Source: Clostridia bacterium | GTDB taxonomy: Bacteria; Bacillota; Clostridia; Oscillospirales; Acutalibacteraceae | Assembly: GCA_017517865.1 (NCBI GenBank) | Contig: JAFWYB010000053.1 | Span: 1 to 32,254, forward strand | DNA length: 32,254 bases | Reading direction: 5' to 3' | The notes under the pieces: model-generated | Seen by the model: the letters and a program-made list of their open reading frames with translations, nothing else | The model's database searches: none | What the model was told of the DNA's origin: nothing | Made by a program: the position numbers and the translations under genes | In this document: piece after piece, positions 1-32,254 of the stretch | Numbering within the stretch: position 1 is the first letter of the stretch | How the letters are laid out: each line of letters opens with the position of its first letter

Positions 1-485
1 AAATCACCACGGTAGCGGTCAGCGAATGTCGGAATACACGGCAGTTAAACAGCAGACGAGAGTATTAGACAAGTTCAACAGCTTGACGGAAGAGTACAAC
101 CAAGCGGGCGATTTTATTAAACCTTCAAGTAAGCTGAGCTGTGAAACTCCCGAGTGGATGTAAAGCAGACGGGGAGAAACGCGGCGTGAGTGAAGATAAA
201 GATTAAAGCTTTTTAAGAGTCCGGCGAAAAAAGATTTTATTAAGCCTACTTAAGAGGGACACTTAGCACTTTCGGACTCCTTGCACCAAAGCGTGTTTTT
301 GCTTCCTTTTGTCACAACCGACAAAAGGAAGAGCCCCCGCGGCTTGAGCGGAGGGCGAGTAAATTAACTTATACAGCATAAAGGTGAAAAAGCAGAACCT
401 CTCCGTCCTTGCCTACGGCAAAGCCACCTTTTCCTCCGGAAACGGGCACCCTTTTGTCTGCGAAGCAATATCACCCGGAGCAAGG
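1..485 (+). repeat. Intergenic repeat family, copy A (5' end outside window)
   Basis: This copy matches those at 9218-9790 and 10153-10730 (+) and 17330-17720 (-). In order it holds a 45-codon frame (26-163), a conserved CACTTTCGGACTCCTTGCACC block (about 266-290), a 12-bp perfect hairpin (302-313 with 320-331, CTTCCTTTTGTC/GACAAAAGGAAG), a second GC-rich hairpin (333-356, GCCCCCGC/GCGGAGGGC), the block ACATAAAGRTKAAAAAG (near 375-390), then small hairpins (TTGCC-tac-GGCAA near 407-419). No conventional long gene lies here. Its function is unknown. Confidence 0.75.
26..163 (+). CDS. 45-residue reading frame inside repeat copy A
   Basis: An ATG-initiated frame of 45 codons starts MSEYTAVKQQ and contains LDKFNSLTEEYN and AGDFIK. 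I do not recognise the family. The same frame, with the same length, start and stop and no indels, recurs at 9319-9456 (+) and 17550-17687 (-). Between the A and B copies about five codons differ synonymously (TAC/TAT, TTC/TTT, TTG/CTG, GAA/GAG, TTT/TTC). No good Shine-Dalgarno sequence precedes the ATG. The frame continues upstream as NHHGSGQR in this copy and NHHGSGLR in the 17550 copy, so it may be the C-terminal remnant of a longer protein rather than an independent microprotein. Confidence 0.4.
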   Translation: MSEYTAVKQQTRVLDKFNSLTEEYNQAGDFIKPSSKLSCETPEWM

Positions 486-489
486 AAAA

Positions 490-526
490 TAAAACTGCCG
501 GGTGTCCTTACGAACACCCGGCATAC
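490..526 (-). terminator. Rho-independent terminator of the nfeD-SPFH operon
   Basis: A perfect 10-bp stem TGCCGGGTGT (496-505) pairs with ACACCCGGCA (514-523). On the minus strand it is followed by AGTTTTATTTT. It lies about 25 nt beyond the SPFH stop codon. Confidence 0.8.
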
Positions 527-547
527 GCTTACTGCGGTTTTTATGTG

Positions 548-1432
548 TTATTCTGATATAACCTCTTTAAAGGAGGTTGCAAGGCCGGCGAGCGACTGAA
601 TTTCTGAGGGGATAATAATCTTTGTTGCTTTGCCGTCTGCGGCTGCCGCAAAGGCCTCAAGAGCCTTAATTTTGATAACCTCTTCAGAAGCGTTTGCTTC
701 TCTGATAAGACGGATACCTTCGGCTGTAGCCTGCTGAACCTTGATGATAGCTTCAGCTTCACCCTCTGCCTTGAGAATCTGAGCCTGCTTTTCAGCGTCG
801 GCACGAAGAACGGCTGATTCCTTTTCACCTTCTGCAAGAAGGATAGCTGATTTCTTTTCACCCTCAGCCTTAAGGATAGCTTCACGGCGTTCACGCTCTG
901 CCTTCATCTGCTTTTCCATGGCGTTCTGAATTTCCTTGGGAGGAAGAATGTTCTTTAATTCAACACGGTTGATTTTGATACCCCAGGGGTCAGTTGCCTC
1001 GTCGAGGATACCTCTCATCTTGGTGTTGATGATATCACGGGATGTAAGAGTCTGGTCAAGCTCGAGTTCACCGATGATGTTACGAAGGGTTGTTGCACTG
1101 AGATTTTCAATAGCGGTGAGAGGATGCTCAACACCGTAGGTATAAAGCTTGGGGTCTGTTATCTGGAAGTAGATAACTGTGTCGATCTGCATTGTAACGT
1201 TATCCTTTGTGATAACGGGCTGAGGCGGGAAGTCAACAACCTGCTCCTTGAGTGAAACGGTTTTTGCAACTCTTTCAATAAAGGGAATCTTGAAATGAAG
1301 ACCTACACCCCAGGTGGTCTGGTAAGCGCCGAGACGTTCAATAACAACGGCTCTTGCCTGCTGAACAACTCTGATGTTTTTTGCGAGTATAACTACGATA
1401 ATTGCGAATAAGGGGATAATTATAAATTCCAT
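548..1432 (-). CDS. SPFH/band 7 (stomatin, QmcA-type) membrane protein
   Basis: A 294-residue SPFH-domain protein. One N-terminal membrane anchor (about residues 2-18) is followed by a band 7 domain with typical text such as VVIERLGAYQTTWGVGLHFK and PPQPVITKDNVTMQIDTV, then a charged coiled coil rich in KAEGEKKSAILLAEGEKE repeats (about 185-235), and a short C-terminal tail. Family members form large oligomeric scaffolds in membrane microdomains and often pair with NfeD proteins, as here: nfeD lies 30 nt upstream on the same strand. The start is fixed by AAAGGAGAAGAAAA before the ATG. The family is certain; the client or cargo is unknown. Confidence 0.93.
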   Translation of the reverse strand: MEFIIIPLFAIIVVILAKNIRVVQQARAVVIERLGAYQTTWGVGLHFKIPFIERVAKTVSLKEQVVDFPPQPVITKDNVTMQIDTVIYFQITDPKLYTYGVEHPLTAIENLSATTLRNIIGELELDQTLTSRDIINTKMRGILDEATDPWGIKINRVELKNILPPKEIQNAMEKQMKAERERREAILKAEGEKKSAILLAEGEKESAVLRADAEKQAQILKAEGEAEAIIKVQQATAEGIRLIREANASEEVIKIKALEAFAAAADGKATKIIIPSEIQSLAGLATSFKEVISE

Positions 1433-1462
1433 TTTTCTTCTCCTTTAAAATATTTATTATTT

Positions 1463-1909
1463 TTATTTGGCAGAATCCTCTGCCGGACTTACGATGAGCT
1501 TTACGCCTTCAATGGCGTCAACGGTTACCTTGGTTTTTGCAGGAATGCTTTCTCCGCCCGTACTTCTTGCAGTCCATTCTTTGCCCATACAGGAAACGGC
1601 GCCGCGTGCGGTGAGATTGTTGATTTCTTCGGTAACCACGCCCTGCTTACCTATTACCATATCCGCATTGGTAGGAATGTGCTTGCTGTCGAGATATCTT
1701 TTTGCAAGGGGACGGGTGACGATAAGTGCAACAGCCGAAACAACAAGGAACAGAAGAATCTGAATCCAGAGCTGTGCGCCGAGGAATGCTGTAATCAGTG
1801 CGGCAAAGGCACCCAAGGCAAACCATATAGATACAAGTGAGGGTGTAACGGCTTCAACAACAAGGAATAAAATACCTGCAACAAGCCAGAAAATTTCCAT
1901 CGGTCCCAT
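1463..1909 (-). CDS. NfeD-like membrane protein
   Basis: A 148-residue short-form NfeD protein without the ClpP-like protease domain of long NfeD. Hydrophobic segments fill residues about 5-25 and 28-65. A soluble OB-fold-like C-terminal domain follows, with the typical MVIGKQGVVTEEI...GAVSCMGKEWTA pattern and a closing VTVDAIEGVKLIV. NfeD OB domains partner SPFH proteins, and the SPFH gene follows directly. The ribosome binding site AAGGAGGTGTCCT fixes the ATG. A good promoter lies upstream (1952-1980). Confidence 0.9.
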   Translation of the reverse strand: MGPMEIFWLVAGILFLVVEAVTPSLVSIWFALGAFAALITAFLGAQLWIQILLFLVVSAVALIVTRPLAKRYLDSKHIPTNADMVIGKQGVVTEEINNLTARGAVSCMGKEWTARSTGGESIPAKTKVTVDAIEGVKLIVSPAEDSAK

Positions 1910-1951
1910 AGGACACCTCCTTCTTTTTATTTACTGAATCAGTATGGTTAT

Positions 1952-1980
1952 ATTTTATTATATTACGCTTTAAAAAGCAA
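1952..1980 (-). promoter_or_regulatory. Predicted sigma-A promoter for nfeD-SPFH
   Basis: On the minus strand TTGCTT (1980-1975) is followed after 17 bp by TAAAAT (1957-1952), about 45 nt before the nfeD start. Confidence 0.65.
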
Positions 1981-2132
1981 CATTCTCTTTGAGCCGATTC
2001 AGACCGATTTACAGTTATTTCAGCTTCGATTTTTAAAACCTACTCTTCCGCAAACTCTTTTTTGCTCGTTTTTTCTCTCTTTTTCGCTTTTATGCTCTTT
2101 TTTTATGTTTTGGGTGAAAAAACAGAAAATTC

Positions 2133-2966
2133 TTATTCGGCAAAAATATCTCTGAAGATTTCAAGACCGGATATTTTCATAACCTTGCTGCTTATGCCCG
2201 AGCAGTAGGGACCTATAAGACGGCAACCCGTATCCATAAGATGGGCGTCTATACCGAAAACCGAATCCTTTTTCTTTTTCCACATACTGTTTATAATAAG
2301 GCGCACCATTCTGTCACAGCTTGTGCTTACCATATCCATAGCCTTCTGAGCCTTTGACGAGCTCTTTTTCTGGCTGCGGAAAATATCGGTCTTTGTAAAG
2401 CCGGGGCAGATAAGACCTATGTAACAGCGGCCTCTTGTTTCCTCGCGTACTGCGTCGGTGAAGCTTTTAAGAGCTGCCTTGCTTGCTGAATAAACCGAGG
2501 TACCGGCAAGTGAGCAGAGAGCCGCCGATGAGGCTACGTTTATTATTGCCGCGCTTTCGGATTTCAAAACGTTGGGCATAAGAGCCTTCATAGAATAAAC
2601 CGATGAAAAGAAGTTGATTTCCATAGCGCTGTCAATTTCTTCAAGGCTGTAATTTTCAAAGCGGTCAAACTTGGGCAGAATTCCCGCATTGTTTATGAGA
2701 ATATCAATCTGTCGGTTTTCTTTTTCAAACGTGTCTGCAAGCTCTGCCCACTTATTTTTATCTGAAACGTCAAAGGCGTAATAGCAGAACTTATGTGAAT
2801 AGCGGCCGAGCTCCTCTTTAAGGGCGGCAAGCTTGCTTTCGGTTCTGGCAATACCGATAACGTTACAGCCGTGATCTTTGATAAGCTTTTCCGAAAGAAG
2901 TCTGCCTATACCGCTTGAGGCACCTGTTACTATTACTGTTTTACAGTCAAACCAGCATTTTGTCAT
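2133..2966 (-). CDS. Short-chain dehydrogenase/reductase (SDR)
   Basis: A 277-residue classical SDR, counting from the ATG preceded by AAGGAGAG. An in-frame ATG ten codons upstream lacks a ribosome site. The Rossmann motif TGASSGIG is at residues 14-21, NNAG at 92-95, the catalytic Ser in VASSAA (146-147), and YSASK gives Tyr159 and Lys163. The tail (from about 235) is less conserved and probably shapes the substrate pocket or a membrane contact. The protein is an NAD(P)-dependent oxidoreductase of unknown substrate. It is divergent from an acyl-CoA ligase across a 247-bp spacer, so an acyl, fatty-acid or polyketide-like substrate is possible but only inferred. Confidence 0.88.
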   Translation of the reverse strand: MTKCWFDCKTVIVTGASSGIGRLLSEKLIKDHGCNVIGIARTESKLAALKEELGRYSHKFCYYAFDVSDKNKWAELADTFEKENRQIDILINNAGILPKFDRFENYSLEEIDSAMEINFFSSVYSMKALMPNVLKSESAAIINVASSAALCSLAGTSVYSASKAALKSFTDAVREETRGRCYIGLICPGFTKTDIFRSQKKSSSKAQKAMDMVSTSCDRMVRLIINSMWKKKKDSVFGIDAHLMDTGCRLIGPYCSGISSKVMKISGLEIFRDIFAE

Positions 2967-3148
2967 AAGTATATCTCTCCTTGGCTTTATATTCATTTAA
3001 CACATAGTTTACATACAGTATATCTGAGTGTAGCACTTTTCAGAGGTATACTTATGTTATAAAAATGAATTTTTTGTAAACCGATGTGATACAGAGTACA
3101 AAAAGCAACACAGTGTAACAATTTATGCAAACTGTAAGAATTTATACA

Positions 3149-3177
3149 TTGACTTTGTTTTTTTGCAGGGCTATAAT
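3149..3177 (+). promoter_or_regulatory. Predicted sigma-A promoter for the acyl-CoA ligase
   Basis: TTGACT (3149-3154), a 17-bp spacer and a perfect TATAAT (3172-3177), 37 nt before the start codon. Partly repeated TGTAA/TTTACA words nearby (3005-3140) could hold operators or the divergent SDR promoter, but none is clear. Confidence 0.75.
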
Positions 3178-3213
3178 ACACGGGAGTTCAAAACAAAAGA
3201 AGGAGAGAGATAT

Positions 3214-4908
3214 ATGGATTTCATACCCAGAATACCTATAAACAACTATCTTGCAAAGCCCTATGACGAATCCTGCTACGATTATCTTCTTGCAAGCTAC
3301 AAAAGAATTTCAAGAGATCTCGGTGAGGATTACACAGCCTTCGTTACGCCCGTAGGTCCTGTGGAATCGGAAACAGGCATTAAAAGGCTTCTGAGAGATA
3401 TTGAAAAGGTAGCCTCGTTCATAGATTCAATCGGCATTAAAAAGGGCGATGTTATAACCGCCTTTCTTCCCACCTGCGGCCACGCCTTCGTTGCCTTCTA
3501 TTCACTTATAAAGCTCGGAGTAATTGCAAACTTCGTGCATCCTCTTACACCGCCCGCGCAGCTTGATGAGATTATGCAGCACACAGGCAGTAAGGCTGTT
3601 TTTATGCTTGATCTTTTTGCAGACCCCTACAGAAGCATCATAGAAAAATATCCTGCAATCGTCTGTTCAACCTCAGATTTCTGCGACGGTATTGCTTATC
3701 AGTACGCCAAGGGCAACGAAATGCAGAACGCAAAGGTACCCGAGCATAAAAATGTTTATATATATAAAGATATTCTTGCTATGGACCTTGCTGAGGTACC
3801 CTCAATTGTTGCACCCTACAAGGACGACGCCGTTTATCTTCACGGCGGCGGAACTACCGGAAAGAGCAAGACTATTATCCACTCAAACTATTCAATAAAT
3901 TTCCTTGCATATACTATGTACGCTCTTGACCCCGAAAGAGATTACAGCGATACATATTCAATCTGTGCTCTTCCCTGCTTCCATGCCTACGGCCTCGGTG
4001 TAACGATGCACTATGCGCTCTGTAATGCCTACAGACCCATTATGATTGCAAAGTTTGACCCCCGTCAGGTAAACGAGCTTATCAGAAAGTACCGCGTGCT
4101 TGAATTCCTCGGTGTTCCCAAAATGTTCCAGAAGATGATTGAAGAGGACAACTTTGAAAACGAGGGTGTCAAAAATATTAAGATCATTTCTGCAGGCGGC
4201 GATTTTGTCAGCGATGAGTTTATAAGTCTTTTCAACGCCAAGCTCAGAAAGCTGGGCTCAGACGCAAAAATGTGCAGAGGCTACGGCCTTACCGAAATGT
4301 GCGCCGTGTGTACCACCAACACGGGTATTCCCGACTATAAATCACACACGGTAGGCCGCCCCATCTACGGCACCACAATCGAAATTTGGGACAGTGAATG
4401 CAATAAGCTTGAATGTGGTGAAATCGGTGAGATTGTTGTTACCGGCGAAACTATGATGAACAGATATCTTCCCGACGATGTTATCAAGGATACGGGCATT
4501 TATACCGACGAAAACGGTAAGAAGTGGATAAGAACCGGCGATGTGGGCTTCCTTGACGCTGACGGACATCTTATTTTCACAAGCCGTATCAAGAGAATCA
4601 TCATAATCGCAGGCTATAATATTTATCCTGCAACAATCGAAGAAAAGGTTCTTGAGCTTGATTACGTCAGCGAGGCTTGTGCCTGCCAGGGCTATGACGA
4701 AAAGGGTAAGCCCTGTGTTAAGCTTGTTGTTTCGCTTGTTGATAAGCAGGCTGACGAAGAAGAAGCAAAGGCAAAGCTTGCCGATTTCTGCAAGAAAAAT
4801 CTTGAAGGCTACTCGGTTCCCAGAAAAATTGAGATCATGGACCTTCTTCCCAGAACCAAGATGGATAAGATTGACTTCGTAAAGCTTACAGACCCATTAC
4901 CGCGATAA
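3214..4908 (+). CDS. Class I AMP-forming acyl-CoA synthetase/ligase
   Basis: 564 residues from the ATG preceded by AAGGAGAGAGATAT; an upstream in-frame start at 3163 lies inside the promoter. It is an adenylate-forming enzyme (AMP-binding superfamily) that activates a carboxylate with ATP and normally transfers it to CoA. Visible motifs are the phosphate-binding loop HGGGTTGKSKT, the GYGLTEMCA adenine/Mg motif, the ATPase motif RTGDVGFLDADGHL, the hinge RIKRIIIIAGYNIYPATIE, and a C-terminal catalytic Lys in LPRTKMDKID. The substrate cannot be read from the sequence. Length fits fatty or aryl acyl-CoA ligases. The divergent SDR may act in the same pathway. Confidence 0.88.
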   Translation: MDFIPRIPINNYLAKPYDESCYDYLLASYKRISRDLGEDYTAFVTPVGPVESETGIKRLLRDIEKVASFIDSIGIKKGDVITAFLPTCGHAFVAFYSLIKLGVIANFVHPLTPPAQLDEIMQHTGSKAVFMLDLFADPYRSIIEKYPAIVCSTSDFCDGIAYQYAKGNEMQNAKVPEHKNVYIYKDILAMDLAEVPSIVAPYKDDAVYLHGGGTTGKSKTIIHSNYSINFLAYTMYALDPERDYSDTYSICALPCFHAYGLGVTMHYALCNAYRPIMIAKFDPRQVNELIRKYRVLEFLGVPKMFQKMIEEDNFENEGVKNIKIISAGGDFVSDEFISLFNAKLRKLGSDAKMCRGYGLTEMCAVCTTNTGIPDYKSHTVGRPIYGTTIEIWDSECNKLECGEIGEIVVTGETMMNRYLPDDVIKDTGIYTDENGKKWIRTGDVGFLDADGHLIFTSRIKRIIIIAGYNIYPATIEEKVLELDYVSEACACQGYDEKGKPCVKLVVSLVDKQADEEEAKAKLADFCKKNLEGYSVPRKIEIMDLLPRTKMDKIDFVKLTDPLPR

Positions 4909-4910
4909 GA

Positions 4911-4936
4911 AAAAAGCACCGTAAGGTGCTTTTTTA
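4911..4936 (+). terminator. Terminator of the acyl-CoA ligase gene
   Basis: AAAAAGCACC-gtaa-GGTGC followed by seven T residues, directly after the stop codon. Confidence 0.88.
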
Positions 4937-5044
4937 ATGCGCAATCGCGGGAAAGGTTTTATCAAACAGCAAGAAAAATCCGGCGGGTAGGGCTTACCCT
5001 TTACCGCCCGGGTCGGGCGCAATTCCGCATTCCACATTCAGAAT
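4934..5044. repeat. Short degenerate copy of the TTAA/GCGCAAT repeat
   Basis: It begins at TTAA inside the terminator T-run and reads TGCGCAATCGCGGGAAAGG, then TTTTATCAAACAGCAAG. The same text follows the terminator at 31984-32050, and the arm matches the ends of the element at 24351-24750. It ends in AT-rich GAATTC-like words. No gene is present. Confidence 0.55.
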
Positions 5045-5052
5045 TCAGAAAT

Positions 5053-5083
5053 AAAAAATGCTCCCCGAAGGGAGCAATTTTTT
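5053..5083 (-). terminator. Terminator of the iron alcohol dehydrogenase gene, probably bidirectional
   Basis: Stem GCTCCC-ttcg-GGGAGC followed on the minus strand by ATTTTTT. The plus strand also has a T-run after the stem. Confidence 0.82.
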
Positions 5084-6293
5084 ATTTCATAAGACGTCTG
5101 ATAACTGCCTCGCAGTCTGCTTCGTTCATAATCTTGGGAACGGGGTAGAGGGGATTACCTTCCTTGAGGGCACGCTTAACGAGAAGAGGAATGTCTTCTT
5201 CCTTAATGCAGTCGAACTTATCGGGGATGTTCATGTTCTTGTTGAGTTCCTTGATCTTTTCGATAAGAGCAACAGCCTTTTCAGCTTCTGTACCGTCAGT
5301 CTTTACGCCTGAGGTTTCAGCAAGAACTGCGAGCTTCTCATAAGCTGTTTCGCCGTAGTACTCAAGCACATAGGGAAGAATAATTGCATTTGCAAGACCG
5401 TGAGGAACACCGTATAAACCGCCGAGGTTGTGAGCAATAGCATGTACATAGCCGACGTAAGCTCTTGTGAAAGCCATACCTGCATAGAAGGAGCCCCAGA
5501 GCATTTCGTTTCTTGCATCAACATCCTTACCGTTTGTGTAAGCCTTTTCGATGTTATCAATAATCATCTTAGTTGCTCTGATTGCATAGTCATTGGTTGA
5601 TTTTACACCGCTCTTGCCGATGTAAGCTTCGACAGCGTGGGTAAGAGCATCCATACCTGTGGTTGATGTAATGTGAGGGGGAAGACCTACTGTAAGCTCG
5701 GGGTCAAGCACAGCGTATTTGGGACGGAGTTTGGGGTCGTTACAAGCATTCTTTTCATGGGTTTCAGGGTCGGTAACAACAGCTGCAAGTGTAACCTCTG
5801 AGCCTGTGCCTGCAGTGGTGGGTACTGCGAAAAGAGGGGGAAGCTTGTGTGTAATCTTAAGAACACCGCGCATTTTTTTGACGGGCTTTTTGGGGTTGGT
5901 GACTCTTGCTGCTGCAATTTTTGCGCAGTCCATGGGTGAGCCGCCGCCGAAGGCGATAACGCCGTCACAGCCGTTATCAACATAGAGCTTGCGTGCATCT
6001 TCAATATTCTGGATTGTGGGGTTGGGCTGAGTACCGTCGTAAACAACGTATTCAATGCCTGCCTTTTCCAATTCTTCAAAGAGAGAATCGAGAAGGTGGA
6101 TACTCATAAGACCCTTATCGGTAACAACGAGAAGCTTCTTTAAGCCTTTTTCTTCAATAAAGGCGGGAAGTCTGCGGATTGCACCGGGACCGTCGAGAAC
6201 ATAAGGTTCTGACCAGTCAAAGACGGGAGCTGAGGTAAGAATTTTGAACACCTGCTGATAAGCTCTGTAATAGGCTTTTTTAATCTGCCACAT
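5082..6293 (-). CDS. Iron-containing alcohol dehydrogenase
   Basis: 403 residues from the ATG (MWQIKK) preceded by AAAGGATGAAAATT; an ATG eleven codons upstream lacks a ribosome site. It is a group III (Fe-ADH) enzyme reducing aldehydes to alcohols with NAD(P)H. The dinucleotide loop GGGSPMD is at residues 116-122, and TTAGTGSEV at 159-167. Predicted metal ligands are Asp215 and His219 (MDALTHAVEAY), His284 (HAIAHNLGG) and His298 (GVPHGLANA). All are present, so the enzyme should be active. It stands alone with its own promoter and terminator. The substrate (ethanol, butanol, propanediol or other) is not decidable. Confidence 0.92.
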   Translation of the reverse strand: MWQIKKAYYRAYQQVFKILTSAPVFDWSEPYVLDGPGAIRRLPAFIEEKGLKKLLVVTDKGLMSIHLLDSLFEELEKAGIEYVVYDGTQPNPTIQNIEDARKLYVDNGCDGVIAFGGGSPMDCAKIAAARVTNPKKPVKKMRGVLKITHKLPPLFAVPTTAGTGSEVTLAAVVTDPETHEKNACNDPKLRPKYAVLDPELTVGLPPHITSTTGMDALTHAVEAYIGKSGVKSTNDYAIRATKMIIDNIEKAYTNGKDVDARNEMLWGSFYAGMAFTRAYVGYVHAIAHNLGGLYGVPHGLANAIILPYVLEYYGETAYEKLAVLAETSGVKTDGTEAEKAVALIEKIKELNKNMNIPDKFDCIKEEDIPLLVKRALKEGNPLYPVPKIMNEADCEAVIRRLMK

Positions 6294-6336
6294 AATTTTC
6301 ATCCTTTCTGTTGGTTTGTAGTTCATACATACTTAA

Positions 6337-6365
6337 ATATTACTATTATTTGTAATTTTTTTCAA
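6337..6365 (-). promoter_or_regulatory. Predicted sigma-A promoter for the iron alcohol dehydrogenase
   Basis: On the minus strand TTGAAA (6365-6360), a 17-bp spacer, TAATAT (6342-6337). It lies between the end of the upstream ATPase gene and the ADH start. Confidence 0.6.
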
Positions 6366-6381
6366 GGCTTAAATGTTAATT

Positions 6382-7461
6382 TTATATGTCTGCAGTGATT
6401 TTATTTATAAAATTCACGCTATATTCCGTCAGAGCATCAAAATCCATAGCAGCGCGGTATTCTGCCTCGAGTCTGTCGTGCACCTGTTTGGCGGCAGAAA
6501 GCTTTTTCACCGCTTCCTTTATCAGCTCGGCCTTAAGTCTGCTGTTAAAACGGAGCACCTGACGGTTGTTTTCAATTGTCGGGCGCATAAATCTGCCGCA
6601 GTGTACCGTTCTGCAGAACCCGGGTAGGGCGGTGAAGTCTTTTTTAAGACTTACCAGAGCAACGTTTACCTCGGGAATGATAATATGCTCGCTTCTTGTA
6701 CTGTCAAGGGGGCTGTAACAGAAAATCACGTCGTAGCCGTTGGCAACTGCCTTGTCTCCGATTTTTTCGCAGATGAGCTTTCCCGCCTGTCCCCACTTGT
6801 CGTCGAGGGCAAAAATTCTTGTTGCAAGAGCAGAAAAGCTTTCATGAAAAAAAATTTCTCCCTTGGGAGTTATCGCCGAAGCAAAGCGGCGGTACCTTCT
6901 GCCGGGGCTGCACTTTTTCTTTCGGGGCGTTTCTCTCTGAGCAAATCTTTTTGCAAAAGCCTCTGCCTTTTCCTCAATTACATATCGGTCGGAAAGCAAT
7001 GCGGTTTCTCTTTCGAGCTTGCCTGCCGCAGAAAGATAAGCGGCGCTTCGTCTGTGGTAAAGAGAGTTTTCAACGGTAAGGCTTATTATTCTCTCTCTTT
7101 TGCGGCGCAGAACGCTCTCATCCCAGAACCGGCCGAGATTTATTATATTTTCTGCCGCGCCGGGAAAACGGGGCTCGATTACGTGGGGCGAGGTGCCGTC
7201 GGCAAGACAGAGACCTGCCTCAGGTGAAATAAGGCCGTCAAGGCTTTCGGGGTCAGAGGCGCAGTGTACCTTTTCGCAGGGAATTCCCTTTTCGTCAAGT
7301 CGGTCTGCCAGCCTTTTCATAAGCGTGGATTTTCCCGTTCCCGGTCCGCCCTTGATGATGTAGGTGCCGACGTCGGTGTAGGGGTTATAAAGCTCGTCAA
7401 AAAAAGAAACGAAGCCCTTGGGTGTGTTTGCTCCGAGAAAGAAATCTGTGTTACGGCTCAT
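6382..7461 (-). CDS. Two-module P-loop ATPase, PRK06851-like, with a degenerate second P-loop
   Basis: 359 residues starting at the ATG behind GGAGGTAGCATA. The N-terminal module has ANTPKGFVSFFDEL then IIKGGPGTGKSTLM (Walker A at 38-46). The second module begins with the matching ITPKGEIFFHE (from about 196), but where a Walker A would follow it reads ALDDKWGQAGKL (about 218-229), with no GxxGxGKS. The middle (110-190) is basic and helical. I assign it to a clostridial/bacillary family of duplicated ATPases of unknown role from memory of the TPKG-plus-P-loop arrangement. It is divergent from galT. Function unknown. Confidence 0.7.
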   Translation of the reverse strand: MSRNTDFFLGANTPKGFVSFFDELYNPYTDVGTYIIKGGPGTGKSTLMKRLADRLDEKGIPCEKVHCASDPESLDGLISPEAGLCLADGTSPHVIEPRFPGAAENIINLGRFWDESVLRRKRERIISLTVENSLYHRRSAAYLSAAGKLERETALLSDRYVIEEKAEAFAKRFAQRETPRKKKCSPGRRYRRFASAITPKGEIFFHESFSALATRIFALDDKWGQAGKLICEKIGDKAVANGYDVIFCYSPLDSTRSEHIIIPEVNVALVSLKKDFTALPGFCRTVHCGRFMRPTIENNRQVLRFNSRLKAELIKEAVKKLSAAKQVHDRLEAEYRAAMDFDALTEYSVNFINKITADI

Positions 7462-7572
7462 TATGCTACCTCCGCTGGTTTTTATTAGGCTTTGTCACAA
7501 TCAACGCTGTATCGGTACATCGCCTTTTGTTATTATTCTATTCCCGAAGAGCTTATTTGTCACAGAAAGCAG

Positions 7573-7602
7573 TTGATTTTTGGGCCTTATATGGTGTATT
7601 AT
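7573..7602 (+). promoter_or_regulatory. Predicted promoter for galT
   Basis: TTGATT (7573-7578), an 18-bp spacer, TATTAT (7597-7602), about 32 nt before the galT start. Confidence 0.5.
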
Positions 7603-7633
7603 TATTAAGATAATATATAAAGGGGTGTTCCTG

Positions 7634-9130
7634 ATGATAAATAAAAGCATTAAAAAACTTATTACCTATGCTCTTGAGTGCGGACTCATAGAGGAAAGCG
7701 ACGTAATTTACACAACGAACAGACTTCTTGAGGTTCTTGCTCTTGATGAGTACGCTGAGCCTGAGGAGGAATGTAGCTTTGAGGGGCTTGAGGAAATTCT
7801 TTCCGAAATTCTCGACTTTGCAGTAAGCAAGGGTCTCATCGAAGACGATATCACAAGCCGCGACCTTTTTGATACAAAGGTTATGAGCACCCTTGTGCCC
7901 AGACCCTCACAGGTTATTTCTACCTTCTATGACCTTTACGAAGAGATTTCTCCCGAGGCCGCAACAGACTACTATTACAAATTAAGCTGTGATACAGACT
8001 ACATAAGACGTTACCGTATCGTCAAGGACCTTAAGTGGAAGACAGATACAAAATACGGTGAGCTTGATATAACCGTTAACCTTTCAAAGCCCGAAAAGGA
8101 CCCGAAGGCTATTGCGGCGGCAAAACTTATGAAGCAGAGCTCATACCCCAAGTGCCTTCTCTGTGTTGAAAATGAGGGTTATGCAGGCAGAGTCAATCAT
8201 CCTGCAAGACAGAACCACCGCATAATTCCCATCACCGTTGCAGGAAGTCAGTGGGGCTTTCAGTATTCTCCCTATGTTTATTATAACGAGCACTGCATCG
8301 TATTCAATTCACAGCACACACCTATGAAGATAGATGAGGGCGCCTTCGGCAAGCTCTTCGACTTCGTAAAGCTCTTCCCTCACTATTTCGTAGGCTCAAA
8401 CGCTGACCTTCCCATAGTAGGTGGCTCAATTCTTGCTCACGAGCATTTCCAGGGCGGCAACTATGAATTCCCCATGGCAAAGGCTCCCGTTGAAAAGGAA
8501 ATCACCTTCAGAGGCTACGAGGACGTAAAGGCAGGCATTGTCAACTGGCCTATGTCGGTAATAAGAATAAGCAGCACCGACAGCGACCGTCTGGTAGCGC
8601 TCGGCGGTAAGATTCTCGACGCATGGAGAGCATATACCGATGCAGATGCATTTATCTTTGCCGAGACCGAGGGTACGCCTCATAACACCATTACGCCTAT
8701 TGCAAGAAAGCGCGGCGAAATGTACGAGCTTGACCTTGTGCTCAGAAACAACATCACAACCGAGGAGCATCCCGACGGTGTATACCATCCCCATAAGGAG
8801 CTCCACAACATCAAGAAGGAAAACATCGGTCTTATAGAGGTTATGGGTCTTGCCGTGCTTCCCTCAAGACTCAAGACAGAGCTTAAGGCAGTTGAAGAAG
8901 CAATTCTTGCGGGGACGGACCTTCGTGCAGACGAGGTGACCGAAAAGCATGCTGACTGGGTAGACTCCTTTAAGGCAGACTACACCTTCACAAAGGAAAA
9001 CACCGAGGATATCATCCGCAAAGAGGTTGGTCTTGTTTTCTCAAAGGTACTCGAGCACGCTGGTGTTTACAAGACAGACGAAAAGGGCAGAGAGGCATTT
9101 ATGTGCTTTGTTGAAAGCCTTAACAGATAA
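7634..9130 (+). CDS. galT: UDP-glucose--hexose-1-phosphate uridylyltransferase, class II
   Basis: 498 residues from the ATG behind AAAGGGGTGTTCCTG; the longer frame from 7580 begins inside the promoter. It catalyses the Leloir step UDP-glucose + galactose-1-P to UDP-galactose + glucose-1-P. Length and sequence fit the Firmicutes class II GalT rather than the 350-residue E. coli type. Features are HPARQNHRIIPI, SQWGFQYSPYVYYNEHC, NSQHTPM, and LAHEHFQGG with His269-Glu-His271. No galK, galE or sugar transporter is next to it. A terminator follows directly, so it is a single-gene unit. Confidence 0.95.
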   Translation: MINKSIKKLITYALECGLIEESDVIYTTNRLLEVLALDEYAEPEEECSFEGLEEILSEILDFAVSKGLIEDDITSRDLFDTKVMSTLVPRPSQVISTFYDLYEEISPEAATDYYYKLSCDTDYIRRYRIVKDLKWKTDTKYGELDITVNLSKPEKDPKAIAAAKLMKQSSYPKCLLCVENEGYAGRVNHPARQNHRIIPITVAGSQWGFQYSPYVYYNEHCIVFNSQHTPMKIDEGAFGKLFDFVKLFPHYFVGSNADLPIVGGSILAHEHFQGGNYEFPMAKAPVEKEITFRGYEDVKAGIVNWPMSVIRISSTDSDRLVALGGKILDAWRAYTDADAFIFAETEGTPHNTITPIARKRGEMYELDLVLRNNITTEEHPDGVYHPHKELHNIKKENIGLIEVMGLAVLPSRLKTELKAVEEAILAGTDLRADEVTEKHADWVDSFKADYTFTKENTEDIIRKEVGLVFSKVLEHAGVYKTDEKGREAFMCFVESLNR

Positions 9131-9137
9131 GGTGTCA

Positions 9138-9166
9138 GAAAAAGGCTCCCAACGGGGAGCCTTTTT
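9138..9166 (+). terminator. galT terminator
   Basis: AAAGGCTCCC-aacg-GGGAGCC followed by TTTTT, 8 nt after the stop codon. Confidence 0.88.
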
Positions 9167-9200
9167 AGTAGTCAGCAGCCGGTAGTCACGCGCTAACGTG
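9166..9200 (+). repeat. Short GTAGTCAGCAGCCGGTAG repeat, copy 1
   Basis: TAGTAGTCAGCAGCCGGTAG followed by TCACGCGCTAACGT begins directly at the end of the galT terminator. A near-identical tract occurs at 11588-11630, at the end of the biotin ligase gene. Confidence 0.6.
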
Positions 9201-9217
9201 AGATAAAACTGCAACCT

Positions 9218-9790
9218 TTCGAGGAAGGCAGAGGTTTACTGTTTTAACACACGTAGCTGTAACTTGCAGAAGGTAAAGAGGCATTCTCTGACTTAAATCT
9301 CACTTTAGCGGTCAGCGAATGTCGGAATATACGGCAGTTAAACAGCAGACGAGAGTATTAGACAAGTTTAACAAGCTGACGGAGAGGTACAACCGAGCGG
9401 GCGATTTCATTAAACATATAAGTAAGCTGAGCTGTGAAACTCTCGACTGTCGGTAAAGCAGACGAGCAGAAACGCGGCGTGAGTGAAGATAAAGATTAAA
9501 GCTTTTTAAGAGTCTGGCGAAAAAAGGTTCTATTAAGCTTACTTAAGAGGGACACTTAGCACTTTCGGACTCCTTGCACCAAAGAGCGCTTTGCATACTT
9601 TGTCGCTCAGGACAAAGTATGAGCCCCCGCGGCTTGAGCGGAGGGCAAGGTGTTTTTTTATAGAACATAAAGGTGAAAAAGAAAAACCTCTCCGTCCTTC
9701 GGACACCTTTTCCTCCGGAAACGGGCACCCTTTTGTCTGCTTCGCAGACATTTCCCCTGACAGGGGAATTTCCTTTCAGGCGAGGCATTA
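9218..9790 (+). repeat. Intergenic repeat family, copy B
   Basis: The most complete copy. The lead-in (GGCAGAGGTTTACTG ... GTAAAGAGGCATTCTCTGAC) is shared with copy C. Then come the 45-codon frame (9319-9456), the TTTCGGACTCCTTGCACC block, hairpin CATACTTTGTC (9594-9604) with GACAAAGTATG (9611-9621), the GC hairpin (9623-9646), and ACATAAAGGTGAAAAAG. A run of tiny hairpins ends the copy: GTCC-ttc-GGAC, GTCTGC-ttc-GCAGAC, TTCCCCT-gac-AGGGGAA. The main stem differs from copies A and C but remains fully paired. Confidence 0.75.
9319..9456 (+). CDS. 45-residue reading frame inside repeat copy B
   Basis: Starts MSEYTAVKQQ and contains LDKFNKLTERYNRAGDFIK. It has the same length, start and stop as the frames at 26-163 and 17550-17687. 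It differs from copy A at about thirteen codons, several of them synonymous, with no indels. The sequence upstream of the ATG does not continue the NHHGSG extension seen in copies A and D; a TGA lies in frame about ten codons upstream. No ribosome site is evident. Expression is unproven. Confidence 0.4.
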   Translation: MSEYTAVKQQTRVLDKFNKLTERYNRAGDFIKHISKLSCETLDCR

Positions 9791-9794
9791 AGTG

Positions 9795-9950
9795 TATCTT
9801 CTCCGCGGCTTGAGCGGAGGGCGAGTTGTTTTCTTTTTCATCTATATGCTGTGTATAAAAACAACCCGACATCGCTCATGCCGCTTGGGCACTTCCTTTG
9901 GCCTGAGCCCCAAAGGAAGCAAAAGGCTCTTTGGCCTCGAAACGAGTGTC
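9795..9950 (-). repeat. Partial reversed copy (F) of the hairpin module
   Basis: Read on the minus strand this gives CAAAGAGCCTTTTGC, a perfect hairpin CTTCCTTTGG/CCAAAGGAAG (9919-9910 with 9901-9892), GCCCAAGCGGCATGAGCGATG, then ACAGCATATAGATGAAAAAG. It keeps the module's order in the opposite orientation to its neighbours B and C, with a third stem sequence. Confidence 0.6.
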
Positions 9951-10152
9951 TCGGCAGGCCGCTGAAAGGCTTTATCTTTCTTTCACGGTAATTACGCAGA
10001 AGCAAGACTGATGATTAACCCACTTTACACGGTGCCTTACTTTATTATTTAATCAAGGAGTGTAAATTGTTATTTCAACAACCTTTTGGCCTCGAAACAA
10101 GTGTCTCGGCAGAACGATGAAAGATAATATCTTTCTTTAACAAATATTCCGC
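9931..10152 (+). repeat. Pair of about 65-bp direct repeats between copies B and C
   Basis: GGCCTCGAAACGAGTGTCTC (9933 onward) and GGCCTCGAAACAAGTGTCTC (10087 onward) are followed by similar GGCAG...GAAAG...TATCTTTCTTT text. The repeats start about 155 bp apart. The spacer between them (about 10000-10085) has no ORF or motif I recognise. Confidence 0.55.
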
Positions 10153-10730
10153 ATAGGAAGGCAGAGTTTTACTGTTTTAACACACGTAGCTATAACTTGC
10201 AGAAGGTAAAGAGGCATTCTCTGACTGAAACAGCCTTGTAGCGTGAGCGCGGTGCGTACTACCCGTAAAGCTGCGAGCAGACGATAATGGTGGGGGCTCG
10301 GGCGTTCGGGATGGGTGAAAAGGTAGCGGGCGGCTTTATTAAACCTTCAAGTAAGCTGAGCTGTGAAACTCTCGACTGTCGGTAAAGCAGACGAGCAGAA
10401 ACGCGGCGTGAGTGAAGATAAAGATTAAAGCGTTTTAAGAGTCCGGCGAAAAAAGGTTCTATTAAGCTTACTTAAGAGGGACACTTAGCACTTTCGGACT
10501 CCTTGCACCAAAGCGTGTTTTTGCTTCCTTTTGTCACAACCGACAAAAGGAAGAGCCCCCGCGGCTCGAGCGGAGGAGGAGCTGTTTTTATATACAACAT
10601 AAAGATTAAAAAGCAGAACCTCTCCGTCCTTCGGACACCTTTTCCTCCGGAAACGGGCACCCTTTTGTCTGCTTCGCAGACATTTCCCCTAACAGGGGAA
10701 TTTCCTTTCAGGAGAGGCTAAAAGGATTAA
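10153..10730 (+). repeat. Intergenic repeat family, copy C (5' part of the frame replaced)
   Basis: It shares its lead-in with copy B and its second half with A and B, but about 10227-10325 carries unrelated sequence where the start of the 45-codon frame should be. The main hairpin CTTCCTTTTGTC/GACAAAAGGAAG is at 10524-10535 and 10542-10553. The block ACATAAAGATTAAAAAG and the run of tiny hairpins (GTCTGC-ttc-GCAGAC, TTCCCCT-aac-AGGGGAA) follow. Confidence 0.72.
10287..10385 (+). pseudogene. Truncated remnant of the 45-residue frame in copy C
   Basis: The last half of the frame (GGFIKPSSKLSCETLDCR, then TAA) matches copies A and B. The N-terminal half is replaced by unrelated sequence; an in-frame ATG at 10287 gives 32 codons. 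This is either a recombinant copy or a decayed one. Confidence 0.4.
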
Positions 10731-10802
10731 AAAGTACAACCCGCTCTGTTGCACGCAAGCTGACGGAGAGATTCAGAGAAAAAAATGAAAGGAGTGGTTG
10801 CC

Positions 10803-11606
10803 GTGATTTATAAAGAAAATAAGCAGTCTGCCGAGGAGGAAATCCGTTCCTTTCTTTCTTCTGCGGCAAAAGCCGTAAAGCTCACCCTTGTTGAAAGCAC
10901 CGCTTCCACCAACGATGATATGAAAGCGGCGGCAAAAAGCGGCGAAGAAGAATTCAGCACCCTTGTTGCATATTCTCAGAGTGCGGGCAAGGGCAGTAAG
11001 GGCAGAAGCTTCTTTTCCCCCGCGGGTACGGGAATATATATGAGTATGCTGTTGAAGCCCGACTGTACGGCTGAAAAGGCAACTCTGCTTACACCTATGG
11101 CGGCAGTGGTTGCGGCAGAGGCGATAGAGAGCGTAACGGGTGTCAGAGCTGAGATAAAATGGGTGAATGATATCTTTGTAAAGGGCAGAAAGGCGGCGGG
11201 AATTCTTACCGAGGGCGTGTCTGCGGGCGATAACCGTCTGAGCAGTGCAGTTATCGGTATCGGAATAAATCTCACTGCTCCCGAGGGCGGCTTCCCCGAA
11301 GATATAAAGCATATTGCGGGTGCAGTGACGACCGACGGTGGAAAAGTGAGAAACCGCCTTATTGCAGAAATAATCAACAACCTTGTATATCATTATAAAA
11401 GACTCTCTGACCGTGAATTTTATGCTTCTTACCGTGAAAGGCTCTTTATACTTTCAAAGAAGGTTACCGTTACAGATTATAGCGGCAGCTATGAGGCAAC
11501 GGTTCTCGATGTTGACAAGGACTTCCGCCTTAAGGTCAGGAAAGACGACGGCACAGAGAGGCTTCTTTCAAGTGCAGAGGTAAGCTTAGTAGTCAGTAGT
11601 CAGTAG
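10803..11606 (+). CDS. birA: Biotin--[biotin carboxyl-carrier protein] ligase, monofunctional
   Basis: 267 residues from the GTG at 10803, preceded at ideal spacing by AAGGAG; the ATG at 10785 overlaps that ribosome site and is less likely. The enzyme makes biotinyl-5'-AMP and attaches biotin to carboxylase carrier lysines. Visible are ESTASTNDDM (31-40), the adenylate loop QSAGKGSKGRSFFSPAGTG (59-77), and KWVNDIFVKGRKAAGIL with the catalytic Lys119. A C-terminal SH3-like domain begins about 220. It has no N-terminal winged helix, so it is not a DNA-binding repressor. The last residues (LVVSSQ) are encoded by the GTAGTCAGTAG repeat, suggesting the repeat replaced the original 3' end. Confidence 0.93.
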   Translation: MIYKENKQSAEEEIRSFLSSAAKAVKLTLVESTASTNDDMKAAAKSGEEEFSTLVAYSQSAGKGSKGRSFFSPAGTGIYMSMLLKPDCTAEKATLLTPMAAVVAAEAIESVTGVRAEIKWVNDIFVKGRKAAGILTEGVSAGDNRLSSAVIGIGINLTAPEGGFPEDIKHIAGAVTTDGGKVRNRLIAEIINNLVYHYKRLSDREFYASYRERLFILSKKVTVTDYSGSYEATVLDVDKDFRLKVRKDDGTERLLSSAEVSLVVSSQ

Positions 11607-11630
11607 CCGGTAGCCACGCGCTTACGTAAA
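11588..11630 (+). repeat. Short GTAGTCAGTAGCCGGTAG repeat, copy 2
   Basis: TAGTAGTCAGTAGTCAGTAG then CCGGTAGCCACGCGCTTACGT, matching 9166-9200. It overlaps the last codons and the stop of the biotin ligase gene. Confidence 0.6.
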
Positions 11631-11695
11631 ATTAAGCATAAAAATTCTACCCGCGTAAATACATCTGTGTAGCGGTCGATGAAACTCAGCAGAAT

Positions 11696-11727
11696 AAAAA
11701 CAAGGCACCTGTGGTGCCTTGTTTTTT
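11696..11727. terminator. Bidirectional terminator between birA and the thi operon
   Basis: AAAAACAAGGCACC-tgt-GGTGCCTTGTTTTTT: a 9-bp GC-rich stem (11701-11709 with 11713-11721) with A/T runs on both sides. It serves converging transcripts. Confidence 0.88.
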
Positions 11728-12457
11728 ATAGAATGATTTTTGATTTAATAAGCTTTTTATACTCTATAAAGCCGTCGCTGAGGGTGTCGCGTGGCTTCGG
11801 CAGGTCAACGGAGATTTCATCGGTGATTCTGCCGGGCTTGCCCGAAAGGATGTAAATTCTGTCTGACAGAAGAATGGCCTCGTCTATATCGTGGGTGACA
11901 AAAACCGTCGAAAGGCGTATCTCCTTCATAATGTCAAGATACCAGCCGTGGACTGCACTTTTGGTAAGAGTATCAAGAGCGCTGAAGGGTTCGTCAAGAA
12001 GAGCCGCCTCTGAGCCGGTCAGATAGGTGCGAAGAAGAGCACACCTCTGCCTCATACCGCCCGAAAGCTCGTGGGGATATTTTTTTTCAGTACCCTCAAG
12101 GCCGAAAACAGGAAGAAGCGCAGCTGCTTTTTCCCGCGCCTGCTTTTTGCTCATTCCTTTGATTACAAGAGGAAGAGAAACGTTATCAATAACGGTATAA
12201 TGCCTTAAAAGCAGATCCTTCTGAAGCATATAGCTGACTTTGCCCGGTTTTCGGGTTATATCCTCACCGTCGAGGAGCACTCTGCCCTCAACGGGAGAGC
12301 AAAGACCTGAAAGCACGTTGAAAAGTGTGGTCTTACCGCTGCCGCTTACACCTAAAAGCGACACGATTTCTCCGTTTTTCAGCGTAAGAGAAACATTTTC
12401 AATTATTCTTTCACCGTCAAATTCAACGGTTATGCCCTCGGCAACAAGCTTATCCAT
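11726..12457 (-). CDS. thiZ: ABC transporter ATP-binding protein, thiamine-precursor (ThiZ-like)
   Basis: A 243-residue ATPase of the nitrate/taurine/HMP importer subfamily. Walker A is GVSGSGKT, the Q-loop SYMLQKDLLL, the signature LSGGMRQR, Walker B AALLDEPFSALD, and the H-loop FVTHDIDEA. It is the last gene of the riboswitch-led operon, 4 nt after the binding-protein gene, whose stop codon overlaps this gene's AGGGTGATATA ribosome site. It powers uptake by the permease at 13473-14228. The symbol follows from the operon and partner, not from this protein alone. Confidence 0.85.
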   Translation of the reverse strand: MDKLVAEGITVEFDGERIIENVSLTLKNGEIVSLLGVSGSGKTTLFNVLSGLCSPVEGRVLLDGEDITRKPGKVSYMLQKDLLLRHYTVIDNVSLPLVIKGMSKKQAREKAAALLPVFGLEGTEKKYPHELSGGMRQRCALLRTYLTGSEAALLDEPFSALDTLTKSAVHGWYLDIMKEIRLSTVFVTHDIDEAILLSDRIYILSGKPGRITDEISVDLPKPRDTLSDGFIEYKKLIKSKIIL

Positions 12458-12461
12458 TATA

Positions 12462-13457
12462 TCACCCTAAAAATTCGTTTGTGAAGCCTTTTCCTGCTTC
12501 AATTCTGTTTTCAATAAGACCATTTTCATAAAGCCATAAGTAAAAGCTGTCCCATCTGTCGGCATCTATTATGCCCCATGTCTCGGCTTCGGCTGTGTAC
12601 TGCTTTGAAATCCATTTCTGGCTTTCGATAACGAGCCTTTCACTACCCTTGAGGGAGCCCGTTTCGTCGCCGTCAATAAGGAACTGTGCGGCAAGGTCGG
12701 GATTGGCGGCTGCAAACTCATAGCCCTTTTTTGTTGCCTCAACAAAGGCTCTTGCCTTTTCGGGCTCAGCCTCAAGAAAAGCATCGTTGGCAATAATGAC
12801 GGGTGTGTAATAGTCGAAAACGGGGTTGATGTCACTTAAGGCAAAATAGTCGGTTTCAACCTTCTGCAGCTCGCAGGAAATGCCTGCCCAGCCATAGTAT
12901 ACCCACACGGCGTCTATATCCTTGTTTTTAAGTGCCTGCGCTTCGTTGGTCACAGAGGGTACGAGCTGAAGTGAGTCGTAATTTCCGCCGTCGTCATTCA
13001 TAAGCTCCTTTATCATAGCAAGCTCAATGGCATTGTTCCAGGTGGAATATTTCATTCCGTCAAGCCCCTTGGGCGTGTGGCCGCCTTCGCCCTTTCTTGT
13101 GATTACGCCCGAGGTGTTATGCTGCAAAATCGCGGCAACTGCTGTGATTTTCATCGAGTCCTGGCTTGAGAAAACTCCGGCGAGACTATCCTGGAAGGAA
13201 ACAGCGAACTGAGCCTGACCCGATGCGGTCATAAGCTCTGCACCGTCCTCAGGGGGCTGTACTATGCGTACCTTAATACCTGCATCCTTATAATAGCCCA
13301 GGGCGTCTGCGGCAAAAAAGCCGGTGTGATTTGTGTTGGGTGTCCAGTCAAGACAAAGGGTGATTTCATAAAGAGAATCTGTTTCTGTTTTACCGCCGCA
13401 GGCAGTAAGGCAGAAAAGCATTGATAAAGCAAGCAAAAGTGAAATTAGCTTTTTCAT
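12462..13457 (-). CDS. thiY: Thiamine-pyrimidine substrate-binding lipoprotein (ThiY/NMT1-like)
   Basis: A 331-residue periplasmic-type binding protein. A lipoprotein signal peptide ends in LTAC with the lipidated Cys20. The mature domain opens with ITLCLDWTPNTNHTGFF, the hallmark of the THI5/NMT1-like family, followed by GYYKDAGIKVRIVQP. Characterised ThiY proteins bind formylaminopyrimidine, a salvageable thiamine breakdown product, or HMP; which is bound here is not decidable. It lies between permease and ATPase genes. The ribosome site is AAAGGAAATAAT. Confidence 0.9.
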   Translation of the reverse strand: MKKLISLLLALSMLFCLTACGGKTETDSLYEITLCLDWTPNTNHTGFFAADALGYYKDAGIKVRIVQPPEDGAELMTASGQAQFAVSFQDSLAGVFSSQDSMKITAVAAILQHNTSGVITRKGEGGHTPKGLDGMKYSTWNNAIELAMIKELMNDDGGNYDSLQLVPSVTNEAQALKNKDIDAVWVYYGWAGISCELQKVETDYFALSDINPVFDYYTPVIIANDAFLEAEPEKARAFVEATKKGYEFAAANPDLAAQFLIDGDETGSLKGSERLVIESQKWISKQYTAEAETWGIIDADRWDSFYLWLYENGLIENRIEAGKGFTNEFLG

Positions 13458-13472
13458 ATTATTTCCTTTCTG

Positions 13473-14228
13473 TTATTTTTTCAGATAGGGAGTAGCCAGC
13501 TTTTTAAGCATAGCTACAACCGCCATAAGTATAAGAGATAAAAGAGATATCAGTATTATAACCGCGAACATTTTGTCAAAGGCATAGGCCTGCTTAACCC
13601 TTGTCATATATACGCCAAGGCCCTCAAAGCCGCCCAGCCATTCTGAGATAACCGCACCCACAACAGCGTAGGAAGCAGAAACCTTAAGTCCCGAGAAAAA
13701 CTGCTCCGTTGCAGAGGGCAGCTTTATGTGACGGAAAATCTGTGCCCCTGAGGCACCCATGCTGCGCAGAAGGTTTATTTCATCGCGGTCTGCACTCTGA
13801 AAGCCGTCAAGCAGAGAAACTGCTATGGGGAAAAAGGTGGTGAGAACCACAAGGGTGATTTTCGGTGCCATATCAAAGCCCATCCACAGAACAAGCAGAG
13901 GAGCAATAGCAATCGTCGGTATGGTCTGGCTTATGACGAGTATGGGGTAAAGTGCGGATTTTATGAAAGAAACGCTGTCCATAATTACGGCGGCGACAAA
14001 GGCTGTTGCAATACCGATAAGAAGACCGTATATTGCCTCCTGCACCGTAACGAGGGAGTGATTCATCAGAACGGGAAGCTCACTTACGAAGGCGCTGATA
14101 ACCTCTTGGGGCGAAGGCAGCATATAGCTTGCGATAAGCTCCTTTTCGCTGGCAAAAAGCCACAGCAGCATAAGCACCGAAAGAGAAACAATCGGTGCGG
14201 CCTTGGTTAAAACGGAGTTCCTTTTCAT
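13473..14228 (-). CDS. thiX: ABC transporter permease, thiamine-precursor (ThiX-like)
   Basis: 251 residues from the ATG behind GGAAGGTGATATT; the open frame extends 36 codons further upstream without a ribosome site. It is a six-helix importer permease of the BPD/SsuC type. The cytoplasmic EAA-like loop is GASGAQIFRHIKLPSATEQFF. A long N-terminal helix pair is followed by the transmembrane core. It partners the ATPase and lipoprotein downstream. A 158-nt spacer separates it from the thiamine-binding gene; that spacer has no ORF or clear signal. Confidence 0.88.
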   Translation of the reverse strand: MKRNSVLTKAAPIVSLSVLMLLWLFASEKELIASYMLPSPQEVISAFVSELPVLMNHSLVTVQEAIYGLLIGIATAFVAAVIMDSVSFIKSALYPILVISQTIPTIAIAPLLVLWMGFDMAPKITLVVLTTFFPIAVSLLDGFQSADRDEINLLRSMGASGAQIFRHIKLPSATEQFFSGLKVSASYAVVGAVISEWLGGFEGLGVYMTRVKQAYAFDKMFAVIILISLLSLILMAVVAMLKKLATPYLKK

Positions 14229-14386
14229 AATATCACCTTCCTGCTTTCGGAATGCGCAATAGGGCTCTGTCCGTACGGAGCGGGCAGTGACAGCAAAAAA
14301 TGCCGTCCGGGTAAATATACGCGGGCTGTATACCAATCGTTAAATGCTTTTCACGGCAAAGCTGTCCCGCGCTTGTGCCGCTGACC

Positions 14387-14683
14387 TCAGTGGATGTGCT
14401 TTGAGGTTTTTTCGTCAATAGTAAGCACGCCATCTTCGTTGTAGCGTATTTTTACATAGGCGCTGACGCTTTTACAGCCTGCACTGAGAGCAACCTTCTG
14501 ACAGTTTTTTACTGTTTCCATAAGCTCGTCGTAGCTGTCGCCCTCTATTGTTGTTTCAAAGGGGCCCACAAAGTAATTGAGCCCCGTTGAGGCGATATAT
14601 TCAATTACTTTATCAACAATATATACAAGCTTTTCGGTGCTTTCAGCATCGGGAAGCACCTGAATTGCAACACTTGCCTTCAT
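14387..14683 (-). CDS. MTH1187/YkoF-type thiamine-binding protein
   Basis: A 98-residue ferredoxin-like-fold protein of the MTH1187/DUF77 family: MKASVAIQVLPDA at the start, VIEYIASTGLNYFVGPFETTIEG in the middle, and KIRYNEDGVLTIDEKTSKH at the end. Family members bind thiamine or its precursor HMP and commonly accompany thiamine transporters. It is the first gene after the TPP riboswitch, with ribosome site AAGGAAAGGAGTTTTATT. It is probably cytoplasmic, as no signal peptide is seen, so it would sense or hand on imported ligand rather than capture it outside. Confidence 0.85.
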   Translation of the reverse strand: MKASVAIQVLPDAESTEKLVYIVDKVIEYIASTGLNYFVGPFETTIEGDSYDELMETVKNCQKVALSAGCKSVSAYVKIRYNEDGVLTIDEKTSKHIH

Positions 14684-14760
14684 AATAAAACTCCTTTCCT
14701 TGTTTTTTCACATACAAAAATACTGTTGGTGATTACAAAATTAAGAGCCTTGTGCCGGCA

Positions 14761-14789
14761 AATAAAAAGACCCGCAAAAAAATGCGGGC
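14761..14789 (-). terminator. Riboswitch-controlled attenuator
   Basis: On the minus strand CCCGCA-ttttttt-TGCGGG is followed by TCTTTTTATT. It lies 22 nt after the TPP aptamer and about 80 nt before the first gene, the expected place for a TPP-dependent terminator. Confidence 0.85.
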
Positions 14790-14810
14790 ACTTATAAATC
14801 AACTCTTACA

Positions 14811-14882
14811 CAGCCTACGTCGGTATTATCCGCATCAGGTTATGGGTATAATCTCAGCCGATTGAAAATCAGCACCCCCGGT
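14811..14882 (-). ncRNA. TPP (thi-box) riboswitch
   Basis: Read on the minus strand: GGGGGTGC, a variable helix, CTGAGA, TTATACCC, ACCTGATGCGGATAATACC, GACGTAGG. These are the conserved landmarks of the THI element in the right order. With the terminator downstream, it should switch transcription off when thiamine pyrophosphate is abundant. It controls the four-gene operon 14683-11726. Confidence 0.95.
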
Positions 14883-14902
14883 AATATTTATATGTCGAGC
14901 TG

Positions 14903-14931
14903 ATTATAGCACGGCGTACCTTTTTTGTCAA
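14903..14931 (-). promoter_or_regulatory. Consensus promoter of the thi operon
   Basis: On the minus strand a perfect TTGACA (14931-14926), a 17-bp spacer, and a perfect TATAAT (14908-14903). Transcription would begin about 15 nt before the aptamer. Confidence 0.88.
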
Positions 14932-15050
14932 TAGCGTCGCTTTTACACACTGTGAAATTATTTTTACTCATTATATGGTAAAAACGGTACAGTTATGATA
15001 TAATAAATAAGTTAATGTAAAAATTACCTTACGAAAGGCTGATAATATAT

Positions 15051-15767
15051 ATGTCGACTTCACTTCCCGTTGTTTCTAAGGGTGAAAAAATAATATGGTG
15101 GGGCTGTCGCCTTGCTCTGTTTATCTGGGGCATATGGGGGCTTCTTTACGGCTACACCTCAGATTTCATTCAGGCAACCTTTGCAATAATCTTTACCCAT
15201 CTTTGGGATATCTTTCAGTTAGCGCCGGGGAAATCCTTTATCAAGCGCCTTCCCGCCTATCTTCAGACTATGCTCAACATATTCATATGCTTCGGCTGTG
15301 TGGTGGGCACCACTCTCAATTCGCGTACCGATTTTACGGGCATAGATATTCCCGAGCACTGCTTTGCAGGCTACCTTGCAACAACCGGCGGCTTTATTCT
15401 CGCAGGTCTTATGCAGGGCGAGAAGAGACCTCTCAAGGTTTCCGTTCAGGCGATGTTCGGTCTTGGCTTCGGTGTTGCAATTCTCGTCGGCTGGGAGTTT
15501 TATGAATTCACAATGGACCGCCTTTACGGCTTTACAATGCAGCACGGTCAGGTGAGCGGCTCATACGGTCTTACCGATACAATGGTTGACCTTATTGTCG
15601 GCACCGTCGGTTGCCTGATTGCTATGTTTGCCGAGGCCTTCCGCAAGGTAGGGCTTTACGGCAAGGGCAAGGAAGAAAGAAGAAAGGCTTTCCGTGAGGA
15701 AAGAGCCGAGGTCAGAAGGCAGAAGGCTCTTCTGAAAGACGGAGAGGTCTGGGGTGGTAATATATGA
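15051..15767 (+). CDS. Membrane protein of unknown function, DUF2238/YjdF-like
   Basis: A 238-residue protein with about five or six membrane helices between residues 15 and 195, then a basic, charged tail (KGKEERRKAFREERAEVRRQ). The pattern VGWEFYEFTMDRLYG ... GLTDTMVDLIVGTVGCL resembles the acidic WE/TDTM-DL signature of the DUF2238 (YjdF) family; this assignment is from pattern memory. Its stop overlaps the murE start by ATGA, so the two are translationally coupled. TATAAT (14999-15004) lies upstream with a weak -35. A link to cell-envelope work is inferred only from that coupling. Confidence 0.6.
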   Translation: MSTSLPVVSKGEKIIWWGCRLALFIWGIWGLLYGYTSDFIQATFAIIFTHLWDIFQLAPGKSFIKRLPAYLQTMLNIFICFGCVVGTTLNSRTDFTGIDIPEHCFAGYLATTGGFILAGLMQGEKRPLKVSVQAMFGLGFGVAILVGWEFYEFTMDRLYGFTMQHGQVSGSYGLTDTMVDLIVGTVGCLIAMFAEAFRKVGLYGKGKEERRKAFREERAEVRRQKALLKDGEVWGGNI

Positions 15768-17230
15768 TTTTAAGCGAAATTTTAAGGGACGTTGAATACA
15801 GCTGTGCAGACTTCCGCGACACAGAAATATCCGATATTGCCTACGATTCAAGAAAGGCAGGAGAGGGTATAATATTCGTCTGCCTTGAGGGTGCCTTTGC
15901 CGACGGACACAAGTATGCGAAAAGTGCTTACGATAAGGGCAGCAGGGTTTTCGTCTGTCAGAAAAGCGTTGCTCTGCCCGAAGATGCTCTCGTTATCATA
16001 ACGGAAAATACCCGCTCTGCGCTTGCAAAAATGAGCTGCAGCTTTTTCCGCCACCCTTCAAGAGATATTGCGGTTATCGGCATAACGGGAACGAAAGGAA
16101 AAACAACCGTTGCCCATATAGTAAAATTTGCCCTCGAGGAAGCAGGCGTAAAATGCGGTATCATCGGTACTGTGGGTGCCTTTTACGGTGATACGGTGCT
16201 TCCCACGATAAATACAACTCCGGAAAGCTATGAGCTGCAGAAAATGCTCCGTCTTATGGCTGACGGAGGCTGTAAAGCGGCGGCTATTGAGGTTTCTTCT
16301 CTCGGACTTAAGGCTCACCGCGTTGAGGGTACCGAGTTTGCCTACGGCGTGTTCACCAATCTTTATCCCGACCATATAGGCACAAACGAGCACGATTCCT
16401 TTGAGGAATACGCTTATTGGAAGGCTCAGCTTTTCCCGATGTGCAAAAAGGTTGTTGTAAACAGCGACGACCCCTTCAGTGCGGAAATGACGAGAGGCTT
16501 CAGCGGTGTGATTTATACCTACGGAAGCGACGGTCATGCAGACCTGCGTATGCTTTCTATGAAAAAGGAAAAGCTCGGAAGCCGTCTGGGTATGAGCTTT
16601 GATGCGGTTATTCTCGGTGATAAGCGCAGCTGTAAGGTGAGTCTGCCCGGTGATGTCAACGCTTATAACAGTCTTGTTGCAATCGCTATTGCCTGGGATA
16701 TGGGGCTTGAGCAAGAAAAGTACCTTGAGGGTCTTAAAAAGGTTTTCGTCAAGGGCAGAGGCGAGGTTGTTGAAACAGGCGAGGATTTCACTGTTATTAT
16801 AGACTATGCTCATAACGGTATAAGCCTTAAGAGCATTATAGAAACGGCAAAAAGCTATGAGCATAACAGAATAATTTCACTTTTCGGCTCCGTTGGCGGA
16901 AGAACAGAGTGCCGCCGTGAAGAACTCGGTACCGTTTCGGGTGAAATGAGTGACCTTTCTATTATCACAAGCGATGACCCCAATTTCGAGGATCCACGGA
17001 AAATCTGTGAGGAAATTGCCTCATATTGCAAGGGCGAATACATTATCATCCCCGACAGAGCCGAGGCTATACACTATGCGATGAAGATTGCCGAGGCGGG
17101 AGATATTATCATTCTTGCGGGCAAGGGACACGAGAACTATATGAAAATAAACGGTGAAAATCTTCCCTTTGACGAGAGAAAGGAAGTTGCTGAGGGGTTA
17201 AAGGCAAGAGCTCTGAAGGCTGATTTATAA
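15764..17230 (+). CDS. murE: MurE-type UDP-MurNAc-tripeptide ligase with a lysine-type motif
   Basis: A 488-residue Mur ligase, normal MurE length, adding the third amino acid to UDP-MurNAc-L-Ala-D-Glu. The ATP loop GTKGKTT is at 109-115, TTPESYELQ at 151-159, the Lys of YWKAQ (likely carbamylated) at 220, DYAHN from 347, DDPN at 404-407, and GKGHE at 453-457. meso-DAP enzymes carry DNPR in this place, whereas lysine enzymes carry D(D/N)P(N/A), so L-Lys is predicted. It is not in a division/cell-wall cluster and could be a second MurE with a special role. The start overlaps the previous gene. A terminator follows. Confidence 0.88.
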   Translation: MILSEILRDVEYSCADFRDTEISDIAYDSRKAGEGIIFVCLEGAFADGHKYAKSAYDKGSRVFVCQKSVALPEDALVIITENTRSALAKMSCSFFRHPSRDIAVIGITGTKGKTTVAHIVKFALEEAGVKCGIIGTVGAFYGDTVLPTINTTPESYELQKMLRLMADGGCKAAAIEVSSLGLKAHRVEGTEFAYGVFTNLYPDHIGTNEHDSFEEYAYWKAQLFPMCKKVVVNSDDPFSAEMTRGFSGVIYTYGSDGHADLRMLSMKKEKLGSRLGMSFDAVILGDKRSCKVSLPGDVNAYNSLVAIAIAWDMGLEQEKYLEGLKKVFVKGRGEVVETGEDFTVIIDYAHNGISLKSIIETAKSYEHNRIISLFGSVGGRTECRREELGTVSGEMSDLSIITSDDPNFEDPRKICEEIASYCKGEYIIIPDRAEAIHYAMKIAEAGDIIILAGKGHENYMKINGENLPFDERKEVAEGLKARALKADL

Positions 17231-17248
17231 CTTTTATATTCTGCAAGC

Positions 17249-17278
17249 AAACAGCTCGTGATTTCACGGGCTGTTTTT
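17249..17278 (+). terminator. murE terminator
   Basis: AAACAGCTCGTGA and TCACGGGCTGTTT form an imperfect stem ending in TTTTT, 19 nt after the stop codon. Confidence 0.8.
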
Positions 17279-17329
17279 ATGTCTCTTTATTTGGTGAAGG
17301 TGGTGTGGAGTGACGGCGAGGTTGAGCCT

Positions 17330-17720
17330 TTTTAATCTTTATGTTGTATGAAGAAACAATTCGTCATCCGCTCAAGCCGCGGTGGCTCATACTTTGTCCT
17401 GAGCGACAAAGTATGCAAAACGCTCTTTGGTGCAATGAGTCCGAAAGAAATTCGCTGAGGATTTCAATTTCTGTTTCAGTAAACTGAAAGGTTATACTTT
17501 CCATAAAGTTTTAATCAAACTTGTGGGCTCATATTTCTCCTCGTCTGCTTTACCGCGGCTCGGGTATTTCATAGCTCAACTTACTTATATGTTTAATAAA
17601 GTCGCCCGCTCGGTCCTGCTTCTCCGCAAGGCTGTTAAACTTGTCTAATGACATCGTCTGCACCTCAGGAAACGTGTATTCCGACATTCGAAGACCGCTC
17701 CCGTGGTGGTTTCAGTAAGA
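17330..17720 (-). repeat. Intergenic repeat family, copy D (reverse orientation)
   Basis: Read on the minus strand it has the shared GAGGCATTCTCT lead-in, the 45-codon frame (17687-17550), a diverged middle, TTTCGGACTCATTGCACC, hairpin CATACTTTGTC/GACAAAGTATG (17415-17405 with 17398-17388), the CCGC/GCGG hairpin, and ACATAAAGATTAAAAAG. It is the most diverged copy, yet it keeps the frame and both hairpins. Confidence 0.72.
17550..17687 (-). CDS. 45-residue reading frame inside repeat copy D
   Basis: Starts MSEYTFPEVQ and contains LDKFNSLAEKQDRAGDFIKH. It has 45 codons, the same start and stop as copies A and B, and no indel or frameshift despite many substitutions (several synonymous: GAT/GAC, CTG/TTG, TTC/TTT). 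NHHGSGLR precedes the ATG in frame, then a TGA. Persistence of the frame in the most diverged copy is the best hint of selection on protein. No ribosome site is seen. Confidence 0.4.
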   Translation of the reverse strand: MSEYTFPEVQTMSLDKFNSLAEKQDRAGDFIKHISKLSYEIPEPR

Positions 17721-17969
17721 GAATGCCTCCGAGCTTCTGCATAGTAAAGATATAGAGTTCATAACAACCTTGCCCGCTGCCGGAGCCACGGACGCAGGGC
17801 GGGACAAACGTTGTTGAAAAGTAAAACCTTGCGCCATCGTCAGCATCTGCGCTAAAGGTTTTATTGAAACTGTTGTGTTGGGTAAAAGCACAGCTTAACC
17901 GCTGCCGAGTATTGTGGCGTAGGGCGGACTACACCTTTTTTTAAAATAAAGAGCCTGACGGCTACTGAA
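17721..17969. other. Intergenic tract with an imperfect direct repeat
   Basis: About 35-bp imperfect direct repeats at 17772-17808 and 17898-17934 share CGCTGCCG and AGGGCGG. I find no coding frame or regulatory motif. Confidence 0.4.
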
Positions 17970-18110
17970 AGCGTGTTTTTGCTTCCTTTTGTCACAACCG
18001 ACAAAAGGAAGTGCCCCCGCGGCACGAGCGATGACGAACTGTTCCTTCGTACAACATAAAGATTAAAAAGCACCTGTGTAAACCTCTCCGTCGCTGTGCG
18101 ACACCTCCCC
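17970..18110 (+). repeat. Partial copy (E) of the hairpin module
   Basis: GCGTGTTTTTGC, hairpin CTTCCTTTTGTC/GACAAAAGGAAG (17982-17993 with 18000-18011), CCCCCGCGGCACGAGCG, then ACATAAAGATTAAAAAG. The upstream half of the repeat, including the 45-codon frame, is absent. Confidence 0.65.
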
Positions 18111-18142
18111 ATATCAGCAAAACAACCGCCTTAAACATAATT

Positions 18143-18250
18143 CACCGCAAATAAAGGCGATATGTCGCTTCGCATGCGATATACCTGCGGTGGCGATATA
18201 TCTTCCCTTTCGGGTAAGACGCGATATGTTTGCCGTTGGCAAACGCGAAA
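18143..18250. repeat. Hairpin ladder with GCGATAT spacers
   Basis: Small inverted repeats (GTCGC-ttc-GC.., ATCTTCCC..GGGTAAGA, GTTTGCC-gtt-GGCAAAC) are separated by the recurring word GCGATAT. A wider CACCGCA (18143-18149) and TGCGGTG (18186-18192) pair encloses part of it. No gene is present. Confidence 0.55.
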
Positions 18251-18287
18251 AGAGCAGGAAAAGGACAATTCCCTTCCTGCTCTTTTT
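18248..18287 (-). terminator. Terminator of the racemase gene
   Basis: AGAGCAGGAA and TTCCTGCTCT are separated by a 13-nt loop. On the minus strand this is followed by TTTT. It overlaps the racemase stop codon and could act in both directions. Confidence 0.75.
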
Positions 18288-19026
18288 ATCTGTCAAAATC
18301 TTCGGAAAACCCCGTTGTCTCGCTGCCGCAAGACCTTATCGCCGTATATGCAAGCACTTCAAGTGAATCTGTGAAAAGCGGATCACCGCCGACTGCGCGG
18401 TTGATAAGCGAAAGCTCAGTACAGCCCAGAATGATTTTATCACAGCCCTGATTTGTCAGATGCTTTGCCACCTTATAGAACTTTTCGATGTCAGGCTCCT
18501 TGCCGCTTTTTACGTCGTCGTAAATAAGCTCGTGCAGATACTGCTGATGCTCCTCATCGGGTACTGCCCAGCCGAGACCTCTTAATTCAAGCTGATGCTG
18601 ATAAGAGCCGCTTGAAACCGTACCTGCCGTTGCCATAATGCCTGCCTTTTTGTAGCTCGCTCTTTTAAGGTGCTCACTCGTTTCCTCTATAATTCCGGGT
18701 ACGGGAACCTTGACATTTGCTCTTATTTCCTCAACGAAATAGTGAGCGGTGTTGCAGGGGATAACGATAACATCGGCACCGTAAATTTCAAGCCGCATTG
18801 CATCCTCAACCATATATGGCAGAGGGCTGTCGTTGCTTTTGCCCGTGATGAAGGCGGTTCTGTCGGGGGTTGAAGCTCTTGAAGACAGGATTATGTCGAT
18901 ATGCTCCTGATCCCTTGAAGCCTTGGTATGAGCTGTTATGAGCTCATAGAAATATGCACTTGCCATAGGTCCCAGACCGCCGAGAATACCCAGCAGAGGA
19001 CGTTTAACTATACTCAAATCAGACAC
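18286..19026 (-). CDS. Aspartate/glutamate racemase family protein
   Basis: A 246-residue PLP-independent two-cysteine racemase: GILGGLGPMAS at 13-23, PCNTAH with Cys91, GCTEL with Cys202. Both catalytic cysteines are present. The opening and the length fit aspartate racemase better than MurI. It converts L- and D-aspartate (or glutamate) in the cytoplasm. It lies 12 nt after an ATP-grasp ligase gene, the arrangement expected for D-Asp supply. The start is a GTG at 19026 or a TTG at 19017; the latter has better spacing from AAAGAAAGAAG. Confidence 0.88.
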   Translation of the reverse strand: MSDLSIVKRPLLGILGGLGPMASAYFYELITAHTKASRDQEHIDIILSSRASTPDRTAFITGKSNDSPLPYMVEDAMRLEIYGADVIVIPCNTAHYFVEEIRANVKVPVPGIIEETSEHLKRASYKKAGIMATAGTVSSGSYQHQLELRGLGWAVPDEEHQQYLHELIYDDVKSGKEPDIEKFYKVAKHLTNQGCDKIILGCTELSLINRAVGGDPLFTDSLEVLAYTAIRSCGSETTGFSEDFDR

Positions 19027-19038
19027 TTCTTTCTTTGA

Positions 19039-20262
19039 TTATCGGGGGTAGTAAACCTTGAATTTCTTATGCTGTCTGCGAAGAACCTCAAGCACACAGA
19101 TAAGGCGCATGGGGTTGCCCTTAAGGTCATAGCCGTAAAGCAGAGAGGATGTGCTTTTGCCTGCGTCTGCGAGCTCCTTAGCTTTTCTGACGAGCTCCTT
19201 ATCCTCGGTGTAGGTGAAGGCAACCTTTGAGGGCACATAGTGCCAGAAGTGCTCGTTCTCGTTAAGCACGCAGTCGTCGTTTCCGTCGTCCCACTTTTCA
19301 ACGGCAAGCTTTGCTATATTCATACCGCAGGAGGTAACGTAGAAATTACTTCTGCCCTGGCGTAAATTGATTTCAAACACTCTGAAATCGTCACCTTCGC
19401 CCGTGTGCTTGATATCGAAATTTGAAAAGCCCGTATATTTCATATCCTCAAGCATATTTTTTATGTTTTCGGCAAAGGCATAGTTCTTTACCGGCTCGGT
19501 AACAATGGCGGCGTGATTGCCGAGAGCCTTTGGAGTATGCTCCTCAACCATTGTGTGACCCAGACACATAGCACGCACCTTACCGTTTTTGTCTGAGAAA
19601 GCGGTAAGAACTCTCATATGTGAGTCGCCGCCGGGTACTACCTTCTGAAGAATGAGCCTTTCGGGATAGCCCGAGGCATAAATCTCACTGCAGATTTTTA
19701 CCGTGTCGGCAGGGTCTTTGGCAAAATAAACCTTCTTCATACCGTCAAAGGGGAACTTCCAATAGTCAACGCTTGATGAGGGCTTTATTACTATGGGGTA
19801 ATCAAAACCGAGAGCCTCAGCGGTAACGGCAGACTCCTCGGGTACTTCGGTAAGCACCACAGTATCGGGATAGGGGATACCGTACTTTTCGCAGACCTCA
19901 TAGAACTCAGCCTTTTTTTGAATAGAGGTATAAAGCTCAGCGGGAGGGCAGGGAGCGATATAATCGGGCAGCTCTGCCTTTCTGCGGATAATCATAGCCG
20001 CATAGTCGTCGGTACAGCCGAAAAGGTAAAGAGAGGCACCCTCGTGCTCCTTTGCAAAGGCTGTAAGCTCTCTGAGCATTGTTTCCTCATTGTCGATATC
20101 GGGAACAACCTTGAAGTTGATTATTTTTGAATATTTGGTTGCAGACATCTCATATCTGCCGAAGGCATAGGATTTTACTCCGTAGGCCTCGTGAAAGGCG
20201 CGGGCAAAATTGTAGCAGTTAAGGTCCGCACCGAGAAAAACGGGAACAATTTTTTTATCCAT
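19039..20262 (-). CDS. ATP-grasp ligase, probable D-aspartate ligase (Asl-like)
   Basis: A 407-residue ATP-grasp protein. Its opening VPVFLGADLNCYNFARAFHEAYG and its length resemble the D-aspartate ligase of Enterococcus/Lactococcus (about 400 residues), which joins D-Asp through its beta-carboxyl to the lysine side chain of peptidoglycan precursors. ATP-grasp features are YPIVIKPSSS with Lys160, QKVVPGGDSHMRV, and the Mg-binding FEINLRQGRSN (Glu297, Asn299). The racemase gene follows at 12 nt. Other ATP-grasp amino-acid ligases remain possible. No strong ribosome site adjoins the ATG, and a good AGAAAGGAG lies oddly about 40 nt upstream. Confidence 0.75.
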   Translation of the reverse strand: MDKKIVPVFLGADLNCYNFARAFHEAYGVKSYAFGRYEMSATKYSKIINFKVVPDIDNEETMLRELTAFAKEHEGASLYLFGCTDDYAAMIIRRKAELPDYIAPCPPAELYTSIQKKAEFYEVCEKYGIPYPDTVVLTEVPEESAVTAEALGFDYPIVIKPSSSVDYWKFPFDGMKKVYFAKDPADTVKICSEIYASGYPERLILQKVVPGGDSHMRVLTAFSDKNGKVRAMCLGHTMVEEHTPKALGNHAAIVTEPVKNYAFAENIKNMLEDMKYTGFSNFDIKHTGEGDDFRVFEINLRQGRSNFYVTSCGMNIAKLAVEKWDDGNDDCVLNENEHFWHYVPSKVAFTYTEDKELVRKAKELADAGKSTSSLLYGYDLKGNPMRLICVLEVLRRQHKKFKVYYPR

Positions 20263-20388
20263 AAGGCTACCGTAATCGGAAAAAGCAAAAGGCTTTCCGA
20301 AACTCCTTTCTTAAAAGCTCATAAAATAACTCTACCAATAATTATAACACACCGATGCTGAAAAATAAAGGGGTAAAAGCAAGAGAGC

Positions 20389-20424
20389 AAAAAAATCTGT
20401 CGGGATAAGCCCGACAGATTTCAG
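20389..20424 (-). terminator. Terminator of the NhaC antiporter gene
   Basis: On the minus strand AAATCTGTCGGG-cttat-CCCGACAGATTT is followed by a T-run, 10 nt after the stop. Confidence 0.9.
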
Positions 20425-20434
20425 TTTAATAGTT

Positions 20435-22243
20435 TTATTTTGCCTTTTTCTTTGTGAGAGCACCGATAACGAAGAGGGTGCCGATCATAAGAACGAGAGC
20501 GATGGGAAGTGAAATCATCCAGTTGGGAACAAAGCCTGCGATGATATAGCTTACGAAGGATACGCCTGCAACTGTGAGCGCATAGGGAAGCTGAGTTGAA
20601 ACGTGGTTGAGGTGGTCACACTGAGCACCTGCAGAAGCCATGATTGTGGTATCTGAAATGGGTGAGCAGTGGTCGCCGCAAACAGCACCTGCCATACAAG
20701 CTGAAATAGCAACGATTGTAAGGGGGTTGCCTGCTTCGAATACACTGAGCACGATGGGGATAAGAATACCGAAGGTACCCCATGATGTGCCTGTTGCGAA
20801 GGAAAGGCCTACTGCAATAACAAAGATGATTGCGGGAAGGAATGCCTGGAAGGAGCCTGCACTGCCTTCAACGATCTGTGAAATAAAGATCTTTGCACCG
20901 AGGCTGTCTGTCATAGCCTTAAGAGTCCATGCGCAGGTAAGGATAAGGATTGCGGGAACCATAGCCTTGAAGCCTTCGGGGATTGAAGCCATAATATTCT
21001 TGAAGGAGATAACTCTTCTGATAAGGAAGTAAACGATTGCAAAAACAATAGCAATTGCTGAGCCGATTACAAGACCTACGGAAGCGTCACTGTTTGAGAA
21101 AGCATCAATGAAGCCTGCTTTGTCTTCGCCTTCTGCAAAGAAGCCGCCTGAGTAAATCATACCGAATACACAGCAGATGATGAGAACAACAACGGGAAGA
21201 ACAAGGTCGATAACCTTACCCTTGGGGTTGATTTCTTCGTCTGCACTGTCAATCTTTTCTCCGCTTGTATAAATGTCGCCGTTAAGCTGAGCGTTCATTT
21301 CGTGAAGCTTCATGGGGCCGTAGTCCATCTTTCTTACAGCGATGAAGATCATCATAGCGATTGTGAGAATTGCATAGAAGTTATAGGGAATAGCCTGGAT
21401 AAAGAGGCTCATGCCGCTGTCTGCACCTGCACCCTTTGCAAAGCCTGCAACTGCTGCTGCCCATGATGAGATGGGAGCGATGATACAGATGGGAGCTGCG
21501 GTAGCGTCGATAAGGTATGAAAGCTTAGCTCTTGAAATATTCTGCTTATCTGTAACGGGGCGCATAACTGAACCTACGGTGAGGCAGTTGAAATAGTCGT
21601 CGATGAAGATAAGACAGCCAAGAGCGATAGTAGCAAGCTGTGAGCCTACTCTTGACTTGATGTGCTTTGCAGCCCAGCGTCCGAAAGCAGCACTGCCGCC
21701 TGCCTTGTTCATCATTGAAACGAGTGCGCCGAGAAGAACAAGGAAGATGATAATACCCATGTTGTAGCTGTCTGAGAGACTTGCAACAAAGCCGTCGAAA
21801 AGGACGTGGTTTACTGCAGTTTCAAAGTTACCGCCCGCATAGATAAAGCCGCCTGCTACAATACCGATTGCAAGTGAGGAATAAACCTCCTTGGTGATAA
21901 GAGCAAGAACGATAGCGATTACAGGGGGGAGAAGTGACCAGAAGGTTGCATAGGTCTTGATGCTCTCACGGATTTTTTCGAGAGCTGAAATGATGTGACC
22001 CTTGAAGCCCTCGTCATTTGTGAGGTTGTCAGCGTAGCTGTCAACATAAGACATAGCGGATTCGCCGTCTGTAAGGTCGTATTCAGTTTCTTCGCCGTCA
22101 ACATCAACTGTGAACTGAAGTTCTGCTTCGGTTGCGGCTGCATCTTCTGCTGCAAGCGCAACGGTGGACATTGAGAAAGCAACGGCAAGAACAACCATAA
22201 AAGCAAGTAATATTCTTGCGAAGCTTCTTTTTGAAGTTTGCAT
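20435..22243 (-). CDS. NhaC-family Na+/H+ antiporter with a signal peptide and extracellular domain
   Basis: 602 residues from the ATG (MQTSKRSF) behind GGAGGAAACAAAA; the ATG five codons earlier overlaps that site. A cleavable signal peptide (residues 8-31, ending TVALAAED) is followed by an acidic extracellular segment of about 80 residues, then about eleven to twelve helices from 95 onward. NhaC-type signatures are LGCLIFIDDYFNCLTVGSVMRP, FATGTSWGTFGILIPI, and GAVCGDHCSPISDTTIMASAGAQCDH. Family members exchange Na+ for protons or organic acids such as malate/lactate; the substrate is unknown. The signal peptide and outside domain are unusual compared with classic NhaC. Confidence 0.88.
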   Translation of the reverse strand: MQTSKRSFARILLAFMVVLAVAFSMSTVALAAEDAAATEAELQFTVDVDGEETEYDLTDGESAMSYVDSYADNLTNDEGFKGHIISALEKIRESIKTYATFWSLLPPVIAIVLALITKEVYSSLAIGIVAGGFIYAGGNFETAVNHVLFDGFVASLSDSYNMGIIIFLVLLGALVSMMNKAGGSAAFGRWAAKHIKSRVGSQLATIALGCLIFIDDYFNCLTVGSVMRPVTDKQNISRAKLSYLIDATAAPICIIAPISSWAAAVAGFAKGAGADSGMSLFIQAIPYNFYAILTIAMMIFIAVRKMDYGPMKLHEMNAQLNGDIYTSGEKIDSADEEINPKGKVIDLVLPVVVLIICCVFGMIYSGGFFAEGEDKAGFIDAFSNSDASVGLVIGSAIAIVFAIVYFLIRRVISFKNIMASIPEGFKAMVPAILILTCAWTLKAMTDSLGAKIFISQIVEGSAGSFQAFLPAIIFVIAVGLSFATGTSWGTFGILIPIVLSVFEAGNPLTIVAISACMAGAVCGDHCSPISDTTIMASAGAQCDHLNHVSTQLPYALTVAGVSFVSYIIAGFVPNWMISLPIALVLMIGTLFVIGALTKKKAK

Positions 22244-22270
22244 TTTTGTTTCCTCCATTTTTTTATTTTA

Positions 22271-22287
22271 AGAACACGCTGTTCTTT
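22271..22287. promoter_or_regulatory. 17-bp perfect palindrome in the nhaC leader
   Basis: AAGAACA-cgc-TGTTCTT lies just downstream of the predicted transcription start (about 22291) and about 28 nt before the nhaC start. It could be a repressor operator or a 5' hairpin. No T-run follows on the minus strand. Confidence 0.45.
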
Positions 22288-22298
22288 TAATGACTAAT

Positions 22299-22327
22299 AT
22301 TATACCGATATATGTATAAAAAATCAA
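22299..22327 (-). promoter_or_regulatory. Predicted sigma-A promoter for the NhaC antiporter
   Basis: On the minus strand TTGATT (22327-22322), a 17-bp spacer, and a perfect TATAAT (22304-22299). Confidence 0.78.
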
Positions 22328-22338
22328 CAAAAAGATAT

Positions 22339-22962
22339 TTATTTCTGAGAATTTTTCATAGAAAGTCTTATTTCTTCGAGAATCTGCTCTGTGTGAAGCG
22401 AGGCTCTTGCGTTGATTGCGATATTTTCAGACATTTCTACAAACATCATGGTGAAGGCACTCAGAAGAGCTCCGACCAGAAGACCTACCACAAGACCGAC
22501 AAAAAGAAATGTCTCATCAATCGGGGCTCCGATTACAGCTCCGACTATACCCATAAGAATTATTGAAAGATAGCATAAGGTCTTTACTGTTCTGGTGTTT
22601 TTGATGCTTACCTTTTTAGCAGGTGAAGCTGCAGAGAAAACCTGCTCGGGTGCCGTGTAAGATACTGAGGGATCACCTGAGGAATTTTCAGCACCTGGAG
22701 AAGAGTTTATATCCGCTTCATTGTTCTCGCTCAGGGAATAGTTGTAACACAAATTAAGGAAATCTCTTATGTAGGGGCTTTCGTGGTTTTTGATTTTTTC
22801 TTCTGCCCAGTTCTGGGCGTTTGTTCTGCTGTAATGGGAAACGGGCTTTACAAGGCAGATGATGTAGCTGTGACAGGTGTTGCAGAGGTTTACAACTCTT
22901 TTGCCGTCAACAGTTATTTCTTTTTCCATTGATTCCTTTCCGCAAATGGGACATTGCGCCAT
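22339..22962 (-). CDS. Zinc-ribbon membrane protein, paralogue of its neighbour
   Basis: 207 residues. The N-terminal CPIC (Cys4, Cys7) and CNTC (Cys27, Cys30) make a likely zinc ribbon, followed by SYIICLVKP and NWAEEKI. A low-complexity linker (about 75-120) leads to two membrane helices (about 127-172). The first 60 residues align without gaps to the protein at 22992-23570, including Cys36. The ribosome site is AAAGGAGAGATAAAT. The proteins are presumably co-transcribed from 23606-23634. I do not recognise a named family; the cytoplasmic ribbon on a membrane anchor suggests an adaptor role only by analogy. Confidence 0.7.
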   Translation of the reverse strand: MAQCPICGKESMEKEITVDGKRVVNLCNTCHSYIICLVKPVSHYSRTNAQNWAEEKIKNHESPYIRDFLNLCYNYSLSENNEADINSSPGAENSSGDPSVSYTAPEQVFSAASPAKKVSIKNTRTVKTLCYLSIILMGIVGAVIGAPIDETFLFVGLVVGLLVGALLSAFTMMFVEMSENIAINARASLHTEQILEEIRLSMKNSQK

Positions 22963-22991
22963 ATTTATCTCTCCTTTTATTTTTTGCCTGC

Positions 22992-23570
22992 TTATTTCTT
23001 AAGCTCGGCTATTTCCTTTTCCATTTTTTCCATTTTTGAATCAATGCTCTTAAGAGTGCCGAGAATTTCGCACAGAAGCTCTGTCTGAGAAAGCTCTGCG
23101 GGCACGCTTCCGGCAGGCGTCTCCTCTTCCTGCGGCTTCTCACAAATCTCCTCAAGCTCCGAAAGGGTGCCGTTGTCGGGGTCGGTGCTCACCTGAAAGG
23201 GCATTGCCTCAGGGTCACCTGCAGAGTCGGGGACGGGTATTGAATGGGAAAAGATATCTCTGCTCTCTGAGGGCTCCGCCTTGCTGAAGCCGTCCTGCAG
23301 TGGTGTGGGAATGCTGTGCTCGGCAATGAAGTTTTCTGCGCCCAGCTTCCAGCTTTTTATACAGTTGGCAAGATAGGTTTTACTGCGGTTTATCTCCATT
23401 TCATTTTCGGCCCATCTTACAGCGTTTCTTTTAGCGCTGATGTCAGCCTGAGGGCTTATAAGGCAGGCAAGGTAGCTTGTACATTCCATACAAAGGTCAA
23501 AAAGCTCAAAGCCTCCCCAGGAAATTCTTTTTCCGGCAGAGGGCGCCGAGCAGATAGGACAGGTAGCCAT
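22992..23570 (-). CDS. Zinc-ribbon protein with a C-terminal coiled coil
   Basis: 192 residues. CPIC (Cys4, Cys7) and CMEC (Cys27, Cys30) with Cys36, then SYLACLISP and RWAENEM, parallel the paralogue at 22339-22962. Instead of membrane helices it has an acidic, proline-rich middle (100-155) and a C-terminal coiled coil (about 158-192, ILGTLKSIDSKMEKMEKEIA). It is soluble. The ribosome site is AAGGAGATATTTTT. A shared head with different tails suggests duplication followed by domain swap. Function unknown. Confidence 0.7.
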   Translation of the reverse strand: MATCPICSAPSAGKRISWGGFELFDLCMECTSYLACLISPQADISAKRNAVRWAENEMEINRSKTYLANCIKSWKLGAENFIAEHSIPTPLQDGFSKAEPSESRDIFSHSIPVPDSAGDPEAMPFQVSTDPDNGTLSELEEICEKPQEEETPAGSVPAELSQTELLCEILGTLKSIDSKMEKMEKEIAELKK

Positions 23571-23605
23571 AAAAATATCTCCTTAGCTTTGTTTTTACTT
23601 TTTTG

Positions 23606-23634
23606 ATTTTAACACAGTAAAAGATTAAAGTCAA
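23606..23634 (-). promoter_or_regulatory. Predicted promoter for the zinc-ribbon pair
   Basis: On the minus strand TTGACT (23634-23629), a 17-bp spacer, TAAAAT (23611-23606). The -35 overlaps the stop codon of the upstream phosphatase-like gene. Confidence 0.7.
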
Positions 23635-24326
23635 CAGTAATATACCTTAAGGGGGTTAAGGCATACCGCCGCAAGATTGCCGCCGTAAAGTGCGCCGCAG
23701 TCGATTGCAAGATGTCTCTTTTTGCTGTAAACCTTGCCTGTGAATTCTCTTGAAATCATTGCAGTGGGCTTGTTGCCCGTAACAAGATATCTGTCGCTGA
23801 AATAGGGGGTAGTGTAATCGGTTTCGGCAAAGACGAAATCCTCCTCGCTGTAATCCTCAAGAGGCTTATCTTCGTCGAAGTCCCTTATTCCGGAAGAAGC
23901 GATAACAAAGGTCTTTCCGCCCTCTTCAATTTCTTCATAGGGGGCAAATTCGCTCAGATAATCGAGAATTGCCTCTCTGCCCTCACCGTCGAGAGCGAGA
24001 AAGTCGGCCACTGTTTTTTCGCATCTGAGCTTTATCCAGTCTGCTAAAAGCTCTTTTTCTTCGTCGCTCATATTTTCAGCTGCCTTTTCAGGGCTACCGG
24101 CCTCTGCAATAAGCGGAAGAAGCCTTTTTGCATAATACTCCTGCTTGCCGAGAACGGGGAAAATATTTGCTCTGTACATCATATCCTGCAAAAGCTCAAT
24201 GCCGCTTTCACCGCAGAGCACGTTACCGATTACAAAAACCGCATCGGTGTCTTTGGGGTTGAGCTTTTCGAGCATTTTTCCGTACTTTTCTTTATTTCCG
24301 CATATATCGCCGATTATATATGTCAT
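23631..24326 (-). CDS. Calcineurin-like phosphoesterase homologue with lost catalytic motifs
   Basis: A 231-residue protein with the layout of bacterial PPP-type phosphatases but substituted active-site motifs. GDIHG is GDICG (6-10), GDxxDRG is GNVLCGE (34-40), GNHE is GKQE (60-63), the HAG motif is SSG (about 144-146), and HGHT is TGNK (about 183-186). The scaffold around them, IELLQDMMYRANIFPVLG and LAIDCGALYGGNLAAV, is intact, and no frameshift is present. It is therefore likely a maintained pseudo-phosphatase, perhaps a binding or sensing protein. It lies just upstream of the zinc-ribbon pair, with a MITE-like element in its promoter region. Confidence 0.78.
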   Translation of the reverse strand: MTYIIGDICGNKEKYGKMLEKLNPKDTDAVFVIGNVLCGESGIELLQDMMYRANIFPVLGKQEYYAKRLLPLIAEAGSPEKAAENMSDEEKELLADWIKLRCEKTVADFLALDGEGREAILDYLSEFAPYEEIEEGGKTFVIASSGIRDFDEDKPLEDYSEEDFVFAETDYTTPYFSDRYLVTGNKPTAMISREFTGKVYSKKRHLAIDCGALYGGNLAAVCLNPLKVYYC

Positions 24327-24350
24327 GTAGTGTCAGGTCCTTTCTTTGTT

Positions 24351-24750
24351 TTAATGCGCAATTCGCAATTCGCGATGCGCAATCGCGGGCAACTTGAGAG
24401 GTAATGGGCAAGTTCTGCCCGCCAAATATTGTATTTGCTGCTTCAAAAGAAATTTTGTAAGCATCCCAATCAAGTTATCTTGCTGATGTTTATTTAAGTT
24501 TTGTTGACTTTTTTGTTTTTCTGTTTTTCTGTTTTTCTGTTTATCAAATTCGCCTGACCCGCTTTATTGGGCAGTAACTTCAGGTTGTTAGCCGCCAAGT
24601 GAAGCTTTCTGATTATAATTGATTATGCTTGTTGTGATATAAAAAGCAAAAAAGTAAATGAATTTGTAAAATTGGCGGTACGCGAGGTTGGGTTTTAATT
24701 CAAGTTTCCCCGCGATTGCGCATCGCGAATTGCGCATTGCGAATTGTTAA
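24351..24750. mobile_element. MITE-like element with about 37-bp terminal inverted repeats and TTAA ends
   Basis: The left end reads TTAA then TGCGCAATTCGC..., and the right end reversed reads TTAA then CAATTCGCAATGCGC.... Both arms converge on CGCGATGCGCAATCGCGGG (left about 24371-24389, right about 24710-24730). The roughly 390-bp interior has no transposase and carries TTTTTCTG tandem units (about 24515-24540). It separates the phosphatase-like and ABC-F genes. The TTAA at both ends may be the target duplication. Related arms occur at 4934 and 31984. Confidence 0.65.
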
Positions 24751-24765
24751 TCACTTCGTGATTAA
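24747..24765. repeat. Perfect palindrome across the ABC-F stop codon
   Basis: TTAATCAC-ttc-GTGATTAA includes the TGA stop. The same ATCAC-gaa-GTGAT unit appears in the ladder at 27498-27511. Confidence 0.6.
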
Positions 24766-26352
24766 CAGCTCATTATTCTCAAGGAACTCGTCGTAGGTTT
24801 CCTTTCTGTCGTAAAGTCCGTCGGGGCGGAATTCGATGATTCTGTCTGCTATTGACTGAACGAACTGATGGTCGTGTGATGTGAAAAGAAGAGAGCCCTT
24901 GAAGCGGATGAGCGCATTGTTGAGTGCGGTGATCGATTCAAGATCAAGGTGGTTGGTGGGCTCGTCAAGAATAAGCACGTTGGCACCGCTGAGCATCATT
25001 TTGCAGAGCATACAGCGCACTCTTTCACCGCCGGAAAGAACCTTTGCCATTTTTGTTGCCTCTTCGCCCGAGAACATAAGTCTGCCAAGCCAGCCTCTTA
25101 CGTCGGTTTCAAACTGCAGGTCGGAATAGCGGCGGACCCAGTCGATGAGGCTTTCCTCAACGCCGTCGAAAAATTCAGAGTTATCGGCGGGGAAATATGC
25201 CTGAGAGGTGGTGATGCCCCATTTGAAGGAGCCCTCGTCGGGCTCAAGCTCGCCCATAAGAATTTTGAAGAAGGTGGTTTTTGCAACGGCATCGGTGCCT
25301 ACGAAGGCAACCTTTTCGTTGGGTCTTATTGTAAAGCTTACGTTATCAAGCACCTTTCTGTCGCCGATGGTTTTTGAAAGACCCTCAACAACGAGCATAT
25401 CGTTGCCTATTTCTCTGTCGGGCTTGAACTCAACAAAGGGGAAGCGTCTTGAAGAAACGGGCATATCCTCAAGCACAAGGTTATCGAGAAGCTTTTTACG
25501 GCTTGTTGCCTGCTTTGACTTTGAAGCGTTGGCACTGAAGCGAGCAATGAATTCCTGAAGCTCCTTCATCTTTGCCTCGGTTTTCTTGTTCTGCTCACGA
25601 AGCTGACGCTGTGCCATCTGGGTGTATTCGTACCAGAAGTCGTAGTTACCTACATACATTGTGATCTTGCCGAAATCGCAGTCTGCAATGTGAGTGCATA
25701 CCTTGTTGAGGAAGTGTCTGTCGTGGCTGACAACGATAACGGTGTTTTCAAAGTTGAGAAGAAACTCCTCGAGCCAGGCAATAGCCGCAACGTCAAGATG
25801 GTTGGTGGGCTCGTCGAGCAGAAGAATATCCGGGTTGCCGAAAAGAGCCTGAGCAAGAAGCACCTTGACCTTCTGCTCACCTGTAAGCTCGCTCATAAGG
25901 CTGTAATGGAATTCATTGTGAATGCCCAGAGCGTTGAGGAGAATTTCAGCGTCGCTTTCTGCGCTCCAGCCGTCCATTTCGGCAAATTCCTCTTCAAGCT
26001 CACTGATCCTCAGACCGTCCTCCTCGGTGAATTCTTCCTTGGAGTATAATTCCTCCTTGGCATCCATAATCTCAACGAGCTTAGGGTTACCCATAAGCAC
26101 GGTGCGTATTACATCGTACTGATCATAGGCATAGTGATCCTGCTTTAAAACTGAAAGTCTTTCGCCGGGAGTAATTGTAACATAGCCCTTATTAGGCTCT
26201 ATCTCACCTGAAAGTATTTTAAGAAATGTACTTTTACCTGCTCCGTTTGCACCTATAAGACCGTAGCAGTTACCCTTTGTAAAATTGATTGAAACACTCT
26301 TGAAAAGCTCTCTGCCTCCGTACTGCAGAGTTACATTATTTGTGCTTATCAC
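24751..26352 (-). CDS. ABC-F family ATPase (YkpA/YbiT-like)
   Basis: 533 residues from the GTG (MISTNNVTLQ) behind AAGGAAG; a GTG three codons earlier overlaps that site. It is a soluble duplicated ATPase of the translation-factor/ribosome-protection ABC-F class, without membrane domain. First Walker A is GANGAGKST. The first signature is atypical (SELTGEQKVKV). The linker (about 240-300) is charged. The second Walker A is atypical, GTDAVAKTT, and the second signature is LSGGERVR. Walker B LILDEPTNHLD occurs in both halves. The last residues LLITK are encoded by a palindrome (24747-24765) abutting the MITE-like element. It probably acts on the ribosome. Confidence 0.9.
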   Translation of the reverse strand: MISTNNVTLQYGGRELFKSVSINFTKGNCYGLIGANGAGKSTFLKILSGEIEPNKGYVTITPGERLSVLKQDHYAYDQYDVIRTVLMGNPKLVEIMDAKEELYSKEEFTEEDGLRISELEEEFAEMDGWSAESDAEILLNALGIHNEFHYSLMSELTGEQKVKVLLAQALFGNPDILLLDEPTNHLDVAAIAWLEEFLLNFENTVIVVSHDRHFLNKVCTHIADCDFGKITMYVGNYDFWYEYTQMAQRQLREQNKKTEAKMKELQEFIARFSANASKSKQATSRKKLLDNLVLEDMPVSSRRFPFVEFKPDREIGNDMLVVEGLSKTIGDRKVLDNVSFTIRPNEKVAFVGTDAVAKTTFFKILMGELEPDEGSFKWGITTSQAYFPADNSEFFDGVEESLIDWVRRYSDLQFETDVRGWLGRLMFSGEEATKMAKVLSGGERVRCMLCKMMLSGANVLILDEPTNHLDLESITALNNALIRFKGSLLFTSHDHQFVQSIADRIIEFRPDGLYDRKETYDEFLENNELLITK

Positions 26353-26385
26353 AATAATCACTTCCTTTTTTAGTCATACCTATAT

Positions 26386-26414
26386 ATTATACCATATTTT
26401 AGAAAAAATAGCAA
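26386..26414 (-). promoter_or_regulatory. Predicted sigma-A promoter for the ABC-F gene
   Basis: On the minus strand TTGCTA (26414-26409), a 17-bp spacer, TATAAT (26391-26386). Confidence 0.7.
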
Positions 26415-26416
26415 CG

Positions 26417-26453
26417 AAAAAGCAGACTGTTTTTTATTTTCAGTCTGCTTTAA
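26417..26453 (-). terminator. Terminator of the 42-residue gene
   Basis: AAAGCAGACTG and CAGTCTGCTTT form an 11-bp stem ending in TTTTT on the minus strand. It overlaps the -35 region of the ABC-F promoter. Confidence 0.78.
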
Positions 26454-26459
26454 TGTTTG

Positions 26460-26588
26460 TTATTTATTTTTCTGCTTTTCTTTGAGCTTATAAGCGTTAC
26501 GCTCAGAAAGGATTACTCTGAACCTTTTTTCGAGCCCGTCCTTTGTGATGTCAAAATTATAAGGGTCTTTTTTCTGCTTATTATCCAT
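26460..26588 (-). CDS. Small hypothetical protein, 42 residues
   Basis: The ATG is preceded by GAGGTGATATT at good spacing. The protein begins MDNKQKKDPYNFDITKDGLE and ends in a basic helix (RNAYKLKEKQKNK). It has its own terminator, which supports a real small gene. It has no membrane segment or cysteine. The family is not recognised. The in-frame extension upstream to 26681 runs into the hairpin ladder and is not likely coding. Confidence 0.6.
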   Translation of the reverse strand: MDNKQKKDPYNFDITKDGLEKRFRVILSERNAYKLKEKQKNK

Positions 26589-26639
26589 AATATCACCTCG
26601 GTAATAGTTTGTGTGGTGATATTGGGTTTGATACATAAA

Positions 26640-26748
26640 TATGAAGCGAAGCGCTGAAAAGCCACTCATGCCCGCAGGCATTTCACATTGCGAAGCAATA
26701 TTTCACAGCGGAGCGTATTTCACAAATCCTGTAAGGGATTTATTTCAT
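26640..26748. repeat. Hairpin ladder with ATTTCAC spacers
   Basis: Units AGCG-aag-CGCT, ATGCC-cgca-GGCAT, ATTGC-gaa-GCAAT, CG-gag-CG and AAATCC-tgtaag-GGATTT are separated by ATTTCAC or ATTTCAT. No gene is present. Confidence 0.6.
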
Positions 26749-26750
26749 TA

Positions 26751-26793
26751 AAACAAAAACCTCTTGTCTATCAGACAAAAGGTTTTGTTTGTT
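26751..26793 (-). terminator. Terminator of the gene at 26853-27347
   Basis: AAAACAAAAACCTCTTGTC and GACAAAAGGTTTTGTTT pair nearly perfectly around TATCA. The core CCTTTTGTC/GACAAAAGG also occurs in the terminator at 27557-27603 and in the repeat-family hairpins. Confidence 0.7.
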
Positions 26794-26852
26794 GCGAAAG
26801 AGCGACTAAAAGTAGTGTAGGTAGGGGTAAAAAAGGCTAAAAGAAATGCAGA

Positions 26853-27347
26853 TTACCATTCGCAGTCCGGACGAAGATCATTCCAAAAGAAAGTCGCTTC
26901 CGTTTCCGGCAAGTACAGTTGGCATTCCCTATAATAAGGCTTTTTCTTGGAATGAATTGCACAATGCCACATCTGCTCATAATGGGTTCTGTATTGTGTA
27001 ATGAACTCGAGGGTACATTTCCCGCTATTTATAGAAGTAATGAGTTGTTCCATATGCCAGTTTTCCACGCTCGTTTTTCGAGACCAACACCATGTGTTTC
27101 TTGTAAAAACAAGAACTGATATATCATCAATATCTTCTATTGAAAAGTCGACTACGGAAGCATCGGTTCGCACTGTCTTTTCAGAAGGATTCACTTCGTG
27201 ATGAGGTGTTACCCAAAAACCATCGGGCAAGTAAAAACGAAGCGTATTATTTTCAAATGAAATCTTATCTGCTATACAATCGTGAAGGGTGAGTTCTTTG
27301 CCATGAAATTCATCCGGGTCAATATGATTGAAGTTGTTATTTACCAT
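26853..27347 (-). CDS. Hypothetical protein, 164 residues
   Basis: The start is the ATG (MVNNNFNH) after AAGAGGTGG; a GTG three codons earlier is an alternative. The N-terminal half reads GKELTLHDCIADKISFENNTLRF, then LPDGFWVTPHH: a beta-rich pattern like small domains of unknown function seen in accessory or immunity-type genes. The C-terminal half is rich in Trp, His and Tyr (WCWSRKTSVENWHMEQL, HYEQMWHCAI). It has no signal peptide or membrane segment. Codon choice is more AT-rich than its neighbours by eye. It stands alone between two hairpin ladders, which suggests acquired DNA. Function unknown. Confidence 0.6.
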   Translation of the reverse strand: MVNNNFNHIDPDEFHGKELTLHDCIADKISFENNTLRFYLPDGFWVTPHHEVNPSEKTVRTDASVVDFSIEDIDDISVLVFTRNTWCWSRKTSVENWHMEQLITSINSGKCTLEFITQYRTHYEQMWHCAIHSKKKPYYRECQLYLPETEATFFWNDLRPDCEW

Positions 27348-27394
27348 CGAAACCACCTCTTTATATTGATTATATCACAAATCATATTGCTTTT

Positions 27395-27556
27395 CAATGA
27401 AATCGCGCGGGGCGCGATGAAATCCGAGTAAACTCGGATGAAATCTGCTTTGCAGATGAAATTAAATCCGTCCCTTCTCCCGATGAAGTCGGATTTCATC
27501 ACGAAGTGATTTCATCCACCGCAGGTGGATTTATCCCGTCCGATAGGACGGATTTA
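27395..27556. repeat. Hairpin ladder with ATC...GAT units and GAA spacers
   Basis: Successive perfect stems: ATCGCG/CGCGAT, ATCCGAG/CTCGGAT, ATCTGC/GCAGAT, ATCCG...CGGAT (long loop), ATCAC/GTGAT, ATCCACC/GGTGGAT, CCGTCC/GGACGG. Nearly every unit begins ATC and ends GAT, with GAA or TTC between. Loops are mostly 3-4 nt. No gene is present. Confidence 0.7.
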
Positions 27557-27603
27557 GTTGAAAAGAAACACCTTTTGTCTATTGACAAAAGGTGTTTCTT
27601 TTT
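27557..27603 (-). terminator. Terminator of the tRNA operon
   Basis: AAAAGAAACACCTTTTGTC-tatt-GACAAAAGGTGTTTCTTTT is a perfect stem of 19 bp directly after the tRNA-Glu CCA end, with T-runs on either strand. Confidence 0.8.
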
Positions 27604-27678
27604 TGGTGACCCGGACGGGACTCGAACCCGTGTTACCGCCGTGAAAGGGCGGTGTCTTAACCGCTTGACCACCGGGCC
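27604..27678 (-). tRNA. tRNA-Glu (anticodon TTC)
   Basis: On the minus strand it starts GGCCCGGTGGTCAAGCGG. The anticodon loop CTTTCAC sits on a CCGCC/GGCGG stem, the T-loop is GGGTTCGAGTCCC, and the acceptor pairs GGCCCGG with CCGGGTC. A73 and an encoded CCA follow. It is 53 nt after tRNA-Met in the same transcript. Confidence 0.95.
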
Positions 27679-27730
27679 TTATATATGAAAGAGGCGGACA
27701 CGTTATCACGCACTCTTTATCTTATCAAAT

Positions 27731-27807
27731 TGGTAGCGGCAGTGGGACTCGAACCTACGACACTCCGGGTATGAACCGAATGCTCTAGCCAACTGAGCTA
27801 TACCGCC
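27731..27807 (-). tRNA. tRNA-Met (anticodon CAT), elongator type
   Basis: On the minus strand it starts GGCGGTATAGCTCAGTTGG. The anticodon loop TTCATAC sits on a TTCGG/CCGGA stem, the T-arm is GTAGGTTCGAGTCCCAC, and an encoded CCA ends it. The G1-C72 pair excludes the initiator form, which lacks pairing there. An ATA-reading (tRNA-Ile2, lysidine) identity cannot be excluded by the anticodon alone. Confidence 0.88.
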
Positions 27808-27837
27808 ACATAATAGGGCGTTTCACAACGCTTGCAT

Positions 27838-27866
27838 AGTATATTACAGATATTTGTTTTTGTCAA
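27838..27866 (-). promoter_or_regulatory. Promoter of the tRNA operon
   Basis: On the minus strand a perfect TTGACA (27866-27861), a 17-bp spacer, TATACT (27843-27838), about 30 nt before tRNA-Met. Confidence 0.82.
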
Positions 27867-27901
27867 GACTTTTTTTCAAATTTTTTTACTTTTTTCAGAA
27901 A

Positions 27902-28345
27902 TTATTTTCTCAGGTCTGAAAAGAAGCTGCTCAGAATCTTTTCGCAGGAGTCGTTCATATAACCGCCCACAATTTTCGGTGTCTGAAAGCCGCCGGGGAA
28001 GCTGAAGCTCACAGCGGAGCCGAAGCAGCCGTACCTGCTGTCGTAGGCACCGAAATAAACCTCGCTTATTCTCGAATGAAGAATTGCACCTGCACACATA
28101 GGACAGGGCTCGAGGGTGACGTAAATGCTGCAGCCGTCGAGGCGCCAGGAGCCGAGCACCTTGCACGCTTCGTAAATTGCTTCGGTTTCCGCGTGGGAAA
28201 GCACGTTTTTTGTTTCCTCGCGTCGGTTGTGTCCGCGGGCAATTATTCTATTGTTCTTAACAATTACCGCACCTACGGGCACCTCACCCTTAAGCATGGC
28301 CTTCTGCGCTTCCTCAAGGGCAGCGAGCATAAAATCTCTGTTCAT
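27902..28345 (-). CDS. tadA: tRNA adenosine(34) deaminase
   Basis: A 147-residue zinc deaminase converting wobble A34 to inosine in tRNA-Arg(ACG). HAE gives His51 and Glu53 (zinc ligand and proton shuttle), and PCPMCAGA gives Cys81 and Cys84. Further TadA text is KGEVPVGAVIV at 19-29, and the length is typical. It follows the CPBP protease gene by 24 nt, with ribosome site CGGAAG, and is probably the last gene of the 30788-27902 transcript. No terminator is visible before the tRNA promoter. Confidence 0.95.
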   Translation of the reverse strand: MNRDFMLAALEEAQKAMLKGEVPVGAVIVKNNRIIARGHNRREETKNVLSHAETEAIYEACKVLGSWRLDGCSIYVTLEPCPMCAGAILHSRISEVYFGAYDSRYGCFGSAVSFSFPGGFQTPKIVGGYMNDSCEKILSSFFSDLRK

Positions 28346-28369
28346 CTTTTTCTTCCGTTTTATTATATT

Positions 28370-29392
28370 TTACATCTCAATGGGAGCAATATACCCTACA
28401 GTTATAACCGCCATTACTATAAAGGCGATGATTACCGTCGGAGCCGAAAGGAAGGCGCCGAGCTTTTCGCCTGCAGAAAGAAGACCTGAGCCCTTTGTCA
28501 GCTTGGTGCTTCGGGTGAGAGCCGAAAAAGCGGCAAAGCAGATTCCGCCCACGATAATGAGGCCGAAAAGAACGGGAACATATATCTTTGTAAGGGCCTC
28601 ATCACCGAAAAATTCACCTATATAGCTGAGCACAACCGAAAGCAGATTGTTGCAGGCGTGAATGATTATTGAGGGCCAGATCGATCCGAGCTTTATACAG
28701 AAGTATCCGAGGCCGAAGCCCGCAACGAGAGCAAAGGGAGTCTGTATAAGATTGCCGTGCATAATGGCAAAGACCAGTGACGAAACGAAAATTGCAAAGG
28801 CATCTCCGTATCTGCGAAGATTGCCGAGAACGTGGCCGCGAAGACTTATTTCTTCAATAAGGGCGGCAACGAAGACAATCTGCACCGTTGTTGCGGCAAT
28901 TCCGAGCACTCCGTGGGGAAGCCCCGTTTCCGGTGCGGAAAGCTCATAGCCGAAAATAGCCATAAAGACCTGCACGAAAGAGGTGGCAAAGTTGCCGAGC
29001 ATACAAAGACCGAGTCCCGAAAAAACGGCAAGCACCGTTAGACCTGCCCCGGGCTTTGCATAGCTTATGGGCTGAGGGGTGTTGCTCACTGTTTTCATAA
29101 GTCTGCCGAAAAGCATAAAGGAGGGCAGTATGCTGCAGATGAGAAGAAGAATTTCAACGCCCTTGCTGAAAACCTCGTTATTCAGATAAAGGTCTGTAAG
29201 GCCGAAAAAGGGTATGAGAAAAGAAAGCACGTTCTGAATGAGCAGATAGGTAAGAACAGCTCCTCCGGTGCAGTTTCCAAGCTTTCTTATCTGCTTTTTC
29301 TCTTCGCGTCTTCTGTTTATATTTTCATTCAGACGGATATAGAAATCCTGTTGATACTGCATATAGCCGTTGGGGCTGTAGGGCTGATTCAT
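28370..29392 (-). CDS. CPBP-family intramembrane metalloprotease
   Basis: A 340-residue CAAX-protease/bacteriocin-processing (CPBP, ABI) family protein with a charged cytoplasmic N-terminus (1-40) and about eight membrane helices. The metalloprotease motifs are complete: EExxxR as Glu180-Glu181...Arg185 (IEEISLRG), FAIMHGN with His212, and IIHACNN with His245 and Asn248 or Asn249. It is probably an active membrane peptidase. Roles in the family range from peptide maturation to immunity against bacteriocins; nothing here decides. The ribosome site is AAGGAGACACCGTA, 16 nt after the sugar transferase gene. Confidence 0.88.
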   Translation of the reverse strand: MNQPYSPNGYMQYQQDFYIRLNENINRRREEKKQIRKLGNCTGGAVLTYLLIQNVLSFLIPFFGLTDLYLNNEVFSKGVEILLLICSILPSFMLFGRLMKTVSNTPQPISYAKPGAGLTVLAVFSGLGLCMLGNFATSFVQVFMAIFGYELSAPETGLPHGVLGIAATTVQIVFVAALIEEISLRGHVLGNLRRYGDAFAIFVSSLVFAIMHGNLIQTPFALVAGFGLGYFCIKLGSIWPSIIIHACNNLLSVVLSYIGEFFGDEALTKIYVPVLFGLIIVGGICFAAFSALTRSTKLTKGSGLLSAGEKLGAFLSAPTVIIAFIVMAVITVGYIAPIEM

Positions 29393-29408
29393 TACGGTGT
29401 CTCCTTCT

Positions 29409-30788
29409 TTATTTTTTGCGGTTTTCTCTTTTGGCTGTTTTCTGGTTGTTCTTTACACCCTCTGTGCTTGAGGGTACGAAAAGAATTTTAAAGGTTATAA
29501 GCATAAGCTTGATATCTTCAAAAATATTCTGGTGGGCAATATACATAAGGTCCATCTGTACCTTGTCGTAAGGGGGTGTGTTGTATTTGCCGTAAACCTG
29601 TGCATAGCCGGTAAGTCCCGCCTTTACCTGAAGTCTGAGTGCAAATTCGGGCATATCCTTTTCATACTCTGCGGCGATTTCGGGTCTTTCGGGTCTGGGA
29701 CCGACGAAGGACATATCTCCCTTGAGGATGTTGAAAAGCTGAGGCAGCTCATCAATACGCAGCTTTCTGATGATTTTACCCACGGGAGTGATTCTGCTGT
29801 CAGAATCGCCTGCAAGACGGGCAACACCATCTTTTTCAGCGTCCTGAATCATACTTCTGAACTTGATTATTTCAAATTTCTTGCCGTTGAGTGTAAGGCG
29901 TACCTGCTTATAGAATGCAGGACCCTTGTCGTATGCCTTTATGGCAAGAGCGGTAACTGCCATAATGGGTGATGAAATAATGATTGCAATAAGTGAAAGA
30001 ACAACATCAAAGAAGCGCTTGACAAGCTGATAGATAAGGCTTGTGTCGCTTCTTTTGCAACGGTAAACGGGTACGTTCATAAGCTGTATGGTTTTGCCGC
30101 CGCGGATGATAGTATCTGAAATTTTGGGCTTTACATAAGCAACCTTGTTGTTTGCGATGCAGAACTTGACTACCTCGTTACGGTAGTCTGAGGGTACACC
30201 GCAGAGGAAAACAGCGTCAACGGACTTTATCTGCTCGAAAAGCTCTGCAAGTGAGGTCTTTGAGGAATTGAAGGTACGGGTAACATTAAAACGCTTATCA
30301 ATGCTTCTTATACCCTTAAGAGAAAGATATGAATCGATGTTTTCAAAAACAACCACGGTTTTCTTGGGCGCGTGCAGCCTGAAATAAAGTGAATCCGTTA
30401 CCAGTGACCAGAGTGCGGCAAAGCCCGAGAAAAGAATGAACATCACAAGGAAGGGCAAGGGAGAAACAAGTCTGTAGCTCAGAAGCGAGAATATAACGTA
30501 AAGTATAGCTTGCTGGAAGCCGATGGCGATTATCTGTGAGAAAATAAGGTCGTGCACCTGTGCCGTGCCTACCATAAAGCCGCCGTAAACCTTAACGAAG
30601 GCATAGTATACGGCTACAAACACTGCAAAAAGAAGATAGTTACCGTATTGGTGGAAGGGCTTGGGAATGGCAGGGTTATAATACTGAGTCCAGACAAAAT
30701 AAAGGGTGCCGGAAAAAACAAGTATTATAAAGGCCTTTGACAAATAAAGAATAAGCTTTTCTTTTTTATATCGGTTTTTACTGTTCAT
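29409..30788 (-). CDS. Polyprenyl-phosphate sugar phosphotransferase
   Basis: 459 residues from the ATG (MNSKNRYKK) behind AGAGGT; the frame opens three codons earlier at a TTG. Four to five N-terminal helices and a CoA-binding-like domain (about 150-240) precede the bacterial sugar transferase domain (about 262-445). Its marks are KRFFDVVLS, KFRSMIQDAEKDG, RKLRIDELPQLFNILKGDMSFVGPRPE and KAGLTGYAQVYGKY. Enzymes of this type transfer a sugar-1-phosphate to undecaprenyl phosphate to start polysaccharide or glycan synthesis. No other glycosyltransferase genes are adjacent. It heads a likely operon with the CPBP protease and tadA. Confidence 0.92.
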   Translation of the reverse strand: MNSKNRYKKEKLILYLSKAFIILVFSGTLYFVWTQYYNPAIPKPFHQYGNYLLFAVFVAVYYAFVKVYGGFMVGTAQVHDLIFSQIIAIGFQQAILYVIFSLLSYRLVSPLPFLVMFILFSGFAALWSLVTDSLYFRLHAPKKTVVVFENIDSYLSLKGIRSIDKRFNVTRTFNSSKTSLAELFEQIKSVDAVFLCGVPSDYRNEVVKFCIANNKVAYVKPKISDTIIRGGKTIQLMNVPVYRCKRSDTSLIYQLVKRFFDVVLSLIAIIISSPIMAVTALAIKAYDKGPAFYKQVRLTLNGKKFEIIKFRSMIQDAEKDGVARLAGDSDSRITPVGKIIRKLRIDELPQLFNILKGDMSFVGPRPERPEIAAEYEKDMPEFALRLQVKAGLTGYAQVYGKYNTPPYDKVQMDLMYIAHQNIFEDIKLMLITFKILFVPSSTEGVKNNQKTAKRENRKK

Positions 30789-30863
30789 AAAAAACAACCT
30801 CTGTTTTTATTTGTTATATATAAATTAAGTCGGTTTTTAAAAGATAAATGCTCAGTTATAAAT

Positions 30864-30892
30864 ATAATATCATAAATGCGCCGACAAGTAAA
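30864..30892 (-). promoter_or_regulatory. Predicted promoter for the sugar transferase operon
   Basis: On the minus strand TTTACT (30892-30887), a 17-bp spacer, TATTAT (30869-30864). Confidence 0.5.
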
Positions 30893-30952
30893 GCGAAAAC
30901 GTCAAAAAGCTTTCCGCTGATAAAAAAGGTATAAATTTCTTGCGGCGGCGGT

Positions 30953-30981
30953 TTGACTTGACAGAGCATATATGCTATAAT
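30953..30981 (+). promoter_or_regulatory. Predicted sigma-A promoter for the LCP-like gene
   Basis: TTGACT (30953-30958), a 17-bp spacer, and a perfect TATAAT (30976-30981). The 90-nt leader ends in AAAGGAGGACTT before the ATG. Confidence 0.78.
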
Positions 30982-31070
30982 AAACGAACACAAAACAGCT
31001 TTATCCGCGGGCAACGCCCTTTGTTTTATTATATACAGAAAAACCTCAAATCTTCTTTAAAGGAGGACTT

Positions 31071-31961
31071 ATGAACAATTCACCGGAAAACGGACTTTTT
31101 GCTAAGCTCAGTGCTGTAAAAAGCAGCCTTTCAGATATATACAATAAAATTTCCTCGGTACGTATTTCAAAAAAGCTTATTATAATCGGTTTCGTTGCCG
31201 TCATTTTCGTGCTGGCAATGTTTTCGGCGGTTATTCTTATTGACGAAAGCAGGTCAGAGACCGATATATCAACCACCGACAGCCGTGAAATTGACCCGGC
31301 AGTGCTCGGCAATGCTGAGCTTGCTCCAGTTGAGGGCAGCTTCGTTTTTGTTCTTACAAACAACGAAAAAACAAGCATACACTCCGTTGTGAAAATAGAT
31401 TTCAGCTCTGAAGAGGAACGCTTTGTTTATGAATTCATTCCCGCAAACATCCAGACAAACATTAACGGAGCCGTATCGGACTTCAGCGGACATCTTGCAA
31501 GCGGCGGAACAAATCTTCTGCTTACAGCCCTCAGACAGCACACGGGTACCGAGTTTATACGTTACGCTGTTGGCGACGAAAGCTCTCTGATGCACCTTTT
31601 TCAGCTTCTGGGTGATACTACCATAACGATAGATGAGAGGGTCAGCAGTGACCATAACGGGGTCAACTTTATCATCGAAGAGGGTGAGCAGCTTCTTACC
31701 CCGGATATGATGCTCAAATATTATCTTTATCTGCTTAAGGACACCGGGACAAACGGTGAGAGAATAATCGGGATTTTAATCGACAGCCTTGAAAGACTTG
31801 TTTCAGGCACCGATGACACGAAGCTTGAAAGTGACTTCTGCACAGTGTTGGGTTATTTTGATACCGATATATCCGCTTTTGATTATTCCGGCAATAAGGA
31901 GCTTCTCAAGGCAATTCCTTCAATGAATCTTAAAGAAAAGGCTCAGCCTGTAACAGAATAA
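31071..31961 (+). CDS. Membrane-anchored protein with a degenerate LytR-CpsA-Psr-like domain
   Basis: A 296-residue protein. A short cytoplasmic N-terminus is followed by a single membrane helix (about 36-57) and an extracellular domain. From about 90 to 245 it follows the order of an LCP domain: LTNNEK...VVKIDFSSEEERFVYEFIPANIQTNI, an ASGGTNLLLTAL stretch, TEFIRYAVGDESSLMHLFQLLGDTTITIDE, and LTPDMMLKYYLYL. The catalytic IPRD is IPAN (123-126), and the arginines that bind the pyrophosphate are not visible. It may therefore bind rather than transfer a glycan. The assignment is by pattern, not search. It is divergent from a sugar transferase, which fits an envelope role. Confidence 0.5.
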   Translation: MNNSPENGLFAKLSAVKSSLSDIYNKISSVRISKKLIIIGFVAVIFVLAMFSAVILIDESRSETDISTTDSREIDPAVLGNAELAPVEGSFVFVLTNNEKTSIHSVVKIDFSSEEERFVYEFIPANIQTNINGAVSDFSGHLASGGTNLLLTALRQHTGTEFIRYAVGDESSLMHLFQLLGDTTITIDERVSSDHNGVNFIIEEGEQLLTPDMMLKYYLYLLKDTGTNGERIIGILIDSLERLVSGTDDTKLESDFCTVLGYFDTDISAFDYSGNKELLKAIPSMNLKEKAQPVTE

Positions 31962-31962
31962 A

Positions 31963-31986
31963 AGCCGCCTGAGGGCGGCTTTTTTA
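31963..31986 (+). terminator. Terminator of the LCP-like gene
   Basis: AAAGCCGCC-tga-GGGCGGC then TTTTTT, directly after the stop codon. Confidence 0.9.
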
Positions 31987-32060
31987 ATGCGCAATTCGCA
32001 ATGCGCGATGAGCAATCGCGGGAAAGGTTTTATCAGACAGGAAGAAATATTCCGCCGAAT
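31984..32060. repeat. TTAA/GCGCAAT repeat after the terminator
   Basis: TTAA then TGCGCAATTCGCAATGCGC, GATGAGCAATCGCGGGAAAGG and TTTTATCAGACAGGAAG. The arm matches the ends of the 24351-24750 element, and the following 40 nt match 4950-4985. A right-hand end, if any, lies outside the window. Confidence 0.6.
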
Positions 32061-32254
32061 TTATGCTTATCTTTAAGCTTTACCTTTAATAAAACATAAA
32101 CCCTCGCGGGGATAACCTTAGGGTGACGAGTATAATCCGAACCCGCCCAAAAGCGTGTATTTTCGCGGCTTTTCGGCATTTCGGTTTTGAAAGGCGTCAG
32201 CCTGTCGGCACCCTCAATATCCAAAAATCCTGCAAAAATTCGCACTTTTGGGTC
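32033..32254 (-). CDS. Possible 3' end of a reading frame continuing past the window
   Basis: The frame is open from the window edge to TGA at 32033-32035 and ends PARVYVLLKVKLKDKHKFGG. Its last codons lie in the repeat shared with 4950-4985, where the same frame would read IFLAV-stop. I see no recognised domain. It may be a real partial gene or repeat DNA with an open frame by chance. Confidence 0.25.
   Translation of the reverse strand, partial: DPKVRIFAGFLDIEGADRLTPFKTEMPKSRENTRFWAGSDYTRHPKVIPARVYVLLKVKLKDKHKFGGIFLPV

Follow-up and report, generated by a model that had tools for sequence, protein, structure and literature searches.

The genome of a gut Clostridia bacterium of the family Acutalibacteraceae raises the question of which peptidoglycan precursor it makes. 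A stretch of 32,254 nucleotides (contig JAFWYB010000053.1; the window) encodes a MurE ligase without the motif of meso-diaminopimelate (DAP) enzymes and, close by, an ATP-grasp protein and a racemase. The original prediction was that Lys-D-Asp side chains are made here rather than the meso-DAP wall or, as an alternative, in a second precursor line alongside it. The two kinds of MurE that we find in this one genome support the alternative. We consider it probable, judging from genes, neighbourhoods and trees, that a second, non-DAP precursor line with a D-Asp branch stands beside a standard DAP line whose MurE serves the spore cortex.

Organisation of the locus

The second MurE (MurE2; 15764..17230, + strand) is encoded by an intact frame of 488 residues and, as first described, carries DDPN at residues 404–407; GKGHE lies at 453–457. 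Its gene is the second of a plus-strand pair and overlaps by 4 nt with the ORF directly upstream, which encodes a 238-aa protein (15051..15767, + strand). This protein also precedes murE2 in the two further genomes read from this genus (cluster c5: window, L121, L122), and neither Pfam nor NCBIfam gave a match to it at 0.001. Judged by eye, it is membrane-like. On the minus strand, the gene for the Asl-like D-aspartate ligase, a putative ATP-grasp protein of 407 aa with FEIN at 296–299 (19039..20262), is followed after a gap of 12 nt by that of a RacD-like aspartate racemase of 246 aa with two cysteines, Cys91 and Cys202 (18286..19026), an arrangement that the original prediction had read correctly. 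Since murE2 and the racemase–ligase pair are convergent, with 1,055 bp intervening, they do not form one operon in the window genome.

Between murE2 and the racemase gene lies a dispersed repeat of 743 bp (17328..18070) with 41-nt inverted ends, 93% complementary, of which partial copies occur elsewhere in the window (9265–9924, 1–407 and 10325–10628). The repeat occupies the place where kin carry FemAB. A search of this 1-kb gap for a FemAB remnant, with 11 FemAB proteins as queries, gave chance-level matches only.

MurE2 falls into a MurE clade that lacks the DAP-binding arginine

MurE2 passes the NCBIfam murE model TIGR01085 (396.5 bits; cut-off 257.3) and matches three Mur-ligase Pfam models above cut-off. 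It reads DDPN and lacks the feature of meso-DAP enzymes, a DNPR-type motif with its carboxylate-binding Arg. In a tree of 164 rows, 56 of the 58 D(D/N)Px rows without this Arg form one clade (SH-aLRT 97). Within it, the window MurE2 groups with ten FemAB-linked rows in a subclade of 11 (support 99), while 41 rows from Asl operons make up another subclade (support 97), beside which four further FemAB-linked rows (g7, g12) are placed; row L165 of the tree is also FemAB-linked. The Arg rule has exceptions: the two MurEs of Ureibacillus terrenus, whose wall is Lys-D-Asp, each carry Arg (DDPR and DSPR).

DDPN fits the L-Lys motif D(D/N)P(N/A) on which the original prediction relied, but position four varies among the kin of MurE2 (D, N, G, Q), with D, G or Q commoner than N, so that the match is not conserved in the orthologues. 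As most kin have D or G there, and not the A of Staphylococcus aureus MurE, the motif does not pinpoint Lys. In the cited part of a study of the S. aureus enzyme, the motif alone does not determine specificity (PMC3829189). DDPN by itself is weak evidence. The conserved neighbourhoods and the trees around MurE2 and Asl are not chance. The predicted substrate of MurE2 is some diamino acid other than DAP, L-Lys being the likeliest.

MurE2 might instead add L-ornithine and lead to an Orn-D-Asp wall, with the rest of the favoured reading unchanged. We think this unlikely. The missing DAP clamp suits any cationic side chain, the fourth motif position varies among kin, and Limosilactobacillus fermentum, whose wall is Orn-D-Asp, has a homologous ligase; yet no positive evidence points to Orn. 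The specificity of S. aureus MurE for Orn is given as 400-fold lower than for Lys in the cited part of the same study (PMC3829189).

A DAP-type MurE is retained and correlates with a sporulation marker

A standard DAP MurE in the genome had been named as one half of what would speak against a Lys-type wall, the other half being a wall that contains neither Lys nor Asp. Such an enzyme is present: the other MurE of the window genome reads DNPR, lies in the dcw cluster and is 35% identical to MurE2. DapF and SpoIVA are present as well, so the wall is not simply Lys type instead of DAP, and the first form of the prediction is not supported. Two MurE kinds and a sporulation marker thus occur in one genome.

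Many related genomes show a similar doubling. In the family survey, MurE was matched in 188 genomes, 20 of which had two matches; motifs were read in part of the 188, so the list of genomes with MurE2 is not exhaustive. Motifs were read in 18 of the 20 two-MurE genomes (all except G082 and G140). A second MurE is not always a MurE2, as six of these 18 differ: five (G026, G038, G111, G123, G128) have another paralogue, with NSPR, NCPR or ASPR, and G176 has a tandem DNPR/DNPG pair with no FemAB or Asl match, which makes a non-Arg MurE possible without a branch enzyme. These six stand outside the comparison with SpoIVA.

Of 42 genomes that have both kinds of MurE, 39 contain SpoIVA, against 2 of 9 that have the non-Arg kind only (Fisher P = 3.3e-5), in a sample of related genomes and incomplete assemblies picked by their MurE and not at random. 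The comparison covers 51 of 54 genomes, leaving out two with only an Arg MurE (G213, G218) and one with two Arg MurEs (G237); 38 of the best 80 Asl loci were taken into this genome-level reading, and a SpoIVA match below cut-off in G160 (8e-5) was scored as absent. The exceptions are G063 and G216, with SpoIVA and no Arg MurE found, and G202, G208 and G210, with both MurEs and no SpoIVA found. DapF was not found in five of the seven genomes that lack both SpoIVA above cut-off and an Arg-type MurE. This correlated loss makes it probable that the DNPR MurE of the dcw cluster has been retained to build the spore cortex.

Against this stands the position of the gene. Of 21 DAP MurE loci drawn, 17 are in the dcw cluster, the expected place of a vegetative enzyme, and three are solitary; DAP MurE beside sporulation genes was rejected as a rule, with a single locus (G177) by spoIVA. 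The dcw position would also suit a vegetative DAP wall in which the non-DAP line is minor or conditional. We regard such a division as unlikely, because the seven genomes without SpoIVA or an Arg-type MurE have the non-Arg MurE only, most of them with no DapF match.

The ATP-grasp protein and racemase resemble a D-aspartate branch pair

The racemase matches TIGR00035 with 228.9 bits (cut-off 93.1), and its Cys91 (PCNTAH) and Cys202 (GCTE) align to those of the aspartate racemase 1jfl (E 1.8e-50). The cysteate racemase model CuyB also passes (198.2 versus 190). The ligase shares 31–35% identity over 99–100% of its length with three lactobacillar ligases (E 2e-64 to 5e-75; 31–36% in a second comparison), versus 21–25% for the next-best other ligases (E 1e-7 or weaker). 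Of the three, the L. crispatus protein is annotated as hypothetical, and those of L. fermentum and L. curvatus both as carboxylate--amine ligase. The homologous ligase adjoins a racemase in L. curvatus and asnB in L. crispatus. For an ATP-grasp fold, only sub-cut-off matches were obtained, to ATPgrasp_Ter (Pfam) and to a carbamoyl phosphate synthase-like model (NCBIfam), and its profile gave no match in the PDB at 0.01.

The nearest kin of the window ligase and racemase (63–82%) stand in AsnB–Asl–racemase–MurE operons, whose MurEs share the clade of MurE2. In the Asl tree, 15 rows from such operons enclose the window protein (support 100), which is 82% identical to the nearest of them and stands apart from the Asl of its own family. 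Among the best 80 of at least 580 Asl loci, 64 have a racemase within 4 kb downstream, 63 a MurE, 53 both and 37 an adjacent AsnB; the adjacent MurE lacks the Arg in 61 of the 61 cases in which it was readable. Asl, racemase and non-Arg MurE, which the original prediction had linked as a set, thus recur in the same operon-like row in other clostridia. Cultured carriers include Claveliimonas bilis (locus L230) and Terrisporobacter mayombei (L218). AsnB, usual in the Asl cassette, is represented in the window genome by two short sub-cut-off matches only. Both homology and operon kin support the proposed assignment of the ATP-grasp protein to the D-Asp ligases, with a predicted transfer of D-Asp to the stem diamino acid.

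A simple link between Asl and non-Arg MurE across the window's family was rejected, being seen in only one of 27 genomes with a strong Asl match, that of the window. MurE was found in 25 of the other 26, the motif being unreadable in two, and all 23 readable MurEs have the Arg. The genomes of L191 and L197 likewise have Asl and, as the sole MurE found, one with Arg; a non-Arg MurE is therefore no requirement for Asl. D-Asp could accordingly be placed on the meso-DAP stem of the DNPR MurE, with MurE2 as a side paralogue that has another task. This is rather improbable, since the window Asl comes from the lineage whose operons hold a non-Arg MurE and not from that of the family, and since FemAB lies next to or near MurE2 in all 14 other family loci read.

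A probable exchange of the branch enzyme

In 12 of the 14 other family genomes in which a MurE2 orthologue was read, FemAB is the next gene or fused to it (fused once); in the remaining two it is a same-strand gene some 2 kb upstream. No FemAB match was found in the window genome, and its two sister genomes of the genus have FemAB and no Asl match. In a survey of 200 family genomes, 27 had a strong Asl match and 59 FemAB above cut-off, with an overlap of 0 where 8 were expected (P = 3.5e-5). The count of 27 is 29 minus the weak matches of G136 (E 4.5e-17, 27% identity) and G086 (E 4e-4), the latter with FemAB, so that the overlap becomes 1 of 29 if both are kept; the count of 59 is 60 minus a sub-cut-off match in G056, which has Asl.

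Gene content and trees together suggest that FemAB was replaced by Asl-RacD through gene transfer. Base composition gave no sign of a foreign origin: the GC contents of asl and racD (0.475 and 0.482) are within the range of the other window genes measured (0.447–0.499), and the case for transfer therefore rests on tree and gene content.

It is very improbable that the two enzymes act outside wall synthesis and yield a soluble D-Asp peptide or a cysteate compound: CuyB passes just above its cut-off and the pair is not co-transcribed with the convergent murE2, but kin have Asl in a row with MurE and AsnB, the lactobacillar homologues adjoin a racemase or asnB, and strong Asl matches and FemAB exclude each other in the 200 family genomes surveyed.

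Proposed pathway and wider reading

In the two-line reading that we favour, MurE2 would extend UDP-MurNAc-L-Ala-D-Glu by a non-DAP diamino acid, in all likelihood L-Lys. The racemase would convert L-Asp to D-Asp, and the Asl-like ligase, by analogy with its family, would attach D-Asp to the side-chain amino group as the interpeptide branch. In the ancestor of the genus, this branch may have been made by a FemAB enzyme encoded directly after murE2; in the window genome FemAB would then have been lost and an asl-racD pair from the AsnB–Asl–RacD–MurE lineage placed nearby. The dcw DNPR MurE would supply the spore cortex and the non-DAP line the vegetative wall.

More tentatively, and with somewhat more doubt than confidence, a large part of spore-forming gut Clostridia could have a non-DAP vegetative wall, made by a special MurE clade in which FemAB and Asl-RacD are interchangeable as branch enzymes, while the dcw MurE would provide a DAP wall for spores only; lineages that give up sporulation would lose the DAP line, and the window would represent a branch-enzyme exchange within one genus. 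If many gut clostridia do grow with walls of Lys or Orn and branches of D-Asp or L-amino acids, with DAP reserved for spores, expectations for host NOD receptor signals, lysin sensitivity and wall taxonomy would change, and a link of DAP to sporulation would be directly testable from the walls of spores and cells. In the cited table of a 2024 review (PMC11382707), Blautia and Faecalibacterium are listed with DAP, Clostridium with A1-gamma and Lys, and Eubacterium with several wall types; many other genera are left blank, and for most gut clostridia no wall chemistry is on record. Searches of open-licence literature, short of full text, found no paper on a dual precursor system in Clostridia, and the word peptidoglycan is absent from the Romboutsia ilealis genome paper (PMC5598433).

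Comparison with known systems

The window locus resembles D-Asp branch systems of lactic acid bacteria in pairing an ATP-grasp ligase with an aspartate racemase gene, and its kin in having an AsnB-type gene beside them. In those systems, Aslfm of Enterococcus faecium and AslA-RacD-AsnH of Lactococcus lactis make the L-Lys-D-Asp/D-Asn bridge. The cited part of a study of L. lactis places aslA and racD in one operon and has AsnH amidate D-Asp (PMC4155827). Unlike these species, the window genome has asl near a second MurE, keeps a DAP MurE and has no AsnB. Kin Asl rows carry their own non-Arg MurE, whereas no such MurE is annotated in any of the three lactobacillar stretches. The likeness to the opening of the Enterococcus D-Asp ligase, as given in the original prediction, is judged here by way of the lactobacillar ligases, which stand in for AslA and Aslfm.

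Asp-406 and Glu-460 of the L-lysine MurE of S. aureus bind the lysine amino group, according to the cited part of its study (PMC3829189). Asp404 and Glu457 of MurE2 correspond to them, and the Arg is absent, as in S. aureus; unlike that enzyme (DNPA), MurE2 reads DDPN and falls into a separate clostridial clade, in a tree that does not include S. aureus. The window Asl has the same predicted role of branch addition as FemAB/FemX transferases, which use tRNA-carried L-amino acids; unlike in the window genome, FemAB stands after murE2 in genus and family kin.

A parallel to two wall types in one organism is Lysinibacillus (Bacillus) sphaericus, with a vegetative wall of Lys-D-Asp and a DAP cortex. 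L. sphaericus belongs to the Bacillales, where its relative U. terrenus has two Arg-bearing MurEs, and in the window genome a wall split is predicted from genes. Like L. sphaericus, the window genome has two MurE kinds together with sporulation genes, and the DAP kind tends to accompany SpoIVA.

Results

The original prediction had described a MurE with DDPN at residues 404–407 (here MurE2; 15764–17230, + strand), a D-aspartate-ligase-like ATP-grasp protein (Asl; 19039–20262, − strand) and an aspartate racemase (18286–19026, − strand). All three have intact frames, with places and features as claimed, and 12 nt separate the ligase end from the racemase start. The MurE2 and ligase–racemase groups are convergent, and the 1,055-bp gap between them contains a dispersed 743-bp repeat with 41-nt inverted ends (17328–18070). 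Partial copies lie near 1–407, 9265–9924 and 10325–10628, so the 32-kb window holds at least four whole or partial copies. A gene for a 238-aa protein without family match (15051–15767, + strand) overlaps murE2 by 4 nt; it lies 5' of murE2 in all three genus genomes read and was not seen in the remaining stretches compared.

A TIGR01085 search of the genome returned two MurEs over the cut-off, the window copy and a copy with DNPR on contig C56, 35% identical to each other. The C56 copy lies within the dcw cluster, after a PBP and ahead of MraY (neighbours named by eye from the sequence). Since DapF and the sporulation marker SpoIVA are also present, a DAP line exists in this genome; a DNPR MurE and diaminopimelate genes had been proposed as things to look for, and the former and DapF were both found.

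At least 14 other Acutalibacteraceae genomes hold MurE2 relatives, and the 14 read comprise two genus sisters (62 and 70% identical to MurE2) and 12 genomes from seven further genera. Their motif always begins with D(D/N)P and ends in N, D, Q or G, and none has the DAP-binding Arg (0/14). FemAB, an alternative branch enzyme family, is encoded directly after MurE2 in 12 of the 14, once as a fusion; in the other two (G012, G143) it is encoded on the MurE2 strand, roughly 2 kb upstream; all seven FemAB proteins scanned from MurE2 loci passed Pfam PF02388. The MurE(DDPG)–FemAB fusion comprises 933 aa (L129:8188–10989); its genome, G160, gave no SpoIVA over the cut-off, no DapF match and no further MurE match.

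In a MurE tree of 164 rows (quick method, support as SH-aLRT), 58 rows have a D(D/N)Px motif lacking Arg; 56 of these share one clade (97), and the remaining two belong to another non-Arg group of 26 rows (SH-aLRT 100). That group, in which EDPG predominates, draws its members from Coriobacteriia and from Lachnospiraceae-like and other genomes. Within the larger clade the FemAB-linked rows are split: ten group with MurE2 of the window (99) and four stand beside Asl-operon rows (92).

The ligase matched no Pfam or NCBIfam model over the cut-off; against the PDB, a sequence search gave one match (E 0.02) to another kind of protein and a profile search none. Relatives on plasmid records include three lactobacillar ligases, 31–36% identical, of which that of L. 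curvatus adjoins an amino acid racemase gene and that of L. crispatus asnB. A 215-kb circular record labelled as a plasmid of Subdoligranulum variabile (OY725879.1, L170) encodes an Asl (52%) paired with a racemase (50%).

The species-genome collection holds at least 580 ligase relatives. Among the best 80 of these (72 with at least 2.5 kb of downstream sequence), the 4 kb downstream contain a racemase in 64, a MurE in 63 and both in 53; AsnB is adjacent in 37, and Arg is absent from the neighbouring MurE in all 61 readable cases. The nearest 14 among the matches listed (L174–L187, 63–82%) all have AsnB–Asl–(racemase)–MurE on one strand, the racemase being unrecognised in two. When the ATP-grasp protein was placed by phylogeny, as the original prediction had suggested, it nested among rows with this AsnB–Asl–racemase–MurE cassette (smallest set of three rows, SH-aLRT 97; 16 rows, 100); the ligases belonging to its own family lie far away in the tree. 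In Drancourtella, Mordavella and Claveliimonas (L221, L226, L230), Asl–racemase–MurE(EDPG) adjoins a DNPR MurE.

Across the 200 family genomes searched, strong Asl matches occurred in 27 and FemAB over the cut-off in 59, with no overlap against eight expected (P = 3.5e-5, kinship ignored); counting weak matches too gives one overlap each way. In four genera (g1, g14, g50, g95), some species have Asl and others FemAB. Of the 15 family MurE2 genomes read, only that of the window lacks FemAB, and it alone has Asl.

All 38 cassette genomes searched have a MurE, and 31 have at least two matches. Motifs were read in 54 genomes, 51 with a non-Arg MurE and 42 of these also with an Arg MurE. SpoIVA (PF09547; control matches in B. 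subtilis and Thermotoga maritima, one over the cut-off) was over the cut-off in 39 of the 42 genomes with both kinds versus two of the nine with non-Arg MurE only (P = 3.3e-5), in genomes picked for their MurE, several incompletely assembled, from few and related lineages. The nine are G047, G166 and G160, whose MurEs are sisters in the tree, G063, G216, G224, G226 (Slackia) and G235 (Collinsella), both Actinomycetota, and G236 (Eubacterium brachy). Among the seven with no SpoIVA over the cut-off, five also gave no DapF match. The pattern has five exceptions: G063 and G216 (SpoIVA, Arg MurE not found) and G202, G208 and G210 (both kinds, SpoIVA not found). In G177, the DNPR MurE and spoIVA are close neighbours on one strand, about 1 kb apart or less (C34:62971–65873).

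Discussion

The distribution of Asl and FemAB, with the window's genome as the sole Asl-bearing one among the family MurE2 genomes read, leads us to read the locus as one in which FemAB was displaced by asl-racD, acquired from the operon lineage minus its AsnB and MurE. Base composition of the pair is neutral on transfer.

Alternatively, the window ligase could place D-Asp on DAP. Asl accompanies Arg as the only MurE type in all 23 readable MurEs of other family Asl genomes, and likewise in the L191 and L197 genomes, where the sole MurE found carries Arg; some clostridia may thus put D-Asp on DAP, and the window case could be among them. The tree position of its ligase argues against this. Stretches from 26 family genomes (L039–L062, L064, L065) have Asl, often with racemase and AsnB (the latter in 18), and a sole readable MurE with the DAP-type Arg; these genomes may build mDAP–D-Asp or D-iAsn walls.

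In six more family genomes that hold two MurEs, the second copy is of another kind. Its motif is NSPR, NCPR or ASPR in five of them, with GKGHE altered to GKGHW, GKGDK or GKGNV (L320, L321, L322, L324, L325); the sixth, G176, has tandem MurEs, DNPR first and DNPG second (L326), and gave no match to FemAB or Asl. A genome with two MurEs, even when one of them lacks Arg, therefore does not always have a branch enzyme.

The SpoIVA and DapF distribution suggests that the non-Arg MurE suffices for growth, the DAP line accompanying sporulation. Lysinibacillus sphaericus has a split of this kind, with a non-DAP wall for growth and a DAP line with spores. The wall of L. fermentum is Orn-D-Asp and that of Ureibacillus terrenus Lys-D-Asp; the latter's genome (G237; L257, L291) has two MurEs, both with Arg (DDPR, DSPR), plus an asl-racD pair.

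In S. aureus MurE, as described in PMC3829189, Asp-406 and Glu-460 hold the lysine amino group, the DAP clamp Arg is missing and the motif is not the sole element of specificity. Asp404 and Glu457 are the matching residues in MurE2, which likewise lacks the clamp Arg. According to PMC4155827, aslA and racD of L. lactis belong to a single operon, and D-Asp is amidated by AsnH; in the window, too, the ligase and racemase genes lie side by side.
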